Shown in pieces: positions 1 to 64,000 of a stretch of 64,000 nucleotides of DNA (its first letter is position 1; each line of letters begins with the position of its first letter). The notes under the pieces were generated by a model. It was not told the origin of the DNA. It searched no databases and saw only the letters and a program-made list of their open reading frames with translations. Both the position numbers and the translations under genes were made by a program. Where the stretch lies: assembly GCA_030532225.1 (NCBI GenBank), contig JAUNLQ010000002.1, positions 124,001 through 188,000 of the forward strand. The letters run 5' to 3'. This DNA comes from Bacillota bacterium. Lineage in GTDB: Bacteria; Bacillota; Clostridia; Tissierellales; Peptoniphilaceae.

Positions 1-312
1 AGCTCTTCCAGAAAAAAATCCCAACCAAGAAAAGGCTAGACTTTCGTAAAGGCCAAAGACTAACATAAAGGCTGTTAACCTTAGGTTAAAGGTCCATTTT
101 TTTATAAGTAGTCTTGTAAAGATAAGATTGAAAATCAAGACTCCACCAAAAGCAAAAATCAAAAGTTTCCTTAACAGGTCCGTTGAAATTGTTTGCTCCT
201 TAAAAATATGACAGTAGGCTAAACAAATTATAAGTAACCAAGTTGTGGAAAAGGCAAAGCCATTTCTCAACCAAAGAAAAAATTTTTTTAGCTCATCTTT
301 TTTATCTATCAT
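1..312 (-). CDS. DUF3021 family membrane protein, partial
   Basis: The frame runs off the left edge, so only the first 104 codons are visible. It starts with ATG after a GGAGGAGCTA Shine-Dalgarno site, 9 bp after the LytTR gene stop. The protein opens with a charged stretch (MIDKKDELKKFF) and then shows alternating hydrophobic segments (about residues 18-36, 47-64 and 74-95), as in the small four-helix DUF3021 proteins. In Bacillota these are very often encoded directly after a LytTR-domain regulator, which is the arrangement here. Function is not established; pairs of this kind usually control nearby membrane transport genes. Family call rests on context plus hydrophobicity, not on a catalytic motif. 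Confidence 0.7.
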   Translation of the reverse strand, partial: MIDKKDELKKFFLWLRNGFAFSTTWLLIICLAYCHIFKEQTISTDLLRKLLIFAFGGVLIFNLIFTRLLIKKWTFNLRLTAFMLVFGLYESLAFSWLGFFSGRA

Positions 313-321
313 TAGCTCCTC

Positions 322-756
322 CTATATTGATAAAAGTTTTTTTACAGCTGGTACGTATTTTCTGGAAATATACAGGGATTCTCCATTATTAAGCTTTAAT
401 AAAATCGTTCGATTTAATTGGGGCATTAGAGATGATATCTTGTTTATATTAACTATTAAAGACTTGGAAATACGAATAAAGTCTTCCTTGGGCAAAGTTT
501 CTTCTAGTTGATATAATCTTTTTTTCACTTCTAGAACTTTATCTTCTGTATATAAAAAGCTTCTATTATCAACAGACTCAAAGTACAGAACCTGGGACAA
601 GTTAATTACAAATTGTCTGCCATCTTCATAGCCATATAATTTATTGTCAAAGTTCTCAATATGGGCCTTTAATTTTTTAACTTCATGGTCAACCTGGTCG
701 CACTGTATAATAACACTTACTTTACCTTTTATTTGGTCAATTATTTTTATATCCAT
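322..756 (-). CDS. LytTR-domain DNA-binding regulator
   Basis: A 144-residue protein with a LytTR DNA-binding domain over roughly residues 40-142: a beta-rich segment with YFESVDNRSFLYT, then LEETLPKEDFIRISKSLIVN and the ending SRKYVPAVKKLL, which is the typical closing helix of the family. No receiver domain precedes it, so it is a stand-alone LytTR regulator rather than a response regulator. Start supported by GGGAGGCAGAAA before ATG. It is followed 9 bp later by a DUF3021 membrane protein gene; such pairs are widespread in Bacillota and generally autoregulate an operon. The target genes probably lie left of the window. Confidence 0.9.
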   Translation of the reverse strand: MDIKIIDQIKGKVSVIIQCDQVDHEVKKLKAHIENFDNKLYGYEDGRQFVINLSQVLYFESVDNRSFLYTEDKVLEVKKRLYQLEETLPKEDFIRISKSLIVNINKISSLMPQLNRTILLKLNNGESLYISRKYVPAVKKLLSI

Positions 757-1058
757 TTTCTGCCTCCCTTTTTTATTATAAGTCCTAGAAAAAATATCTC
801 AACTCCTTTAAACTATCAAGTCCAAAAGCCCTTGTAAGATGCCATGTTTTATAGAAAAAGTCCCCTTAAGTAAAAATCTGCCAAGGCCAGCTTTTAAATA
901 TTTTCAATAATGGGTATTTATTTTTATACAAAGAGATTTATTTCTTTTAACAAATTTTTTAAACTAAAAAAGTGGCTTTTGAAAAATAGACCTATACAGT
1001 CTAGGCTTATGTGTTATAATATAATGACCATAAAATAACAATTAAAGGAAGTGGGATA
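757..1058. other. Divergent intergenic region before xpt
   Basis: About 300 bp between the LytTR gene and xpt. I looked for the purine riboswitch core that often precedes xpt in Bacillota and did not find it. The only signal I can support is the extended -10 promoter near 1012-1020. The rest is AT-rich without an open frame that has a ribosome binding site. Confidence 0.5.
1012..1020 (+). promoter_or_regulatory. Extended -10 promoter of xpt
   Basis: TGTTATAAT, a TGn plus perfect TATAAT, lies about 40 bp before the xpt start. There is no good -35 at the usual distance, which is normal for extended -10 promoters. The same nonamer recurs before several other genes in this window. Confidence 0.6.
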
Positions 1059-1628
1059 TTGAAATTCTTAGATGAAAAAATCCTTGAGGACGGCCAAGTT
1101 GTCCAAGGTAATATAGTCAAGGTTGATAGTTTTTTAAACCATCAAGTTGATGTTGGTGTTTTAAAAAGAATGGCTGAAGACTCTAAGGAGTATTTTAAAG
1201 ATACTGAAATCAATAAAATTCTTACTATTGAGTCATCAGGAATTTCCATTGCAGCTGTTTTTGCCATGGTTTATAATGTTCCCTTCGTCTTTGCAAAAAA
1301 ATCTTCATCTTTAAATCTTGATAAGGACAAGTATGTAACTATGGTAAAGTCTTTTACCTATAAGACTGAATACCCTGTTGCAGTTTCTAAAAGGTTTTTA
1401 GATGAAAATGACAAGGTCTTAATTGTAGATGACTTTCTAGCAGAGGGAAATGCTGCTTATGGTTTAATTGATTTGTGCAGACAGGCTGGAGCTGAAGTTG
1501 TTGGCATTAATATAGCTATAGAAAAGGCCTTCCAAAATGGAGGTAAAAACTTAAGAGCTGACGGTTACAAGCTTTACAGTCAATCTATTATAGATCGATT
1601 TGAAGATGGACAAATAATATTTAGATAA
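1059..1628 (+). CDS. xpt: Xanthine phosphoribosyltransferase
   Basis: 189 residues, the usual length of Xpt. The enzyme converts xanthine and PRPP to XMP for purine salvage in the cytoplasm. The PRPP-binding motif [13 protein letters not shown] lies near residues 125-137, and the opening [28 protein letters not shown] is typical of the family. Start is TTG, with AAGGAAGTGGG at good distance. It is followed 14 bp later by a YbjQ-like gene and then a terminator, so the two probably form one transcript. No purine riboswitch is visible, so control differs from the classical xpt-pbuX operon. Confidence 0.95.
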
Positions 1629-1642
1629 TCAAGGAGACAAAA

Positions 1643-1963
1643 ATGATTATTACAACAACAGCTAGCATTGAAGGTAGAGAAATTTCAGAATACAAGGGCA
1701 TAGTCTTTGGGGAAGTTATCACTGGTGTAAACTTTATAAAAGACTTTGGTGCAGGCCTTAGGGATATTTTCGGAGGCAGAAGTTCAGGCTATGAAGAAGA
1801 ACTTGTTGCTGCTAGAAGCGAAGCCATTAGTGAAATGAAAACTAGAGCAGAAAAAATTGGTGCTGACGCCGTTGTTGGTGCTAAAATGGACTATGAAGTT
1901 TTAGGTCAAGCTGGATCTATGCTTATGGTTACTATTTCAGGCACAGCAGTTAGCTTAAAATAA
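1643..1963 (+). CDS. YbjQ/UPF0145 family protein
   Basis: 106 residues matching the small UPF0145 (YbjQ, DUF74) family over its full length: the opening [23 protein letters not shown], the central [11 protein letters not shown] and the later [16 protein letters not shown] are family hallmarks. The fold forms pentameric rings and was once labelled heavy-metal binding; its role in bacteria is not settled. Preceded by a clear AAGGAGA ribosome site, 14 bp after xpt, and followed by an intrinsic terminator. No sign of transfer or damage. Confidence 0.9.
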
Positions 1964-1976
1964 GATTGAACATATT

Positions 1977-2010
1977 AAAGACCATCCCTTTGTAGAGATG
2001 GTCTTTTTTA
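1977..2010 (+). terminator. Intrinsic terminator after the xpt unit
   Basis: Stem AAAGACCATC / GATGGTCTTT followed by a T run, between convergent genes. Confidence 0.85.
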
Positions 2011-2031
2011 ATGTTAAACTTTATTTAGATT

Positions 2032-3444
2032 TTATTTCCAATAGTCAAGTTTACTATCGTCTAAACCTATGTTTTTAGCCACAAATACTGGTTCTTGGCC
2101 AGCTTTTCTTTGCTTAGTGTAGTCAAATAGACACTTAGTAGCAACTCCGCCTAAAACTAAGATACATGGTAAGTTAATAAAGGCCATAACTCCCATTAAC
2201 AAGTCAGATAGGTCCCAAACAAAGCTTATATCTTGGCCTGCGCCGAAGAAAATTAATAAGGCACAAACAACTCTGTATATAGTTTGAGTTTGTTTTTTTG
2301 GCATCTTCTTATTAATATAAACAATGTTAGAGTCTACATAGTATAGGTTTCCTACTAAGGTTGAGAAACCAAATAGGACTAAGGATATAGATATAAAGTA
2401 ATATCCAAAGTTACCAAAAGATGTTGCAAGGGCTTCTTGAATATAAGGAGCTCCTTCTAGTTCTGGTATTGGTTCAATTCCTGAAGAAAGACCCATAAAG
2501 GCTGTTGCTGAACAAATGATTATAGTATCTAGGAAAACTGAAAACATTTGTACCAAACCTTGTTTTACAGGGTGAGATACATCAGCTGCTGCAGCTGCGT
2601 TAGGTGCAGAACCTATACCAGCTTCGTTAGAATAAAGTCCTCTCTTAATACCATAAACCATTGAAGAACCTGCTAAACCACCAAAGATAGCCTTGAAGTT
2701 GAAAGCATCTGCAAAGATTTTGCCAAATACTGATGGAATGGCTGTAATGTTAAGTACGATCATGATTAATGATGCTATTACATAAATAACTCCCATGAAA
2801 GGAACTACTTTTTCAGTAATCTTAATAATTCTCTTTCCACCACCAAGAACTGTATATCCAGTTAGTAGAGCTAAGATTGCACCAATTATCCAAGGTGTTA
2901 CACTTTCGTTGTAGAAAGAATAACCAGCAAATGATGATTGGATATTGAAAGCTGCAAGCATATTGAAACCAACTGCATAACAAGCAATAAGTGAAATAGC
3001 AAAGATAATAGCCAATGGTCTAGATTTTAAGCCTGCTTCAATATAATAAGCTGGTCCACCATAAGAGTTTCCTTCATCATCTCTCTTCTTGTAAACTTGG
3101 GCTAAAGTTGATTCTATAAAGGCAGAAGCTCCACCAATCATTGCAACAACCCACATCCAGAATACAGCCCCATAGCCACCTAGGCACAAAGCTGAAGAAA
3201 CACCAACAATGTTTCCTGTACCAACTCTTGAAGCTGTAGATACCATTAGAGCTTGGAATGATGATACCCCACCTTCTTTGTCTGGTTTTTGATTAAGTAC
3301 TCTCCAAGTTTCACCAAACTGTTTGATTTGAACGTTTTTAGTCTTAAAGGTAAAATAAAGACCAACGCCCAAAAGCATGATTATTAATATTGGATAATAT
3401 AAATAACCATTAATTGTACCAATAATTTTTTGTAATGCGTCCAT
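2032..3444 (-). CDS. AGCS family sodium:alanine/glycine symporter
   Basis: 470 residues, about ten to eleven membrane helices, matching the alanine or glycine:cation symporter family (AGCS, AlsT/DagA type). It imports small amino acids with Na+ across the cytoplasmic membrane. Family signatures seen are GGVSSFQALMVSTASRVGTGNIVG near residues 60-83, the GGPAYYIEAGL loop, and SNEAGIGSAPNAAAAA near residues 280-295. Start ATG follows GAAGGAGGTTATT. It is transcribed alone, convergent with the xpt unit. No glycine riboswitch precedes it, so the exact substrate (alanine, glycine, serine) cannot be read from the sequence. Confidence 0.93.
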   Translation of the reverse strand: MDALQKIIGTINGYLYYPILIIMLLGVGLYFTFKTKNVQIKQFGETWRVLNQKPDKEGGVSSFQALMVSTASRVGTGNIVGVSSALCLGGYGAVFWMWVVAMIGGASAFIESTLAQVYKKRDDEGNSYGGPAYYIEAGLKSRPLAIIFAISLIACYAVGFNMLAAFNIQSSFAGYSFYNESVTPWIIGAILALLTGYTVLGGGKRIIKITEKVVPFMGVIYVIASLIMIVLNITAIPSVFGKIFADAFNFKAIFGGLAGSSMVYGIKRGLYSNEAGIGSAPNAAAAADVSHPVKQGLVQMFSVFLDTIIICSATAFMGLSSGIEPIPELEGAPYIQEALATSFGNFGYYFISISLVLFGFSTLVGNLYYVDSNIVYINKKMPKKQTQTIYRVVCALLIFFGAGQDISFVWDLSDLLMGVMAFINLPCILVLGGVATKCLFDYTKQRKAGQEPVFVAKNIGLDDSKLDYWK

Positions 3445-3570
3445 AATAACCTCCTTCGATTATAAAATATAATAAATTTTCAAGAAAAACGAATAGATAA
3501 TAAATAAGTAAACGTTTCCCTCAACTATAATTTTACTCCAAATTGTAGTAAAGTCAAATTTTATTTCCAT

Positions 3571-3600
3571 TAAAAAAGGAAGCCAAATTCTAGGCTTCCT
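3571..3600 (-). terminator. Terminator after pepF
   Basis: Read on the minus strand: AGGAAGCC, loop, GGCTTCCT, then TTTTTTA. It separates pepF from the downstream symporter gene. Confidence 0.85.
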
Positions 3601-3609
3601 GAAATTTCT

Positions 3610-5352
3610 TTATAATAATTTTTCTAATTGATTTACTTGGTCTTCAAAGACTTTCATAGCCTTAACTAAGGTTTCTTCTTTAGAAATATCTGCTCCTGCA
3701 GCCCTTAATTGGTCTAGTGGGAAGTTTCTGCCTCCATCTTTTAAGAAGTTAAGGTAGGCTTGTAACTTGTCCTTGTCCCCACTTAGAATATTTTGAGATA
3801 GGCTTACTGCAGTTGAAAATCCTGTTGCATACTTGTAAACATAGAAGTTTCTATAGAAGTGAGGGATCCTTGCCCATTCAAATTCTATGTCCTTGTCAGA
3901 TATAACTGCAGGTCCAAAGTAGGCCTTGTTTAGATCATAATACATTTGGTTGAAGTTTTCTGCTGTTAGTACTTCTCCATTTTCCACAGCTTGGTGGGTC
4001 ATCTTTTCAAATTCTGCAAACATAGTTTGTCTAAATACTGTTGACTTAAAGCTGTCTACATAGTGGTTAACTAAATAGAATTTTTCTTCTTGGCTTTCAG
4101 CCTTATTGATCAAATAATTTAAAAGTAAAAGCTCGTTAGTTGTTGAGGCAACTTCTGCTACAAATATTGTATAAGAATGATTTATATAGCTATTATTCTT
4201 CTTAGAAAAATATGAGTGCATTGAGTGGCCTAACTCATGGGCCAAGGTGAACATAGAGTCTAGATTGTCATTATAGTTCATTAGTATATATGGGTCTGAA
4301 TCATAAGATCCTGAAGAATAGGCACCTGATCTTTTGCCATCTTTTGGATAAACGTCTATCCAGTTAGAGTCAAATCCTTCTTTGACAATAGAAACATATT
4401 CTTGTCCCAGTGGCTCTAAGGCTTTTAGTATAGTTTCTTTGGCTTCTTCATAAGGCACCTTCTTGTCAAAATCAGCAAGCATTGGCAAATAAACATCATA
4501 CATATGTTGTTCATCTAAGGCCATATATTTCTTTTTGATTTCATAGTACTTGTGTAGAACTGGTAGATAGTCGTGAATTACCTTTATTAATGTATCATAA
4601 ACTTCTACGTCTACATTGTCCTTAAATAGTTCCATTTGTCTAGCTGAATCAAATTTTCTTAGTTCAGCTTCTGTAGTTAGGCCTTTAACATTGTTAAATT
4701 GCAAGGAGGCTATGGTGTTTTCTGCTCCCCTTAGGGTTTGATAATATTTTTCAAAGGCTTCTTTTCTAACTTTAACATCCTTGTTTAAAAGATGTGGAAT
4801 ATAGTTGGCTTCAGATAATTTTTCCCCTGTAGATTCTAAGACAGGAAATTCCATGTCTGCATTTCTCAATAAGGTGTAGGCTTCGCCAGAAGCTCCAGAT
4901 AAAAATGATAAAGAACCCATAATCTTTTCTTCTTGGGCAGAAAGGGTGTGGTCTTTGTATCTTAAAATTCTAGAAAAATAAATTTCATAGTCTTGTAAAT
5001 TGTTGTCTTCTATAAGCTTGTCTATTTGGTCTTGGCTTAAAGTTAATAAATAAGGTCTAAAGCCTGCTATAGCTGTTTGGAAATCATCGAAAAGAGAAAA
5101 TGCCTTCATTTGCATTTTTTGTCCCTTAGAATCCTTGGTGTTTTCGTCAAATTTCATGTGAGCATAAACAGCTAGATTAGAAAGACCCCTAGAAGTTTCT
5201 ACACTTAGTGGAAAAAATTCCTCAAAGTTTTTTTCATAGTCACTTGTTAAGTCCTTTACCTTAGCAACTTTTTTGGCCAGGTCTTCATAGCTTTGGTTAA
5301 AAGCTTCTTCGTCTTTGAACATTTTGTCTAAATTCCAATTGTATTTTTCCAT
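3610..5352 (-). CDS. pepF: Oligoendopeptidase F (M3 family)
   Basis: 580 residues of an M3B metallopeptidase. The zinc site is plain at about residues 370-380, FTLAHELGHSMHSYF (HExxH), with the downstream glutamate region in SYTIFVAEVASTTNELLL. PepF cleaves oligopeptides of about 7-17 residues in the cytoplasm, feeding amino acids to metabolism. Start ATG follows CGGAGGATAAG. It is monocistronic, with its own terminator. Fits a peptide-fermenting lifestyle together with the M20 and P1 peptidases of this window. Length and order of motifs are normal. Confidence 0.95.
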   Translation of the reverse strand: MEKYNWNLDKMFKDEEAFNQSYEDLAKKVAKVKDLTSDYEKNFEEFFPLSVETSRGLSNLAVYAHMKFDENTKDSKGQKMQMKAFSLFDDFQTAIAGFRPYLLTLSQDQIDKLIEDNNLQDYEIYFSRILRYKDHTLSAQEEKIMGSLSFLSGASGEAYTLLRNADMEFPVLESTGEKLSEANYIPHLLNKDVKVRKEAFEKYYQTLRGAENTIASLQFNNVKGLTTEAELRKFDSARQMELFKDNVDVEVYDTLIKVIHDYLPVLHKYYEIKKKYMALDEQHMYDVYLPMLADFDKKVPYEEAKETILKALEPLGQEYVSIVKEGFDSNWIDVYPKDGKRSGAYSSGSYDSDPYILMNYNDNLDSMFTLAHELGHSMHSYFSKKNNSYINHSYTIFVAEVASTTNELLLLNYLINKAESQEEKFYLVNHYVDSFKSTVFRQTMFAEFEKMTHQAVENGEVLTAENFNQMYYDLNKAYFGPAVISDKDIEFEWARIPHFYRNFYVYKYATGFSTAVSLSQNILSGDKDKLQAYLNFLKDGGRNFPLDQLRAAGADISKEETLVKAMKVFEDQVNQLEKLL

Positions 5353-5812
5353 CTTATCCTCCGTTTTTTTATACTCTACTTATATATATACCTATTTAAA
5401 AGCTTTTTAATTAGAAAAGAAGAAAATTCTTAAAGATTATTTTTTCTCGGAAAAATTGTCTAAGTAGCTTGTAGACCTTACTTGCTATATTTTAGAAAAA
5501 TTTATAGGTTAATGATAATCGTTTTCACGAATCTTTGTGTTTTTGACCTTTTATTTTCATTTAATCAAAATTATTAAAATTCAGTTGGAAACCTGTTATA
5601 ATAAGGATTTTTTGGGTAATATATATAATAAATAAGAGAAAGTTTTTTAGAATTGTAAAATTTATATGAAAAATGAAATAAATCTTTCAAAAACCCTTGC
5701 TTTTTTTCCTTAGGCATATTATACTAAACAAGGCTTAGAGAGATGTCAAAAGTTCCTACATATTTATTTTAGATTATAGACTACATAATTTAAAAAAGGG
5801 GGCTGAAAAAGT
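5353..5812 (+). other. AT-rich upstream region of a small transcription unit
   Basis: About 460 bp with no credible gene. It holds the pepF upstream region on the minus strand and, on the plus strand, an extended -10 TGTTATAAT at 5594-5602, a 15-bp imperfect 7-1-7 inverted repeat resembling a Fur/PerR box at 5513-5527 (5 of 7 pairs match), and the clear promoter at 5697-5725. The box call is weak. Confidence 0.4.
5697..5725 (+). promoter_or_regulatory. Promoter of the 35-codon unit
   Basis: TTGCTT, 17-bp spacer, TATACT. The expected start point is about 80 nt before the small ORF at 5813. Confidence 0.6.
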
Positions 5813-5920
5813 ATGACATGCTTATTAAAAAGATTAGAAAAAATTAGAAGGGATAATGAAAAAGCTAATAGAACTTCTGATATGCTAACTGTAAGACAAC
5901 AATTCAATATAAATAGATAA
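5813..5920 (+). CDS. Small basic protein, 35 residues, unknown
   Basis: A short frame (MTCLLKRLEKIRRDNEK at its start) that ends in NINR and is rich in Arg, Lys and Asn. It is preceded by AAAAAGGGGGCTGAAAAAGT, giving a purine-rich ribosome site about 9 nt from ATG, and it sits between a good promoter (5697-5725) and a strong terminator (5979-6009). There is no hydrophobic segment; the sequence suggests an amphipathic helix. I do not recognise a family. The alternative is that the transcript acts as a small RNA and the frame is incidental. Position inside a closed transcription unit is the main support. Confidence 0.5.
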   Translation: MTCLLKRLEKIRRDNEKANRTSDMLTVRQQFNINR

Positions 5921-5978
5921 TTAAACCTATCTAAATAATTGCATCTAAAAACAAGCTTACAGGCTTGTAAAAAATTAT

Positions 5979-6009
5979 GGATTCCAAGCTACAGCTGGAA
6001 TCCTTTTTT
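5979..6009 (+). terminator. Terminator of the small unit
   Basis: Stem GGATTCCA / TGGAATCC with a T7 tail. A second, smaller hairpin ACAAGC/GCTTGT lies just before it at 5951-5968. Confidence 0.88.
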
Positions 6010-6071
6010 TGTTGGCTCTTTTATATTAAGGGTAAAATTATTAATAAGAAAACTAAGAGGAGATCCTACAA

Positions 6072-7268
6072 ATGAACTTGGACCAAATAAAAAAACAAAT
6101 CCTAGAAAAAGAAAATGACTTTATAGCCATAAGAAGACAGCTCCACCAGTATCCAGAGCTAGGCATGAAAGAATATAAGACTAGCAATTTTGTTTACCAA
6201 ACTTTAAAATCCTTTGGCCTTAAAAATATAAAAAGAACTGGTCATACAGGCCTAGTTGCTGTAATTGGCAATGACTATGACAACTGTGTAGCCATAAGGG
6301 CTGATATGGACGGCCTGGCCATTGAAGAAGACAATGATTCTGCCTATAAATCAAAAATTCCAGGCCTAATGCACGCCTGTGGCCATGACCTTCACACCAC
6401 TGCCCTTTTAGCTGCTGCCTATATCTTCCACAAAAACCAAAAAGATTTAAAGGGCTGTGTTAAACTTATTTTCCAGCCTGGAGAAGAAGTAGCCAAGGGA
6501 GCCAAGTACATGATTGACCAGGGAGTCTTAAGGGACCAGCCTGTGCCAAAATGTATCTTCGGCCTTCACTCTTATCCCTATATAAGTGCAGGCAAGGTCT
6601 ACCACCGCCATGGCAAAATGGGAGCCTCTTCTGATAGATTTATTATAAAGGTCTTAGGCAAGTCTGGCCATGCTGCCCATCCTGAAAAGGCTGTGGATCC
6701 AATTCTTATAGCCAGCCATATTGTCTTAGGCTTACAAGAAATTGTCTCTAGAGAAATTTCTGCCACAGACCAGGCTGTTATTACTGTTGCCTCTATTCAA
6801 GCTGGTCAGACCTCTAATCTCATTCCTGAGTCAGCCTTAATTAAAGGATCCATTCGCTGTTTAGATGAAGATATTAGAGCCTTTGTCCACCAAAGAATTG
6901 ACCAAGTAGCCAAAGCCCTAGCCCAAGGATTTAGAGGTCAGGCCCAAGTCCAAATAAATAAGGGAATCCCTGTTTCCTATAACGACCCAGTCCTGTCTAA
7001 GAAAATTGAAGCAGCCTTAATAAAGGCCCTAGGCAAGGACAAGTACATTTATAACCCTGAACCAACTATGGGATCAGAAGACTTTGCCTATTATGGAGCC
7101 TACCTTCCTTCTGCCATGTACAGACTAGGAACTGGCTTTGAAGATAGAGAAAATTATCCCCTTCATTCTAAGGACTTTTCCTTAAATGATCAGGCTGTAA
7201 AAACAGGCATTCTATCCATGGTAGCTGTTGCCTTAGAACTTTTACAAACTTATAAGGGAGAAGAATAA
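6072..7268 (+). CDS. M20 family amidohydrolase/peptidase
   Basis: 398 residues of the M20D amidohydrolase family (hippurate hydrolase, N-acyl amino acid and N-acetyldiaminopimelate deacetylases). Seen: RRQLHQYPELGMKEYKT near residue 23, metal-binding GLMHACGHDLHTTALL near residue 99, and FQPGEEVAKGAKYMI near residue 135. The lid domain carries SGHAAHPEKAVDPI, and the last metal ligand lies in the closing LHSKDF. It removes acyl groups from amino acids or short peptides in the cytoplasm; the precise substrate cannot be told. Start ATG follows AAGAGGAGATCC. Monocistronic with a two-way terminator. Confidence 0.9.
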   Translation: MNLDQIKKQILEKENDFIAIRRQLHQYPELGMKEYKTSNFVYQTLKSFGLKNIKRTGHTGLVAVIGNDYDNCVAIRADMDGLAIEEDNDSAYKSKIPGLMHACGHDLHTTALLAAAYIFHKNQKDLKGCVKLIFQPGEEVAKGAKYMIDQGVLRDQPVPKCIFGLHSYPYISAGKVYHRHGKMGASSDRFIIKVLGKSGHAAHPEKAVDPILIASHIVLGLQEIVSREISATDQAVITVASIQAGQTSNLIPESALIKGSIRCLDEDIRAFVHQRIDQVAKALAQGFRGQAQVQINKGIPVSYNDPVLSKKIEAALIKALGKDKYIYNPEPTMGSEDFAYYGAYLPSAMYRLGTGFEDRENYPLHSKDFSLNDQAVKTGILSMVAVALELLQTYKGEE

Positions 7269-7279
7269 ATTCCCATTAT

Positions 7280-7311
7280 AAAAAGACCTAGAATTTTTCC
7301 AGGTCTTTTAT
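7280..7311. terminator. Bidirectional terminator
   Basis: AAAAGACCT / AGGTCTTTT hairpin with T runs on both strands, between the convergent amidohydrolase and DUF948 genes. Confidence 0.8.
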
Positions 7312-7313
7312 TT

Positions 7314-7829
7314 TTATCTTCTAGCAAATAGTATTCTTCGTATTTCTTCGAAGAAGTCTCTGAAGATGTATATATAGTCAAAGAAATTATCCTTACGACT
7401 GTGGAAGAAACTAGATACATCTATTAAGTTATCTGTCATAGAATTTACTGAATATTGGACATTTTCAGCAGTATGTTCCACCTTACTTACTAGGGCATTG
7501 GCCTTGGCAGTAATTTTGTTAACATCGTCCATACTTGTGTTAACTGAGTGAACAATTCCATTAATGTCATTTTTCGATCTTGCTACTATGTCATTTACTT
7601 CTACTAATATATTAGATGTTTTGTCAGATAAATCTCTCACATCGTCTATTAGTTTAGGCATACCGTCAACTACATAGTTTATTTGAGTTTTTTTGCTATC
7701 TACAAGGCTATTTACTTCTTTGACTAATTTCCTTAGAGAAATCAGTAAAGCTGCAAAGGATACTAAAACAACTAAGCCAGCTATACCTAAAATTACTAAA
7801 AATACTTGGTTAATGTTAATTGTAATCAT
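7314..7829 (-). CDS. DUF948 family membrane-anchored coiled-coil protein
   Basis: 171 residues with one N-terminal membrane helix (about residues 8-30) and a long helical tail full of heptad-like repeats and Asn/Ser/Asp (for example NSLVDSKKTQINYVVDGMPK and VNTSMDDVNKITAKANALVS). This is the layout of DUF948 proteins, which resemble the coiled part of chemoreceptors. The gene lies 10 bp after the YtxH gene and shares its transcript; DUF948/YtxH pairs are common in Bacillota and are linked to envelope stress, though no biochemical role is fixed. Start ATG follows GTAGGAGCTAACTT. Confidence 0.8.
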   Translation of the reverse strand: MITININQVFLVILGIAGLVVLVSFAALLISLRKLVKEVNSLVDSKKTQINYVVDGMPKLIDDVRDLSDKTSNILVEVNDIVARSKNDINGIVHSVNTSMDDVNKITAKANALVSKVEHTAENVQYSVNSMTDNLIDVSSFFHSRKDNFFDYIYIFRDFFEEIRRILFARR

Positions 7830-7839
7830 AAGTTAGCTC

Positions 7840-8382
7840 CTATTTTTTTACTTGGTCTTTAAAATCCTTTAGGTCCTTTTTTACTTCTTCGTTTTGTTCT
7901 TTTAAGTCTTCTTTTAAATCTTTACTAGCTTCCTTAACTTGTTCAGCCTTGTCTTCTAGCTCATCCTTTTTTTCTTTGGCTTTTTCTTCCAGGTCTTCCT
8001 TAGCATCTTCAAGGTCTTGGCCAAGGTCTTCAGCCTTGTTCTTAGCCTTGTCTGCAAATTCTTGGGCTTTTTCTACACCTTGGTCTACTAATTCATTGGT
8101 TTTTGTTGAGAACTTTTCTACAGTCTTTTGGGCTGCATGTTTAGCTTCTAAGCTTTTAATATAAAGTTCGTCTGCAAGGTCTTGGGCTCCTTCTTTAGCC
8201 TTGTTGGCTAAGTCTATTGAACCTTGGGCAATGTCTTGTCTGGTTTTTTTGCCAGCTTGTGGGGCAAATAAAATTCCTGCTGCTGCTCCAATTAAGGCTG
8301 CAAAGGTACCAGATATAACAATTCTTCCTACTTCTTCTCTAAATTTTCTTCTGCGTCTTTCTTCATAAATTTCTCTTAACAT
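7840..8382 (-). CDS. YtxH domain-containing protein
   Basis: 180 residues from the start chosen here. A longer frame begins at 8421, but GGAGGTTTTAATT directly precedes the ATG at 8382, giving MLREIYEERRRRKF. A glycine/alanine-rich membrane segment (about residues 20-38, LIGAAAGILFAPQAGKKTRQD) is the YtxH signature. The rest is a highly charged Lys/Glu/Asp helix with repeats such as EDLEEKAKEKKDELEDKAEQ, like a LEA-type or coiled-coil tail. Likely a membrane-anchored stress protein; first gene of a two-gene unit with the DUF948 gene. Confidence 0.85.
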   Translation of the reverse strand: MLREIYEERRRRKFREEVGRIVISGTFAALIGAAAGILFAPQAGKKTRQDIAQGSIDLANKAKEGAQDLADELYIKSLEAKHAAQKTVEKFSTKTNELVDQGVEKAQEFADKAKNKAEDLGQDLEDAKEDLEEKAKEKKDELEDKAEQVKEASKDLKEDLKEQNEEVKKDLKDFKDQVKK

Positions 8383-8495
8383 AATTAAAACCTCCGTTTT
8401 TCTTACTATACCCGACCTCACTTGGCATAATCATTTTTTAAACAAAGCCTAGGTAAATTTTCCTTAAAATTTTTTATAAATGTTTTTGGATTTTT

Positions 8496-8532
8496 ATAAA
8501 AAAAGAAGAGAGGAGACCTTGGCCTTCTCTCT
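8496..8532 (-). terminator. Terminator after the 183-residue unknown gene
   Basis: Minus strand: AGAGAGAAGGCC, short loop, GGTCTCCTCTCT, then a T-rich tail. Confidence 0.75.
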
Positions 8533-9082
8533 AATAAATTTCATTAATGTAATTTGAAATTATAGACTGGTGTCTTCCTTCTAAAAAGACTCCAGCATTT
8601 TTTAACTCTTCTAATAACCATTCTGCTTTTGAGTGAAAAATTGCCTCTTTAAAATCATTAAGTACAATTTCATACAGCTTACCTTTTAGCTTGTTAGACT
8701 TGGTTTCTACAAAATAAGCCTCAACACCTTTAAAGTTTAAAAACTTAATAAGCTTAAAAGAAGAAAGGTCCTTAAGGTGATAATAGTGGTAACACTTATT
8801 CATATAAGAATTCCTATCTCTTTTATAGTTTTTAGAATAACTTAACTCACTAGCCAAGGTCTTATAATACTTGGCTAAGGAGTTGTAATATTGATAGTTA
8901 AATAGACCCTTTTCAAAACTGTCTATTTTTACAAAGGGCTTGATTGGCGTCTTTCTAATGGCGTCATAGTTCAGTTCTAAAAATTCTCTTTTGTTAATAG
9001 CGTTGTTTTCATACATCTGTATTAAGAAGGACCTGTTTTCGAAGAATTTCTCAAAGGCATTTTGCCTTCTTAAGTCTTTCAA
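8531..9082 (-). CDS. Hypothetical basic protein, 183 residues
   Basis: I do not recognise a family. The longest open frame starts at 9160, but it would overlap the small gene at 9094-9192; the better start is TTG at 9082 after GGAGGTAGGGTT, giving (M)KDLRRQNAFEKFFENRSF. The protein is rich in Tyr, Asn, Lys and Phe, has no membrane helix and no cysteine pair apart from one in NKCYHYYHLKD, and looks like a mostly helical soluble protein. The ending holds AEWLLEELKNAGVFLEGRHQS. The small membrane protein gene 11 bp upstream is probably co-transcribed. Confidence 0.65.
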   Translation of the reverse strand: MKDLRRQNAFEKFFENRSFLIQMYENNAINKREFLELNYDAIRKTPIKPFVKIDSFEKGLFNYQYYNSLAKYYKTLASELSYSKNYKRDRNSYMNKCYHYYHLKDLSSFKLIKFLNFKGVEAYFVETKSNKLKGKLYEIVLNDFKEAIFHSKAEWLLEELKNAGVFLEGRHQSIISNYINEIY

Positions 9083-9093
9083 AACCCTACCTC

Positions 9094-9192
9094 CTAGAAT
9101 AATTGGGCAACAACTGGAATTACTGCTGTAACTACCATTAAAACAGCTAAGATTATCCAAACAATTCTTTGGTTTTTCTTTTTGTTACTCAT
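9094..9192 (-). CDS. Small single-pass membrane protein, 32 residues
   Basis: Start MSNKKKNQRIVWIILAVLM, then a hydrophobic run to the end VVAQLF. A Lys/Asn-rich head and one membrane helix (about residues 10-30) match the layout of the tiny DUF4044-type proteins of Bacillota, but the family assignment is only a resemblance. Ribosome site GAAGGTGAAAGA precedes ATG. It ends just before the GGAGG of the next gene (11 bp gap to its TTG start), so the two are likely one operon. Too short for most gene finders. Confidence 0.6.
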   Translation of the reverse strand: MSNKKKNQRIVWIILAVLMVVTAVIPVVAQLF

Positions 9193-9224
9193 TCTTTCAC
9201 CTTCAATCTAATCTACTAGTAATA

Positions 9225-9647
9225 TTATAAAGAAGCCTCAACACAATATTCTTTTAAAGACTCAGGCATTTCTTCTGTTAATTTATCAATGTTAATAAAT
9301 ATGTCAGTTTGTCTTTCTTCTGAAATTCTATTTAAGTCTGCGTGAATTCTAATTAGTTCTTCATCAGAGAACTTTACGATTTTATAGGCTGAGTCTACAT
9401 AGATTTTTTCTAAGTCGTAATCCATTGCCATCATACCAGTTAAGAATCCATATAGAGATGCAACAGACTTAATTGTGTACTCAGTTACATTAATTAGTCT
9501 AACATTATAGTCTAATGAAAAAATATGATCATCATCAACATCTACAAAGGCTATATTTCCATTTCCTGCCTTGTAGTCAGTATTTGCATTGTCAATAAGC
9601 CATTTTGTTTTTCCTGAGCCCTTAGCTCCTGTAATAAATTTAATCAT
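9225..9647 (-). CDS. P-loop nucleotide-binding protein, unknown role
   Basis: About 140 residues with a textbook Walker A, FITGAKGSGKTKWLI, at the very N-terminus and a hydrophobic strand followed by acidic residues (YDLEKIYVDSAYKIV near residue 80) that may serve as Walker B. An ATG 6 bp upstream also exists, but the ATG at 9647 is better spaced from AGAAAGGA. It is too short to be a full AAA or ABC ATPase and has no membrane helix. Small proteins of this shape are common in Tissierellia and are often mislabelled twitching-motility proteins. Function unknown. Confidence 0.75.
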   Translation of the reverse strand: MIKFITGAKGSGKTKWLIDNANTDYKAGNGNIAFVDVDDDHIFSLDYNVRLINVTEYTIKSVASLYGFLTGMMAMDYDLEKIYVDSAYKIVKFSDEELIRIHADLNRISEERQTDIFINIDKLTEEMPESLKEYCVEASL

Positions 9648-9741
9648 AAACATACATCCTTTCTTATATTAAATATTTGCCAATATTTGAATATACTTCC
9701 TAGTAATATTATACCAAATTTGATAATAATTGCACTAATTT

Positions 9742-10665
9742 CTAAAATTTTTTAAATTTACTATAAATTCCCTGATAAAGACCTTGTTTTTCCATATAGG
9801 CTAGAATTTCATCTTGGATCTTCCACCAAGAAATTCCCCAGTTGGAAAACACAGATTCTTCAGCTGGAACCCTAGACAAAAGTCTTTGGACTGCAATATC
9901 CTTGTCTAAATAAGCCAAAAACTTAGCCACAGTTTCCACATAGTCTTCCTTAGACCTAAGAACAAATTGGCCTTGTTCATACATCTTGGCCATTTTAGTC
10001 CCTTGGGCTATATAAAGGGAGTGAAGTTTTATTTCATCTACCCCTAAAATAGAAACTAAGTTGGCAGCTTCAATAGCATCATCTACACTATCCCAAGGCA
10101 AGTTTAGGATTAAGTGGGTACAAACCCTAAGGCCTCGCTTTTTGGTTCTCAAAACTCCATCTATATAGTCAGACAGCTTGTGCCCCCTATTAATCTTGTC
10201 CAAGGTCCTGTTATTAACACTTTGCAGGCCATATTCTAAGCTAATCAAATAATCATCTTTTAAGGCTGCCAAATAGTCTAAATATTCATCGCCTATACAA
10301 TCTGGCCTAGTGGAAATGGAAATTCCCACTATGTCATCTACCTGTCTAACTTCCTCAATGTTGTTTATAAAGTCTTCCAAGGGCAAATAAGTGTTAGTAA
10401 AGGACTGAAAGTAGGCTATAAATTTCTTGGCACCGTACCTAGATCCTATATAGGCCTTGTTTTTTTCCAGCTGGTCCTTTATAGAAAGACTGGCCTCAAG
10501 GTTTTCGTGAGAGCCTCCAGCTTCTGAACAATAAATACAGCCTCCCCTGCCTAGGCTTCCATCTCTGTTGGGACAGGTTAAAGGTAGACTAATAGGCAGT
10601 TTATATACCTTTTCAGAAAATTTATCTTTTAAAAAATCAGAATATTTATAATAAAGCCTGTCCAT
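9742..10665 (-). CDS. Radical SAM protein, YhcC/TIGR01212 type
   Basis: 307 residues. The radical SAM cluster motif is unusual for the superfamily and typical of this family: PLTCPNRDGSLGRGGCIYCS near residues 26-47 gives Cys residues as CPNRDG...GGCIYC. Downstream VGISISTRPDCIGDEYLDYL and SLEYGLQSVNNRTLDKINRG match the HemN/Elp3-like barrel strands. The reaction is unproven; homologues have been linked to tRNA or cofactor modification. Start codon overlaps the bcp stop by one base (TAATG), so translation is coupled. It is the second gene of a bcp-yhcC pair. Confidence 0.9.
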   Translation of the reverse strand: MDRLYYKYSDFLKDKFSEKVYKLPISLPLTCPNRDGSLGRGGCIYCSEAGGSHENLEASLSIKDQLEKNKAYIGSRYGAKKFIAYFQSFTNTYLPLEDFINNIEEVRQVDDIVGISISTRPDCIGDEYLDYLAALKDDYLISLEYGLQSVNNRTLDKINRGHKLSDYIDGVLRTKKRGLRVCTHLILNLPWDSVDDAIEAANLVSILGVDEIKLHSLYIAQGTKMAKMYEQGQFVLRSKEDYVETVAKFLAYLDKDIAVQRLLSRVPAEESVFSNWGISWWKIQDEILAYMEKQGLYQGIYSKFKKF

Positions 10666-11114
10666 TATTTTTCCAAGGATTTTATAAAATCTAGGACTTC
10701 TTGGGCATGGCCTAGGGGCTTAACATCTCTAAATTCTTTTATTAAATTAGAGTCTTCATCAAAGACAAAGGTAGACCTAATAGTTCTAATAACATCTTTG
10801 CCATACATTTTTCCTGGCTTTAAGATTCCATATTGGTCTGCTAGCTGTCTGTCCTTGTCTACTAAAAGCTCAAAGGGAATGTTGTGTTTTTTTGAAAAAT
10901 TGTCATGGCTTTTAGCTGAGTCCCTTGATACTCCTACAACTTCTGTATTAAGAGCCTTAAACTTATCATAAAGTTCAGTAAATTCCAAGGCTTCTGTTGT
11001 ACAGCCAGAAGTGTTGTCCTTTGGATAAAAATACAAGACTAGCTTTTGGCCCTTAAAAGATTCTAAACTAAGGTCATCTCTTTTATTACTTGAAAGTTTA
11101 AAATTGTAATCCAT
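10665..11114 (-). CDS. bcp: Thiol peroxidase Bcp (peroxiredoxin), single-cysteine type
   Basis: 149 residues of the AhpC/TSA-like Bcp/PrxQ family. It reduces hydroperoxides in the cytoplasm using thioredoxin or another thiol. The active site reads YPKDNTSGCTTEALEF with peroxidatic Cys38. The resolving cysteine found five residues later in E. coli-type Bcp is replaced (Leu43), and Cys38 is the only cysteine of the protein, so it should be a 1-Cys enzyme needing an outside thiol. Start ATG follows GGAGGAAGAA. Coupled to the downstream radical SAM gene. Confidence 0.93.
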   Translation of the reverse strand: MDYNFKLSSNKRDDLSLESFKGQKLVLYFYPKDNTSGCTTEALEFTELYDKFKALNTEVVGVSRDSAKSHDNFSKKHNIPFELLVDKDRQLADQYGILKPGKMYGKDVIRTIRSTFVFDEDSNLIKEFRDVKPLGHAQEVLDFIKSLEK

Positions 11115-11140
11115 TTCTTCCTCCTAAGGTCTTTGGATAA

Positions 11141-11171
11141 AAAAAGAGGACTCACTAAGTAGGCCTCTTTT
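11141..11171 (-). terminator. Terminator after the DUF1292 gene
   Basis: Minus strand stem AAAGAGG / CCTCTTT followed by TTTTTT. Confidence 0.7.
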
Positions 11172-11181
11172 GTTATTATTC

Positions 11182-11538
11182 TTAATCTTCAAAAAACTCT
11201 CTTTCAAAAACTTCGTTAACCTTTTCGAACTCTTCTTCGCTTTCAATAAGGTCAAGAAGTGGTTGTCCATCTTCATCTTCGTCATATCTGTAGATGTAAA
11301 TTTGTTCTTCAAGGTCTCCCTCTTCTCCTTCGTCAGCAGGAACTACAAGGGCTATATATTCTTGGTCTTCTACATTAAAAAATCCAATAATCCCACATTC
11401 TACTTCTTCCTCTTGTCCATCTTCGTCTTCAAAAGTTAAAAAGATAGTATCTAGTTCTATGCCTTCTTCAAAGTCGTGGTCATGGTCGTGATCGTGGTCG
11501 TGGCCACATCCGCATCCGCATTTTTCTTTGTCTGTCAT
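11182..11538 (-). CDS. DUF1292 protein with Cys/His/Asp-rich N-terminus
   Basis: 118 residues. From about residue 28 it follows DUF1292 (TIFLTFEDEDGQEEEVECGIIGFFNVEDQEYIALVVP ... EEQIYIYRYDEDED, family hallmark of a beta-rich acidic domain). The odd part is the start, residues 6-22: CGCGCGHDHDHDHDHDF, a run of alternating Cys-Gly then five His-Asp pairs, which looks like a metal-binding arm. Overall extremely acidic. In Bacillota DUF1292 genes usually sit beside yrrL/RuvX and alaS; here it stands alone between bcp and the RelA-like gene. Metal role is inference. GGAGGTCAAAA precedes ATG. Confidence 0.88.
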   Translation of the reverse strand: MTDKEKCGCGCGHDHDHDHDHDFEEGIELDTIFLTFEDEDGQEEEVECGIIGFFNVEDQEYIALVVPADEGEEGDLEEQIYIYRYDEDEDGQPLLDLIESEEEFEKVNEVFEREFFED

Positions 11539-11603
11539 TTTTGACCTCCTAAAATTGTTCTAGTTATTTAATTTTAACTGATTTTAAAGATATTGCAATA
11601 GCT

Positions 11604-12959
11604 TTATTTTGGGGACTTAAAGGAAAGTATGCCCCTTCTAATATCTTCTTTATTTTCTTCCCATTCTTCATAGCTAACTATACCCAATAAATATCCCTTT
11701 AAATTAGAAGTAAGGGAATTTAAGGTAATGTCATCAAGATTTTCCACTTCAGCATCTGCAATAAAAGAATCGATTACAGCATCTAATAAATAGTCCTTAA
11801 TTTCAATATACTGGTCAGCTTGGTAAAAGTTAGACTCGTCTACTACTTGGCTGCAAATCCTAGAAAACTTGTCTAACAAATACACAGAAAACTTCTCAAC
11901 TAAACAGTGAGGCTTTTCTTCAGCTTCAATGTCGTTGATTATTTTAAAGAAAATATTCCATTTAAAATCTTTGTTTATAACTTCAACAATTGCCTTGCCG
12001 ATTTTTTCAGACCTAGGATCTGGAAAACTTATTTGGTCTGGGATTTCAATATTCTCTCCAAAGCTTTGTTGCCTATTTATGGTGCCAGATAGTTTGTTTA
12101 GTACATCTAAAAAGTTTTTGGCAATTTGGCTTTTGCCATTTTCCCCATCCCTAATAAAAATGTAATCTACAATTAAATCTACTATGCCCCTAAAATCTAC
12201 AACAAAGCCTAGTTGTTTTCTAATCTTGTGAAAATACACATCATAGGTCATTTTTTTCAAGACGTCTTTTATTTGGTCTACTTGGTTAGTGGAAATTGAA
12301 CCTAAATTAAAGACATGATAATAAACTACCCTTAGCTGCTTGTCTATTAAGGTTAAGTTTTCTTTTATAGATCCCATTATATCTTTTATAAAGGATTCTG
12401 ACACAATGTAATTGTAGTTTTTGTAAAGTATTCTATGTTCTATGTCTCCCCAAAAGTTATTGACTAGGGATTTTATTTGTAATTCAAAATTATAAACCTT
12501 GTGGTTGTTATAGTAGTGACCATCTATTTTATAAATTTCAAAACCGTTTTTTTGGAACTGTGGTTGAGGCTCGTTTACTTTTATAGAAATATTGGTATTT
12601 TTCTTACAAGAATAATAGCCTCCTCCTACGTTAATATTAAATTTTTCCAAGAGTTTGCTGTAAACCTTTTCCTCATCAGGAATAAATCTACATTCAATTC
12701 TAACTCCAATAAGGTCTGAAATTTGTCCTATTAAAGTTCTTGTGTCTTCAACGTCCTTGTACAGATTATTTCTCAAAATCTTTTCTTTTACACTTGTTGG
12801 AGACTTTACCCTTGAGTTTACATTTAAAATGTAATCATCATCTTGGAAAAGATACTCCATTAGGCCAACTATATCTAGTCTAGCCTGGTCAAGCTCTGCT
12901 GAATTTTTTGAAATATCATCCATAGCCTGGTCGACAAAATTAATAATATCCAGTTTCAT
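11604..12959 (-). CDS. RelA/SpoT-domain protein (putative ppGpp synthetase-like)
   Basis: 451 residues. GGAGG touches the first possible ATG at 12965, so the ATG at 12959 (MKLDIINFVDQ) is preferred. Residues about 45-215 hold a RelA/SpoT nucleotidyltransferase domain: SDLIGVRIECRFIPDE matches the DIxGxR region and NFELQIKSLVNNFWGDIEHRILYKNY matches the ExQI...WxxxEH..YK region. The G-loop motif usually near GYRSIH reads GGYYSCKKNTN, which differs from active synthetases, and no HD hydrolase or TGS domain is present. A C-terminal half of about 230 residues has no domain I recognise. May make (p)ppGpp or may be a degenerate homologue. Monocistronic. Confidence 0.75.
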   Translation of the reverse strand: MKLDIINFVDQAMDDISKNSAELDQARLDIVGLMEYLFQDDDYILNVNSRVKSPTSVKEKILRNNLYKDVEDTRTLIGQISDLIGVRIECRFIPDEEKVYSKLLEKFNINVGGGYYSCKKNTNISIKVNEPQPQFQKNGFEIYKIDGHYYNNHKVYNFELQIKSLVNNFWGDIEHRILYKNYNYIVSESFIKDIMGSIKENLTLIDKQLRVVYYHVFNLGSISTNQVDQIKDVLKKMTYDVYFHKIRKQLGFVVDFRGIVDLIVDYIFIRDGENGKSQIAKNFLDVLNKLSGTINRQQSFGENIEIPDQISFPDPRSEKIGKAIVEVINKDFKWNIFFKIINDIEAEEKPHCLVEKFSVYLLDKFSRICSQVVDESNFYQADQYIEIKDYLLDAVIDSFIADAEVENLDDITLNSLTSNLKGYLLGIVSYEEWEENKEDIRRGILSFKSPK

Positions 12960-12985
12960 AAACATCCTCCACTTGCTTTATACCC

Positions 12986-13011
12986 AAAAAAATAAGGGGT
13001 CAACACCCCTC
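12986..13011 (-). terminator. Terminator after the Rrf2 gene
   Basis: Minus strand AGGGGT GTTG ACCCCT followed by TATTTTTTT. Confidence 0.8.
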
Positions 13012-13040
13012 TTTATTTTATTATAAGTTCCTAGCTCGGC

Positions 13041-13436
13041 CTAAAGTTCAGATAGCTTTATAGAAGCTGTCACCTCAGAAATCCCATCTTCAATCCTATC
13101 TAAAATACTTTTCATCCTACAATTTTCGCCTTCAACACAGGCCTTGTCACTTGTTCCATCACAACAAGACAGCTCTGGTTGGCCCTCTAAGGAAACTAAA
13201 ATATCTTCAATAGTTATTTCTTCAGGACTTCTAGCTAGTTCATAACCTCCTTGGGCTCCTCTAAGAGATTTTAAAAGGCCATGTTTTTTCATTAGAGAAA
13301 ATAACTGTTCCAAATAAGCTTCAGAAATATTTTTTTCTTCTGCAACTGTTGAAACAGAAACTGGTCCCTTTCCATAGGAATCTTTTAAAACTTCCATAGC
13401 CATTAGTCCATAACGGCCCTTTGTAGATAATTTCAT
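13041..13436 (-). CDS. Rrf2 family (IscR-like) transcription regulator
   Basis: 131 residues from ATG at 13436, which has AGGAGGAAAG in front; a longer frame from 13454 would contain its own Shine-Dalgarno. The N-terminus MKLSTKGRYGLMAMEVL and the winged helix with ISEAYLEQLFSLMKKHGLL and SLRGAQGGYELAR are diagnostic of Rrf2/IscR. Three Cys positions near residues 90-110 (SCCDGTSDKACVEGENCRM) match the [2Fe-2S] ligands, so it probably senses iron-sulfur status. The cysteine desulfurase genes that usually follow are not here; the next gene encodes the RelA-like protein behind a terminator. Confidence 0.9.
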   Translation of the reverse strand: MKLSTKGRYGLMAMEVLKDSYGKGPVSVSTVAEEKNISEAYLEQLFSLMKKHGLLKSLRGAQGGYELARSPEEITIEDILVSLEGQPELSCCDGTSDKACVEGENCRMKSILDRIEDGISEVTASIKLSEL

Positions 13437-13561
13437 CTTTCCTCCTAATTCCAAGTAAATTACTATGCTTTAATCATAACCCTTATAAGGCAAAAAATCA
13501 ATGGCAAATAAGAAGCTTATTAAAAAAATTTAAAAATTTTTAAGAATTTTCTATACTTGCC

Positions 13562-13590
13562 TTGGCTTTTTCTTCTTATTATTCTATAAT
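13562..13590 (+). promoter_or_regulatory. Promoter of the L25 gene
   Basis: TTGGCT, 17-bp spacer, TATAAT, about 95 bp before the start codon. Confidence 0.65.
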
Positions 13591-13685
13591 AGATAATTAG
13601 GTAATAAATGTGAATTTTTTACTAAAAAATGGGTAGTATAAAAATATGAAATTTATTTTTATAAATAAATATAGGAGGAAATTTT

Positions 13686-14330
13686 ATGTATAAGTTAAAT
13701 GCTAAGAAAAGAGATCTAAATGAAAAAGGAAAAAAATTAAGACGTGAAGGTTTTATTCCAGCAACTATCTATGGAAAAAATCTTGAAGAACCTCTTTATA
13801 TACAAATTAGCAAGGCTGATGTTTTTGTATTCAGAAATAAACTTTCTAAAGGTGGAATTCTTACAGTAAACCTAGAAGATGAAAGTGTAGATGTATTATT
13901 TAAAGAAGAAGCATTAGAACCAGTAAGCCACAATGTAGAACACATTGAGTTCCAAGCCCTTACAAGAGGCGAAGCTATGAACACTGTTTCTAAGGTTGTA
14001 ATTAAAAACGAAGATAAGAACAAAAACATCCTTCACCTACAAACAGAAGAAATTCCATATTCTGCTGAACCAAGATTCTTCGAATCAGAAGTTGCTATTG
14101 ATGTAGATGGTTTAGAAGGTGGAACTGTTATTAGTCTTGGAGATTTAGATTTTGCTAAGAACGAAAATATTAAAGTTGGACTTCCACTAGACACAATTAT
14201 CTTAACAATTGAAGAACCAGTTGTATTAACTGATGAAGAAATTGAAGCTATGGAAAGCGCTGAAGCTAGCCAAGAAACTGCAGAACCTGAAGTAATTGGT
14301 GAAACAGAAGAAGCTGAAAGCGAAGAATAA
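13686..14330 (+). CDS. rplY: Ribosomal protein L25/general stress protein Ctc
   Basis: 214 residues. The N-terminal 5S rRNA-binding L25 domain (about 1-90) is seen in LNAKKRDLNEKGKKLRREGFIPATIYG, followed by the TL5/Ctc C-terminal beta domain (about 95-185, with VDGLEGGTVISLGDLDF) and a very acidic tail. This is the long Ctc form, which binds 5S rRNA in the large subunit and is stress induced in Bacillus. AGGAGGAAATTTT precedes ATG. Own promoter and terminator, so it is monocistronic here rather than next to pth as in Bacillus. Confidence 0.95.
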   Translation: MYKLNAKKRDLNEKGKKLRREGFIPATIYGKNLEEPLYIQISKADVFVFRNKLSKGGILTVNLEDESVDVLFKEEALEPVSHNVEHIEFQALTRGEAMNTVSKVVIKNEDKNKNILHLQTEEIPYSAEPRFFESEVAIDVDGLEGGTVISLGDLDFAKNENIKVGLPLDTIILTIEEPVVLTDEEIEAMESAEASQETAEPEVIGETEEAESEE

Positions 14331-14382
14331 ATTTTTAAGCCAAAAGAGGCTGAAAGTTAGGAATTTATTCTACAAAATTTAG

Positions 14383-14418
14383 TCGGCATGAAGCTAAAAA
14401 CTTTGTGCCGATTTTTTT
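14383..14418 (+). terminator. Terminator of the L25 gene
   Basis: TCGGCA / TGCCGA stem with a T7 tail. Confidence 0.8.
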
Positions 14419-14532
14419 ATGGCAATTTTCCAATAAATGTAAATTGTTTCTTTTTTAGTGGGTAAATACTTGTTAAGCTATAGTATTTTATATAGGCTAG
14501 CAAGTATGAATGTGAAAAAGGAAGGAGCCAAG

Positions 14533-14871
14533 ATGAAGAAAGTATTAATCTACACCATGGAAGGGAAAAAAATGTGTTTTTTACACGCCCTAATGAACGC
14601 TAAACAACTTAAAGAAAAAGGCTACCAAGTAAAAGTCTTACTTGAAGGTCAGTCTGTAACTCTACCAAAAGAATTAGTAGCAGAAAACAACCCTTTATTC
14701 CAAGGCCTTAAGGAAGATGGCACCATAGTAGGAGTGTGCTTGGCCTGCTCTAAGACCTTGGGAGTCTTTGAAGACAATGAAAAATTAGGCTTGGCTATGA
14801 TAGATGATATGTACGGCCATGCAGGAGTAGGCAAGTATATGGAAGAAGGCTATGAAGTTTTGATTTTTTAG
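14533..14871 (+). CDS. DsrE/DsrF-like small protein
   Basis: 112 residues from the ATG that follows GGAAGGAGCCAAG; the open frame extends 25 codons upstream without a better site. The layout MKKVLIYTMEGKKMCFLHALMNAKQLKEKGYQVKVLLEG followed by KEDGTIVGVCLACSKTLGV and MIDDMYGHAGVGKYMEEGYEVLIF is that of the DsrE/YchN-like fold, in which a conserved Cys of the LACS segment is the likely reactive residue. Related proteins relay sulfur in tRNA thiolation or sulfur oxidation, but a short stand-alone copy like this has no assigned role. Monocistronic. Confidence 0.75.
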   Translation: MKKVLIYTMEGKKMCFLHALMNAKQLKEKGYQVKVLLEGQSVTLPKELVAENNPLFQGLKEDGTIVGVCLACSKTLGVFEDNEKLGLAMIDDMYGHAGVGKYMEEGYEVLIF

Positions 14872-14920
14872 AAAATCTCTTTGTTAAATAGTCTTGATGA
14901 AAAAATTGAAAAAACATTAA

Positions 14921-14960
14921 AAAAGATGCTAGAAATTTTCTCTCTAGCATCTTATTTTTG
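14921..14960. terminator. Bidirectional terminator
   Basis: AAGATGCTAGA / TCTAGCATCTT hairpin with A/T tails on both sides, between two convergent genes. Confidence 0.85.
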
Positions 14961-14962
14961 TT

Positions 14963-17665
14963 TTATTTATTTTTCTTGTTGGCAATAACTTTTGAAATTT
15001 CTCCCATTACTAGTGGTAAGAAGGCACATGGTATTACTACAAACCAACCGTCTGAGTGGATTGGAAGTGTGTCGAACAAGTCTGCTAACACTGGCACATA
15101 TAATACTGCTAGCATTAAGGCGAAGGATATTACAGTGGCTACTACTAATTTCATATTAGAAAATATTCCTAAATGCCAAACTGTGTACTTGTCTGATCTT
15201 GCTGTATAAGATCTTAGAAGCTCTGCTAAAATCAAGGTTACAAAGGCCATTGTTCTAGCTCCATTTAGGTTGTCTCTACCATAATGTTCTAAGCCAAACC
15301 AGAAGGCTACTAGGGTTGCAATTGTTATTGCTATTGACTGAACTGCAATAATTCTTCTAGCAGTCTTGTCAACTATTGGTTCTCCAGCTTTTCTTGGTGC
15401 TTGGTCCATTATGTCTTCTTCTCCAGGCTCTACTCCTAGGGCCATAGCTGGGAAGGAGTCAGTTACAAGATTTAGCCAAAGTAGTTGTTTTGGTGTAAAT
15501 GGTACTGGTAGCTTGAAGATTATAGCTAAGAATACTACTAATACTTCACCAATGTTACATGATAGTAAGAAGGATACAAATTTCTTTATGTTGGAATAAA
15601 TTATTCTACCTTCTTCTACTGCTGAAACAATTGTAGCAAAGTTGTCATCTGTTAAAATTACTTCTGCAGTGTTTTTGGCTACGTCTGTTCCTGTTATTCC
15701 CATGGCTATACCAATGTCTGCCTTCTTAATGGCAGGAGCGTCATTAACTCCGTCTCCAGTCATGGCTGTTATGGCGCCATTTTCCTTTAAGGCTGTTACT
15801 ATTTGTACCTTGTTTTCTGGAGAAACCCTAGCAAAGATTCTCTTAGTCTTTACAACTTCTCTTATTTCTTCTGGGCTCATAGAGTTTAGTTCCCTGCCCA
15901 TTATGGCTTGGTCTTCACTTTCTGCTATACCTAAGTCTTCTCCTATGGCATAGGCTGTGTCTAGGTAGTCTCCTGTAATCATTATAGGCACAATGCCTGC
16001 TGTTTTACATTGTTTTATAGCATCCTTTACTTCTGGTCTAGCTGGGTCAATCATACCTGTTAGACCTACAAAAACCATGTCTTTTTCAACATAATCAGAG
16101 TTAAGGTCAGCTTCTTCAGGTAGGCTGTCCCATTTCTTATAAGCATAGGACAAAACTCTTAGTGCTGATCTTGCAAAGGTCTTGTTCATTTCTAGAACTT
16201 GGTTTTTTAAGTCTTCTGTAAAGTCTACTTCTTTGCCATCTAATAAGATTTTAGATGATCTGGAAATTATTATATCTGGTGCTCCCTTGGTCAGTGATCC
16301 ATAAGCCTGGCCTACAAAATTTTCGTGGAAGGTGGTCATCATCTTCCTGGCTGAGTCAAATGGTATTTCACTTAGTCTTGGGTGCTTTTCATTTAGGTCT
16401 TCTTGGTTAATGCCAGCTTTTTCAGAAAATGTTAATAAGGCTCCTTCTGTTGGGTCCCCAATCATTTCATAGCCACTTTCAACTTCTTTTAAGTCAGCAT
16501 CATTTACTAATGTAGAAATGCCCATTAAAAGTTTTAGCTCTTCAAAGTCTTCTGGATTAACTTCAGATCCTTCAAGGCTAAAGTTTCCTACTGGCTCATA
16601 ACCTGTTCCACTTACTTCGATTACTTGGCCATTAACATAGGCCTTAGTAACTGTCATTTGGTTTTGGGTAAGGGTTCCTGTTTTGTCTGAACAAATTACA
16701 GTAGTTGTTCCTAAGGTTTCTACTGCTAGTAGTTTCTTAACTATGGCGTTTTTGTCTGCCATTCTGCCCATACCTAAGGACAAGACTATAGTTACTATAG
16801 CTGGAAGTCCTTCTGGAATAGCTGCAACTGCTAGTGATATAGAAATAAGTAAAGTTTCTAATAGGTCCATCTTATAAAGTAGACCAACAGCAAATACTAT
16901 GGCAGAAATTACTATAACTAAGATTCCTAGAGACTTGGAAAGTCCTGCTAGTTTCTTTTGTAGTGGTGTTTGTTCATCATCATAGGCAAGTAAGGAAGAT
17001 GCAATCTTTCCTATTTCTGTTTCCTTACCAGTAGATGTAACAAGGCCTCGGCCCCTACCATAAGTAACTATAGTTGAAGAATGGCCTATATTTTCTCTGT
17101 CCCCAATTTCCATTTCCCCATCATAAATAGCTTCTGCATATTTTTCAACTGGGACAGACTCTCCTGTTAAAGAAGACTCATCAATTTTTAAGTTAGTTGA
17201 AGATATTATTCTTATATCTGCTGGAACAATAGAACCAGTTTCTAAGATTACAATATCTCCAGGCACTACCTTAGTTGATTCAATTTCTGTTATCTTTCCA
17301 TCACGAATTACCTTAGCATGAGGGGCACTCATTTTTTGTAGGGCCTCAATAGCTGCTTCAGCCTTACCTTCTTGGTAAACACTAAGAACAGAATTAATTA
17401 CAACAATTGCTAAGATTATAAAGGTATCCTCAATTTCTCCAACAAAGGCAGAAATTATAGATGCTGCAATTAGAATCAAAATCATAGGGTCCTTAAATTG
17501 GTCTATGAATTTTGCAAAGAGGGATTTTTTCTTTCCCTGGTCTAACTCATTTTTCCCATACTTTTCTAAGCGACTCTGGGCCTCTTGAGAAGACAGGCCG
17601 CTTTTTTCGTCAGAATTCAGTTGAGAAAGAGCATCTTGGATACTATAGTTGTACCAATTTTTCAT
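14963..17665 (-). CDS. P-type cation ATPase (Ca2+/Mn2+ exporter type)
   Basis: 900 residues. GGAGG lies inside the first codons of the longest frame, so the ATG at 17665 (MKNWYNYSIQDALSQL) is the likely start. P-type landmarks: TGES at 168-171, phosphorylated Asp327 in SDKTGTLT, and GDGVNDAPAIKKADIGIAMG. Membrane-site motifs PEGLPA (helix M4, about 284-289) and NLVTDSFPAMALG (helix M6) match SERCA/PMCA-like Ca2+ pumps. Because a Mn2+ riboswitch of the yybP-ykoY class lies in the leader, export of Mn2+, with or without Ca2+, is the best guess, as for L. lactis YoaB. Monocistronic. Confidence 0.93.
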   Translation of the reverse strand: MKNWYNYSIQDALSQLNSDEKSGLSSQEAQSRLEKYGKNELDQGKKKSLFAKFIDQFKDPMILILIAASIISAFVGEIEDTFIILAIVVINSVLSVYQEGKAEAAIEALQKMSAPHAKVIRDGKITEIESTKVVPGDIVILETGSIVPADIRIISSTNLKIDESSLTGESVPVEKYAEAIYDGEMEIGDRENIGHSSTIVTYGRGRGLVTSTGKETEIGKIASSLLAYDDEQTPLQKKLAGLSKSLGILVIVISAIVFAVGLLYKMDLLETLLISISLAVAAIPEGLPAIVTIVLSLGMGRMADKNAIVKKLLAVETLGTTTVICSDKTGTLTQNQMTVTKAYVNGQVIEVSGTGYEPVGNFSLEGSEVNPEDFEELKLLMGISTLVNDADLKEVESGYEMIGDPTEGALLTFSEKAGINQEDLNEKHPRLSEIPFDSARKMMTTFHENFVGQAYGSLTKGAPDIIISRSSKILLDGKEVDFTEDLKNQVLEMNKTFARSALRVLSYAYKKWDSLPEEADLNSDYVEKDMVFVGLTGMIDPARPEVKDAIKQCKTAGIVPIMITGDYLDTAYAIGEDLGIAESEDQAIMGRELNSMSPEEIREVVKTKRIFARVSPENKVQIVTALKENGAITAMTGDGVNDAPAIKKADIGIAMGITGTDVAKNTAEVILTDDNFATIVSAVEEGRIIYSNIKKFVSFLLSCNIGEVLVVFLAIIFKLPVPFTPKQLLWLNLVTDSFPAMALGVEPGEEDIMDQAPRKAGEPIVDKTARRIIAVQSIAITIATLVAFWFGLEHYGRDNLNGARTMAFVTLILAELLRSYTARSDKYTVWHLGIFSNMKLVVATVISFALMLAVLYVPVLADLFDTLPIHSDGWFVVIPCAFLPLVMGEISKVIANKKNK

Positions 17666-17681
17666 CATTTCCTCCATAAAT

Positions 17682-17716
17682 AAAAAATAACCTAAGCTTA
17701 GACGACTAAACTCAGG
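17682..17716 (-). terminator. Riboswitch-controlled terminator
   Basis: On the minus-strand RNA the 3' edge of the aptamer, CCUGAGUUUAG, pairs with CUAAGCUUAGG over 11 bp (two G-U pairs) with a UCGU loop, followed by UUAUUUUUU and then the Shine-Dalgarno site. Because the 5' arm begins with the CCU that closes the aptamer, metal binding should prevent this hairpin and switch the gene on. Confidence 0.75.
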
Positions 17717-17798
17717 TCTTGCAAACGTGGAATACGTGCTTAGCCGGAATAATAATTCGTACTGACGACTAAACTTTTTATGCTACTCCCCTTCATTC
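17706..17798 (-). promoter_or_regulatory. yybP-ykoY manganese riboswitch aptamer
   Basis: Minus strand, in order: GGGGAGTAGC (complement of 17782-17791), CGTCAGTACG, CCGGCT and GCAAGACC (complement of 17715-17722). These are the conserved blocks of the yybP-ykoY class, whose loops L1 and L3 join around Mn2+. It stands directly before the P-type ATPase gene, the classic target of this riboswitch. Confidence 0.9.
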
Positions 17799-17902
17799 AC
17801 TATGATTATACCACAATATTCTTATATATAACATAAATTTTACATTTAATTTCTTTTATTTCCTTGGATTTTTGGGCATAATTCCCATGGAAGGTGATTA
17901 TA

Positions 17903-18802
17903 ATGAAATACTCAATAGTTGATATTGGATCTAATACAATTAGACTTCAAATCTACGAAGTTGACGAAAATGGAAACATAGATTCCCTAATGAACAAGAA
18001 GACCTTTGCTGGTCTTTCATCCTATGTTGAAAATGGTCTTATGACCAAAAAGGGTGCAGACAAATTAGTAAATATTTTAAACAACTTTATCTATATATCT
18101 AACCACTTTAAAATAGAAAATCTCCACTTATTTGCAACAGCTGCCCTTCGTAATGCTACTAACAGGGAGCAAATTCTATCCTATGTTGAAGACCAAGTTG
18201 GCCACAAAATCGACCTCCTTTCAGGCAAGGAAGAAGCCAGACTTGGTTATTTAGGTATCCAAGAAGACTACAACATTTCCAATGGTTACATTGTAGATAT
18301 TGGTGGTGGATCTGTTGAAATCTCTTTAGTTGAAAATAATAAAGTTGTCTATGCAACATCTCTTACTAATGGGGCTCTTTCCTACTACAAAGAATACTCA
18401 TCTGGAATTTTCCCAAAGAAAAAAGAAGCTCTTGCTATTAAAAAGGCTATTATTGCTGACTTGGAAAGAGAAGGAGTTAAAAGATTTAAAAAAAGCCTGC
18501 CAATTTATGGCCTAGGAGGAACGATTAGAGCCTGTGGAAACATTAGCCAAGAATACTTCGATCTTCCTTCTAATAGACACTTGTACAAGGACTCAATAAG
18601 AACCTTAAAAAAAGAGTTGCAAGATACAAAAGCCCCACTAATAAAAACAGTTTTGCAAGTTGTGCCAGAAAGAATTCACACTATAGGACCAGGGGCCATA
18701 GTTCTTTATGAAATATTTAGATACTTAAATGCCTCTGAACTATATATAAGCAAAAACGGTGTTAGAGAAGGTTATCTCAAAGACAAGGTGTCAAAAAACT
18801 AA
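17903..18802 (+). CDS. ppx: Exopolyphosphatase (Ppx/GppA family)
   Basis: 299 residues; the GTG at 17894 lies inside the GGAAGG site region, so ATG at 17903 is used. The ASKHA phosphatase motifs are clear: IVDIGSNTIRLQIYEV at the N-terminus, LFATAALRNATNREQ near residue 75, and IVDIGGGSVEISLV near residue 133. This short form lacks the HD-like C-terminal domain of long Ppx proteins. It removes terminal phosphate from polyphosphate or from pppGpp. The stop is 15 bp before ppk1, so synthesis and breakdown of polyphosphate are encoded together. Confidence 0.92.
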   Translation: MKYSIVDIGSNTIRLQIYEVDENGNIDSLMNKKTFAGLSSYVENGLMTKKGADKLVNILNNFIYISNHFKIENLHLFATAALRNATNREQILSYVEDQVGHKIDLLSGKEEARLGYLGIQEDYNISNGYIVDIGGGSVEISLVENNKVVYATSLTNGALSYYKEYSSGIFPKKKEALAIKKAIIADLEREGVKRFKKSLPIYGLGGTIRACGNISQEYFDLPSNRHLYKDSIRTLKKELQDTKAPLIKTVLQVVPERIHTIGPGAIVLYEIFRYLNASELYISKNGVREGYLKDKVSKN

Positions 18803-18817
18803 ACTAAGGAGGAACTT

Positions 18818-21097
18818 ATGACTGAAGACAGAAGCAATCTTTCCCAAAGGCTGAGAAATGAAGATGAATTTAAGCAAGAAATTTTAAGCAAGGACCAAAG
18901 AAAACAATCTAAGGATATTTTCAAGTATTCTAAAAACAGAGAGCTGTCCTGGCTGAATTTTAATAAGAGAGTTTTGGAAGAGGCCTTGGACCCTGCTACT
19001 CCTGATTTTGAGTCCTTAAAATTTATTAGTATTTTCACTTCTAACTTTGAAGAGTTTTATAGGGTTAGAGTTGGTTCTTTAACAGATTTAACTTATTTGT
19101 TTAACAAGAAGATCGACAACAAAACTGGCATGTCGCCAGAAGATCAGCTAGATGCCATTTACCAAGCAACTAAGCCCCTACTTAAAGAAAAGGACCAAAT
19201 CTACCAAGAGGTAATGGACCAACTTGCCAAGTCTAATATTTTTGACTTGGATTTTTCTGACCTTACAAAAAAAGAAAAGAAATACGTTTCTGACTACTAT
19301 GAAGATTATGTTAAGCCTGTTTTGTCTCCTCAAATTATAGACCACAGACACCCCTTTCCTTTTATAGAAAACAACAGCTTGTCAATTATTTTAGAGCTTA
19401 AGGAAAAAGAAAGGGACACCTATGCCCTAGTGCAAATTCCTGAAAAAGTAAAAAGATTTATTAATCTTAACAGAGAAGAAGGCATAGCCATAATAAGAAT
19501 AGAAAATATTATTAAGGCCCACATAGATTCAACTTTAGCCAACTATGATGTGAAAAAAGCCTATGTTTTCAAAGTAACTAGAAATGCAGATATAAATATT
19601 GAAGACTACCTAGAAGAAGATGAAGATGTTTATAAGAAAAAAGACTACAAAAACTTTATGAAAACCATCTTAAAGAAAAGATCAAGGCTGCAAGTTGTAG
19701 ACTTGGTTTCTAACGAAGCCTTGCCTAAGAATTTAGAAAGCTTTCTAGTTGAAAACTTGGAAATTTCTTCTAAACAAGTTTTTGTAAGCTCTGCTCCTTT
19801 GATTATGGACTATGTTTTTACCTTAGAAGACCTTCTTAGAGAAAAATCCTTGGACTCTCTTTTGTATCCAAGCTTTAGTCCCCAAAAAAATCCTATGATA
19901 AATGAAAACAAGGGCCTTATTGACCAAGTTTTGGAAAAAGATTTTTTATTCATTTATCCTTATGAGGATGTTGGCCAGTTTATTCAACTTTTGGACCAAG
20001 CAGCTACTGACCCCCGGGTCTTTTCTATAAAAATTACCATCTATAGGCTTGCCAAAAACTCTAAAATAGTTAGAAGCCTTCTTAAGGCCTTGGACAATGG
20101 CAAGGAAGTAACAGTAGTAATGGAACTTCAGGCTAGGTTTGATGAAGAGTCTAATATAAACTATTCTGATGTTTTGTTAGAGGCTGGTTGTAACATTATT
20201 TATGGCGTTGAAGGCTACAAGGTCCACTCTAAGGTTGTACAAATTAGCCTAGAAGACCAAGGCCAAATAAAATACATTAACCAAATTGGCACAGGCAACT
20301 ATAACGAAAAAACTTCAAAACAATATTCAGACCTAAGTTTGCTTACAGCTGATCCAAGAATTTCCACAGATGTAAGTAACCTATTTAAAAACCTAAATAT
20401 TGGCAATGTTAAAGGCTATTATGAAAATCTTTTAGTGTCTCCAGTTTCTTTTAAGGTTAGGATTACAGACCTAATAGAAAAAGAAATCGCCAAGGGCAAG
20501 GAAGGAAGAATTTTCTTTAAATTTAATTCCTTTACTGACAAGGACCTAATGATAAAACTAAGCCAGGCTTCTATGGCTGGTGTCCAAGTTAGACTTATAA
20601 TTAGGGGAATTTCTTGCCTAAGGCCACAGGTTCCAGGCTATACTGACAATATTGAAATTAGATCTATAGTAGGTAGATACTTGGAACATCCAAGGATTTA
20701 TATCTTTGGCCAGGGGCCAGACAGCCAGGTCTTTATTGGTTCAGCTGACTTAATGACTAGGAACACTGAAAAAAGAGTGGAAGTTGCCAGTCCAATTTAT
20801 GACCCTGAAATCAAAGAAAAAATCATAGCCTATATGGAAGGCCAATGGGCTGACAATACTAAGGCTAGACTGATGAACGCCCAAGGATCCTACGACCAGG
20901 TCCCAAATCCTGACAATAATGAAGCTATCAGCTCCCAAGATTCTTGTATGGCCAAGGCTATTTCCAACTATGAAAATATGACCCGCCAAGAAAAAGAATC
21001 TATAAAAGAAAAGGACCACAAGGAAGCAGACCCAGCTGAAGAAAAATCTTTGTGGCAAAGTATTGTGGATTTTTTTGCAAGGCTTTTTAGTAAATAA
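18818..21097 (+). CDS. ppk1: Polyphosphate kinase 1
   Basis: 759 residues. PPK1 adds ATP gamma-phosphate to polyphosphate chains through a phosphohistidine. Seen: NRELSWLNFNKRVLEEA (N domain, about residue 40), the phospholipase D-like VHSKVVQI near residue 470 holding the phosphorylated His, the QIGTGNYNEKTSKQYSDL segment, and SADLMTRNTEKRVEV near residue 645. A non-conserved charged tail (about 700-759), ending WQSIVDFFARLFSK, is an amphipathic helix that could touch the membrane. AAGGAGGAACTT precedes ATG. Second gene of ppx-ppk1. Confidence 0.95.
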   Translation: MTEDRSNLSQRLRNEDEFKQEILSKDQRKQSKDIFKYSKNRELSWLNFNKRVLEEALDPATPDFESLKFISIFTSNFEEFYRVRVGSLTDLTYLFNKKIDNKTGMSPEDQLDAIYQATKPLLKEKDQIYQEVMDQLAKSNIFDLDFSDLTKKEKKYVSDYYEDYVKPVLSPQIIDHRHPFPFIENNSLSIILELKEKERDTYALVQIPEKVKRFINLNREEGIAIIRIENIIKAHIDSTLANYDVKKAYVFKVTRNADINIEDYLEEDEDVYKKKDYKNFMKTILKKRSRLQVVDLVSNEALPKNLESFLVENLEISSKQVFVSSAPLIMDYVFTLEDLLREKSLDSLLYPSFSPQKNPMINENKGLIDQVLEKDFLFIYPYEDVGQFIQLLDQAATDPRVFSIKITIYRLAKNSKIVRSLLKALDNGKEVTVVMELQARFDEESNINYSDVLLEAGCNIIYGVEGYKVHSKVVQISLEDQGQIKYINQIGTGNYNEKTSKQYSDLSLLTADPRISTDVSNLFKNLNIGNVKGYYENLLVSPVSFKVRITDLIEKEIAKGKEGRIFFKFNSFTDKDLMIKLSQASMAGVQVRLIIRGISCLRPQVPGYTDNIEIRSIVGRYLEHPRIYIFGQGPDSQVFIGSADLMTRNTEKRVEVASPIYDPEIKEKIIAYMEGQWADNTKARLMNAQGSYDQVPNPDNNEAISSQDSCMAKAISNYENMTRQEKESIKEKDHKEADPAEEKSLWQSIVDFFARLFSK

Positions 21098-21149
21098 ATT
21101 TACTTTTATAGAAATATTTTCTTAGTTTTTTAATTTTCTTAAAATTTTC

Positions 21150-21178
21150 TTGCTAATTTTCTACTTTTTCTATATAAT
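21150..21178 (+). promoter_or_regulatory. Promoter of asnA
   Basis: TTGCTA, 17-bp spacer, TATAAT, about 30 bp before the start codon. Confidence 0.6.
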
Positions 21179-21209
21179 TTTAAGTAATTTTAAAAAGAAG
21201 AGGTAGAAA

Positions 21210-22217
21210 ATGGCATTAATATTACCAAAGGGCTATGACCCGATTTTAGATACAAGACAAACCCAAGAAGCTATAAAATTTATTAGAGACTTGTTCCAAA
21301 AAGAGTTCGGCAGACAAATGAACCTAGAAAGGGTATCTGCCCCTCTTTTTGTGGAAAAATCTTCTGGTTTAAATGACAATCTTTCTGGAGTAGAAAGGCC
21401 TGTTCGCTTTGATATCAAAGACATTGAAAGAGAAGACATTGAAGTTGTCCAATCTCTGGCAAAATGGAAAAGACTGGCCCTAAAAGAATATGGCTACCAA
21501 GTTGGCCAAGGCATCTATACTAATATGAATGCCATTAGAAGAGACGAAGACTTAGACAATCTCCACTCTTGCTATGTAGACCAATGGGACTGGGAAAAAG
21601 TAATTAGCAAGGACCAAAGGACCAAGGAAACCCTTAGAGATGCTGTAAGGACTATCTTTAAAGTTATTAAGCACCTGGAACATGGTGTTTGGTACAAGTA
21701 TCCCCAAGCTGTTAATAAGTTAGCTGATGAAATAGTCTTTATTTCTTCAGAAGAACTTTTACAAAAATATCCTGACAAAAGTCCTAAGGAAAGAGAAAAT
21801 CTTATAGCCAAGGAATATGGCTGTGTCTTTATAGAAGAAATTGGCGGAGACCTATCTAACGGCCAGCCCCACGATGGCAGGGCACCTGACTATGACGACT
21901 GGACCTTAAATGGAGATATTCTTTTCTGGTTCCAGCCCCTGGAATGTGCCATGGAAATTTCATCTATGGGCATTAGAGTTGATGAGGAAGCCCTAGAAAA
22001 ACAGCTGGAAATTTCCAACTGCCAAAATAGAAAGTCCTTTACTTATCACAAGGCTCTGTTAAATGGAGACCTACCTTATACTATAGGTGGAGGTATAGGC
22101 CAGTCTAGGCTCTGCATGCTTCTTCTAAACAGGGCCCATGTTGGCGAAGTCCAAGCCTCAATTTGGCCTAAGGATATGAGAAAAACTTGCAAGGACCACA
22201 AAATAATACTTTTATAA
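21210..22217 (+). CDS. asnA: Aspartate--ammonia ligase (asparagine synthetase A)
   Basis: 335 residues, normal for AsnA, a class II aminoacyl-tRNA synthetase-like enzyme that makes asparagine from aspartate, ammonia and ATP. Matches include RQTQEAIKFIRDLFQKEF at the start, VDQWDWEKVI near residue 125, and the ending YTIGGGIGQSRLCMLLL that forms motif 3. AAGAAGAGGTAGAAA precedes ATG. It has its own promoter and terminator. Use of free ammonia fits an amino-acid fermenter with high ammonium. Confidence 0.96.
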   Translation: MALILPKGYDPILDTRQTQEAIKFIRDLFQKEFGRQMNLERVSAPLFVEKSSGLNDNLSGVERPVRFDIKDIEREDIEVVQSLAKWKRLALKEYGYQVGQGIYTNMNAIRRDEDLDNLHSCYVDQWDWEKVISKDQRTKETLRDAVRTIFKVIKHLEHGVWYKYPQAVNKLADEIVFISSEELLQKYPDKSPKERENLIAKEYGCVFIEEIGGDLSNGQPHDGRAPDYDDWTLNGDILFWFQPLECAMEISSMGIRVDEEALEKQLEISNCQNRKSFTYHKALLNGDLPYTIGGGIGQSRLCMLLLNRAHVGEVQASIWPKDMRKTCKDHKIILL

Positions 22218-22223
22218 ACTTTT

Positions 22224-22253
22224 AAGACTTGAGCCTGGACTCAAGTCTTTTTT
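22224..22253 (+). terminator. Terminator of asnA
   Basis: AGACTTGAG / CTCAAGTCT stem with T6. Confidence 0.88.
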
Positions 22254-22258
22254 GCCAT

Positions 22259-22285
22259 AAAAAAACTAAGTTACAAAAACTTAGT
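22259..22285 (-). terminator. Terminator of tdk
   Basis: Minus strand ACTAAGTT TTTGT AACTTAGT followed by TTTTTTTA. Confidence 0.82.
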
Positions 22286-22294
22286 CTTCTTGGC

Positions 22295-22906
22295 TTATTT
22301 TATTTCTAGGGAAATTTGATTTTTGTTTACTTCTCTTTCTTCCTCTTCTCTAACTTTCCTGTAACAAGACCTGCATAGGGGTTCGTATTCTGCTTCTGCC
22401 CCAATTAGGACCCTGTCTCCACCCTTTACCTTTCTATGAGAAACCCAGGCATCTACTCCACATTTGGTACAAACTGCATGGTGCTTGTTTACATAGTCTG
22501 CATAGGGCATTAGCTCCTTGACTATTTCAAAGGCTACTCCATTATAGTCCATGTCTAAGCCTGCTAGGACAACTGTAACTCCATGGTCCAAAATACTAAG
22601 TAGGCCCTGTCTTATGTCTTCAGCCTGGCCCTGCAAAAACTGTACTTCGTCTATGCCTATTACTTGGAGGTTTTTTTCTTCAACATCCTTTATTATCTGG
22701 TCTACTCCGTGTACACAAGTTGCTTCTAGGCCTTCTTCGTTATGAACAGTAATTTTCGTGCCCCCTCTTGTGTCTACTAGGGGCTTGTAGGCTCCTACCT
22801 TATAGCCTGCTATTTTAAATCTATTTAAGTCCTTTTTTAAACTAGATGTTTTTCCTGAAAACATTGATCCTGTATGAATTATCAGTTTACCTTTATATTG
22901 GTGCAT
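22295..22906 (-). CDS. tdk: Thymidine kinase, type II
   Basis: 203 residues. It phosphorylates thymidine for pyrimidine salvage. Walker A is HTGSMFSGKTSSLKK (about residues 11-25), Walker B-like VIGIDEVQFL (about 83-92), and the lid zinc site uses CTKCGVDAW with CRSCY (about 146-185). The substrate-binding ALVLAGLDMDY variant reads VVLAGLDMDYNG. AGGAAGTGAGAAA precedes ATG. Monocistronic with its own terminator. Confidence 0.96.
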   Translation of the reverse strand: MHQYKGKLIIHTGSMFSGKTSSLKKDLNRFKIAGYKVGAYKPLVDTRGGTKITVHNEEGLEATCVHGVDQIIKDVEEKNLQVIGIDEVQFLQGQAEDIRQGLLSILDHGVTVVLAGLDMDYNGVAFEIVKELMPYADYVNKHHAVCTKCGVDAWVSHRKVKGGDRVLIGAEAEYEPLCRSCYRKVREEEEREVNKNQISLEIK

Positions 22907-23064
22907 TTTCTCACTTCCTTATTTCTTATTATAAAAAAAATATTTTTATATTCAAGACTTGTAAAAGCTATCATCCTATGCTTTGAAATTTATTTATAAG
23001 CTTTTTCTTTAAATTCTCCACTTTCTAAGCTTTTATTTCATTAAAAATTTTTTTAAGAAAAATC

Positions 23065-23073
23065 TGCTATACT
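23065..23073 (+). promoter_or_regulatory. Extended -10 promoter
   Basis: TGCTATACT, about 20 bp before the hydantoinase-like start codon. Confidence 0.5.
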
Positions 23074-23091
23074 AAATATAGGAGGGATAAT

Positions 23092-24756
23092 ATGATTATA
23101 GGAATTGATGTTGGTGGAAGTAATATTGACGGTGTGTTGATTGAAGAAAAAAATATACTTAGACGAATAAAAAATCCAGTAGATAAGAATAATCTCTTTG
23201 GATCTATTAAGACTGTTCTTCTAGAATTAATTTCTGGACTTGATACAGAAAAAATCCAAAGAATAAACTTGTCCACTACCCTGTCTACAAATGCCATTAT
23301 AGAAAACAAAATCGAAAAAGTTCTAACTGTAATCCAAGAAGGACCTGGCATGAAAAATTCCTTTGACCAAATCCCCTATCTTGAAAGACTTGATGGTTAT
23401 GTGGACCATAGGGGCAAGCTAGTCAAGGACCTGGACTTGGACCAAGTGGAAAGACTTAAGGCCCAAGAAGCCTACAAGGACTTTTCCAGTTTGGCTATAG
23501 TTAGTAAATTTTCTACTAGAAATCCCCAGGCAGAAAATGCAATTTATGACAGACTTAAAGACCACTTTACTTATATTTCCCTAGGCCACAGTCTTTCTGG
23601 CAGACTTAATTTCCCAAGAAGGGTTTATTCTGCCTACTTAAATTCTGCTGTGTCCAAGGTTTTTCAAATCTTTGGCCAAAGTATAAGGGCTGTTCTTGAG
23701 GCAGAAAATATTAAGGCTCCCCTTTATATTTTAAAGGCAGATGGGGCCACAATGACCCTGGACCAGGCAATAACAAAACCTATAGAGTCAATTCTTTCTG
23801 GTCCTGCTGCATCTTTTATGGGAATTTCAGCCTTAGAAAGACCTAGGGGCGATGAAATTTATTTAGACATTGGTGGCACTACTACAGACCTTTTCTTTCT
23901 TGTTGATGGCAGCCCTCTTTATGAACCCTTAGGCATAGAAATTGCTGGCATGAAGACCTTGGTTAAGGGCCTTTATAGTTCTTCTCTAGGTCTTGGTGGC
24001 GACAGCTATGTTCAAGTCCAAGATGGAAAAATCCAAATCGGCCCCCAAAGAAAGGACAAGCCCCTGGCCCTAGGTGGAGCCTATCTCACTTTGACAGATG
24101 CTTTTAATGTTTTAGGTCTAGCTAGTCTTGGAGATCTGCATAAGTCCTGGGATGCTATAAAAGCTCTTGGAGGTCAAGAAGACCCTAAGGCCTTGGCAGA
24201 AAAAATTGTAGACCAAGCAGCAGCTATGATCTATGACCATGTGGCCAAGGACCTGGAAAAAATAAATTCCAAGCCCCTTTATACAGTAAGGGAGGTTTTG
24301 GAAAATAAAATTCTCCAACCTAGACAAATAAAAATAATTGGTGGCCCAGCCAAAGCCCTGGCCCCAGCCCTTGAAAAGAAATTTGGCCTAAAAACCCTTT
24401 GTCCTAAAGACTACCAAATAGCCAATGCTATTGGAGCCAGTTTGTCTAAGCCTACCTTTGAAGCAAATCTTCAGGCAGATACAAAAACTGGCCTAGTTAA
24501 TATTCCAGAGCTTAATCTTTATAAAAAAATTCCGAGCTCTTTTAAACTTGCAGATGGAGAAAAGGTGATTAAAGAAGAAATGCTAAAAAAAGCTGTCCAA
24601 GAAAATATCCAAGATCCTCAAGTGGAAATCTTAGAGGCAGCCTCCTTTAATATGGTTGATTATTATTCTTTTGGAAGAAATATTCGCATAAGGGCCCAGA
24701 TCCAAGGAGGCCTTTTGTACAAGTTGTGGAAAGAAGGTGCTGAAGATGACCAATAA
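23092..24756 (+). CDS. Hydantoinase/oxoprolinase family protein (HyuA-like)
   Basis: 554 residues, shorter than the roughly 680 of classical HyuA. The actin-like ATPase start IGIDVGGSNIDGVLIEEKNIL, the NLSTTLSTNAIIENK segment and the second phosphate loop IYLDIGGTTTDLFFLVDG near residue 260 show the Hydant_A_N and Hydantoinase_A halves. The family opens cyclic imides such as hydantoins or 5-oxoproline with ATP, usually with a HyuB partner; none is seen here. AGGAGGGATAAT precedes ATG. It overlaps the next gene by 11 bp, an HDAC-fold amidohydrolase, so both may act on the same amide substrate. Substrate unknown. Confidence 0.85.
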   Translation: MIIGIDVGGSNIDGVLIEEKNILRRIKNPVDKNNLFGSIKTVLLELISGLDTEKIQRINLSTTLSTNAIIENKIEKVLTVIQEGPGMKNSFDQIPYLERLDGYVDHRGKLVKDLDLDQVERLKAQEAYKDFSSLAIVSKFSTRNPQAENAIYDRLKDHFTYISLGHSLSGRLNFPRRVYSAYLNSAVSKVFQIFGQSIRAVLEAENIKAPLYILKADGATMTLDQAITKPIESILSGPAASFMGISALERPRGDEIYLDIGGTTTDLFFLVDGSPLYEPLGIEIAGMKTLVKGLYSSSLGLGGDSYVQVQDGKIQIGPQRKDKPLALGGAYLTLTDAFNVLGLASLGDLHKSWDAIKALGGQEDPKALAEKIVDQAAAMIYDHVAKDLEKINSKPLYTVREVLENKILQPRQIKIIGGPAKALAPALEKKFGLKTLCPKDYQIANAIGASLSKPTFEANLQADTKTGLVNIPELNLYKKIPSSFKLADGEKVIKEEMLKKAVQENIQDPQVEILEAASFNMVDYYSFGRNIRIRAQIQGGLLYKLWKEGAEDDQ

Positions 24757-26050
24757 AAATAGCCTAGGCCTGGTGTTTTTCCCAGCCTTTGATTGGGCTA
24801 TTAGTCCTGACCATCCAGAAAGAGAAGAAAGACTACTTTATACTATGGACCAACTTATGGAAGAAGGTATAGAGGACATTGATTCAATAAAAATGTACAA
24901 GGCTGACATAGCCACAGAAAAAGACATTGAAAGGGTGCATTTTTGTGTCCCTGATGTAAAATCTAGGCTGACCAAGTCCCACCTTGTTTCCATTGGTGGA
25001 GTTACTAAGGCCTTTGATCTTTATTTTTCCAAGGAAGTGTCCAAGGCCTTTGCCCTAGTTAGGCCACCTGGCCACCATGCCCACAAAATTGTCTATGGAG
25101 ACAGGGGCTTTTGTATAGCCAATATTGAAGCTGTGGCCTTAGAAAAAATGAGAACCAAGTACAAGGACCTAAGAGTTGCCATTGTGGACACAGACTGCCA
25201 CCATGGCGATGGAACAGAGGATATTTATTACAATGACAAGGACACTCTTTTTATTTCCATCCACCAAGATGGAAGGACCCTCTTTCCAGGAACTGGGTCC
25301 ATTGACCAACTAGGCGGCCCTGGAGCTTTCGGCTACAACATTAACATTCCCCTGCCGCCAAAAACAGGTGACCAAGGCTTTTTGTACGCCTTAGAAAATG
25401 TTATTATGCCAATACTAGAAGACTTTAAGCCGGATTTAATAATAAATTCTGCTGGCCAAGACAACCACTACTCTGACCCCTTGACCTCAATGAATTTTTC
25501 TGCCCAAGGCTATGCTAGGCTAAATGAAATTTTAAAGCCTGACCTGGCTATCCTAGAAGGAGGCTATTCAATCCAAGGAGCCCTGCCCTATGTAAACCTA
25601 GGCATAATTCTAGCTATGGCTGGCCTAGACTATGGAAACATTAAGGAGCCAGACTTTAGTCCAGACAAGGTTGGCCAAAGTCCCCAAGTTACTGCCTATA
25701 TAAAAGACCTTTGTAACCAAGTCATGTACAGGTGGAAGAACAAGGAGGCCCTGGCCAAGGAAGCCTTCAGCCAGGCCCAAGTTGTTAGAAAGGACAAACA
25801 AATTTATTATGATACAGATGGGATTTTAGAAAATCAAAAACGCTACTTCCACATCTGTCCTAGGTGTTCAGGCTTAGATATTATAGAATCTGAAAATGAT
25901 AGGTTGACCTTTGTAAAGGCAATTACCCTGCCTAGGGATGCCTGTCCATCTTGTGAAGCCAAGGCCTATGCAGACTTTGATAAATCCAAGGGCCACTTTA
26001 ACTTTGTTTATTTACAAGATAAGAAAAACGACAAATACTTGTCCAAATAA
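24746..26050 (+). CDS. Histone deacetylase-fold (AcuC-like) deacetylase with C-terminal zinc ribbon
   Basis: 434 residues. The ATG at 24746 with AGAAGG in front is preferred to a GTG 9 bp earlier. Class I-type deacetylase motifs: RPPGHHAHK (about 103-111), DTDCHHGDGTEDIYYND with the Asp/His zinc ligands (about 145-161), the SAGQDNHYSDPL Asp ligand, and LEGGYSIQG. Bacterial members deacylate polyamines, acetoin-linked enzymes or acetyl-lysine. Unusual is the tail (about 365-420) with CPRCSGLD and CPSCEAKAY, a zinc-ribbon pair. Overlap with the hydantoinase-like gene implies a shared pathway. Substrate not deducible. Confidence 0.88.
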   Translation: MTNKNSLGLVFFPAFDWAISPDHPEREERLLYTMDQLMEEGIEDIDSIKMYKADIATEKDIERVHFCVPDVKSRLTKSHLVSIGGVTKAFDLYFSKEVSKAFALVRPPGHHAHKIVYGDRGFCIANIEAVALEKMRTKYKDLRVAIVDTDCHHGDGTEDIYYNDKDTLFISIHQDGRTLFPGTGSIDQLGGPGAFGYNINIPLPPKTGDQGFLYALENVIMPILEDFKPDLIINSAGQDNHYSDPLTSMNFSAQGYARLNEILKPDLAILEGGYSIQGALPYVNLGIILAMAGLDYGNIKEPDFSPDKVGQSPQVTAYIKDLCNQVMYRWKNKEALAKEAFSQAQVVRKDKQIYYDTDGILENQKRYFHICPRCSGLDIIESENDRLTFVKAITLPRDACPSCEAKAYADFDKSKGHFNFVYLQDKKNDKYLSK

Positions 26051-26054
26051 AATA

Positions 26055-26080
26055 AGCCAGCTAAAATGCTGGCTATTTTT
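26055..26080 (+). terminator. Terminator of the hydantoinase-deacetylase pair
   Basis: AGCCAGC / GCTGGCT stem with ATTTTT. Confidence 0.85.
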
Positions 26081-26083
26081 GTC

Positions 26084-27592
26084 TTAAAAATTTTCTTCAA
26101 TAACTTTTTCTGCTGCCCTAAGGCCATCAACTGCTGCTGACATAATTCCTCCAGCATGGCCTGCCCCTTCACCAATTGGATAAAGGTTTTTTATATTAGA
26201 ACGAAAATTTGAGTCCCTTAAAAATCTTACTGGCGATGAGGACCTGGTTTCTGGTCCCTTTAATATACTTTCAGGATTGTCAAAGCCCTGAAGTTTTCTT
26301 CCTAAACTTGGCAAGGCCTCTATAATAGAGTCTACTACAAAGTCTGGCAGACAGTGGCTTAAGGTTGAGCCTTTAAAGTCTTTTATAGGAGTTGTAGGAA
26401 TTTTGTAGGCTGCCATTAGCTGGTAGGCCTTTCTTTCATAGTGGTCTTGTAGCTGGCAACCTGCCAAGGGATGGTCTGATGGAAAGTCTTCCTTTCTCAC
26501 ATCAACTAACAAGGCAGCGTTGGCAAATTTCGAGTCCCTAGCATGGTAGGACATACCATTAGTAAGAACTTGGCCAGTCCCAGAAGTTGACAAGATTACC
26601 TGGCCACCTGGACACATACAAAAACTGTAGACTCCTCTACCTTCCTTGGTCCTAGTTGACAGCTTATATTCAGCTGGCCCTAAAATTTCAGCAAGGCCTG
26701 GGTCACCATACTGGGCTTTGTCAATTAATTCTTGTGGGTGTTCAATTCTAAGTCCCATGGAAAATTGTTTCTGTTCCATGGCAAGATTTCTGTCATAAAG
26801 CATGGAAAAAGTGTCCCTGGCTGAATGGCCCAAGGCCAAGATCAAGTGGTCAACAGCAAGGTCCCTTGTTCCCTCTTGGTCTTGAACAAGTATTGACCTT
26901 ACTTGGTCTTCTTCTAGCTTAATGTCCACTAGCCTAGTCCCGAAACAGACCTGGCCCCCAAGGCTAATAATTTCCTTTCTTATATTTTTCACTACATTTT
27001 TTAAAATATCTGTGCCAACATGGGGCTTGTGCTTGTAGAGAATTTCTTCTGGCGCTCCAAAGTTTACAAGTTCTTCTAGGACCTTTTGGATTCTTGAATC
27101 AGAAATTCCAGTGGTTAACTTGCCATCAGAAAAAGCACCTGCTCCCCCTTCTCCAAATTGCACATTAGATTCATCCTTAAAAGGACCTCCAGCCCAAAAA
27201 GCCTCAACGTCTTTAGTTCTTTGGTCCACATCTTGGCCCCTTTCAATAATCAAAGGCTTATAGCCCCTTTGGGCAAGAACAAGGCCAGCAAAAATTCCTG
27301 CTGGTCCAAAGCCAACTACAATAACTTTTTTGTCCTTGGCTAGATTTTCCTTAGGCCATCTATAGGTCCTGTCTGGAGCTAGGTCTAGCTTTAACTTTCT
27401 CTTAGTTTTAAAATCAATGGTATAAACCAACTTTATGTCTGGTTTTTTCCTAGCGTCAATGGATTTTCTAACTAGGGAAATTTCTTCTATGTCTGTGGCC
27501 CTTATGCCAGCTTTTTTTGCAATTTTTTCTTTTAAAAGCTTTTCACTTTCATTTAGCTTAAGTTTTATTTCGTTAATTCTATATTTATTCAT
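26084..27592 (-). CDS. FAD-dependent oxidoreductase (COG2509 type)
   Basis: 502 residues. A dinucleotide-binding motif VIVVGFGPAGIFAGLVLAQRG lies inside the protein (about residues 88-108) after an N-terminal 80-residue domain holding RKSIDARKKPDIKLVY, a layout typical of this uncharacterised dehydrogenase family. Further marks are GEGGAGAFSDGKLTTG, the CPGGQVI segment with a cysteine, and the FAD-closing PIGEGAGHAGGIMSAAVDGLRAAE at the C-terminus. The natural reaction is unknown; related proteins oxidise or reduce isoprenoid-like or thiol substrates. AGGAAGTCCT precedes ATG. Monocistronic. Confidence 0.88.
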   Translation of the reverse strand: MNKYRINEIKLKLNESEKLLKEKIAKKAGIRATDIEEISLVRKSIDARKKPDIKLVYTIDFKTKRKLKLDLAPDRTYRWPKENLAKDKKVIVVGFGPAGIFAGLVLAQRGYKPLIIERGQDVDQRTKDVEAFWAGGPFKDESNVQFGEGGAGAFSDGKLTTGISDSRIQKVLEELVNFGAPEEILYKHKPHVGTDILKNVVKNIRKEIISLGGQVCFGTRLVDIKLEEDQVRSILVQDQEGTRDLAVDHLILALGHSARDTFSMLYDRNLAMEQKQFSMGLRIEHPQELIDKAQYGDPGLAEILGPAEYKLSTRTKEGRGVYSFCMCPGGQVILSTSGTGQVLTNGMSYHARDSKFANAALLVDVRKEDFPSDHPLAGCQLQDHYERKAYQLMAAYKIPTTPIKDFKGSTLSHCLPDFVVDSIIEALPSLGRKLQGFDNPESILKGPETRSSSPVRFLRDSNFRSNIKNLYPIGEGAGHAGGIMSAAVDGLRAAEKVIEENF

Positions 27593-27694
27593 AGGACTTC
27601 CTTTATATTTTCTAGACTTATAATAGCAGATTTGAAAAATTTCTACATTAAATTTCTTGTATTTTTCTGTTTTTCTTCACATATTAAGGATTAT

Positions 27695-27703
27695 TGTTAT
27701 AAT
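27695..27703 (+). promoter_or_regulatory. Extended -10 promoter of the LtaS-like gene
   Basis: TGTTATAAT, about 33 bp upstream of the start codon. Confidence 0.6.
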
Positions 27704-27735
27704 ATAATTAAGACACTAAGCTGGAAGTGATTTTT

Positions 27736-29562
27736 TTGTTAGAACTTTTTAAAGGTCTATTAATTTTTATAAGCAATTTCATAATTTACAAATCAACTTT
27801 AAAATCTATAAGTGGAATTTTTATTGGTACAATTTTGTCCAGTATTTTTGAGTACAGTTTTTTAAGATTGGTCCAAAGACTTTCTAAGGACAAAAAAATA
27901 TTCCCTATACTTTTAGTCTTTATTTTTGGAATCTTTAAAGTTAGTCTGACTATCTATTACAATAATTTTGGAGACTTTTTCATATTTTCCAGACTAAAAC
28001 AGGCTGGCTTGTTAACAGGCGTTGACGATTTATTAAAATCAGCCCTTTTAAAGGCAAATCTTTTACTAGTTTATTTTTTCCAACTACTTTTAGTCTATCT
28101 TATTGTAAGGGACAAGGAAGCTAGCGAAAATAAGAAACTGGCCTTTTTCAACAGGCCTTACTTATTTTATTCTAGTCTAGGTCTTTTTGTTTTGATGAGT
28201 GTAAGTAATATTTTAGTTGAAGCTGGAGAAATGTACAGCCTGGCCCTAAAATCCTTTTCACAAAAAGAAGGTCATGTCCATGCCATTGAATACGACCAGT
28301 TAGAAAATTTGTCTAAGGTTCTTTTTAGAAATTATGACCACAAAAACCAATTTACCGGTCTAGGAGCAGGAAAAAACCTTTTAGTCATCCAAGTGGAAAG
28401 TCTACAAAATATTTTCTTAGATAAGTCCCTTGATGGGAAAAAAATAACCCCTTACCTGTCTACTTTAGTAAATAAAGAGGGAGTAATTTATTTTAATAAC
28501 TACCATGAACTTTTAGGCTTTGGAAATTCTTCTGATGCAGAATATGTTTCCCTGCACTCTGCCTATCCAAATACAGTTGATGCCTCTTATGTAACCTATG
28601 AGGACACAAAGACTTACGGCCTGCCTCTTATTGTTAAGGACAAGGGCTATCAGACCCTGTCTCTTCACGGCAATAAAGGAGACTACTATGGAAGAAATAT
28701 TTATCACAAAAATGTAGGCTTTGACAAATCCTATTTTGAAGAGGACTTTGTCTATGACGAGGAAATCCTTATGGGTCTTGCTGATGCTAGCTTTTTTAGA
28801 CAGTCAGTAGACCTTATTGAACAAGCAAATGAAAAGGGCCCTTACTTTGCCTTTATGATTAGTCTGTCTTCCCATGTGCCTTTTGATATGCCTGAGGATC
28901 TAAGGATTTTTTCTGAAAAGTATGGCGGCCCAAAAAGCTCAGGCCTGTATAAGTACATGGATTCCATTCACTATACTGACAGAGAGCTAGGCAAGTTTTT
29001 AAATAATTTAAAAGAAAAGGGGCTTTTAGAAAATACTGTTGTGGCTATTTATGGCGACCACTCTGCCATGGAAATTTCCAACAAGGAAAGTAACCAGGCT
29101 ATGATCGACTACCTAGGCAGAGATTACTATTACCATGATATGCAAAATGTTCCCCTAATACTTTTGGTCCCTGGTCTTGAAAACAATATAAAAATAGACC
29201 AGCTTGGATCACAAATTGATTTTCTACCAACTATAATGAACCTTATGGGCTGGAACCAAGAAGTAGTTCCTATGTTTGGAGTAGACCTATTAGATGGAAG
29301 TCTTTCTAAGGACAACATGGTCTTTCCTCAAACTCACATGCTTAAAGGCTCTTATTATAAGGACCATACAATCTTTGAAAAAACCAGAATACCTGGCAAA
29401 GATGGAGGCACTCTTTATAAGGATGGAGAAAAAATTGACCAAGAAAGCCTAGACCAAACTTCAAAACTTGGCATAAAACTTATTGACTATTCTAATTATT
29501 TATATGAAAATAATCTTCTAGAAAAGGAAGTAAATAAATTTAAGCAATCAAAGGGAAAATAA
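27736..29562 (+). CDS. LTA synthase family sulfatase/phosphoglycerol transferase
   Basis: About 608 residues. Start TTG at 27736 is chosen because GGAAGTGAT, a strong anti-16S match, ends 5 nt before it; the GTG of the longest frame lies inside that site. Five hydrophobic helices fill the first 180 residues, followed by an extracellular sulfatase-fold domain. Seen: QVESLQNIF (first metal Glu), FGNSSDAEYVSLHS with Ser at the nucleophile position where S. aureus LtaS has Thr300, LHGNKGDYYGRN, ISLSSHVPF and IYGDHSAM. Likely polymerises glycerol phosphate onto a lipid anchor or decorates a glycolipid. Monocistronic. Confidence 0.87.
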   Translation: MLELFKGLLIFISNFIIYKSTLKSISGIFIGTILSSIFEYSFLRLVQRLSKDKKIFPILLVFIFGIFKVSLTIYYNNFGDFFIFSRLKQAGLLTGVDDLLKSALLKANLLLVYFFQLLLVYLIVRDKEASENKKLAFFNRPYLFYSSLGLFVLMSVSNILVEAGEMYSLALKSFSQKEGHVHAIEYDQLENLSKVLFRNYDHKNQFTGLGAGKNLLVIQVESLQNIFLDKSLDGKKITPYLSTLVNKEGVIYFNNYHELLGFGNSSDAEYVSLHSAYPNTVDASYVTYEDTKTYGLPLIVKDKGYQTLSLHGNKGDYYGRNIYHKNVGFDKSYFEEDFVYDEEILMGLADASFFRQSVDLIEQANEKGPYFAFMISLSSHVPFDMPEDLRIFSEKYGGPKSSGLYKYMDSIHYTDRELGKFLNNLKEKGLLENTVVAIYGDHSAMEISNKESNQAMIDYLGRDYYYHDMQNVPLILLVPGLENNIKIDQLGSQIDFLPTIMNLMGWNQEVVPMFGVDLLDGSLSKDNMVFPQTHMLKGSYYKDHTIFEKTRIPGKDGGTLYKDGEKIDQESLDQTSKLGIKLIDYSNYLYENNLLEKEVNKFKQSKGK

Positions 29563-29569
29563 TTATAAG

Positions 29570-29600
29570 GAAGCTCTTGGCTTTAAGGGCTTCTCTTTTT
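29570..29600 (+). terminator. Terminator of the LtaS-like gene
   Basis: GAAGCTCTT / AAGGGCTTC, nine pairs with one G-T, then TCTTTTT. Confidence 0.82.
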
Positions 29601-29627
29601 GTTAAAATTTGGACTTTATAAATATTT

Positions 29628-29636
29628 TGCTATAAT
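29628..29636 (+). promoter_or_regulatory. Extended -10 promoter of the first MATE gene
   Basis: TGCTATAAT, about 55 bp before the start codon. Confidence 0.5.
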
Positions 29637-29691
29637 TTTTTCTTTATAATATAATTAAATTTACGACAAAAATAATTGTAAGGAGGCAGCA

Positions 29692-31074
29692 ATGAAAGAA
29701 TTGGACAAAGATTTTATAACCCAGGGCAAGATTAGCAGTGTAATCATGACTCTTTCCCTACCTTTAATGTTTAACAACCTAGTTAGAACCTTATACAATC
29801 TAACAGACGGACTTTTTGTAGCTAGACTTTCTGCTGAAGACTTTGCAGCTACATCCTTTGTTTGGCCCCTTAATTCAATTTTTATTTCCCTAGGTATAGG
29901 AATTGGAATTGGAGCCACTTCATTAATATCCCAATATCTTGGAGCAAAAAATTATAAAAAGGCAGAATCTTATGCTAACAACGCCATAATAATGATTTTT
30001 CTTTTAGGAATTTTAAGTTCCATTATTGGTTATTTAACTGCCCCAACTTTTTTGTATTGGATGGGAGCTAGGGATTCCTTTTTGTTAAAGGCAACAGCCT
30101 ACTTACAAATTTCTTTTTTCGGTTTGTTTTTTGACTTTATGTTTTTTGGCTACCAGGCTATTTTAAATGCTGAAGGCCTGACCAAGGATATTACTAGAAT
30201 GAGCGTTATATCCTCCCTAGTTAATGTTATTTTGGACCCTATTTTTATTTTTGATAAAATTCCATTTACTCAGCTTACAGGACTTAACCTAGGCATTACT
30301 GGCGCTGCCTGGGCCACTATAGCTTCAAAGTTCGTCTTAATGCTTATGGCCATAGCAACTGTAAATAAAAGATCTAATATAAAAATTTCTTATGGCAAGA
30401 CCAAGCCTGATTTTTCTATTATGTCCACAATTGGAAAAATTGCCTTCCCAACTGCAATTGGCTACTCTGGCTCTTCTTTTGGTTTCACCTTTATGCACGG
30501 TTTTATCCAGTCTTTTGGAACCAATACAATGGCAGCCTTCGCCATAGGTAACAGGGTAACAGACCTGGTAACTCAACCTCAAATGGCAATTGGTACTGCT
30601 TTAACTTCAATAATTGGCCAAAATGTAGGAGCTGGAAACATAGAAAGGGTTAAGGAGGTCTTTAAAAAGGCTCTTTTAATAGTCTTTTCCTTCTCTTTAG
30701 TTGCCTCTATAGTTGTTCTTTTATTCCAAAGCCAACTTTTGACCTTGTTTATTAAAGAAGGTTCTGATCCAGAAATTTGGCTTCAGGCTTCTGAATACAT
30801 TGTTTTTTCAGCCTTTATTATTTTCTTTATGGGCTTTTATTCAGGCTTTACTGGTTTCTTCCAAGGTATTGGCAAGACCAAGTACTCTATGTTTATGTCC
30901 ATAGGAAGACTTTGGTTCGTGCGTTTGCCTATGATTTGGACCTTTAACAACTTTACCAATCTTGGACCTAGGGGTATTTGGATTTCCATGTTAGTTTCAA
31001 ACTTTTTAACAGTCTTCTATGCCTTTATAGTCTATAAAAAAATCAATCTTAATAGTCTAAGTCCAAGATCCTAG
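29692..31074 (+). CDS. MATE family efflux transporter
   Basis: 460 residues with twelve predicted membrane helices in two six-helix halves. The start LPLMFNNLVRTLYNLTDGLFVARLSAEDFAATSFVWP and the half-two counterpart NRVTDLVTQPQMAIGTALTSIIGQNVGAGN are typical of DinF/NorM-like MATE proteins. It exports drugs or metabolites using a Na+ or H+ gradient; substrate unknown. AAGGAGGCAGCA precedes ATG. The downstream nadK has its own promoter, so this is probably monocistronic. A second, unrelated-looking MATE gene lies at 44-45 kb. Confidence 0.93.
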   Translation: MKELDKDFITQGKISSVIMTLSLPLMFNNLVRTLYNLTDGLFVARLSAEDFAATSFVWPLNSIFISLGIGIGIGATSLISQYLGAKNYKKAESYANNAIIMIFLLGILSSIIGYLTAPTFLYWMGARDSFLLKATAYLQISFFGLFFDFMFFGYQAILNAEGLTKDITRMSVISSLVNVILDPIFIFDKIPFTQLTGLNLGITGAAWATIASKFVLMLMAIATVNKRSNIKISYGKTKPDFSIMSTIGKIAFPTAIGYSGSSFGFTFMHGFIQSFGTNTMAAFAIGNRVTDLVTQPQMAIGTALTSIIGQNVGAGNIERVKEVFKKALLIVFSFSLVASIVVLLFQSQLLTLFIKEGSDPEIWLQASEYIVFSAFIIFFMGFYSGFTGFFQGIGKTKYSMFMSIGRLWFVRLPMIWTFNNFTNLGPRGIWISMLVSNFLTVFYAFIVYKKINLNSLSPRS

Positions 31075-31101
31075 GATTTTTTCCCTTAGGCTGTTACTTT
31101 T

Positions 31102-31130
31102 TTGACTTAATTGGTTATAGTAAGTATATA
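31102..31130 (+). promoter_or_regulatory. Promoter of nadK
   Basis: TTGACT, 17-bp spacer, TATATA, about 20 bp before the start codon. Confidence 0.6.
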
Positions 31131-31149
31131 GTAGAAAGGTAGAAACTTT

Positions 31150-31953
31150 ATGAAAAAAAATTTAATCAACATAGTTTCTAATACGAATTTTGAAACTAGA
31201 AAAGTAAAAGAAAATGTAGAAGAAAAATTAATAGAAAGAAATTTTAAGATTTCCAAAACTTTTGACCATGAAGCTGAGCTTACTATTTCCATTGGTGGAG
31301 ATGGAGCTTTCCTAAAGGCCATTCACAACAACAGGTTCCCAAGAATGCCTATAGTTGGAATTAACACTGGTACTTTGGGATTTTTTCAAGAAATAAATCC
31401 TAACAAGATAGACGAATTTTTAGACCTTTATGAAGCCAAAGACTACTGTGAAGAAGCATCTTATATGCTAAGGGCAGATGTTTATACAAAAAATAGAAAG
31501 TTCACCCTCCATGCTATTAACGAAGTAATCTTAAAGGGCAAGGACTCAAAGATTATCCAAATGGCAGTGGAAATTGACCAAAACCACCTAGAGAACTTTG
31601 CTGGAGATGGAATTTTAGTTTCTACTCCAGTTGGCTCAACTGCCTATAACTTTTCCCTAGGAGGAGCAATAGTCTACTCAACTTTAGAGTCTTTACAAAT
31701 GACTCCTATGGCTCCATTAAATTCCAGGGCCTATAGGTCTTTAAAGTCTCCTATAATAGTTCCAGGCCAAACAAAAATATCTTTAAAGCCTACTAGCAGG
31801 TACAGAAACTCAAGTATTATTGTTGTAGATGGCAGCGAAAAAGAGTTTTGGGATTTATTAAAATTGGATATTACCATGTCTAACAAGTACATTCGCAGAC
31901 TAATCTTTAAAAAAGATTTTTACTGGCAAAATTTAAAGGACAAGTTCCTATAG
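31150..31953 (+). CDS. nadK: NAD kinase
   Basis: 267 residues, normal for Gram-positive PpnK/NadK, which makes NADP from NAD and ATP. The catalytic GGDG motif is in LTISIGGDGAFLKAI (about residues 44-58), followed by GINTGTLGFF and the NAD-site segment NEVILKGKDSKIIQM. The SPVGSTAYNFSLGGAIV-like loop reads STPVGSTAYNFSLGGAIVYS near residue 157. GAAAGGTAGAAACTTT precedes ATG. Its own promoter and a two-way terminator make it a single-gene unit. Confidence 0.96.
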   Translation: MKKNLINIVSNTNFETRKVKENVEEKLIERNFKISKTFDHEAELTISIGGDGAFLKAIHNNRFPRMPIVGINTGTLGFFQEINPNKIDEFLDLYEAKDYCEEASYMLRADVYTKNRKFTLHAINEVILKGKDSKIIQMAVEIDQNHLENFAGDGILVSTPVGSTAYNFSLGGAIVYSTLESLQMTPMAPLNSRAYRSLKSPIIVPGQTKISLKPTSRYRNSSIIVVDGSEKEFWDLLKLDITMSNKYIRRLIFKKDFYWQNLKDKFL

Positions 31954-31961
31954 AAAAAACA

Positions 31962-32010
31962 AAACCTATCTAAGCAGGCTCAGGCTAACTTAGATAGGTT
32001 TCTTTTGTTT
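31962..32010. terminator. Strong bidirectional terminator
   Basis: AAACCTATCTAAG / CTTAGATAGGTTT, 13 perfect pairs, T-rich on both strands, between nadK and the PBP gene. Confidence 0.88.
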
Positions 32011-33407
32011 TATAGGTTATTTAAAATTGTAATCATTAAGTCTCTGGCTATAGGAGCAGCAACACTACCACCAGATCCACCTTGTTCTACTATAACTGCT
32101 ATGGCAACTTGCGGATTTTCTGCTGGTGCAAAACCTATATACCAAGCATGGGGATTTTCTGTTTCGTTTTCTGCTGTTCCTGTTTTAGAGGCAACTTGAA
32201 CATTTCTAATTGCTGCGTTTTTACCTGTTCCCTCGTTAGTAGTCTTGACCATAAGCTCTTTTATGTGTCTAGCAATTTCTGGATCTACAGCCCTAGAAAG
32301 TTCTTTTACTTCTAGTTCCTTTACTAGGTCCCCATCAGAGTTTCTAATTTCCTTAACCAAGTGCGGCTGAACTAGAGAGCCGTCATTGGCTATGGCTGCT
32401 GCAGTCAAAGCCATTTCCATTGGAGTTGCCAAGGCCCTTCCCTGACCTATGGCTGTTGCTGAAACTTGGTTAACAGTTGTTGATGAATTATAGTTTAAGG
32501 TTGACTTTGATACTTTCAGCTCAAAGGGAATGTCTTTTTCAAACATAAATTTCCCAGCAGTACTTGCAAACTTAGTCATGCCTACATCTTGAATTTTCTT
32601 AACAAAATAGGTATTAAGAGATGAGGTAAAGGCCTTGTCCAAGGATATTTGTCCATACTTTTTCTCTGTTGCGTCCTTGTACTCATAGCCGTCTATAAGC
32701 TGGCTACCTGTATGGTCGTAGCTTAGGTCTACATCTTGGTCCAAAATAGCAGCTGTGGAAATTACCTTCATTACAGACCCTGGTGGATACAAGCCATTTA
32801 TAGCCCTATTAAAGAGGACAGAGTCTGGGTTTTGGCTAAGGTCCTCCCAGTTTTCTTGAAGCATATTAACATTAAAGCTAGGCTTAGACACCATACAATA
32901 TAGCTCACCAGTATTTGGATTTAAGGCTACAATGGCGCCCTTGTTAGATCCTAAAAGTTCTGATGCTTTTTTTTGGATCTTAGTGTCTATAGTAAGTTTT
33001 ATAGAGTTTCCAACAGATTCTTTTTCAAAGTATTTTTTTATGGCCTCAGCAAGTCCTGCCTTGTTTTGGTTGGTCAAATAAGAATCTAGACTTAGTTCTA
33101 AGCCAGACTTGCCCAGGTTTGGATAAGTGTAGCCAATTATATGGGAATAAAGTTCTGGATATACATAGTCTCTTTTTAGACCCTTTTCTCCTTTTATGTT
33201 TTGAACTAAGACTAAATTGTTCCTATCGTAAAATTCTCCCCTAATTACATTTGCTGCCTCTAGTCTATTTCTCTTGTTTTGGGCAGAAGTTCTATAGGTC
33301 TCTCCTTGGAAGATCATAAAATAGCTAGTATAAACAGTTAGGCCTATAAGAAGAATAACTATAGCAGATAAAAGAATTAGGATTCTACGTCTTTCTCTAT
33401 CACTCAT
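32010..33407 (-). CDS. Penicillin-binding protein transpeptidase (PbpA/FtsI-like)
   Basis: 465 residues, short for a class B PBP. One membrane helix (about 9-30), a small pedestal domain, then the transpeptidase domain with the three active-site boxes: YPPGSVMKVIS (SxxK, about residue 215), TSSLNTYF (SxN) and ASKTGTAENE (KTG, about residue 411). It crosslinks peptidoglycan outside the membrane. Its start overlaps the end of the FtsW/RodA gene by 8 bp, so the pair forms a polymerase-crosslinker unit. The whole FHA-FtsW-PBP order resembles the actinobacterial pknB-type cluster without the kinase. Confidence 0.93.
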   Translation of the reverse strand: MSDRERRRILILLSAIVILLIGLTVYTSYFMIFQGETYRTSAQNKRNRLEAANVIRGEFYDRNNLVLVQNIKGEKGLKRDYVYPELYSHIIGYTYPNLGKSGLELSLDSYLTNQNKAGLAEAIKKYFEKESVGNSIKLTIDTKIQKKASELLGSNKGAIVALNPNTGELYCMVSKPSFNVNMLQENWEDLSQNPDSVLFNRAINGLYPPGSVMKVISTAAILDQDVDLSYDHTGSQLIDGYEYKDATEKKYGQISLDKAFTSSLNTYFVKKIQDVGMTKFASTAGKFMFEKDIPFELKVSKSTLNYNSSTTVNQVSATAIGQGRALATPMEMALTAAAIANDGSLVQPHLVKEIRNSDGDLVKELEVKELSRAVDPEIARHIKELMVKTTNEGTGKNAAIRNVQVASKTGTAENETENPHAWYIGFAPAENPQVAIAVIVEQGGSGGSVAAPIARDLMITILNNL

Positions 33408-34662
33408 AAGCAGGCTCCGATTCTATAGGCTTGTGCTTTAATTCTTCAGAACAAACCTGTAAGATTCCCAGGCCTATAAAGGAGGTGAACATAGAAGTTC
33501 CTCCATAGGAAATAAAAGGAGTAGTAATACCAGTCATTGGTATAAACTTAGTAACTCCACCAATGGCCAAAAATGTTTGGATTCCAAAGGAAATAGCAAT
33601 TCCTATGGCCAAAATCCTATAGAAAGGATGTCTTTGGACCAAGGCTACCTTAAAGGCCCTATAAACTAAAATTACAAACATCATAATAACACCAATACCT
33701 GTCAAAACTCCAAGCTCTTCACAAATAGCAGCAAAGATAAAGTCTGAAGACACAACTGGAATTAACTTTGGATAGCCTAGGCCTAGGCCAGCACCAGTAA
33801 AGCCTCCAGAAGAAATTGCAAAAAGAGATTGGAGAATTTGGCCCCCTGGTTCAGACCAAGGATCTATCCAAATATTAAATCTCTTCCTAACATGGACAAA
33901 CTTAAAATATCCTAAAGTAACTGCCAAAACTGTCAGAACTATAGAGAACAAAATAAGACTTCTCTTTTCCTCATAAATAAACTGTATGCCAATAAAAATA
34001 GCCAGAAACATAACAGCAGTTCCCAGGTCTCTTTGCAAAAACAAAAATCCTATAAAAATATAAACAATGGCCATCATAATTACTGAAGCATGCTTAACAT
34101 TTTCATAGTATTTCTTATTGTAATAAAATGAAGCAACAATAAAAATAAGGGCTAGCTTAATAAACTCAGCAGGTTGGAAAGAAAATCCACTACTAGGAGT
34201 TCCATCTCCACCTATAATAATCCAGTTTTTAGACCCGTTATAAACCCTACCAAAAACAAGGGTAGCTATAAAAAGACCTAAAGACAACAAGATTAAAGGT
34301 GTCATTAGCTTGTCCCAAATGTTAATGTATTTTATTAAAAAATAAGTAGCAAAAAAACCCCCAACAGAAATAAGGGCCCAAACTAGGTGCTTTATGCCTA
34401 GACTTTGGTCAATGGAGAAGTTCATAATGGCTCCAATAGACACTAGCATAGAAACAACCATAAATATATAACTATCACCTGAAGTTACTTTTTCTAAGAC
34501 AATATTAGAAACATAAAGTAAGGCTATTAAAGCCGAAGCATAAAAAGCCATAGACTTAGAGGTCTCTTCGTCTTTGTAAAACATTAAAAGACCAATAGCC
34601 AAAATATCAAAAAGCAAAAGTAAATTTCTAGGTTTTCTAAGTTTAGTAAATCTCGTTAACAT
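33400..34662 (-). CDS. FtsW/RodA/SpoVE family glycosyltransferase
   Basis: 420 residues with about ten membrane helices. SEDS family motifs: FQPAEFIKLALIFIVASFY (about residue 162), the QRDLGTAVMFLAIFIG segment holding the catalytic Asp, QSLFAISSGGFTGAGLGLGYP, and the ending FISYGGTSMFTSFIGLGIL. It polymerises lipid II into glycan strands and works with the class B PBP encoded directly downstream (8-bp overlap). Upstream, 7 bp away, is the FHA gene. Cannot be sorted into division versus elongation from sequence alone. Confidence 0.94.
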   Translation of the reverse strand: MLTRFTKLRKPRNLLLLFDILAIGLLMFYKDEETSKSMAFYASALIALLYVSNIVLEKVTSGDSYIFMVVSMLVSIGAIMNFSIDQSLGIKHLVWALISVGGFFATYFLIKYINIWDKLMTPLILLSLGLFIATLVFGRVYNGSKNWIIIGGDGTPSSGFSFQPAEFIKLALIFIVASFYYNKKYYENVKHASVIMMAIVYIFIGFLFLQRDLGTAVMFLAIFIGIQFIYEEKRSLILFSIVLTVLAVTLGYFKFVHVRKRFNIWIDPWSEPGGQILQSLFAISSGGFTGAGLGLGYPKLIPVVSSDFIFAAICEELGVLTGIGVIMMFVILVYRAFKVALVQRHPFYRILAIGIAISFGIQTFLAIGGVTKFIPMTGITTPFISYGGTSMFTSFIGLGILQVCSEELKHKPIESEPAYE

Positions 34663-34669
34663 AACAATC

Positions 34670-35104
34670 CTATCTATTTACAAACATAAATTGAACTTTT
34701 CCTACAGAAATCAAATCTCCGTCAACAATTTCAACAACATTTTCTTCAATGTCGTTGCCATTTAAATAAGTTCCATTTGCAGATCCTAAATCTTCTAAGT
34801 AATAATAACCATCTGACAAAAATATTCTCATATGGCTTTTAGAAACAACCCTATCCTTAATATAGACGTCATTTCTAGATCCTCTACCAACTGTTATCTC
34901 ACCAACTATTGGATAGTACTCTTGCATCTTAAAATCCAACTGGTCCAATCTATTAATAACCTTTAAGTAAGCTACATCAGTTTTTGGAGTCATAGACACT
35001 GAAGATTTTATATCTAGATAAATCAGTCTAATAATATTAAGAATAAACAAATATATTATTACTATGAATACATACCTAAGTACTAATGATAATATTTCAA
35101 ACAT
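34670..35104 (-). CDS. FHA domain-containing membrane protein
   Basis: 144 residues. One N-terminal membrane helix (about 8-30), then a forkhead-associated domain over about 55-143: GEITVGRGSRNDVYIKDRVVSKSHMRIFLSDG, EDLGSANGTYLNGNDI and the ending ISVGKVQFMFV. FHA domains read phosphothreonine. First gene of an FHA-FtsW-PBP operon, so it likely anchors or regulates the wall polymerase in response to a Ser/Thr kinase, which is not encoded in this window. GGAGGCAATTA precedes ATG. Confidence 0.93.
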   Translation of the reverse strand: MFEILSLVLRYVFIVIIYLFILNIIRLIYLDIKSSVSMTPKTDVAYLKVINRLDQLDFKMQEYYPIVGEITVGRGSRNDVYIKDRVVSKSHMRIFLSDGYYYLEDLGSANGTYLNGNDIEENVVEIVDGDLISVGKVQFMFVNR

Positions 35105-35138
35105 TAATTGCCTCCATTTTACCTACATTTTATCACAT

Positions 35139-35167
35139 TTGACAATTAAAATAAATATTTGTATATA
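35139..35167 (+). promoter_or_regulatory. Promoter of recX
   Basis: TTGACA, 17-bp spacer, TATATA, about 40 bp before the recX start; the best -35 in the window. Confidence 0.7.
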
Positions 35168-35205
35168 GGCTCTTGGCTATGGTAAACTATTTTTGTGAGG
35201 TTGAT

Positions 35206-35817
35206 ATGAAAATTACAAAAGTTATTCAGCAAAAAAACGATCCTAATAGATTTTCTCTTTTCTCAGAAGGCCAGTATGTAGGCTCTGCCACAGTAGAAAA
35301 CTTAAGTCCCTATGGCTATGGAGAATTTGAAATTTCAGATGAAGACTTTCAAAAACTTATGGACCAAGACGACTTTGAAAAGGCCTTGTCCAGGTCTATA
35401 AAATATGTTGCCAGGGCTATGAAAACTAGCAAGGAAGTAAGAGACTATCTTTATAAACACAAAATAGATCCACAAATCCATGACCAAATTATAGAAAGAC
35501 TAGAAGATTTAGGCCTAATAGATGACCAAAGATATTTGGAAATGTACTTAGAAGAAAAGTTTTCTTATGGCTTAGACGGATCTATGAAAATAAAAAACAA
35601 GCTTTTCTTAAAAGGCTTTTCTTCATCTCAAGTAGATGCCCTGCTTTACAAGTATAGGGACCAAGAAGAAGAAAATCTAAAAAAGCTAATAGAAAATAAT
35701 ATGAACAGCTCTAGGGCCAAGGACAAAAATAAAATGATTAGATTTCTAATGAACAAGGGCTACCACTATGGAATGATAGCAGACATAATAGGATCTTACT
35801 ACAACAATGACTGGTAA
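35206..35817 (+). CDS. recX: Regulatory protein RecX
   Basis: 203 residues from the ATG after GTGAGGTTGAT; the open frame begins 11 codons earlier without a ribosome site. It has the three-helix repeat layout of RecX: SRSIKYVARAMKTSKEVRDYLYKH (first repeat), LEDLGLIDDQRYLEMYLEEKF (second), and KDKNKMIRFLMNKGYHYGMIADII (last). RecX binds inside the RecA filament and limits its activity. Its last 11 bp overlap the GIY-YIG gene, so two DNA-metabolism genes are coupled. Confidence 0.92.
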   Translation: MKITKVIQQKNDPNRFSLFSEGQYVGSATVENLSPYGYGEFEISDEDFQKLMDQDDFEKALSRSIKYVARAMKTSKEVRDYLYKHKIDPQIHDQIIERLEDLGLIDDQRYLEMYLEEKFSYGLDGSMKIKNKLFLKGFSSSQVDALLYKYRDQEEENLKKLIENNMNSSRAKDKNKMIRFLMNKGYHYGMIADIIGSYYNNDW

Positions 35818-36079
35818 ATACTATGTTTATATTTTAAGATGTGCAGATGGCAGCCTTTATACAGGCATTACCAATGACCTGGAAAGAAGACTTAAAATGC
35901 ACAACGAAAAAAAGGCCTCAAAATACACTAGAGGGCGAACGCCAGTAAGCCTAGTTTATGTAGAAGAAGATCACGACAAGTCATCAGCCTTAAAAAGAGA
36001 AATTCAAATAAAAAAACTGACCAGGGAAAAGAAAGACCAGCTAATAAAAAACCAAAATAAAAATGGAGAGACTTTATAA
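35807..36079 (+). CDS. GIY-YIG nuclease family protein (UPF0213)
   Basis: 90 residues of a stand-alone GIY-YIG domain: KYYVYILRCADGSLYTGITNDLERRLKMH carries the two catalytic strands (here YVY and YTG) and the Arg, and the later SALKREIQIKKLTREKKDQLI is typical of the YhbQ/UPF0213 group. Such proteins are putative structure-specific endonucleases for DNA repair; activity is shown only for a few. Overlaps recX by 11 bp. Its terminator begins inside the last codons. Confidence 0.92.
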   Translation: MTGKYYVYILRCADGSLYTGITNDLERRLKMHNEKKASKYTRGRTPVSLVYVEEDHDKSSALKREIQIKKLTREKKDQLIKNQNKNGETL

Positions 36080-36095
36080 GCCCTCTCCTTTTTAT
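36065..36095 (+). terminator. Terminator of recX-GIY-YIG
   Basis: GGAGAG / CTCTCC with TTTTTATTTT; the first arm is inside the gene end. Confidence 0.75.
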
Positions 36096-36125
36096 TTTCA
36101 AAAGCCTAGTCAGCAATCTTAAATA

Positions 36126-36150
36126 AAAAAACTGACCCTAGGGCCAGTTT
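36126..36150 (-). terminator. Terminator of the sensor-lipoprotein operon
   Basis: Minus strand AAACTGGCCC / GGGTCAGTTT with TTTTA. Confidence 0.75.
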
Positions 36151-36151
36151 C

Positions 36152-36496
36152 TTAGTATTCATCATAAATTATTTGGTCTTTTTTAGGATTCTTTTTAACC
36201 TTGAAAATTACTCCTAAAATCAAAGCAAAACAAAGACCAATAATTCCCAAACCAATTAACAGACAGGCCATTACTATATCGTCTATAAAGGCCTTATCAG
36301 TAAGTTTAGGTAAATATCTTATAAACATTAAGATACCTGATATTAAAACTATTAAACCAGGCAAATATTTAGGAAATCTAATTTTTTCTGTAAAATAATG
36401 AACAGCAAAGACTACTACCATCATTGCCAGTACAGAAAATAATATCATTGTTACATATTCATTATGGCTTTCTATAAGCTCTCTTATCTGGTCCAT
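36152..36496 (-). CDS. Small membrane protein, 114 residues, unknown
   Basis: Three predicted membrane helices (about 14-36, 43-61 and 72-98) and a charged Lys/Asp tail KVKKNPKKDQIIYDEY. I do not recognise a family. It follows the lipoprotein gene by about 46 bp on the same strand and precedes the terminator, so it probably is the last gene of the deacetylase-regulator-kinase-lipoprotein operon. AGAGGTGTAAA precedes ATG. Confidence 0.7.
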   Translation of the reverse strand: MDQIRELIESHNEYVTMILFSVLAMMVVVFAVHYFTEKIRFPKYLPGLIVLISGILMFIRYLPKLTDKAFIDDIVMACLLIGLGIIGLCFALILGVIFKVKKNPKKDQIIYDEY

Positions 36497-36542
36497 TTTA
36501 CACCTCTGGAATTATTATACAATAACTTTTATCCATAAACAA

Positions 36543-37949
36543 CTATTTGAAATTATCTTTCATTTCATAGTTTCGCAAAAAATCAAGGTCCTTTTCTTCT
36601 AACCAAGTAGTTGATACTAAAGAATAGGCAGAGTCAATTTTCTTTTCCAAAACTTTTTCATAGCGTCTACTTGCTTGGTCAATTTTGTAAAGCTGGAAGG
36701 AATTTTTAAAAAGTATAATTACATAGTCATTTGATGGAGTAGCTATAGCATCTTCTAGGTCAGGAAACACTGAAGCTAGATTTGTAAGGTCCAGGCTAGG
36801 ATAAGTCTGGTCTACATAGGTAAATCTTGAAGATACAATATAGTCTCGATTTAGTTTCTCTCCATTGGCAATATAAGGTATTCTCCCCTTTAAAACTGTA
36901 AAGCCATTTTCTCTGCCAAAGGCTATGTTATAAATAGATTCATTAAAACTAATATTAGATCCTAGGGCCATAATAGAATCTAGGACCCTGTCGTAAGAAT
37001 AGTCTGTTATGTCATCTATTTTAAGCTGATTTAGGCCTAGTTTAGAATTTGTAGAATAGGTAGCCAAGGTGTTTAGGCTTTGGCCTGGTCCAATATATTC
37101 TAAGGACAAGTACTTGTCAGATAAAAACACTATTCTAAAAAAGTTTTCCCTAGTCTTTTCTTTGGCATTTATTATTGGAAGTTCCTTGTCATCTAAAACT
37201 ATAAGGTCTTTGACTTGGCCTTCTTGGTCCTTTCTCTTAACATTGTAGGACTCTAGGGAGTTGCCTCTTTTTACTAAAAGTCCATCTACAAATTTCGCCG
37301 ATAACTTATCTCCATTTAAGGAAAAAACTAGGCTAGAGTAGCTTGTGTTGGCAGAAGGATTTTGGATCTTGTTGGTCACTTGGTTTTGGATTCTAAGGCC
37401 TAGGGCAAGGGCCCAGTTATTAGAGCCTTGGTAGACCTTTTCTTTTTCTGAATATTCTACCTTTAGTTCTTCCATTTCTTCCTTAGACAGTCTGTTAGTA
37501 AGTCTTTTTATTTCTATTAAATTGTTGTCAATATTAAGGATCATCCTGTCCTTTTCCAGGGCTATTAGCTCTCCTATTAGTTGGTCTTCTTTTAGGATTT
37601 TAATTACAAATATTTCTTTACTAGACAAGACACTTTTAACTGACTGGGAAATATTTCTAGAATAAAGATACTTGTCTACATCAACCTTTAAAATTTCAAA
37701 ATCAGGATTCAAATATATGTTGTCCTTAGTGGCAAAAAGTTCTATGGCCAAGTGGAAAAGATCTCCTGACTTGTAAGTGCTAGGCTGGCTGTCATCTAAG
37801 TTTTTTACAAATTCCCAGGACCCATTTACTGGCGCCACTTCTAGGCTAGGTGTATAGGTCCTATTTATGTCTTCATAGTTTTCAGACTGACAGGAAGTTA
37901 AAAATATCATTAGAGAAAATACTATTAGGATTTTAAAAAATTTTTTCAC
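36543..37949 (-). CDS. Secreted lipoprotein, 468 residues, sensor-linked
   Basis: Signal peptide with a lipobox: MKKFFKILIVFSLMIFLTSC, lipidated at Cys20. Start GTG shares one base with the kinase stop codon (TAGTG), so translation is coupled. The mature protein is about 450 residues, beta-rich, with no catalytic motif that I recognise. Its place directly after a WalK-like kinase recalls the YycH/YycI regulators of Bacillus, but I see no sequence match and those are membrane-anchored rather than lipoproteins. Best guess: an extracytoplasmic partner that tunes the kinase. This link is an inference from position. Confidence 0.8.
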   Translation of the reverse strand: MKKFFKILIVFSLMIFLTSCQSENYEDINRTYTPSLEVAPVNGSWEFVKNLDDSQPSTYKSGDLFHLAIELFATKDNIYLNPDFEILKVDVDKYLYSRNISQSVKSVLSSKEIFVIKILKEDQLIGELIALEKDRMILNIDNNLIEIKRLTNRLSKEEMEELKVEYSEKEKVYQGSNNWALALGLRIQNQVTNKIQNPSANTSYSSLVFSLNGDKLSAKFVDGLLVKRGNSLESYNVKRKDQEGQVKDLIVLDDKELPIINAKEKTRENFFRIVFLSDKYLSLEYIGPGQSLNTLATYSTNSKLGLNQLKIDDITDYSYDRVLDSIMALGSNISFNESIYNIAFGRENGFTVLKGRIPYIANGEKLNRDYIVSSRFTYVDQTYPSLDLTNLASVFPDLEDAIATPSNDYVIILFKNSFQLYKIDQASRRYEKVLEKKIDSAYSLVSTTWLEEKDLDFLRNYEMKDNFK

Positions 37950-39373
37950 TAAATACCTCCTGTGTCCTTGGTCTTCAGCTGGTCTGCTTCAATATTTATA
38001 CTTATTTTTGTTCCTTGGCCTAGCTTAGATTCTATGTCTAAGTTGCCTCCATGAAGGTTTATAATTTCATCAGATATAGATAGGCCCAGGCCTGTGTGGC
38101 TCTTGCCTAAACTGCCCTTGAAGAATTTTTCTTTAACTCTTTTAATGTTTTCTTCTGGTATGCCTATACCTGTATCACTTATGGTAAAAACCAAATCGTC
38201 AGCCTTGGTCCTTCTAGCATAAATGGAAATAAGGCCAGGGTCTTCTGTAAATTTTATAGCATTGTCTAAAATATTTATAAAGACTTGCTTTAGTCTGTCT
38301 CTGTCTACAACCATATTGCCTAGGTTGTCTCCAAAATCTGTCAAAAATAAATGGCCAGATGATAGGACCCTAGGTTTCATTTGTTTGACAATTTCCTCTA
38401 AGAAAAAGGCTACGTCAACTTCTTCTTTTTTTAGGCTAACCTTGCCTGAGGTGAACCTAGAAAAGTCCAGTAATTCTTCTACTAAATCTGACAGCCTATC
38501 TGCTTCATTTACTATAATTTCTAGTCCTTCGTTTTTTAGTTTCTCGTCAATTTTATCTGCATTTAAAATAGTCAGGGCCCAGCCCTTTATAGAAGTTAAG
38601 GGAGTCCTTAGTTCATGACTTACAGATGATATAAAGTCGTTTTTCAGCTGGTCTCTTTTTATTAGCTCTTCTGCCATATAGTTTATAGAGTCTGAAACTT
38701 GTTCTATTTCGTCGTGGCTATCAACAGAGGACCTAACATTAAATTGGCCATTGGCAATTTTTACTGCCACGTCATTTAGATTTTTCAGTGGCTTAACTAT
38801 ATTTTTTGCCAAATATTGGGAAATTAAAAGGGCTATAAAAACTGCTAACAAACCTAGGCCTATAAAGTAGCCAGTGTATTTTAGTTTTAGGGAATTTAAC
38901 CTATTTAAAGATATTAGCATCCTTAGGGTGCCAATATTTTGGTTGGTAGAATTAACTATTGGCACAGACATGGCCATAACCTGGTCTTTAGAATAGTCTA
39001 CCCTGCCTCTCCATACTCCTTTTTGGCCGTTTTTTGCCATAGTAATGTCTGGATAGATTATTTTTTCAGTATAAAAAACCCCTAAAGAGTCAAAAATAAC
39101 ATAGCCATCTTGGTTTATAATTTGTACCTGGGCATTGTTGTCATTAAAGTACTGTCTGAAGGAGGGATCTAGTATGTCTAGAATATCAAGGGATTCTGTA
39201 CGAAAGACAATAGAATTCATAGCATAGTCTAGGTTGTCAGTCATAATCCTTTCCATATTTTGGTATGAAATTGTATTAGTGGCAAAAATTACAAAGGCTT
39301 CTAAAAGGATTACAACTATGGCTATAACTGCTGTAAAACTTTTAAAAAGCCTTTTTTGTATAGAGTTTTTCAT
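37949..39373 (-). CDS. Sensor histidine kinase (WalK/PhoR-like)
   Basis: 474 residues. Helix 1 (about 12-32), an extracellular sensor of about 130 residues, helix 2 (about 167-186), then HAMP (about 187-240), HisKA with FISSVSHELRTPLTSIKGWAL (phospho-His253), and HATPase with FINILDNAIKFT, DTGIGIPEENIKRV and GLGLSI. It senses an envelope signal and phosphorylates the response regulator encoded 6 bp upstream. No PAS domain follows HAMP, unlike true WalK, so naming it walK is not justified. One-base overlap with the lipoprotein gene. Confidence 0.94.
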   Translation of the reverse strand: MKNSIQKRLFKSFTAVIAIVVILLEAFVIFATNTISYQNMERIMTDNLDYAMNSIVFRTESLDILDILDPSFRQYFNDNNAQVQIINQDGYVIFDSLGVFYTEKIIYPDITMAKNGQKGVWRGRVDYSKDQVMAMSVPIVNSTNQNIGTLRMLISLNRLNSLKLKYTGYFIGLGLLAVFIALLISQYLAKNIVKPLKNLNDVAVKIANGQFNVRSSVDSHDEIEQVSDSINYMAEELIKRDQLKNDFISSVSHELRTPLTSIKGWALTILNADKIDEKLKNEGLEIIVNEADRLSDLVEELLDFSRFTSGKVSLKKEEVDVAFFLEEIVKQMKPRVLSSGHLFLTDFGDNLGNMVVDRDRLKQVFINILDNAIKFTEDPGLISIYARRTKADDLVFTISDTGIGIPEENIKRVKEKFFKGSLGKSHTGLGLSISDEIINLHGGNLDIESKLGQGTKISINIEADQLKTKDTGGI

Positions 39374-39379
39374 AAATTT

Positions 39380-40066
39380 TTATGATTCCCAAATATATCC
39401 TACTCCCCAAACTGTTTTTATATAGTCTGGTTTTGATGAATCTGCTTCGATTTTTGTTCTAAGTCTTCTTATGTTTACATCTACGATTTTAGAATCTCCA
39501 ATAAAGTCCTCGCCCCAAACTGCATCTAGGATTTCATCTCTAGATATGGCTTCTCCTTGGTTTTCTAAAAACAAGACCATTACTGAGTATTCTGTTGGAG
39601 TTAGGTCGATTTCCACATTGTCCTTATAAAACTTTCTAGAAGCCTTGTCTAATTTAAACTTGCCTACTTCTATTTGTTTTCCATCAGAAAGTTCTTGGTT
39701 TTTATTCAGTCTTCTTTCTAGGGACTTTATTCTCAAAGTCAGCTCCCTAGGATTAAAGGGCTTGGATATATAGTCATCAGATCCTGCCTCAAGGCCTTCG
39801 ATTTTGTCTATGTCTTGGTTTTTGGCTGTAACCATAATTATGCCAATTTCCCTTTCCATGGACCTAAGCTGCCTGCACACTTGAAAACCGTCTATGCCTG
39901 GTAACATAACGTCTAGAAGAACTATGTCAGGATTTTCTTTTCTGGCAATTTCCAGGCCTTCTTCTCCACTGGCTGCCTCAACAACTTGGAAGCCTTCCAT
40001 TTCTAAATTTACTTTTTCAAATTTTCTTATAGTTTCTTCATCTTCAACTATTAATATTTTGGTCAT
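39380..40066 (-). CDS. OmpR-family response regulator
   Basis: 228 residues. Receiver domain with Asp8/Asp9-like acidic pocket in ILIVEDEE, phospho-acceptor Asp52 in IVLLDVMLPG, and Lys in YISKPFNPRELTLR; then a winged-helix domain with LTPTEYSVMVLFLENQGEAISRDEIL and VDVNIRRLRTKIE...YIKTVWGVGYIWE. It controls transcription together with the downstream kinase. Start codon shares one base with the deacetylase stop (TAATG). The target genes cannot be read from the sequence. Confidence 0.95.
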   Translation of the reverse strand: MTKILIVEDEETIRKFEKVNLEMEGFQVVEAASGEEGLEIARKENPDIVLLDVMLPGIDGFQVCRQLRSMEREIGIIMVTAKNQDIDKIEGLEAGSDDYISKPFNPRELTLRIKSLERRLNKNQELSDGKQIEVGKFKLDKASRKFYKDNVEIDLTPTEYSVMVLFLENQGEAISRDEILDAVWGEDFIGDSKIVDVNIRRLRTKIEADSSKPDYIKTVWGVGYIWES

Positions 40067-41010
40067 TATACATCTCCTAGGCTTTTAAATTCAAAACCCT
40101 CTTCTTTAAGCTGGCTAATAATTTCTTCTAAAGAATCTACTGTATTGGTTTTGGCATTAGTATCGTGCATCAAAGACAAAACTACATTGTAGCCTTTTCT
40201 AGTAGTATTAAACCTGTCTATAAGATAGTCTATACTTGGATTTGCTCCTTCTGCATCTCCATTTAATACGTTCCAATCAAAGTACATATAGCCCATGTCT
40301 TGGATTTTTTCAACAAAGCTTTCTTTATTTTTCCTATAGGATCCTCCAGGGAACCTGTAAATATTTGTAGAAAAGCTTGGTCCTAAAATATTCTTTAAAG
40401 TTTGGTCAGCTGCCTTTATATCTTCAGCTAGGGCTTCAGGGCTGGAATAAATTTTTTTATAATTATGGTCATAGGTGTGAATAGCAATGGTGTGGCCTTC
40501 ATTGTAGGCTCTTTTTAAAATATCAGGATAGGCTTCTGCATTTTTTCCAATTATAAAAAATGTAGCCTTAACTCCTTGGTCTTTTAGTATATCTAAAATA
40601 GCTTCTGTGGATTTGGAAGAAGGGCCGTCATCAAAGGTTAGAAAGGCCTGTTTTTTCAAATAGATTTGCTTGGCTCCCCTGCCCATAGAGTTGTCCCTCA
40701 TTTTTAAAAGTCTGTAGGCAGAAAGATCCTCTTCTATGACTTTGTTTTCTTGAGAAATCATTCTGTTGTTAATTTGCCTTACTGAAGAATTTTCTAGGAT
40801 TCTTACAGCTTCCCTTTGTTCAAGACTTAAGTTAGGGTCATTTATGTCTATAAATTTGCTTGGATTATGGCCTGAGTTTGTGTTAATGTCTATGGCCCTG
40901 CCAAGTTTTTTGAAGCTAGCAAATATTACAAAACAGAGAACAACAAATATTAATAAAGCTATAATTCTTCTAAAAACATAAACTTGTTTCTTTTTTCTCT
41001 TTCTTTCCAT
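40066..41010 (-). CDS. Polysaccharide deacetylase (NodB domain), membrane-anchored
   Basis: 314 residues. Charged start MERKRKKKQ, one membrane helix (about 13-30), a linker, then the NodB homology domain (about 115-310): AFLTFDDGPSSKSTEAIL (catalytic Asp and metal Asp), GHTIAIHTYDHNY (metal His pair), IYRFPGGSYRKNK and SLMHDTNAKTN. It removes acetyl groups from peptidoglycan GlcNAc or a related polymer outside the membrane, which often gives lysozyme resistance. First gene of an operon with a two-component system, suggesting that wall state is both signal and target. Confidence 0.92.
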   Translation of the reverse strand: MERKRKKKQVYVFRRIIALLIFVVLCFVIFASFKKLGRAIDINTNSGHNPSKFIDINDPNLSLEQREAVRILENSSVRQINNRMISQENKVIEEDLSAYRLLKMRDNSMGRGAKQIYLKKQAFLTFDDGPSSKSTEAILDILKDQGVKATFFIIGKNAEAYPDILKRAYNEGHTIAIHTYDHNYKKIYSSPEALAEDIKAADQTLKNILGPSFSTNIYRFPGGSYRKNKESFVEKIQDMGYMYFDWNVLNGDAEGANPSIDYLIDRFNTTRKGYNVVLSLMHDTNAKTNTVDSLEEIISQLKEEGFEFKSLGDV

Positions 41011-41081
41011 TTTTCCACCTCATTTAATCCTATCTATAGTATATACTAATTTCGCCTTAAAATCCTTACAAATCATTAACA

Positions 41082-41118
41082 AATTAAAGAAGACCTCCAA
41101 GTTTTCTTGAAGGTCTTA
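41082..41118 (-). terminator. Terminator of serS
   Basis: Minus strand AAGACCTTCAAG AAAA CTTGGAGGTCTT with a TCTTTAATTT tail. Confidence 0.8.
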
Positions 41119-41127
41119 AGATTACAA

Positions 41128-42414
41128 TTATTTCTTTGGCAACAAGACTTCCTTGCCACCCATATAGGCTTGGAGAACTTTTGGAATCCTAATTGATCCG
41201 TCTTCTTGGACCATGTTTTCTAAAAAGGCAATAAGGGCCCTTGGTGTTGCAACAACTGTGTTGTTTAAGGTGTGGGCAAAGTAGTTGCCGTCCTTGCCTC
41301 TAATTCTTATACCTAGTCTTCTAGCTTGGGCATCGCCAAGGTTGGAACAAGAGCCTACTTCAAAGTATTTTTCTTGTCTTGGTGACCAGGCTTCTACGTC
41401 TACTGATTTAACCTTTAGATCTGCCAGGTCTCCTGAACAACATTCTAGGGTCCTAACTGGAATTTCTAAAGACACAAAGTAGTCTACTGAATTTTTCCAC
41501 AATTGGTCATAAAAGTCCATAGACTCTTCTGGCTTACAGATTATTACCATTTCTTGTTTCTCAAATTGGTGAACTCTATAAACTCCCCTTTCCTCAATGC
41601 CATGGGCTCCAACTTCCTTTCTAAAACATGGAGAATAGGAAGTAAGTTTAAGTGGTAGGGCTTCTTCGTCAGTTATTGTGTTAATAAACTTACCTATCAT
41701 TGAGTGTTCTGAAGTTCCTATTAAATAAAGGTCTTCTCCTTCGATTTTGTACATCATGTCTTCCATTTCCTTAAAGGACATTACTCCAGTTACAACATCT
41801 GAACGAATCATAAATGGTGGAATGTGGTAGACATAGCCTCTGTCTATCATAAAGTCTCTAGCATAAGATGTTAAGGCTGAATGAAGTCTGGCTATGTCTC
41901 CTTGTAAATAATAAAATCCATGGCCTGAAGTGTTTCTTGATGAGTCTAAGTCTACACCTAAAACAGATTCCATAATATCTATATGGTGGGGAACTTCAAA
42001 GTCAGGAACCAAGGCTTGGCCATATCTTTCTAGCTCAACATTTTCGCTGTCGTCCTTGCCTATTGGTACTGATGGGTCGATTATGTTTGGAATAACAACC
42101 ATAATGTCCCTAATTTGTTTTTCTAAGACTACTTCTTCTGCTTCTAGGTCTTCAAGTTCCTTGTTAATTTCCACAACCCTTGCCTTACATTCGTTGGCTT
42201 GGTCAATTTCTTTTTTTGCCATATGGCCGCCAATTTCTTTGGAAATTCTGTTTTTGTCTCCACGAAGTTTGTCAGCCAAGGTTTTTTTTGCCCTATAGTC
42301 TTCATCTAAGGCCTTAACTTGGTCTACTAGAGGAAGTTTTTCCTCTTGAAATTTTTTCTTAATATTTTCTTTTACCAGTTCTGGATTTTCTCTAATTAAT
42401 CTAATATCAATCAT
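41128..42414 (-). CDS. serS: Serine--tRNA ligase
   Basis: 428 residues from ATG at 42414, giving MIDIRLIRENPELVKENIKKK, the normal SerRS opening. The frame is open 24 codons further upstream, but that part is T-box leader. Seen: a long N-terminal coiled coil (about 30-100), then the class II core with TSEHSMIGKF, FRKEVGAHGIEERGVYRVHQFEKQEM (motif 2), and the ending HTLNNTVVATPRALIAFLENMVQEDGSI (motif 3). It charges tRNA-Ser with serine. Expression is set by the upstream T-box, so it rises when tRNA-Ser is uncharged. Confidence 0.97.
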   Translation of the reverse strand: MIDIRLIRENPELVKENIKKKFQEEKLPLVDQVKALDEDYRAKKTLADKLRGDKNRISKEIGGHMAKKEIDQANECKARVVEINKELEDLEAEEVVLEKQIRDIMVVIPNIIDPSVPIGKDDSENVELERYGQALVPDFEVPHHIDIMESVLGVDLDSSRNTSGHGFYYLQGDIARLHSALTSYARDFMIDRGYVYHIPPFMIRSDVVTGVMSFKEMEDMMYKIEGEDLYLIGTSEHSMIGKFINTITDEEALPLKLTSYSPCFRKEVGAHGIEERGVYRVHQFEKQEMVIICKPEESMDFYDQLWKNSVDYFVSLEIPVRTLECCSGDLADLKVKSVDVEAWSPRQEKYFEVGSCSNLGDAQARRLGIRIRGKDGNYFAHTLNNTVVATPRALIAFLENMVQEDGSIRIPKVLQAYMGGKEVLLPKK

Positions 42415-42439
42415 TTTTTCCTCCAATATGTTTTTCCAT

Positions 42440-42627
42440 AAAAAAATCCCATCCCCTACAAGGGACGAGATAACCCGCGTTGCCACCCTATTTAGTCATA
42501 ATGACTCTCTTAATAGTGAATTTGCTCCAAGGTGGATTCAAAACCTTCCCCTACTGACTTCCACCAAATGCCAGCTCTCTAAAAGTTTCCAGTTCCTACT
42601 AGTCCTTATCACAGCAATATTTAATTA
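42440..42627 (-). promoter_or_regulatory. T-box leader of serS (tRNA-Ser responsive)
   Basis: On the minus strand the T-box AGGGTGGCAACGCGG (complement of 42475-42489) is followed by a terminator, ATCTCGTCCC TTGTA GGGGATGGGAT and T7 (42440-42471). Stem I carries the AGTAGG bulge and a GAATCCACC segment in which TCC (42534-42536), a serine codon, is the likely specifier. The bulge UGGC would pair with a GCCA end, that is a tRNA with G73, as tRNA-Ser has. Confidence 0.92.
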
Positions 42628-42633
42628 CTTCTA

Positions 42634-42661
42634 AGTATATCAAAATTTAAAATTTTTTCAA
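42634..42661 (-). promoter_or_regulatory. Promoter of the serS leader
   Basis: Minus strand TTGAAA, 16-bp spacer, TATACT, placed correctly before the T-box. Confidence 0.6.
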
Positions 42662-42753
42662 GATATTTTCTAGGCCTTTTAAGCTATTTAAGGGCTTTTC
42701 CTTGTAAAATTATGGTAAAATATAAGTAGATTGAAAATAAAGGAGAGATTTTT

Positions 42754-43953
42754 TTGGATTTAAAAGATAAAAAAATAGTCCTAGGGATAAGCGGCGGAAT
42801 TTCTGCCTACAAGTCCCCTGGCATCTGTTCCCTATTGAGAAAACAAGGAGCCAAGGTCAAGGTGGTTATGACCCAGGCTGCCACAGAATTTGTCAGTCCC
42901 CTAACCTTTAGGACCATGACAGACAACTTAGTCTATAGTGAAATGTTTGAAAAAAATCCATCTCAAGCCTTAGTTGAACATATAGAACTGACTAAGTGGG
43001 CAGATATTATAGTTATAGCTCCAGCAACTGCCAACACTATAGCAAAAATTGCCAATGGCATAGCAGACAACCTACTAACATCTATGATGCTGGCCTACAG
43101 AAGTCCAGTTATTATTGTCCCTGCCATGAACACCTATATGCTAAACAACCCTGCCACTAGACAGAATCTAAAAACCCTTAGAGACAGGGGCATGCTAGTC
43201 CTAGGCACCCACACAGATTTACTTGCTTGTAAGGATGTAGGTGACGGGAAGATGCTTGAGCCTGAAGAAATTGTAGATGAAATTGATACAGTCTTAAGAA
43301 AAAAAGACCTGGCAGGAAAAAATTTCCTAATTACTGCTGGCCCAACTATTGAAGCCATTGATCCAGTAAGATACCTAAGCAACCACTCTTCTGGCAAGAT
43401 GGGCTACGAACTAGCAAGAGAAGCTATGAAAAGAGGGGCCAAGGTAAAGCTAATTTCAGGACCAACTAATCTTCAAGCTCCAAAGGGCCTAGACCTTATT
43501 CAAGTCCAGTCTACAGAAGATATGTACCAGGCTGTAGAAAAATATTTTGACCAGACCCATGTGCTAATAAAGGCAGCAGCTCCAGCTGACTTTAGACCAG
43601 CTAAACAAGCTATGGAAAAAATTAAAAAGAAAGACCAGGACCAAATGGTCTTAGAACTTTCTCCTAACAAGGACATTTTAAAAACCATGGGCCAAAGAAA
43701 AAAAGACCAAGTCTTAGTTGGCTTTGCAGCAGAATCTGAAAATGAACTGGAAAATGGCCTAGAAAAAATCACTAAAAAAAACTTAGACCTAATTGTAATT
43801 AACAACATTAAGGCCAAGGACGCAGGCTTTAAGACAGATACTAACAAGGTCCTTATAGTAGACAAGGACAAACAAGTCCAAGACCTAGACCTAATGACCA
43901 AAACAGACCTGGCCAATGTAATCTTAGACAGAGTCTTACAAATCCTTAAATAA
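42754..43953 (+). CDS. coaBC: Bifunctional CoaBC (PPC synthetase/decarboxylase)
   Basis: 399 residues. It joins cysteine to 4'-phosphopantothenate (CoaB) and decarboxylates the product (CoaC) with FMN, for coenzyme A. CoaC half (about 1-190): VLGISGGISAYKSPGI, catalytic HIELTKWADIIVIAPATANTIAK and PAMNTYM. CoaB half (about 190-399): ITAGPTIEAIDPVRYLSNHSSGKMGYELA and the AAAPADFRP loop. Start is TTG after AAAGGAGAGATTTTT. Together with the ECF S component and coaX further on, this supports CoA made from imported pantothenate. Divergent from serS. Confidence 0.95.
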   Translation: MDLKDKKIVLGISGGISAYKSPGICSLLRKQGAKVKVVMTQAATEFVSPLTFRTMTDNLVYSEMFEKNPSQALVEHIELTKWADIIVIAPATANTIAKIANGIADNLLTSMMLAYRSPVIIVPAMNTYMLNNPATRQNLKTLRDRGMLVLGTHTDLLACKDVGDGKMLEPEEIVDEIDTVLRKKDLAGKNFLITAGPTIEAIDPVRYLSNHSSGKMGYELAREAMKRGAKVKLISGPTNLQAPKGLDLIQVQSTEDMYQAVEKYFDQTHVLIKAAAPADFRPAKQAMEKIKKKDQDQMVLELSPNKDILKTMGQRKKDQVLVGFAAESENELENGLEKITKKNLDLIVINNIKAKDAGFKTDTNKVLIVDKDKQVQDLDLMTKTDLANVILDRVLQILK

Positions 43954-43958
43954 AAGAT

Positions 43959-43989
43959 AGTAGCCTAAAAATCTAGGCTACTTTTTTTA
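43959..43989. terminator. Bidirectional terminator
   Basis: AGTAGCCTA / TAGGCTACT with T7 on the plus strand; overlaps the 3' end of the convergent MATE gene. Confidence 0.82.
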
Positions 43990-45285
43990 TCTTACTTTAC
44001 TTGTTTTTAAAAAATAAATGCCTATAAGCATGGTGAAAAATTCTGCTAGGACAAAAGAAGCCCAAATTCCCTTCATAGCAAAAAGGTCAGCCATAATAAT
44101 TAACAGGGGCAAAGAAAATACCAATCCCCTGGCCATACTAATAACAAAGGACTTTCTCAATTCTTCTATAGCAGCAAAGCTACTTACTAAAACTATATTA
44201 ATGCCAGCAAAGAAGGAACCAGCAAAATAAATTCTTAGACCAAGAAAGGCAAGGTCATAGGCATCTTGGCCTCCATTTAAAAGGAAAATCGAAACTAAAG
44301 GATCTGTGAAAATATAAGACAGGCTATAGATTACAAGAGTACCAAGAACAGACAGACCTAGTTGGTACTTTATTAGTCTATTAATATTTGCAAAATTATT
44401 TCTGCCATAGTTTTCTGAAATTAAAGGCTGGGTCCCAAAGGCTATGCCATTTAAAACAGCCATAAACATATAATTTAAGTTGGCTATAATGCCATAGGCA
44501 GCTAGACCTGGATTTCCAGAAGTTTTTAAAATTACAAAATTAAAGCCAGTTATTAAAATAGCCACACAAATATCCACAATAAAAGTTGGAAGACCGAAGT
44601 TTATTAGGTCTCTTATATGGGCCAGGCTGATTTTTGCATCAAAATAAAAAAACTTAATCTTAGCTTTCAAATAAGCTAGGACAATTAGAAGCCAGGAAAA
44701 ACTGGCAGAAAGTCCAGTTGCTAGGGCAGCTCCAAAAATGCCCCAGGAAAAATATTTTAAAAACACAAAGTCTAAAATAATATTTAAAAAAGAAGCTGAC
44801 AACATGGCAGCCATAGCCAGTCTAGGCCTGCCATCATTTCTCACGAAAACTGTAACCATGTGATTTATCATATAAGATGGAGCAAAAAATAAAATAACCT
44901 TCATATAGACCCTAGTTACCTCTAGACTTTGGTCATTGGCACCAAAAGCTAGGGCCAGATCTTTAGGAAAAAAGAAGCCTAAGAAAAATATAAAAGCCAA
45001 AAGCAGGTTGATCTTTAAGGCTACTGAAAATATTTTATAGGCCTCTGTGTCTCTGTCCAAGGACTTGTGCATGGCAAATCTTGAGGCTCCTCCCACTCCT
45101 AAGGCCAAGGAAAAGGCAGTCATAAGACTGAAAAGAGGCAGACTTAAATTCACTGCTATTAGCCCCTTGGCTCCAACATAGTAGGCAATAAAAAAAGCAT
45201 CTGCCACTACATAAAGGGAGATTCCTAGCATGCCTAAAATATTTGAAGATGTGTATTTTAAAAATTTTTCTAATAAGTCATTCAT
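43987..45285 (-). CDS. MATE family transporter (second copy)
   Basis: 432 residues, twelve predicted membrane helices. NILGMLGISLYVVADAFFIAYYVGAKGLIAVNLSLP and GVGGASRFAMHKS at the start and NGIAFGTQPLISENYGRNNFANI in the second half are MATE marks of the branch that includes DinF-like and Vibrio-type pumps. It is shorter and clearly different from the MATE protein at 29.7 kb, so this is not a recent duplication. Substrate unknown. Start ATG follows GGAGTTTTTAT. Monocistronic. Confidence 0.9.
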   Translation of the reverse strand: MNDLLEKFLKYTSSNILGMLGISLYVVADAFFIAYYVGAKGLIAVNLSLPLFSLMTAFSLALGVGGASRFAMHKSLDRDTEAYKIFSVALKINLLLAFIFFLGFFFPKDLALAFGANDQSLEVTRVYMKVILFFAPSYMINHMVTVFVRNDGRPRLAMAAMLSASFLNIILDFVFLKYFSWGIFGAALATGLSASFSWLLIVLAYLKAKIKFFYFDAKISLAHIRDLINFGLPTFIVDICVAILITGFNFVILKTSGNPGLAAYGIIANLNYMFMAVLNGIAFGTQPLISENYGRNNFANINRLIKYQLGLSVLGTLVIYSLSYIFTDPLVSIFLLNGGQDAYDLAFLGLRIYFAGSFFAGINIVLVSSFAAIEELRKSFVISMARGLVFSLPLLIIMADLFAMKGIWASFVLAEFFTMLIGIYFLKTSKVR

Positions 45286-45440
45286 ATAAAAACTCCAAAA
45301 AAACTAAATCTATTCTAACTTAGTAAGGGACCGAAAGCAAGAAGATTATTTTTTCGTCTTAGTTTATTAAAAATAAATTATCAATCGTCTTAAATATTAA
45401 ATCTTTTTTACAAATCATTTTTATTTTCTAGTTTTTTTTG

Positions 45441-45449
45441 TGCTATACT
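45441..45449 (+). promoter_or_regulatory. Extended -10 promoter of the 34-residue gene
   Basis: TGCTATACT, about 43 bp before the start codon. Confidence 0.55.
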
Positions 45450-45491
45450 AATTGTGTTAGTAACTTGCAATTATTTCTATAGGAGGTTTAT

Positions 45492-45596
45492 ATGTTTGAA
45501 ATTTTTACAGCTTCTTTTGTAGCTTTGCCCTATATAATTTTTCTAGTCTTGGCCATAGTGCTTATTATATATTTTCTAAAGAAGCCAAAGAAGTAA
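45492..45596 (+). CDS. Small single-pass membrane protein, 34 residues
   Basis: Perfect ribosome site AGGAGGTTTAT, then MFEIFTASFVALPYIIFLV and a hydrophobic run closing in FLKKPKK. One membrane helix (about 9-29) with a positive tail, so the C-terminus should face the cytoplasm. It has its own promoter (45441-45449) and terminator (45619-45648), the signature of a real single-gene unit. No family is recognised; the shape recalls small membrane regulators or type I toxin peptides, but no antisense RNA promoter is obvious. Below the length cut-off of most gene finders. Confidence 0.7.
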   Translation: MFEIFTASFVALPYIIFLVLAIVLIIYFLKKPKK

Positions 45597-45618
45597 AAGT
45601 CCATTTTAGGCAAAGAAA

Positions 45619-45648
45619 AACTCGGAAGTTTTTTCCGAGTTATTTTTT
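45619..45648 (+). terminator. Terminator of the 34-residue gene
   Basis: AACTCGGAA / TTCCGAGTT with ATTTTTT; its far end overlaps the coaX 3' end on the other strand. Confidence 0.85.
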
Positions 45649-46416
45649 ATTTCTTTCGTATATAATTTTTAAGCCTTCTAGGGTTAACATAGGGTCGATT
45701 TTTTCTATATAGGCACTTTGGTCCAGAAAGAGTTGTGAATAACCTCCTGTTGAAATTACCTTGACCCTAGAGTCTGCTGTTTTTAGTTGTCCTACCATCT
45801 TGGCTATAATTGAGTCAATTAGACCTAAATAGCCATGGTAGATGCCTGCCTGCATAGATGTTACTGTGTTCTTTCCTATGATCTTGTCAGTTTTTATAAT
45901 CTCCACCTTAGGCAACTTGGACGCCCTTTGGAAAAGTGCGTCAGCAGATATTTTTATACCTGGACAAATAGCTCCCCCTAGGTAGTCTCCTTTTTGATTA
46001 ATGGCATCAAAGGTAATGGCTGTGCCTAGGTCTACTACAACTAAGGGACCTCCATATTTTTCGTAGGCTGCTACAGAATTTACTATTCTGTCTGCCCCTA
46101 CTTCCTTTGGATTGTCATAAAGTATATTCATTCCAGTCTTCACACCTGGCCCTATTATTATTGGATCAAGGTCAAAGTATTTTTTGCATATTTCTGGGAA
46201 TATGTCGTTTATATTGGGCACAACTGAAGATATTATTATGTCGTTAATGTCCTTAGGCTCTATATTAGTTGACCCTAACATTTGTCTAAGCATAAGACCA
46301 TACTCATCTACAGTTTTGTTTTTGTCTGTAGAAACTCTCCAATCATAAACCAACTCGTCTCCTTGAAAAACTCCAAGAACTATATTTGTGTTTCCAACAT
46401 CTATTACAAGTAGCAT
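45640..46416 (-). CDS. coaX: Type III pantothenate kinase
   Basis: 258 residues. It phosphorylates pantothenate, the first CoA step, and unlike CoaA is not feedback-inhibited by CoA. ASKHA motifs: LLVIDVGNTNIVLGVF at the start, GADRIVNSVAAYEKYGGPLVVVDLGTAITFDAI (about 100-132), and GGAICPGIKISADALFQRASKLP. Start ATG follows AGGAGAAGCTT. It lies 9 bp after the ECF S component gene, which makes a pantothenate uptake and trapping unit likely. Confidence 0.95.
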   Translation of the reverse strand: MLLVIDVGNTNIVLGVFQGDELVYDWRVSTDKNKTVDEYGLMLRQMLGSTNIEPKDINDIIISSVVPNINDIFPEICKKYFDLDPIIIGPGVKTGMNILYDNPKEVGADRIVNSVAAYEKYGGPLVVVDLGTAITFDAINQKGDYLGGAICPGIKISADALFQRASKLPKVEIIKTDKIIGKNTVTSMQAGIYHGYLGLIDSIIAKMVGQLKTADSRVKVISTGGYSQLFLDQSAYIEKIDPMLTLEGLKIIYERNKK

Positions 46417-46425
46417 AAGCTTCTC

Positions 46426-47181
46426 CTATTTCATTTCCCTTATTTTGTTTACTACATTGGTAACTAGGATTATGGCAATTATACATTCAGGTAGGCCATT
46501 GACTAAGGCTATTGAAAAAATAATCTTCTTGGCCATGTCAGCATTTTGGCCTAGGGCAGCAACAAATTCTCCCCCATAAAGCAAATATATCATAGTCAAG
46601 ACTCCAAAGGTGTTAATTATAGTTCCTATAGCTGCAGCCAAGACTACCTCAAAGGATTGGTCCAAGTACTTGGTCATAGCAACATAGGCTATATAAAGAG
46701 TCAAAACTATTAAAATAATATTTATTCCTAGATTTAGCCAGTTGGCTTCTAGGGCTGTTTTGTAAGAGCCATAGCCAAGATAGGCAAGAACTCCTGTACA
46801 AATTGCCAACAAAAGTCCCCTAGTCCTAGGGCCTCCAATGGACTTTACTCCTTGGTAGGCATAATAGGTCCCTATGCCTATTAAAACCCTTGGTAGAATT
46901 GAAACTAAGGGATTTAAAAACACAAAGGATACTGGGGTCATATTGACCAAGGCGTTAACCAAGGATGAAATCCCAAAGATTAAGCCTACAAAGCCTCCTA
47001 CTACAGGACCATAGGCAATAGATCCAACTATAACAGGAATGTGCATTATAGTTGCCCTTGTTGGTCCTATGGGAATAAAACCAAGAGGGGTCATTCCCAA
47101 AACTGCTGTCAAGGCTCCTAACAAGGCGATTATGGCCATGTTTTTTGTAGTAAGCCTTCTGTTTACCATTGTCTTATTCAT
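46426..47181 (-). CDS. ECF transporter S component, pantothenate type
   Basis: 251 residues with about six membrane helices. The signature PLGFIPIGPTRATIMHIPVIVGSIAYGPVVGGFVGLIFGISSLVNA (about 30-75) fits the S components of ECF transporters annotated for pantothenate (PanT/DUF3816 group). It binds the vitamin outside and needs the shared EcfAA'T module, which is not in this window. Co-transcription with coaX supports pantothenate as substrate. CGGAGGTAAAAA precedes ATG, inside a leader that may be structured. Confidence 0.85.
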   Translation of the reverse strand: MNKTMVNRRLTTKNMAIIALLGALTAVLGMTPLGFIPIGPTRATIMHIPVIVGSIAYGPVVGGFVGLIFGISSLVNALVNMTPVSFVFLNPLVSILPRVLIGIGTYYAYQGVKSIGGPRTRGLLLAICTGVLAYLGYGSYKTALEANWLNLGINIILIVLTLYIAYVAMTKYLDQSFEVVLAAAIGTIINTFGVLTMIYLLYGGEFVAALGQNADMAKKIIFSIALVNGLPECIIAIILVTNVVNKIREMK

Positions 47182-47184
47182 TTT

Positions 47185-47275
47185 TTACCTCCGATCTAGC
47201 CCTTAACGGTGCCAGTCTAAAAAAACTACATGCAATATTCTTACCCTTGTCCCGCTCTTAAAGATGCAGGCTATA
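47185..47275 (-). promoter_or_regulatory. Candidate structured leader of the ECF-coaX unit
   Basis: The minus strand shows TATAAT overlapping the stop codon of the P1 gene, then about 90 nt of RNA with competing helices: UAGCC near the 5' end can pair with GGCUA next to the Shine-Dalgarno, CUGCAU pairs with AUGUAG followed by U7 (terminator-like), and CUGGC pairs with GCUAG. I match it to no known riboswitch class. Regulation of pantothenate uptake by this leader is a guess. Confidence 0.35.
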
Positions 47276-48226
47276 TTATAAATCAGTAAAGGCCTTAAAA
47301 TTCTTATAGGACTGAGCTGATTCAATAGCGTTAATTATGGCTTTTTCCATGGCCTCTATGGCCAAGATGCCAACTAAGTTTATGTCAGCTTGGACTCCTC
47401 CTGTAGCCAAGGAAAAAATCGTGTCTCCGTCATAGCTAGTATGAACAGGAAATATTCTTCTAGCATAGGCGTTGTGGGCCATTTCTGCCAGCTTGTTGGC
47501 CTGGGCCTTATTTAGGTCTGCATTTGTGGCAACAACTCCAATAGTGGTGTTTCTCCCTTGTAAGGAGGCCTTATAGCCTTCCTTCATTATGGACCCAGTG
47601 TCTAGAAAGTTTTTATTTTTATAGTCATAGACTCCAGCAATTTTTTTATTGTCCAAACCAAAAACATCTCCCATGGCATTTACAACTACCAGGGCTCCAA
47701 CAACTAGGTCTCCAACTTGAACTGAGGCAGAACCAAGTCCAGCCTTCATTGTAAAGTCAGGTCCTAAAATTTTTCCAACTGAAGCTCCAGCTCCTGCCCC
47801 AACATTGCCTTGGCGATTTTCTTGGTAGCTAGCAAGCTTAGCTGCCTGGTAGCCCATTTGAAAGTCTGGTCTAACTTTAGGATCTCCTAAGCCTAAATCA
47901 AAAATTACAGCAGAAGCTACTATAGGAACCTTACAAATGCCAGTATCAAAGCCTATGTTTTCTTCTTCTAAGTATTTCATCACTCCACTAGCAGCATCTA
48001 AACCAAAGGCAGAACCACCTGCTAGGACTATAGAATTAATCTTGTCCATCATTTTTTTCTCTTGGAAGAGATCTGTCTCTCTAGTTCCTGGAGCAGAGCC
48101 CCTTACGTCGACGCCACCAACAGCCCCCTGGTCACAAATAATTACACTGGCACCAGTCATGGCTGAATCATCTTGCCAGTGGCCAACTTTTATACCTGGA
48201 ACATCTGTCAAATATCCTGCATACAT
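47276..48226 (-). CDS. P1 family peptidase (DmpA-like)
   Basis: 316 residues of an N-terminal nucleophile hydrolase that cuts itself in two and then acts as an aminopeptidase or amidase. Seen: DVPGIKVGHWQDDSAMTGASVI at the start, GGVDVRGSAPGTRETDLF (about 38-55), the SAFGLDAASGVMKYLEE helix, and the self-cleavage region GRNTTIGVVATNADLNK (about 222-238). Start ATG follows GAGGTGGAAGT. It precedes the ECF-coaX pair by about 95 bp on the same strand. Confidence 0.9.
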   Translation of the reverse strand: MYAGYLTDVPGIKVGHWQDDSAMTGASVIICDQGAVGGVDVRGSAPGTRETDLFQEKKMMDKINSIVLAGGSAFGLDAASGVMKYLEEENIGFDTGICKVPIVASAVIFDLGLGDPKVRPDFQMGYQAAKLASYQENRQGNVGAGAGASVGKILGPDFTMKAGLGSASVQVGDLVVGALVVVNAMGDVFGLDNKKIAGVYDYKNKNFLDTGSIMKEGYKASLQGRNTTIGVVATNADLNKAQANKLAEMAHNAYARRIFPVHTSYDGDTIFSLATGGVQADINLVGILAIEAMEKAIINAIESAQSYKNFKAFTDL

Positions 48227-48343
48227 ACTTCCACCTCATTTCCCCTAACTATTATATATCCTAAATAATTTTTTTCAAATAATTAGACAAAGTTTTTCTT
48301 TAGCCTTAAATTTTTCCAGATTAAATACCAAAAAACTTTTCCT

Positions 48344-48376
48344 AAAAAATCCCCCTAAGCTTAAAACTTAGAGGGA
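48344..48376 (-). terminator. Terminator of the GlsB-like gene
   Basis: Minus strand CCCTCTAAG / CTTAGGGGG with ATTTTTTA. Confidence 0.8.
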
Positions 48377-48382
48377 AAACTT

Positions 48383-48643
48383 TTATCTTTTTCCTTTAAT
48401 TAAATCTACTAGGAACAATAGCAAGGAAGCACCTACAACGCCTACTAAAATACTGGCAAAGTTAAATCCATCTACATTTCCTCCGCCAATGCCAATTTTT
48501 GTAGACAACCAGCCACCAAGCATTGAGCCTATAATTCCTACGACTATATTGGCTCCTGCTCCCATTTGAGCATCTTTTTTCATTATTTTACTTGCTATCC
48601 AGCCAACTAGGGCTCCGAAAATTAACCAACCTATTATACTCAT
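48383..48643 (-). CDS. GlsB/YeaQ/YmgE family stress membrane protein
   Basis: 86 residues, three short glycine-rich membrane helices with GALVGWIASKIMKKDAQMGAGANIVVGIIGSMLGGWL, the standard YeaQ/YmgE (transglycosylase-associated) pattern. Probably a membrane stress protein; the enzymatic name is historical and no catalytic residue is visible. GGGGGATAATT precedes ATG. Monocistronic. Confidence 0.92.
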   Translation of the reverse strand: MSIIGWLIFGALVGWIASKIMKKDAQMGAGANIVVGIIGSMLGGWLSTKIGIGGGNVDGFNFASILVGVVGASLLLFLVDLIKGKR

Positions 48644-48796
48644 AATTATCCCCCTTTATTTGGTCTTAACTTCTTGTTTATAGTTTATATATACCTGTTT
48701 TTTTAAGTCTAACTCTAAATTTTTCCTTTTGTAAATATTTTGTAACCAAATCTTAACTAATTTTTTGTCAAATTATGGATTTTTATCCTACTTATG

Positions 48797-48805
48797 TGGT
48801 ATAAA
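48797..48805 (+). promoter_or_regulatory. Extended -10 promoter
   Basis: TGGTATAAA, about 43 bp before the start of the secreted protein gene. Confidence 0.45.
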
Positions 48806-48847
48806 TATATTATAAGAACGTTATCAAAATTTTTTTAGGAGGATCTT

Positions 48848-50155
48848 ATGAAAAAAAGAGTGTTAGGAATTATATTATTGTTAGCTCTAGTACTTACTTT
48901 TATGCCAACAAGTGCTTCTGCTAAAAATGTCGAAATTGTGCCTTACGATTATTATCACAATGGCGGTTACTGGCCTTTATATTCTGACTATTACGTAAAA
49001 ATTTATGATGCCGCTGACGATTATGTTGGAACAGTTTATTATGGTGATACTATTTTAAACTTAACAAAAGGAAGTTATACTGCTAAAGTTTATTATGGTA
49101 ATAACCGTTATTATACTGAAGATTTTTATTATAACGGAACAGACAGCGTTGTTCGCTTATCTTATTACGGTTACTATGATGGATATTATCCATATGATCG
49201 TTACATTTCTTCTGTAAGAGTTTATGGAAATAAAGTTACAGGAGTTACAGCACCTTATGCTAAAGTTGTTTTATACAACAGCTCAGGCAAGATAGCAGAA
49301 ACAGATGTAGCTGATGCATATGGTAATTTCAGTATTTCTTACAACTTTGAAAAATACTACTATGACGAGTTCTATGGACGTTGGTACAATATTGACGACT
49401 TCTACCTAAGAGCAGATAATGGTGCAAAATACTATCTAAACTCAGGCTATGTAGATGGATACTATTATTATAACTCAGGTCGTGTAAACAACCCTAAAGG
49501 TGGAGACGACTTTATTAACGGCAAATGGGCTTATCCTTATGCCTTAGTTACAGTAAGAGACAACCAAGACAGATATCTTGGATCAGCAACTGCAGCCTCT
49601 GACGGAAGCTTCTCAATAGCCCTATCTAGAGACTTAATCGCTGGAGAAACTTTAAGAATAACTTATGGCCACAGAAACTATGTAGACAGAACAGAAACTG
49701 TTATTGTTGGTGGCATAAGAAATCCTGAAAAGAGAGAAAAAGTTGTTAGCAAGTTTGTAATTGGTGACCCAGAATATTCTGAAACCAAATACGGCAAAAC
49801 AAAACAAGAAAAAATGGATGTTGCTCCTTATATTAAAAACGGAAGAACAATGCTTCCTCTAAGATATGTAGCCCAATCTCTAGGCTATAAAGTAAATTGG
49901 GACCAAGCAACAAAGAACGCTGTATTTATTAAAGGTTCTAACGTTGCAGTAATAAACCTTTACTCAAGAGAAATTTTTGTAAATCGTAAGAGCTATACAC
50001 TTTCTGTTGAACCTGTAACTGTTGAAGGTAGAATTATGCTTCCAGTATCAGAACTAGGAATGGCTTTAGGACTTACTCATGGTAACTATGGCCAAGACAA
50101 AAACATTGAGTGGGACGCATCAACTCAAAGTGTAATAATTACAACTTACCAATAA
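48848..50155 (+). CDS. Secreted protein with copper amine oxidase N-terminal-like domain
   Basis: 435 residues. Sec signal peptide with cleavage after SASA (Ala25). A Tyr-rich segment (about 28-115) is followed by two Ig-like beta domains with parallel wording (VTGVTAPYAKVVLYNSSGKI and FINGKWAYPYALVTVRDNQDR, each followed by GNFSI/GSFSI), then a Cu_amine_oxidN1 domain (about 330-432) with NGRTMLPLRYVAQSLGYKVNWD and EGRIMLPVSELGMALG. Despite the name this domain binds no copper by itself and is usual in surface proteins of Bacillota. Probably wall-associated; no LPXTG motif. Not an oxidase. Confidence 0.88.
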   Translation: MKKRVLGIILLLALVLTFMPTSASAKNVEIVPYDYYHNGGYWPLYSDYYVKIYDAADDYVGTVYYGDTILNLTKGSYTAKVYYGNNRYYTEDFYYNGTDSVVRLSYYGYYDGYYPYDRYISSVRVYGNKVTGVTAPYAKVVLYNSSGKIAETDVADAYGNFSISYNFEKYYYDEFYGRWYNIDDFYLRADNGAKYYLNSGYVDGYYYYNSGRVNNPKGGDDFINGKWAYPYALVTVRDNQDRYLGSATAASDGSFSIALSRDLIAGETLRITYGHRNYVDRTETVIVGGIRNPEKREKVVSKFVIGDPEYSETKYGKTKQEKMDVAPYIKNGRTMLPLRYVAQSLGYKVNWDQATKNAVFIKGSNVAVINLYSREIFVNRKSYTLSVEPVTVEGRIMLPVSELGMALGLTHGNYGQDKNIEWDASTQSVIITTYQ

Positions 50156-50171
50156 AATTCAAAGGAAAACC

Positions 50172-50200
50172 AAGGACCTTGTTTACAGGGTCCTTTTTCT
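50172..50200 (+). terminator. Terminator of the secreted protein gene
   Basis: AAGGACC / GGTCCTT with a T-rich tail; read-through into the next gene is possible because it starts only 14 bp later. Confidence 0.8.
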
Positions 50201-50213
50201 ATAGGAGAAAACA

Positions 50214-50732
50214 ATGAAAATAATAGACTTAGGCAAAGAACTTTATCAGGGCATGGAAGTTTTTCCAGGAGATCCTGACTTTGAAATAGGAGAAATCCAC
50301 ACTATAGACAGCCATGGTTGGAACTTATCTACAATAAAAATTGGCCTGCACACAGGCAGCCACCTAGATGCTCCCTACCACATGGACCCAAAAGGAAAAA
50401 CCATAGACCAAATCCCCCTAACAAACACAGTATGTCAGGCCCTAAAAACAAAAAACTTGGACAAAGTAAAAGAGAACTTAGGTCTAATAATAGACTTTCC
50501 CTTAGACCAAGACCAAGTTGAAAAACTTTTAAAACTAAGACCAAGCTTTGTAGGAGGAGACCTGGACCAAGAAGTAGAAAGAAGGCTTTTGCAAGCTGGC
50601 ATAATTACCTACACAGACCTGGAAAATATTGACCTTCTTCCCTATGACCAGATTTTTCTCTTTGTAGGCCAGCCCTTGAAAATAAGAAATGGAGATGGAT
50701 CGCCAGTAAGGCCTTTGGCAATCTTCCTTTAA
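50214..50732 (+). CDS. Cyclase family protein (KynB-like), internally shortened
   Basis: 172 residues; relatives usually have 200-215. The metal motif GLHTGSHLDAPYHMDP is intact (about residues 43-58) and so is the end PLKIRNGDGSPVRPLAIFL. The middle, where the family has a TGW segment and a second His, is cut down to VGGDLDQEVERRLLQAGI, so about 35 residues seem to be missing. Members hydrolyse N-formylkynurenine or act on small amides; with this gap activity is uncertain. AGGAGAAAACA precedes ATG. Confidence 0.82.
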   Translation: MKIIDLGKELYQGMEVFPGDPDFEIGEIHTIDSHGWNLSTIKIGLHTGSHLDAPYHMDPKGKTIDQIPLTNTVCQALKTKNLDKVKENLGLIIDFPLDQDQVEKLLKLRPSFVGGDLDQEVERRLLQAGIITYTDLENIDLLPYDQIFLFVGQPLKIRNGDGSPVRPLAIFL

Positions 50733-50857
50733 GTGTGTTTTAGTCTAGATTTTTCTTGATGTAACATAGACTTTACACAAGTTCCAAGACAATTTGCTGG
50801 TGGAAAGATAAATCTTTGGCTATAATAAAAGAAAAGTTAGCTATAAAGGAGACTAAA

Positions 50858-51355
50858 ATGACACTTGGAGAAAAATTACAAGGCTTAAGAAAGTCTAAGG
50901 CCATGAGCCAGGAAGATTTGGCAGCAAATTTAAAAGTATCGAGACAGACCATATCTCGTTGGGAACAAGACCAGGCCCTGCCAGACTTATCAAATATAAT
51001 TGCCCTAGCCAAGGTTTTTAATATAAGTATTGATGACCTAGTGGGAATTGACATAGAAGATATAAATAAAAACCAAGAAGGCGTAAATTTGTCAAAAGAC
51101 CTTTTCGCCTATAAAATGAAATTCGTCTTTGGCATAATTCTACTTAGTCTTGGCCTAGTCTTGGCTATAGGCCTAAGTATTTATGGGTCCCTAGTTGGAG
51201 GCTATTTAGTAAGACCAGGTCAACCAGACCTACAGGGCTTGTCTGCCTTTTTGTATATAAAGGAACTTTACTGGGTTTATTTTTTGGCAGCAGCCTTTGG
51301 CCTTTTAGGACTAGGCCTAGTTGGAGCCTTTAAAAAATTAAAAATAGTTTCATAG
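50858..51355 (+). CDS. XRE family regulator with two membrane helices
   Basis: 165 residues from the ATG after AAAGGAGACTAAA; a TTG 14 codons earlier overlaps a TATAAT promoter hexamer and is unlikely. HTH_3 domain (about 4-60): LGEKLQGLRKSKAMSQEDLAANLKVSRQTISRWEQDQALPDLSNII. The C-terminal half has two membrane helices (about 93-113 and 135-155). This membrane-tethered XRE layout is common in Bacillota. The last 23 codons and the terminator are repeated at 54261-54377, see there. Confidence 0.9.
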   Translation: MTLGEKLQGLRKSKAMSQEDLAANLKVSRQTISRWEQDQALPDLSNIIALAKVFNISIDDLVGIDIEDINKNQEGVNLSKDLFAYKMKFVFGIILLSLGLVLAIGLSIYGSLVGGYLVRPGQPDLQGLSAFLYIKELYWVYFLAAAFGLLGLGLVGAFKKLKIVS

Positions 51356-51400
51356 AAATTTTCAAAAAGTGCTGAAATTTTTGGCACTTTTTTATTTGCC
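51347..51400 (+). repeat. Direct repeat, copy 1 (XRE 3' end plus terminator)
   Basis: 54 bp, identical to 54324-54377, covering the last codons of the XRE gene and its terminator. Weaker similarity extends left to 51284. The two copies are in the same orientation and enclose about 2.9 kb. Confidence 0.95.
51364..51395 (+). terminator. Terminator of the XRE gene
   Basis: AAAAAGTGC / GCACTTTTT with T tail; an identical copy lies at about 54341-54372. Confidence 0.85.
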
Positions 51401-51581
51401 ATTAACAGGGAAAAAAATTTTTATTGGCTTCTCCTGCCTTAAGTTCTTACTAGAAAAAATCTTTGCCAACAAGGAGTAAAGAAAAAAGAATTTGAGAATT
51501 TTATCTTGGTTAAGTTGAAATTTTCTGCTATAGTTTTTTTAGGAAGACTTTCCATAAATTTTAAAAAATCTAGGAGCAAGG

Positions 51582-52127
51582 ATGATAATATTTTTAGCAG
51601 GCTTAACTAATGAAGAAAAAGCCTTTGTAAGTAATCTTTACAATAAACATGGCCAATATTTCTTTAGAAAGGCCTTTTACATATTAAAAAACAAAGAATT
51701 AGCAGAAGAAGCCTTGGCCAATGCCTTTATAAAAATTATGGGAAATATTGAAAAAGCATCTAGCTTGGCTGATGAAGACCTCCTTCCCTACTGTCTTACC
51801 CTTGTAAAAAATGAAGCAATTAACATTATTAGAAAAGACAAGAAGCATTTATATACAGACAACATAGAAACTTATCTTATAGAAGACCTGGAAAACAAAA
51901 TTGAAGCAGAATTTATTCTTAAAGACCAGTTCCAAGCAATAGTAAATGATAAGACCCTACTAAAGGAAGAAGAAAGACTTTTTCTTATTTTTCGTTACCA
52001 CCATGACCTGACCTATAATGAAATAGGAAAATTATTGAACATAAGCCAAGGAACAGCCTTAAAAAGAAACCAAAGAATCTTAGAAAAAATTAGAAAAACA
52101 AAAACAGGAGGCCAACAACATGAATAA
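51582..52127 (+). CDS. RNA polymerase sigma factor, sigma-70 family (ECF-like)
   Basis: 181 residues. Region 2: FVSNLYNKHGQYFFRKAFYILKNKELAEEALANAFIKIM; region 4: LFLIFRYHHDLTYNEIGKLLNISQGTALKRNQRILEKIRK. No region 1 or 3, so it is an ECF-type sigma factor. Its last 8 bp overlap the next gene, which encodes a membrane protein with a DUF4367-like outer part, the usual anti-sigma arrangement. AGGAGCAAGG precedes ATG. Confidence 0.9.
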   Translation: MIIFLAGLTNEEKAFVSNLYNKHGQYFFRKAFYILKNKELAEEALANAFIKIMGNIEKASSLADEDLLPYCLTLVKNEAINIIRKDKKHLYTDNIETYLIEDLENKIEAEFILKDQFQAIVNDKTLLKEEERLFLIFRYHHDLTYNEIGKLLNISQGTALKRNQRILEKIRKTKTGGQQHE

Positions 52128-53091
52128 TCAAGCTAAACAAGGACTAAAAAATGTTGCCAGCCTTCTTTATGAGGAAAAAATCCAAGACCTAAATAAGCTT
52201 AGCTGGACAGAGAAAGATTTAAGTAATGAAGAGATTCTTGTTCTTGCAAGGAAAATCCAAGACCTGCCTTACACCTATCAGGCTATTTTAAAGGCCAAGT
52301 TTATTTTCCAAATGACTCCTAGCCAAGCAAACACTAGCCTTGACCTAAAAGATTCCAAAAATCTCCTAAGCTTTGTAATTCATTTATTATCAAAAGACTT
52401 TTTCCCAAAAGGCCAAAGAATAAGTAGTCAGTCTATAAAAAAAGCCCTGGTCCTAGTCCAAGAAAAAGAACTGGCAGAAGACAAGCTTGTCTTAGACAAT
52501 AATCTGGCCTTCCATCCTTCTAAGGCCTTTGAAGAAAAAATTAAGGCTTTAGGAATTAAAACTAGAAATCCCTATAGAAAAATATTAAAGACTGCTGCAT
52601 CCTTTTTAATAGTCTTACTAGCTAGTCTTATAATGTTTTTCAGTATAAATGTTGAAGCTAGACAAAAACTATTTGATTGGATAATTAAAGATTTTGGTAG
52701 TTACAGTAGCTTTACGCCAGAAATTATAGATCCACAATCAAGTGAATCCATTAATATAGACGATCTTAAAATTTTATATATACCAAAAGATTTTGAACTA
52801 GTAGAAGAAAAAATAGCTAGAATTTCAAAAATCATCTTATATAAAGATAAAAACAATGAGGATTTATTCTTTTATATTAAGCTTAAGAATTTTGAAAATT
52901 CAAATTCAATTAATCTTTATGACACTGAAGATGCAGTCTTAGAAGAAATTTTTATTAATGGAAACAAGGCTTATTACTGGACCCATGAGACTAATATGCT
53001 ACTTTGGCAACAAGATAATATAGAGTGTTTTATTTCAGGAAGTATTTCAAAAGATCAAATAATAAAGATTGCTGAAAATATTTCAAAATAA
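52120..53091 (+). CDS. Putative anti-sigma factor with DUF4367-like domain
   Basis: 323 residues. A cytoplasmic part of about 155 residues with no known motif, one membrane helix (about 157-176, KTAASFLIVLLASLIMFFS), the juxta-membrane VEARQKLFDWIIKDFG that recurs in DUF4367 anti-sigma proteins, and an extracellular domain ending in KDQIIKIAENISK. It overlaps the sigma factor gene by 8 bp. Probably holds the sigma factor at the membrane until a signal arrives. Unlike most anti-sigma factors the cytoplasmic part lacks a clear zinc-finger or ASD motif. Confidence 0.78.
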   Translation: MNNQAKQGLKNVASLLYEEKIQDLNKLSWTEKDLSNEEILVLARKIQDLPYTYQAILKAKFIFQMTPSQANTSLDLKDSKNLLSFVIHLLSKDFFPKGQRISSQSIKKALVLVQEKELAEDKLVLDNNLAFHPSKAFEEKIKALGIKTRNPYRKILKTAASFLIVLLASLIMFFSINVEARQKLFDWIIKDFGSYSSFTPEIIDPQSSESINIDDLKILYIPKDFELVEEKIARISKIILYKDKNNEDLFFYIKLKNFENSNSINLYDTEDAVLEEIFINGNKAYYWTHETNMLLWQQDNIECFISGSISKDQIIKIAENISK

Positions 53092-53241
53092 TTTCTGTTT
53101 TTCTGTCCTTTTTTTTCCCTTGTAAAGCGTTAGTATTATAAGGAGGGAATTTTTAAAAAAATGACTAGAGCCTTTCTTAAGATTGCTGTAGTCTTGTCCT
53201 CTAAAAATTAGAAATAAAAAAATTTTAAAAAAGGTGGTAGT

Positions 53242-53595
53242 ATGGAAGGAATTTTGTTAGTAATTTTAGCCCTTGTCCAATTTAAAAAGTATAAGCTGGC
53301 TGCTAAGTTTAGGAACCGTGATGGGATTTATCTTAAGTCCTTTGTCCTTATTTTAGGTCTTGGGGCAGTGTACTTGTCCATAAGAACTTTTATGGACCTA
53401 AGACACTTAGGACCTGATCTTAATATTTCTTATTTCAAGCCCCTACTTGGCCAGCTGAAAAATATTTCAGATGCCTTAATAGAAAGTAAGGAAGATAGGC
53501 TAGCTGGCTGGGCAATTCTAGCCTTTAATTCTTATAAGTTACTTTTAGCAGACTTAGGTCTTTTAAACCTGGCTTTTTTTCTATCAAAGAAGTAA
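53242..53595 (+). CDS. Membrane protein, 117 residues, unknown
   Basis: I do not recognise a family. Start ATG follows AAAAAAGGTGGTAGT. Three hydrophobic segments (about 2-12, 28-46 and 88-113) with a short charged middle (RTFMDLRHLGPDLNISYFKP) suggest a small membrane protein. It lies in the repeat-bounded block behind the anti-sigma gene and may be a target or partner of that system. Confidence 0.65.
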   Translation: MEGILLVILALVQFKKYKLAAKFRNRDGIYLKSFVLILGLGAVYLSIRTFMDLRHLGPDLNISYFKPLLGQLKNISDALIESKEDRLAGWAILAFNSYKLLLADLGLLNLAFFLSKK

Positions 53596-53663
53596 AGGTC
53601 TTTAAAAGAGCAATTAATTTCTTGGCTTAGATTTTTCTACAGCCAAGCTTAGGAGATGATAAA

Positions 53664-54236
53664 ATGGAAAAAATTAAATCCTTTATAAAAAAAGATCCAG
53701 GCAAATTTTATAAACTTGCCTTTGTTCTCAGCCTTCTTGTAATAATTTCTTTGTGCTTTTCCTTACTTACAGTTAAAGAGATGGACAATAAGAGAATGGT
53801 TGCAGCTACTGACTCTTACATGATTTCTCTCAAGTCTTTTTCCTATTGGATAGAAGTCTACTTAGAAGATCCAAGTAGGGAAGACCTACAGGCTAGTCAA
53901 AATCACCTAACTTCTGCCATGGGCTCTTATATGGCAATAGCCAGTCCTAGCAAAGGCTCTAGCTATGAAGACTTAAGGGAGGGCCTTTCTAAGCTGGCCC
54001 AGATAAACCATTATCTAAGTTTTCAACATTTTCCCAAGGCAGCTAACCAAGAAGAAAATCTTAAGATTCAAAAACTAGTTCAAGCCTATAAGGACCTGGT
54101 GAACTTTTATTATGACTCTGGCAATGGTGGTTTTTATCGTAAGAGATTTGAAAACTACAAGGACTTGGTAACCAAGCTAGAAGACCTTAACCAAACTATA
54201 ATTAAGGACTTTAATATAAAAGAATCAGACCTATAA
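53664..54236 (+). CDS. Membrane-anchored protein, 190 residues, unknown
   Basis: One N-terminal membrane helix (about 19-40) and a mostly helical outer or inner domain of about 145 residues with repeated Lys/Glu and Tyr (SYWIEVYLEDPSREDLQ, YKDLVNFYYDSG). No catalytic motif or cysteine pattern. I do not recognise a family. TAGGAGATGATAAA precedes ATG. Last complete gene of the block enclosed by the direct repeats. Confidence 0.65.
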   Translation: MEKIKSFIKKDPGKFYKLAFVLSLLVIISLCFSLLTVKEMDNKRMVAATDSYMISLKSFSYWIEVYLEDPSREDLQASQNHLTSAMGSYMAIASPSKGSSYEDLREGLSKLAQINHYLSFQHFPKAANQEENLKIQKLVQAYKDLVNFYYDSGNGGFYRKRFENYKDLVTKLEDLNQTIIKDFNIKESDL

Positions 54237-54260
54237 GGCTCTTTTATTTGAACCTTGCTA

Positions 54261-54332
54261 TTGGCTGCAGCCTTTGGTCTTCTAGGCCTAGCCCTAGTTG
54301 GCTTTTTTAAAAAGTTTAAAATTGTTTCATAG
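54261..54332 (+). pseudogene. Truncated duplicate of the XRE gene 3' end
   Basis: In frame it reads LAAAFGLLGLALVGFF followed by KKFKIVS and a stop, matching the end of the XRE protein (LAAAFGLLGLGLVGAF, KKLKIVS). A TGA stands just upstream in frame and there is no start, so only the last 23 codons survive. The following 48 bp, including the terminator, are identical to those after the intact gene. Confidence 0.9.
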
Positions 54333-54377
54333 AAATTTTCAAAAAGTGCTGAAATTTTTGGCACTTTTTTATTTGCC
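54324..54377 (+). repeat. Direct repeat, copy 2
   Basis: 54 bp identical to 51347-51400, at the right edge of the sigma/anti-sigma block. Confidence 0.95.
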
Positions 54378-54448
54378 CTTTGATAGGCAAGTTCATTATA
54401 TCTTAGTTCGCCAATAAGTAGACAATCTGGATCTTGTCTTAAATATGG
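54378..54448 (-). pseudogene. Likely relic of a T2SS/T4P-type (GspE/ComGA) ATPase gene
   Basis: On the minus strand one frame reads LRQDPDCLLIGELRYNELA, which is the Walker B/Asp-box signature of GspE/PilB/ComGA ATPases (LRQDPDxxLIGEIRDxETA). The frame is closed by a stop about 20 nt upstream of this segment and breaks off at the edge of direct repeat copy 2, so only a scrap remains. No other type II secretion or competence-pilus genes are in the window. Short, so the call rests on one motif. Confidence 0.5.
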
Positions 54449-54630
54449 AAAATAAAATTTCTAGAATATATTGTGAATCCAAATTTTCCAAGAAGTTACT
54501 AGATTTTTGTTCGTAAGAAGAGTACTGGCCATGTTTTCCTTGCACTTGAACTGCTACCTTAACTAAGTTAGTCCTTCCTCTGCTGGACTTATTCAGCTAA
54601 AATCCTATCTTCAATTTTTTCTCCTGTATT
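54449..54630. other. Non-coding gap, probably decayed DNA
   Basis: No gene with a ribosome site on either strand. The minus strand has an open but start-less frame (GKHGQYSSYEQK and so on) that may be further remains of the ATPase relic, though it does not match that family well. Confidence 0.4.
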
Positions 54631-54655
54631 AAAAAACGACCTCTAAGGGTCGTTG
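54631..54655 (-). terminator. Terminator after the twin genes
   Basis: Minus strand AACGACC / GGTCGTT followed by TTTTAATAC. Confidence 0.82.
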
Positions 54656-54667
54656 TGTGTTATATCA

Positions 54668-55081
54668 TTATTCAAGTTCTGCTATATATTTCTTTTGAGC
54701 TTTTTTAGCATCTTTTAAAATATTGTAATGGAATATATATTTCTTTAAAAAGTCTCTAAGGCTAATTTCTTCTTCCCAAACTTCATCTTCGTCTACAAGG
54801 GAAAAAGAAATTTCAGGTAGGGCATCAGGCAAGTCTATATATTTTTCTATTGCCCTATAGTTTTCAAGCAACAAGGAATCTAATTCTTCAATAGAGCCAT
54901 AGGTAAATTCGCCATTTTCATACGAACCAGAATGATAGGATACAATATAGTCGTCTTCGTATGGAGTGTCAAACCATTGTGTTAATGAATTAATTCCCTC
55001 AAAATTAAGCGATAAAGCTTCTATATCATACATAAAGTCTCCTGTGGTTTCATATATATGTGATAGCCTTAATTTTTTCAT
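54668..55081 (-). CDS. Unknown acidic protein, twin A
   Basis: 137 residues; paralogue of the next gene. The C-terminal 68 residues (from YIDLPDALPEISFSL to AQKKYIAEL) are identical in both proteins, and the DNA behind them is identical over 153 bp. The N-terminal halves diverge (FEGINSLTQWFDTPYEDDYIVSY here) but share the TPYED pattern. No membrane helix or catalytic motif; very acidic. The layout of conserved end and variable front recalls immunity or toxin-neutralising families, but no toxin gene is next to it. TTCAAGGAGTAAACAC precedes ATG. Confidence 0.72.
   Translation of the reverse strand: MKKLRLSHIYETTGDFMYDIEALSLNFEGINSLTQWFDTPYEDDYIVSYHSGSYENGEFTYGSIEELDSLLLENYRAIEKYIDLPDALPEISFSLVDEDEVWEEEISLRDFLKKYIFHYNILKDAKKAQKKYIAELE
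54674..54826 (-). repeat. Identical 153-bp block, copy in twin A
   Basis: Same sequence as 55161-55313, encoding the C-terminal part of both twins; similarity continues at lower level beyond it. Confidence 0.92.
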
Positions 55082-55139
55082 GTGTTTACTCCTTGAATTA
55101 CTTACTTGGTACTTCTTTATGTCTTACAAAAATAATCTT

Positions 55140-55565
55140 TTAAAAATCTGTTGTATCGTAAAGTTCTGCTATATATTTCTTTTGAGCTTTTTTAGCATCT
55201 TTTAAAATATTGTAATGGAATATATATTTCTTTAAAAAGTCTCTAAGGCTAATTTCTTCTTCCCAAACTTCATCTTCGTCTACAAGGGAAAAAGAAATTT
55301 CAGGTAGGGCATCTGGCAGGTCTATATACTTTTCTATCTCCCTATAGTTTTCTAGATGTAAAACACTAAGCTCCTCGATAGGTAGCAAGCTATCACCATA
55401 GAGCTTACCGCTATAAAGGATTACATATTTGTCTTCATAAGGGGTAAAAAACTCATGAACTGTGTAACCTTCTAAGTTAAAATCTAAAACCAATGTTTCC
55501 GCATCATCAATAACATCGCCTGTATCTTCATAGATAAATGGTAAGTTCAATTTTAAATCTTTCAT
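55140..55565 (-). CDS. Unknown acidic protein, twin B
   Basis: 141 residues, upstream twin of the gene at 54668. Its front differs (IYEDTGDVIDDAETLVLDFNLEG, FFTPYEDKYVILYSGKLYGD), its back is identical apart from the last residues (ending ELYDTTDF instead of ELE). The leader before ATG (TTCAAGGAGTAAACAC) is the same as that of twin A, so duplication included the ribosome site. About 60 bp separate the genes; no terminator stands between them. Function unknown. Confidence 0.72.
   Translation of the reverse strand: MKDLKLNLPFIYEDTGDVIDDAETLVLDFNLEGYTVHEFFTPYEDKYVILYSGKLYGDSLLPIEELSVLHLENYREIEKYIDLPDALPEISFSLVDEDEVWEEEISLRDFLKKYIFHYNILKDAKKAQKKYIAELYDTTDF
55161..55313 (-). repeat. Identical 153-bp block, copy in twin B
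   Basis: Matches 54674-54826 base for base; offset between copies 487 bp. Confidence 0.92.
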
Positions 55566-55703
55566 GTGTTTACTCCTTGAATTAATCTTTGCATCTTCTT
55601 AGCCTTAAGTCTACCATATATTTTCTTTCTATTAAATATCCTATTTTTAAAATCAGTCAGTCTCTTTTTCAAGGCATTGTTTATTGCTTAAAAAGTCTAC
55701 AAA

Positions 55704-55740
55704 TCAAAAAAATCTCCCAGGGCAATTCCTAGGAGATTTT
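55704..55740 (-). terminator. Terminator of the hut operon
   Basis: Minus strand AAAATCTCC / GGAGATTTT with TTTT tail, right after ftcD. Confidence 0.85.
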
Positions 55741-55748
55741 CAAAATTT

Positions 55749-56654
55749 CTATTTGCTCATTGAGTCTAATAGTCTCTTTTCAAGTATTTGGTTGATGTCA
55801 AAGTTTTCAATTTGAAGGTAGTATTCTGCTGCGTCTAGCATTGATTTCATTGGTACTGTTCCAATTACTTCTGAGCCAACTACATTTACTCCATATCTTC
55901 TAGCTTCCATTTTTACCATTTCAAAGGCTTGGTAAACTCTGGTTTTTTCGTAGTTTACTAGGTTCATTGATACTTGAGTAATGTTTCTTTCTTCTACTTT
56001 TAGGCCGATTCCCTTAACGTATCTTAAGCCACCACCAATAAATCTAACTTTCTTAGCTATTGCGTTGGCGATTTCTACGTCTGCTGTGTCTAGGTTAATG
56101 TTAAAGGCTACTAGTGGTACTCTAGCTCCTACTGCTGTTGCTCCACTTTTCTTGTTCATTTCCCTTGGGCCATAGTCTGGTTCCCAACCTTCTTCGTGAA
56201 TCTTGTCAAAGAAAGCTTCATATTGGCCCTTTCTAACCTTGGCTAGGTTTTGTCTTTCTGGTTTTGTTGCTGCTTCTTCATATAGATAAACAGGAATTCC
56301 CATTTCTCCCATAGCCTTTCCTACTTGGTTAGCTAGGTCTATACATTCGTCCATTGTTACTTCTGATACTGGTGTAAATGGAACAACGTCTGTAGCTCCC
56401 ATTCTTGGATGGGCTCCTTCGTGAGTAGACATGTCAATTAGTTCAGTTGCTACTTTTATAGAATTTAGAACTGCTTCTTTAACTTTTTCTGGCTCACCGA
56501 TTATTGTTACAACAGATCTGTTGTGGTCTGGGTCTGAAGAGTAGTCTAAAAGAGTTACGTCTTCTATTTTTCTAATTTCATCAACAATTTTTTCTACCTT
56601 TTCAAGGTCTCTACCTTCTGAAAAATTTGGTACACATTCAACTAATCTTGCCAT
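55749..56654 (-). CDS. ftcD: Glutamate formimidoyltransferase
   Basis: 301 residues, only the transferase half of the mammalian fused enzyme. It moves the formimino group of N-formimino-L-glutamate to tetrahydrofolate, giving glutamate. Seen: LVECVPNFSEGRDLEKVEKIVDEI at the start, DYSSDPDHNRSVVTIIGEP (about 37-55), THEGAHPRMGATDVVPFTPV with the catalytic His (about 77-96), and AFNINLDTADVEIANAIAKKVR. Last gene of hutI-fchA-fhs-ftcD; the cyclodeaminase half is encoded separately by fchA. Confidence 0.96.
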   Translation of the reverse strand: MARLVECVPNFSEGRDLEKVEKIVDEIRKIEDVTLLDYSSDPDHNRSVVTIIGEPEKVKEAVLNSIKVATELIDMSTHEGAHPRMGATDVVPFTPVSEVTMDECIDLANQVGKAMGEMGIPVYLYEEAATKPERQNLAKVRKGQYEAFFDKIHEEGWEPDYGPREMNKKSGATAVGARVPLVAFNINLDTADVEIANAIAKKVRFIGGGLRYVKGIGLKVEERNITQVSMNLVNYEKTRVYQAFEMVKMEARRYGVNVVGSEVIGTVPMKSMLDAAEYYLQIENFDINQILEKRLLDSMSK

Positions 56655-56677
56655 TTATATTTCTCCTTATTTTGTCT

Positions 56678-58360
56678 TTAGAATAATCCTACTATTTCTC
56701 CATCTTCTAAGATGTCAATTTTGTTTGCTGCTGGAACTTTTGGTAGTCCTGGCATAGTCATAATATCTCCAGTTAAGGCTACTATAAATCCTGCACCCCT
56801 TGAAAGCTTAAAGTTTCTAACTGTGATTCTAAAGCCTTCTGGTCTAGCTAGCAGATTTTGGTCATCTGATAGGGAATATTGGGTCTTAGCCATACAAATT
56901 GGTAGCTTATCATAGCCTAGTTTTTCGTATTGTTTAATGGCTTTTTGGGCAGCCTTGGTAAAGTCTACTCCATCAGCTCCATAAACTTCTTTAGCAATAC
57001 GGTTGATTTTTTCTTCAATGCTTAGGTCTACATCGTATAAGAACTTGAAGTTAGCTTCATCTCTTTCTACTACTTCAACTACTTTTTTAGCTAGTTCTAT
57101 AGCTCCGTCTCCACCTTTTGCCCAAACTTCAATTGGAACTGCTTCAACGCCAAGTTCTTTACATCTGTTTACTATAAAGTCAACTTCTGCATCTGTGTCA
57201 GTTGGGAATTTGTTAATGGCAACTATTGGTTCAATGCCGAATTTTCTAATATTTTCAATGTGTTTTTCAAGGTTTGGAATACCCTTGGCCAACTTGTCTA
57301 AATCTTCTACTCCTAGTAGGTCTCTTGCTGCTCCACCGTGGTGTTTTAGGGCTCTAACTGTTGCAACTAAAACTGTTGCATCTGGCTCAAATCCACCATA
57401 TCTAGCTGTAATGTTATAGAATTTTTCTGCTCCAAGGTCAGCACCGAAACCTGCTTCAGTTACTACATAGTCACCTAGTTTTAGTCCCATATTTAAAGCT
57501 GTAACTGAGTTACATCCATGGGCAATATTTGCAAATGGTCCACCATGAATAATAGCTGGAGTGTTTTCTAGAGTTTGAACTAGGTTTGGATTTATTGCAT
57601 CTTTTAATAGTAGGGCACAAGCTCCTTGAGCTTCAATGTCTCTAGCATAAACTGGTTCATTCTTTCTGTTATAAGCAACTACTATATCACCTATTCTTCT
57701 CTTTAGGTCTTCTAAGTCTGTTGCCAAACAGAAAATAGCCATAATTTCAGATGCAACTGTTATATCAAAGCCGTCTTCTCTTGGAACTCCGTTAGATTTT
57801 CCACCAAGGCCAACTACTACGTTTCTAAGGGCCCTGTCGTTCATGTCTAATACTCTCTTCCAAACAACTCTTCTTGTGTCAATGTCTAGGGCATTTCCTT
57901 GTTGAATATGGTTGTCTAGTAGGGCAGAAATTAGGTTGTTAGCTGTAGTTATGGCGTGGAAGTCTCCTGTAAAGTGTAGGTTAATGTCTTCCATTGGTAC
58001 AACTTGAGAATATCCACCACCAGCTGCTCCACCTTTTATACCAAAAGATGGTCCAAGGGAAGGTTCTCTAAGGGTTGTAATGGTCTTTTTGCCGATTTTG
58101 TTAAGGGCCATTGATAGACCAATGTTTACAGTAGTCTTACCTTCTCCTGCTGGAGTTGGGTTTATAGCAGATACTAAAATAAGTTTTCCATCTTCCTTGT
58201 CTTTTAGGTCTTCTAATAATTGAAGGTCGATTTTAGCTTTGTACTTGCCGTATTGGATTAAATAATCTTGATCAATACCGATTTTTTCTGCTACTTCAAC
58301 TATTGGTAGCATTTTAGCCTCTTGGGCTATTTGTACGTCTGTTTTTACTTCTTTAGTCAT
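56678..58360 (-). CDS. fhs: Formate--tetrahydrofolate ligase
   Basis: 560 residues, full length. It interconverts formate, THF and ATP with 10-formyl-THF; run backward it yields ATP. Seen: [20 protein letters not shown] with the P-loop (about 66-85), [45 protein letters not shown], and [12 protein letters not shown] near residue 330. In this operon the supply of formyl-THF from histidine makes the ATP-forming direction likely. AAAAGGAGTAAGT precedes ATG; spacing to ftcD is 23 bp. Confidence 0.97.
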
Positions 58361-58377
58361 ACTTACTCCTTTTAATA

Positions 58378-58941
58378 TTAATTAATTTTGTAATCAGAGA
58401 TTACTTTATTAAATTCTGCAATTTTCTCTTCGTCTTTTACTAGAGGAAGGTTAGCTTCAATGTTCATTATACAGCCATTTGTTCCAATTTTTGCTAGTTC
58501 TAGGCCTATTTCTAGGTCAGATTGGCAATTTGGATTAGTTTTTCCATTTACTTCGTTGGCAATTTCATAAACTCTGTAACAAAGTTTTGCGTTATTCATT
58601 GGACTAGTTGCTCCAACTATACCTGCATGAGCTATGGCCTTCTTTCTAGCAGCCTTTTCTTCATCTGTTTCTTTTGGAAGTTTAAAGGCATCTCTAATAA
58701 CTCCATAGGCATTAGCATCTTCAACAACGCCATTTAAAAGCTGATCTCTAATTTCTTCTAGCTCTTTTGCATAGGCAAGTTGTTTTTCAGCTGGCAGACC
58801 AAAGTCCTTCTTTGTTGACAACTTACATACCATTCCAATAAGCCCACAAGCTTTTGCTCCTGCAAGAGCTGATGCTGATCCGCCACCTACAGTAACGTCA
58901 TCTGCATCTAGAATTAAGTCCAATACATCTTTGAAATCCAT
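58378..58941 (-). CDS. fchA: Formimidoyl-THF cyclodeaminase/cyclohydrolase (FTCD_C family)
   Basis: 187 residues of the FTCD_C fold, a helical dimer. The start [38 protein letters not shown] carries the family GGGSxxA motif. It releases ammonia from 5-formimino-THF to make methenyl-THF, and some members also hydrolyse methenyl-THF to 10-formyl-THF, which would link ftcD to fhs without FolD. Which of the two reactions dominates is not visible. AAGGAGAAGAAT precedes ATG. Confidence 0.9.
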
Positions 58942-58958
58942 ATTCTTCTCCTTAATTT

Positions 58959-60209
58959 TTAATAAACTAACTTTCTTCCTTCTACTACAAGCTTACCATG
59001 TTTAATTACAGTATCTACAAAGTTGGATCCATGTCTATAAACTACATTTCTATAGTCGTCAGTATCCCAAATTTGTATATCTGCAAATTTTCCTTCTTCA
59101 AGGGACCCATAGGACTCATCTAATCTTAAGGCCTTTGCAGCATTTAAGCTGGCAGCTCTTAAGGCCTCTGCTGGTGTAAGTCTATGTCTTTTACAGACTA
59201 GGTCCATACAAATAGTCATAGAAACTGTATAGTCTCCAGGATTTATATTTGTGGCTATGGCAACATCCATGCCCCTATCTACAAAATGTCTAGCATCTGC
59301 AAGTCTATCGTCATATTGTTTCACATAGTCAGTTGTTGGTAGAACAATTCCTACAGTAGAATTTTCTATCATAGCATCTATGGCCTCTTCAGTAATGTAG
59401 TTTAAGTGGGCTACACTATAAGCACCTTCTTCAGCTGCCATTTTAGATGCACCAATACCTGATAGCTCATCACCATGAATTGTTCCAGCTAGGCCAAATT
59501 CCTTAGCTGCCCTAAGATATTTTCTGCCTTGGTCTATGGAAAAAATAGAATCTTCAACCCAAATATCTGCCATTGTAGCTAGGTCTTCTTCTTTTACTAC
59601 AGGCATTACTTCATTTATCATAAAATCTAAATAAGCATCCTTGCCCATAGACTTGTCCCAGTCATGACCTCCAAGATAAGTTGCTATTAAAGTTTGTGGA
59701 ACCTTGTCCCTCAATTCTTTTATTACCCTAAGTTGGGTAAGTTCAACTTCTTTATCGATACCATAACCAGATTTTATTTCAATTGTAGTAGTTCCATTTA
59801 AAAGAACAGTGTTTAGTTTTTCTAAAGCTTCCTTGTAAAGGCCTTCAAAGCCTGCATCCTTAGTTTGTTTAATAGTGGAATCTAAGCCTGTAAGACCAAT
59901 TTTTACATTTTTCTTAATTTCTTCAGGGTCAGTCATAGTTAGTTTGGCTGAATATTCGTCAAGTCTATCTCCACCAAAAACTAAATGGGTATGAGGATCT
60001 ACAAAACCAGGAAGAACAGTTTTTTCAGAACAATCTATTACTTTAGTTTGTTCATCAACAAGGTCCTTTAAATTTTCATAGACGTCAATCTTTTTAATTT
60101 TTTCCCCTTCAACTAATAGACTGTATCCTTGCAAAGCACCTGTAATATCGTTTTCATGTTCTTTCAAAGTTAGAAGTGACTTACAATTCTTTAAAAGCAA
60201 TTTGTTCAC
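58959..60209 (-). CDS. hutI: Imidazolonepropionase
   Basis: 416 residues of an amidohydrolase. It opens the imidazolone ring to N-formiminoglutamate, third step of histidine breakdown. Seen: TVLPGFVDPHTHLVFGGDRLDEYSAKL with metal HxH (about 65-90), EIKSGYGI, ATYLGGHDWD, AGTIHGDELSG, and AIATNINPGDYTVSMTICMDL with the metal Asp loop. Start is GTG after AAAGGAGGCCCAGCT. First gene of the operon, about 200 nt behind a sigma-54 type promoter. hutH and hutU are not present in the window. Confidence 0.96.
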   Translation of the reverse strand: MNKLLLKNCKSLLTLKEHENDITGALQGYSLLVEGEKIKKIDVYENLKDLVDEQTKVIDCSEKTVLPGFVDPHTHLVFGGDRLDEYSAKLTMTDPEEIKKNVKIGLTGLDSTIKQTKDAGFEGLYKEALEKLNTVLLNGTTTIEIKSGYGIDKEVELTQLRVIKELRDKVPQTLIATYLGGHDWDKSMGKDAYLDFMINEVMPVVKEEDLATMADIWVEDSIFSIDQGRKYLRAAKEFGLAGTIHGDELSGIGASKMAAEEGAYSVAHLNYITEEAIDAMIENSTVGIVLPTTDYVKQYDDRLADARHFVDRGMDVAIATNINPGDYTVSMTICMDLVCKRHRLTPAEALRAASLNAAKALRLDESYGSLEEGKFADIQIWDTDDYRNVVYRHGSNFVDTVIKHGKLVVEGRKLVY

Positions 60210-60258
60210 AGCTGGGCCTCCTTTATCTATATAAAAATTTTATTTGATTTCAGATTAA

Positions 60259-60278
60259 TCGCCCTGAACTAAGGGCGA
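60259..60278 (-). other. Perfect hairpin in the hut leader
   Basis: TCGCCCT / AGGGCGA, seven pairs with a six-base loop, between the sigma-54 promoter and hutI, with no T run. May affect mRNA stability or mark the end of an older gene. The leader just upstream reads as decayed coding sequence, see findings. Confidence 0.5.
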
Positions 60279-60411
60279 AATAAACATTAGCTTCATCTAA
60301 CATGTCTAAGTTTGCCTTAATTTTACCAGAATCAAAGTTTCCTTAGACTTCCAGGTCTTTTGGACCGACAATAACTTTCTCCAAATATTGGATTGCTAAC
60401 ACTTATATAAG

Positions 60412-60430
60412 ATGCAAAAATCATGCCAAC
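60412..60430 (-). promoter_or_regulatory. Sigma-54 (-24/-12) promoter of the hut operon
   Basis: Minus strand TTGGCATGATTTTTGCA: GG and GC are ten bases apart, as the TGGCAC-N5-TTGCA consensus demands. It lies about 210 bp before hutI and directly behind the gene of a sigma-54 activator. Confidence 0.82.
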
Positions 60431-60477
60431 TTTATTTGACCTATAATTAGCCATTCCCTTGGTTTTTTCAAAGTTGT

Positions 60478-60532
60478 TGCCTAGTTTTTGTGCCTAGTTT
60501 TTAAACAGTTTTATTATTTTTGTTTAGTTTTT
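60478..60532 (-). promoter_or_regulatory. Candidate activator binding repeats
   Basis: Plus strand TGCCTAGTTTTT at 60478-60489 and again at 60491-60502, and the variant TGTTTAGTTTTT at 60521-60532. They lie 50-100 bp upstream of the -24 element, the usual place for enhancer sites of sigma-54 activators. Function is inferred from repetition and position. Confidence 0.45.
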
Positions 60533-62000
60533 AGTCATTTTCCAGGCCTAGTCTTTTTATTTTATACAAAAGACTGTTGCGATTTAGGTCCAAGTCCCTG
60601 GCTGTTTTAGAATAATTCCACTTGTTTTTTTCTAAATATGTTTTTAGAAGTTTTCTTTCATATTGGTCTACAAGTTCATTGTAAGTGAGTTTTTCAGGTT
60701 TTTCTTCTTGTTGGGGTCTTTTTTGTTTGCCTAAAAATCTATCTTCCAAGTAATGGGGAATATTTTCTACTGTTAAATATCTTGAGTCTCCTGAAGAGTT
60801 GACTAGCATATTTTCTACTAAATTTTCCAGCTCCCTTATGTTACCTGGCCAAGGATAATTGTCTAAGATTTTTTTCAGCTTAAAGTCTACTCCTATATAA
60901 GGCTTGGCCAAGGGCTTGTTGTATCTTCTTATAAAATGTTCTACTAAAACTATTATGTCCTTTTTTCTCTCTCTTAAAGGAGGAATATTTATAGTAAAGC
61001 CTGCTATTCTATAGTACAAATCTTCTCTTAGCTTGCCTGCTTGGATTAATTCAAAGGGATCTTCATTTGTAGCTGCAACTATTCTACATTCTATAGGATA
61101 GGCTTTAGAGTCTCCTAGTCTAGTGACCCTTCTTTCTTGGATAGCTCTTAAAAGTTTGGCTTGTAGGCCCATTGCCATAGTGTTAATGTCATCTAAAAAC
61201 AAGGTGCCTGCCTTGGCCTTTTCAAAAAGTCCCACTGAGTCAAGGGCTCCTGTGTAGGCTCCTCTAACTGTACCAAAAAGCATAGACTCTAAAAGGTTTT
61301 CTGGAATGGCAGAGCAGTTAATTCCAATGAAAGGCTCCTTGGCTCTGTCGCCAAAGTTGTGAATAGATTGGGACAAAACTTCCTTGCCTGTTCCTGTTTC
61401 TCCTATAATCAAAATTGAATTGTCTAAGAAGGAAAGATTTTGGCCAATGTTAATGACGTTTTTTATTTCCTCTGATTCTCCTACAATGTCAGAAAAATTA
61501 TATCTAGTTCCATTTTCTGTGTAAACTGGACTGTGTTTTTCTAATAGTTGCTGGTGCTGTCTCTTCTTTTCTATTGTGTCTACTAAAACTTGGTGGAGGG
61601 AGTCTTCGTTTCTTCCTACTGTATAAACTGCTATAGTTTGTCCGTCCATAATTATTGGATAGGTGGAATAGGATATAAATCTTTCTACTCCGTCTACCTT
61701 AGAGTGGGCAGAGTACTGGTTAAGAATTGGCTTTTGGCTTTTTAAAACCTTATAGTGCTCAGACTTTTCTGGTCCTGAGTAGCCGTAAGCCTGCCAGGTG
61801 AACTTGCCTAGCATTTCCTTTCTGTTTCTGTTTTCTTGGATTTCCTTGGCTCTGTTGTAAATAATAATTTTGCCTTTAGAATCTGTAATCAAAATTCCAT
61901 CTGCCAGGCTATCAAAAAAATCCATTAAATCTTTATGAAGTTTTGGCTTCTTTTCTAAAAATTCACTGTCAAAAATATCTAATAATTTTAAATCCTTCAT
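60531..62000 (-). CDS. Sigma-54-dependent activator with PAS domain
   Basis: 489 residues. PAS domain (about 25-135, ADGILITDSKGKIIIYNRAKEIQ), AAA+ domain (about 170-400) with Walker A LIIGETGTGKEVLSQS, the sigma-54 contact loop GAYTGA (GAFTGA variant), Walker B GTLFLDDINTM and PGNIRELENLVENM, then a Fis-type helix-turn-helix at the C-terminus (SKTARDLDLNRNSLLYKIKRL). This is the RocR/BkdR architecture, where amino-acid catabolism is switched on by a small ligand. It stands directly upstream of the hut operon and its sigma-54 promoter, so it very likely activates it; the ligand is not known. Confidence 0.93.
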   Translation of the reverse strand: MKDLKLLDIFDSEFLEKKPKLHKDLMDFFDSLADGILITDSKGKIIIYNRAKEIQENRNRKEMLGKFTWQAYGYSGPEKSEHYKVLKSQKPILNQYSAHSKVDGVERFISYSTYPIIMDGQTIAVYTVGRNEDSLHQVLVDTIEKKRQHQQLLEKHSPVYTENGTRYNFSDIVGESEEIKNVINIGQNLSFLDNSILIIGETGTGKEVLSQSIHNFGDRAKEPFIGINCSAIPENLLESMLFGTVRGAYTGALDSVGLFEKAKAGTLFLDDINTMAMGLQAKLLRAIQERRVTRLGDSKAYPIECRIVAATNEDPFELIQAGKLREDLYYRIAGFTINIPPLRERKKDIIVLVEHFIRRYNKPLAKPYIGVDFKLKKILDNYPWPGNIRELENLVENMLVNSSGDSRYLTVENIPHYLEDRFLGKQKRPQQEEKPEKLTYNELVDQYERKLLKTYLEKNKWNYSKTARDLDLNRNSLLYKIKRLGLEND

Positions 62001-62101
62001 AACTTTCCCTCTATTATATATTTTAGCTTATAAGGAGAATTTTTTAAAGGTAGACTAGGAGAAATAACAATAAAATATTTTAAGAATCTTATTCTTTTTT
62101 G

Positions 62102-62110
62102 TGATATAAT
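62102..62110 (+). promoter_or_regulatory. Extended -10 promoter of murC
   Basis: TGATATAAT, about 28 bp before the start codon. Confidence 0.6.
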
Positions 62111-62137
62111 GTTCTTTGTAAAAAAAGAGAGGTAACA

Positions 62138-63520
62138 ATGTTTCATTTTGATATAAATAAAAATAAGGGTAAAAAAATCCACTTTATAGGCATAGGCGGA
62201 GTTTCTATGAGCTCCCTGGCTGAGTATATGCTTAGTAAAGGCTATATAGTTTCTGGCTCAGATGCAAAAGCATCTCTTATTACAAAAAAATTAGAAAGTG
62301 ATGGAGCCAAAATCTACTATGAACATAAGGCAGAAAATGTAGATGGAGCCGACCTAGTTGTTTATACAGATGCTATTTCTATGGATAACCAAGAACTAAA
62401 GGCTGCCATAAGACAAAAGATCGACCTAGTTGACAGGGCAGAATTTTTAGGCAATTTGATGAAGGACTTTGATTTTTCCATAGCAGTTTCAGGCACCCAT
62501 GGCAAGACTTCTACAACTTCTATGATTACAGAAGTTATTTATGACCTAGAAGAAGACCCAACTATTATGCTTGGAGGTATGTTAGACAAAATCCATGGCA
62601 ATATTAAATTAGGAGCCAACAAACTTTTCCTAACTGAAGCCTGTGAATATAAGGCTAATATAAAAAAGTACTTCCCTAAACTAGCTATAATTTTAAATAT
62701 TGACGAAGACCACCTAGACTATTTTGACAATATCGACCATATTATTAGAACCTTTGAAGAATATAGCGACAACCTAGGACCTGATGACTATTTACTTATA
62801 AATGCTGACGACCCTAATTCTAAGTCCCTATTAAATAGGTCTAAGGCCCAGGTCCTTAGCTTTGGTGTAGATAAAATGGCTGACTACTCTGCCAAAAATA
62901 TTTCCTTCCAAGAAAATGGCCTGCCTAGTCTTGATATTTATTTTAAGCACAAAAAAATTGCCCATTTAGATTTAAGTGTTATGGGCAAGCACAATATATA
63001 CAATGCCCTAGCTGCCTTTGCTGCCAGTCATATTTATGGCCTAGATCCTGAAATGGTTGCAAAGAAAATTTCAGCCTACAGGGGAGTTCACAGAAGACTT
63101 GAGTTTAAGGGGTCCTACCAAGGCATAGATATTTTAGACGACTATGCCCACCATCCAACAGAAATAAAATCGGCCCTAGCTGCCATTAGAAATAGGTATG
63201 CCAACGACATTTACTGTATTTTTCAGCCTCACACCTATACTAGGACCAAGCTTTTGTTAAATTATTTCGCCCAGTCTTTTAACGATGCTGACAAAATAAT
63301 TATTCCAGATATTTATGCAGCTAGAGAAAAGGACTATGGAGACATTCACTCAAAAATGTTAGTAAAGGCTATAAACGCCAATGGCAAGGACGCCATTTAT
63401 TTAGGCTCCTTTGAAGAAGTAGAAGAGTTTTTGTTAGCCAATGCCAAACCTGGCGACTGTATTCTTACTATGGGAGCAGGAGATGTTTATAAAATTGGCG
63501 AAAATCTTTTACAAAGATAA
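62138..63520 (+). CDS. murC: UDP-N-acetylmuramate--L-alanine ligase
   Basis: 460 residues. It adds L-alanine to UDP-MurNAc in peptidoglycan precursor synthesis. Seen: IHFIGIGGVSMSSLAEYMLSKGYIVSGSDAK (N domain), AVSGTHGKTSTTSMITEVIYDL (ATP-binding GTHGKTTT-like, about 113-134), LTEACEYKANIKKYFPKLAIILNIDEDHLDYF, and the ending ILTMGAGDVYKIGENLL. GAGAGGTAACA precedes ATG. Monocistronic, divergent from the hut activator. Confidence 0.97.
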   Translation: MFHFDINKNKGKKIHFIGIGGVSMSSLAEYMLSKGYIVSGSDAKASLITKKLESDGAKIYYEHKAENVDGADLVVYTDAISMDNQELKAAIRQKIDLVDRAEFLGNLMKDFDFSIAVSGTHGKTSTTSMITEVIYDLEEDPTIMLGGMLDKIHGNIKLGANKLFLTEACEYKANIKKYFPKLAIILNIDEDHLDYFDNIDHIIRTFEEYSDNLGPDDYLLINADDPNSKSLLNRSKAQVLSFGVDKMADYSAKNISFQENGLPSLDIYFKHKKIAHLDLSVMGKHNIYNALAAFAASHIYGLDPEMVAKKISAYRGVHRRLEFKGSYQGIDILDDYAHHPTEIKSALAAIRNRYANDIYCIFQPHTYTRTKLLLNYFAQSFNDADKIIIPDIYAAREKDYGDIHSKMLVKAINANGKDAIYLGSFEEVEEFLLANAKPGDCILTMGAGDVYKIGENLLQR

Positions 63521-63534
63521 GTTTTATAAGCAGG

Positions 63535-63568
63535 CTCGAAGTTTTATAAAAGGACTTCGAGTTTTTTA
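63535..63568 (+). terminator. Terminator of murC
   Basis: CTCGAAGT / ACTTCGAG with T6. Confidence 0.85.
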
Positions 63569-63611
63569 TTGGTAAAAATCTTCTAATAAAGTCTGAAGAA
63601 AAAAATTTATG

Positions 63612-63620
63612 TGTTATAAT
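63612..63620 (+). promoter_or_regulatory. Extended -10 promoter of argS
   Basis: TGTTATAAT, about 53 bp before the start codon; same nonamer as upstream of xpt and the LtaS-like gene. Confidence 0.6.
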
Positions 63621-63672
63621 TTAAAAAGATATAAGCTAAAAAATTTTTATTTATTATAAAGGGAGGATACAA

Positions 63673-64000
63673 GTGATAGATTTTAAAGTTGAAATAATAA
63701 AATTAATAGGGACTAAGCTAGTAGACCTTGATGAAAAAAATCTAGGTCTTCTTATAGAAAAGCCACCTTCTCCAGAAATGGGTGACTTTGCCCTACCAGC
63801 CTTTTCTTTTGCAAAAATTATGAGGAAGGCACCAAATTTAATAGCTGAAGATCTAGCCCAAAGCCTATCTTCTCCATACTTTGAAAAAATAGAAGCCAAG
63901 GGTCCTTATTTAAACTTCTTTATTAACAAAGAATTTTTAGTAAAAGAAGTTCTTGAAGAAGTTTTCCAAAAAGACCAGGCTTATGGATCTAGCTCTTATG
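63673..64000 (+). CDS. argS: Arginine--tRNA ligase, partial (N-terminus)
   Basis: The first 109 codons are visible before the window ends. Start is GTG after AAGGGAGGATACAA. The N-terminal Arg-tRNA synthetase domain (Add1) is shown by EKPPSPEMGDFALPAFSFAK (about 36-55) and PNLIAEDLAQSL, and by the ending NFFINKEFLVKEVL before YGSS, typical of the position just before the catalytic core (HIGH) that lies outside the window. It has its own extended -10 promoter. No T-box is seen in the 150 bp upstream. Confidence 0.93.
   Translation, partial: MIDFKVEIIKLIGTKLVDLDEKNLGLLIEKPPSPEMGDFALPAFSFAKIMRKAPNLIAEDLAQSLSSPYFEKIEAKGPYLNFFINKEFLVKEVLEEVFQKDQAYGSSSY

Follow-up and report, generated by a model that had tools for sequence, protein, structure and literature searches.

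An ECF sigma/anti-sigma operon behind a repeated XRE gene end occupies different chromosomal sites in two sister species

Several described systems resemble parts of the locus reported here. In the Bacillus SigV/RsiV system (ECF30 group), the sigma gene overlaps the gene of an anti-sigma factor with a single transmembrane (TM) segment, and downstream genes carry an ECF-type -10 CGTT promoter. Homologous integration of the Campbell type leaves a full gene, an insert and a gene stub in direct orientation. Finally, the H47 genomic island of E. coli carries no recombinase and was observed to excise between short direct repeats, independently of RecA (PMC5426353).

Within the 64,000-nucleotide stretch of DNA that we analysed (hereafter the window), we found a block that shares features with each of these systems. 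Its sigma gene overlaps a single-TM anti-sigma gene and is followed by genes with a CGTT-type promoter, here predicted from sequence; it lies between short direct repeats with no recombinase of its own; and the order of full gene, insert and stub in direct orientation is that of a Campbell-type product. In contrast to RsiV, the anti-sigma factor of the block carries a DUF4367 domain, and Pfam detected no RsiV lysozyme-binding domain in it; the accessory genes, too, differ from those of SigV/RsiV in having no known family, and the likeness is drawn independently of an ECF group assignment. Unlike H47, for which excision was observed, the block is flanked by a repeat that consists of a mosaic gene end and does not resemble an att site. 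Unlike in a Campbell-type case, the donor molecule is unseen, and the exchange is deduced from the mosaic repeat.

Genes of the block

The locus comprises the following features:

50858-51355, plus strand: XRE-type regulator, intact copy, 165 aa (Pfam HTH_3, E = 3.5e-16)
51284-51403, plus strand: repeat copy 1, the last 23 codons of the XRE gene with its stop codon and a T-tailed hairpin
51404-54260, plus strand: the block itself, 2857 bp separating the two repeat copies; found at another locus (L039) of the sister species G002 and absent from the XRE locus (L038) of that genome
51582-52127, plus strand: ECF-type sigma factor, 181 aa (Sigma70_r4, 8.9e-10; Sigma70_r2, 6.6e-6)
52120-53091, plus strand: putative membrane-anchored anti-sigma factor, 323 aa (PF14285, 2.3e-19; C-terminal DUF4367 domain)
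53104-53131, plus strand: predicted ECF target promoter, TGTCCTTTTTTTTCCCTTGTAAAGCGTT, just 3' of the anti-sigma gene
53161-53211, plus strand: 16-codon open reading frame (ORF) that begins like a signal peptide, at the place of a G002 gene for a 135-aa secreted protein
53242-53595, plus strand: 117-aa membrane protein, 52% identical to that of G002
53664-54236, plus strand: 190-aa membrane-anchored helical protein, 42% identical to that of G002
54261-54380, plus strand: repeat copy 2, a headless 23-codon XRE 3' end with the same hairpin

The sigma protein has regions 2 and 4 only, with PF04542 and PF04545 above their gathering scores and TIGR02937 (sigma70-ECF) above its cut-off. The product of the overlapping gene has one TM segment near residue 158 and an outer DUF4367 domain at residues 217-321, and its gene order, overlap and topology suggest that it acts as the anti-sigma factor. 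The original prediction had added two membrane proteins to this pair. Both are indeed membrane-associated, but the 190-aa protein appears to be membrane-anchored rather than polytopic, with a single TM helix at its N-terminus and, after it, a predicted helical bundle (structure model all helix, pLDDT 80.5). A fold search with this model returned nothing significant, the best hits being sensor-domain helical bundles (E = 0.5), and the model of the 117-aa protein was of low confidence.

Neither accessory protein belonged to a known family in Pfam and profile searches. The 117-aa protein had matches in 3 of 120 family genomes, the third of them marginal, and the 190-aa protein had none outside G002 in 41 genomes; one marginal match aside, both genes appear restricted to the genus among the genomes searched. 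Among the block genes we recognised no recombinase, transposase or defence gene, and the block edges showed no terminal inverted repeats of at least 8 bp, the sole flanking repeat being the XRE end. Likewise, we found no phage or plasmid match to the block and no Rfam family at the locus, and contig scans for close relatives with the 190-aa protein and the 28-bp terminator, together with viral contig scans, gave no matches.

Two adjacent minus-strand genes at 54668-55081 and 55140-55565 (137 and 141 aa) have a 195-bp stretch in common at 97% identity (54674-54868 and 55161-55355) and differ strongly in their 5' parts. No Pfam family scored above cut-off for either; the two resemble immunity-type genes that arose by duplication and conserved their 3' end.

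A mosaic repeat of the XRE gene end

The intact XRE gene, which most likely starts at the ATG at 50858, encodes an N-terminal HTH followed by two hydrophobic segments (peaks at residues 90 and 140), and matches to the protein in a defence library cover its HTH only. Its 3' end, including the T-tailed hairpin (51364-51392 in copy 1; -11.6 kcal/mol, z -2.3), recurs in direct orientation at a spacing of 2977 bp. The two copies align without gaps at 89% identity over 120 bp (13 mismatches) and include an unbroken identical run of 54 bp (51347-51400 and 54324-54377). A genome search with the repeat returned exactly two copies in the 1.43-Mb assembly, the second with E = 2.3e-40, and a chance origin is excluded. 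At copy 2, similarity to the XRE gene (best score 175, versus a shuffle maximum of 36) ends abruptly at 54261, and alignment with shuffled controls found no XRE-like sequence 5' of this position. These observations confirmed what had been read from the window at the outset, namely that the XRE 3' end and its terminator occur twice in direct orientation, with 54 identical base pairs and related sequence reaching 23 codons back, and that the second copy, with its 23 in-frame codons, is a headless remnant. The repeat had also been placed correctly, except that the end given for it, 54377, marks the identical run only, while the homology reaches 54380.

The differences between the copies are unevenly distributed. 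Ten of the 23 codons of the stub differ from those of the intact gene, and seven of these ten changes are synonymous; when the same number of bases was mutated at random, at least seven synonymous codons were obtained in 0.9% of simulations (P = 0.009). The coding part therefore appears to have diverged mostly while in a working gene. Complementarily, random placement of the 13 differences yielded an identical run of 54 bp in 0.3% of trials (P = 0.003). The repeat is a mosaic: its coding part carries mostly synonymous changes and its end is identical. This pattern suggests that a second, diverged XRE copy took part in an exchange through the common 3' end; constraint on the terminator may contribute to the 54-bp identity. 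At sites differing between the copies, G002 agrees with copy 1 at six and with copy 2 at three, which tips the balance towards copy 1 being the resident orthologue.

The main rival explanation for the mosaic is gene conversion between tandem duplicates. The XRE gene would have been duplicated in tandem, the block would have landed between the copies or inside the second one, most of that second copy would have been lost, and conversion would have kept the ends identical. Such a course would account for the abrupt beginning of the stub and for its mostly synonymous divergence, as expected of two once-working copies. However, it needs three separate steps (insertion, deletion and conversion), G002 has no tandem XRE pair, and no second full-length XRE paralogue was found in the window's genome, and we regard it as possible but rather unlikely. 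A larger tandem duplication was also considered and dropped, as the sequences 3' of the two copies have nothing convincingly similar.

With a draft assembly that is 73.6% complete and split into 32 contigs, unrelated loci might also have been joined artificially through the 54-bp repeat. Yet the copies differ in their coding part, both lie within one contig with genes on either side, and a misjoin would need to insert a self-closing segment of 2.98 kb, making an artefact very improbable.

Reciprocal empty sites in a sister species

For comparison, just two genomes were informative: that of the window (G000) and that of its best relative, G002, which belongs to the same genus and is complete. 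The block and XRE proteins of G002 are 42-64% identical to those of the window. The XRE orthologue (64% identity) lies in G002 at a locus that contains neither the block nor a second XRE copy. The left-hand neighbours of the XRE gene are common to both genomes (a YeaQ-like protein, 81%, and a copper-amine-oxidase-N protein, 62%); in G002, transposase-like genes lie between them and the XRE gene, and beyond the XRE gene come unrelated genes and sortases. Around the XRE gene of G002 (L038:3096-7440) we also noted an IS3-like transposase pair as well as short, scattered repeats, such as stretches containing CGGCGAAGC; the XRE locus of the window has neither repeats of this type nor the transposase pair.

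The orthologues of the block genes (sigma factor 56%, anti-sigma factor 53%, 190-aa protein 42%, 117-aa protein 52%) are located 287 kb from the XRE gene in G002, between genes for an M3 peptidase (oligopeptidase) and an M16C peptidase, names that we assigned by reading the sequences and not by family search. In G000, the same two peptidase genes adjoin, 195 bp apart, within a region of about 12 kb in which gene order is conserved. The empty sites are reciprocal: each species is empty where the other carries the block. Relative to the sister species, the block does sit like an insert behind the XRE gene, as originally proposed. As the order of the 117- and 190-aa genes is swapped between the two genomes, the block has also been rearranged internally, and more than one rearrangement must have taken place.

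Which of the two sites is ancestral is addressed by a candidate remnant of the sigma promoter in the vacant peptidase site of G000. This remnant would make the peptidase site ancestral but is only suggestive, with p of about 0.004 against the left flank in G002 and p of 0.02-0.15 against the sequence upstream of the block in G000 itself, all in AT-rich DNA. Elsewhere in the family, outside the genus, the M3 and M16C genes were direct neighbours in none of the cases listed, the nearest pair being about 6 kb apart in the opposite order (G018), and the M16C gene of G001 has a different neighbour.

Three further sigma/anti-sigma pairs are syntenic in both genomes, and their sigma factors are 56-58% identical, compared with 56% for that of the block. 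Paralogous pairs that stayed in place have diverged to the same degree, which argues for vertical inheritance of the block followed by relocation, and against a fresh acquisition. A recent horizontal acquisition by G000 from outside the genus would be in line with the slightly lower G+C content of the block (32.1%, versus 35.3% in the window). Besides the matching divergence of the three immobile pairs, however, the genus restriction of the accessory genes and the lack of a closer match in 120-130 family genomes speak against it, and we give this explanation almost no credence.

Because the empty sites lie at different places in the two species, they indicate relocation since divergence and not excision within a population. 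This qualifies the expectation that relatives would reveal insertion or excision: G002 does offer an empty XRE site with a single copy, but one that shows relocation between species. A self-mobile or population-variable island would still be excising through the repeat, leaving the XRE gene intact. An identical direct repeat of 54 bp has sufficient length for deletions to occur occasionally, the copies could physically recombine and, judging by their sequence, would then leave an intact XRE gene, and the H47 island provides a precedent for excision between short direct repeats with neither recombinase nor RecA (PMC5426353). Nevertheless, the block lacks a recombinase, element ends and any phage or plasmid relatives, and its deleted form was seen in none of the collections, in which each species is represented by one genome. 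An island of this kind is improbable. The block could loop out, as originally suggested, but the absence of a recombinase, terminal inverted repeats and phage or plasmid matches leaves the picture of a unit that currently does so unsupported.

Predicted promoter and probable route of relocation

Behind the anti-sigma gene, G000 and G002 have TGTCC-(18 or 19 nt)-CGTT in common, and the surrounding DNA has diverged. Scanning three genomes of the genus with the pattern TGTCCNTTTN{7,14}AANCGTT resulted in four matches, compared with none in a reversed control and 0.01 expected in the window. All four are located at sigma/anti-sigma operons: at 53104-53131 in the window, at G002:C3:754919, behind a paralogous anti-sigma gene on contig 6 of G000 (G000:C6:244032), and, on contig 17, about 0.9 kb downstream of a further pair (G000:C17:152183). 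The simplest reading is that these sigma factors recognise the motif as their target promoter. The G002 genes that follow it encode proteins of 135 and 296 aa, both with signal-peptide-like starts. The gapped alignment of the two genomes runs past the promoter into the start of the 135-aa gene of G002, and the 16-codon ORF of G000 is probably the remnant of such a gene. The two secreted-looking G002 proteins (L039:7970-9293) have no known family and are missing in the window's genome. By this layout, the anti-sigma factor would hold the sigma factor at the membrane until an envelope signal releases it, and the downstream membrane and secreted genes would then be transcribed from TGTCC-(18-19)-CGTT.

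Taken together, we consider it fairly probable that the block is a genus-specific, vertically inherited ECF sigma/DUF4367 anti-sigma operon with its likely targets, which relocated after the species split through recombination at the XRE end. By the likeliest route, a DNA segment carrying the block beside a diverged XRE 3' end would have recombined with the resident XRE gene, the exchange passing through the common gene end and terminator. The outcome would be the full XRE gene to the left of the block, the stub to its right and identical sequence at the point where the exchange was resolved. The source of the second XRE copy would be either a duplicate or a donor allele, in both cases a diverged one; the donor arrangement, with the block beside a second XRE gene, was found in no genome compared. 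The mosaic fits the earlier suggestion that the block arrived by recombination through the repeat; duplication followed by loss, suggested there too, is also a possible course. The repeat would thus most likely be a footprint of the arrival of the block and not part of a self-mobile element, and the event has the appearance of a single chromosomal move, not of the work of a mobile element.

A broader reading would make the operon a cassette that relocates recurrently in the genus, swapping its targets via short gene-end and terminator repeats with no recombinase of its own. It draws on the two secreted-protein genes of G002 and the remnant in G000, and on the reversed order of the 117- and 190-aa genes; we hold it to be unlikely.

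The locus offers a clean case of a regulatory operon that moved between two chromosomal sites: each sister species is empty where the other carries the operon, and a probable footprint of recombination marks the move. It is otherwise an ordinary genome rearrangement of modest general interest. For the biology of these bacteria, the predicted promoter motif makes the small regulons of their ECF sigma factors testable.
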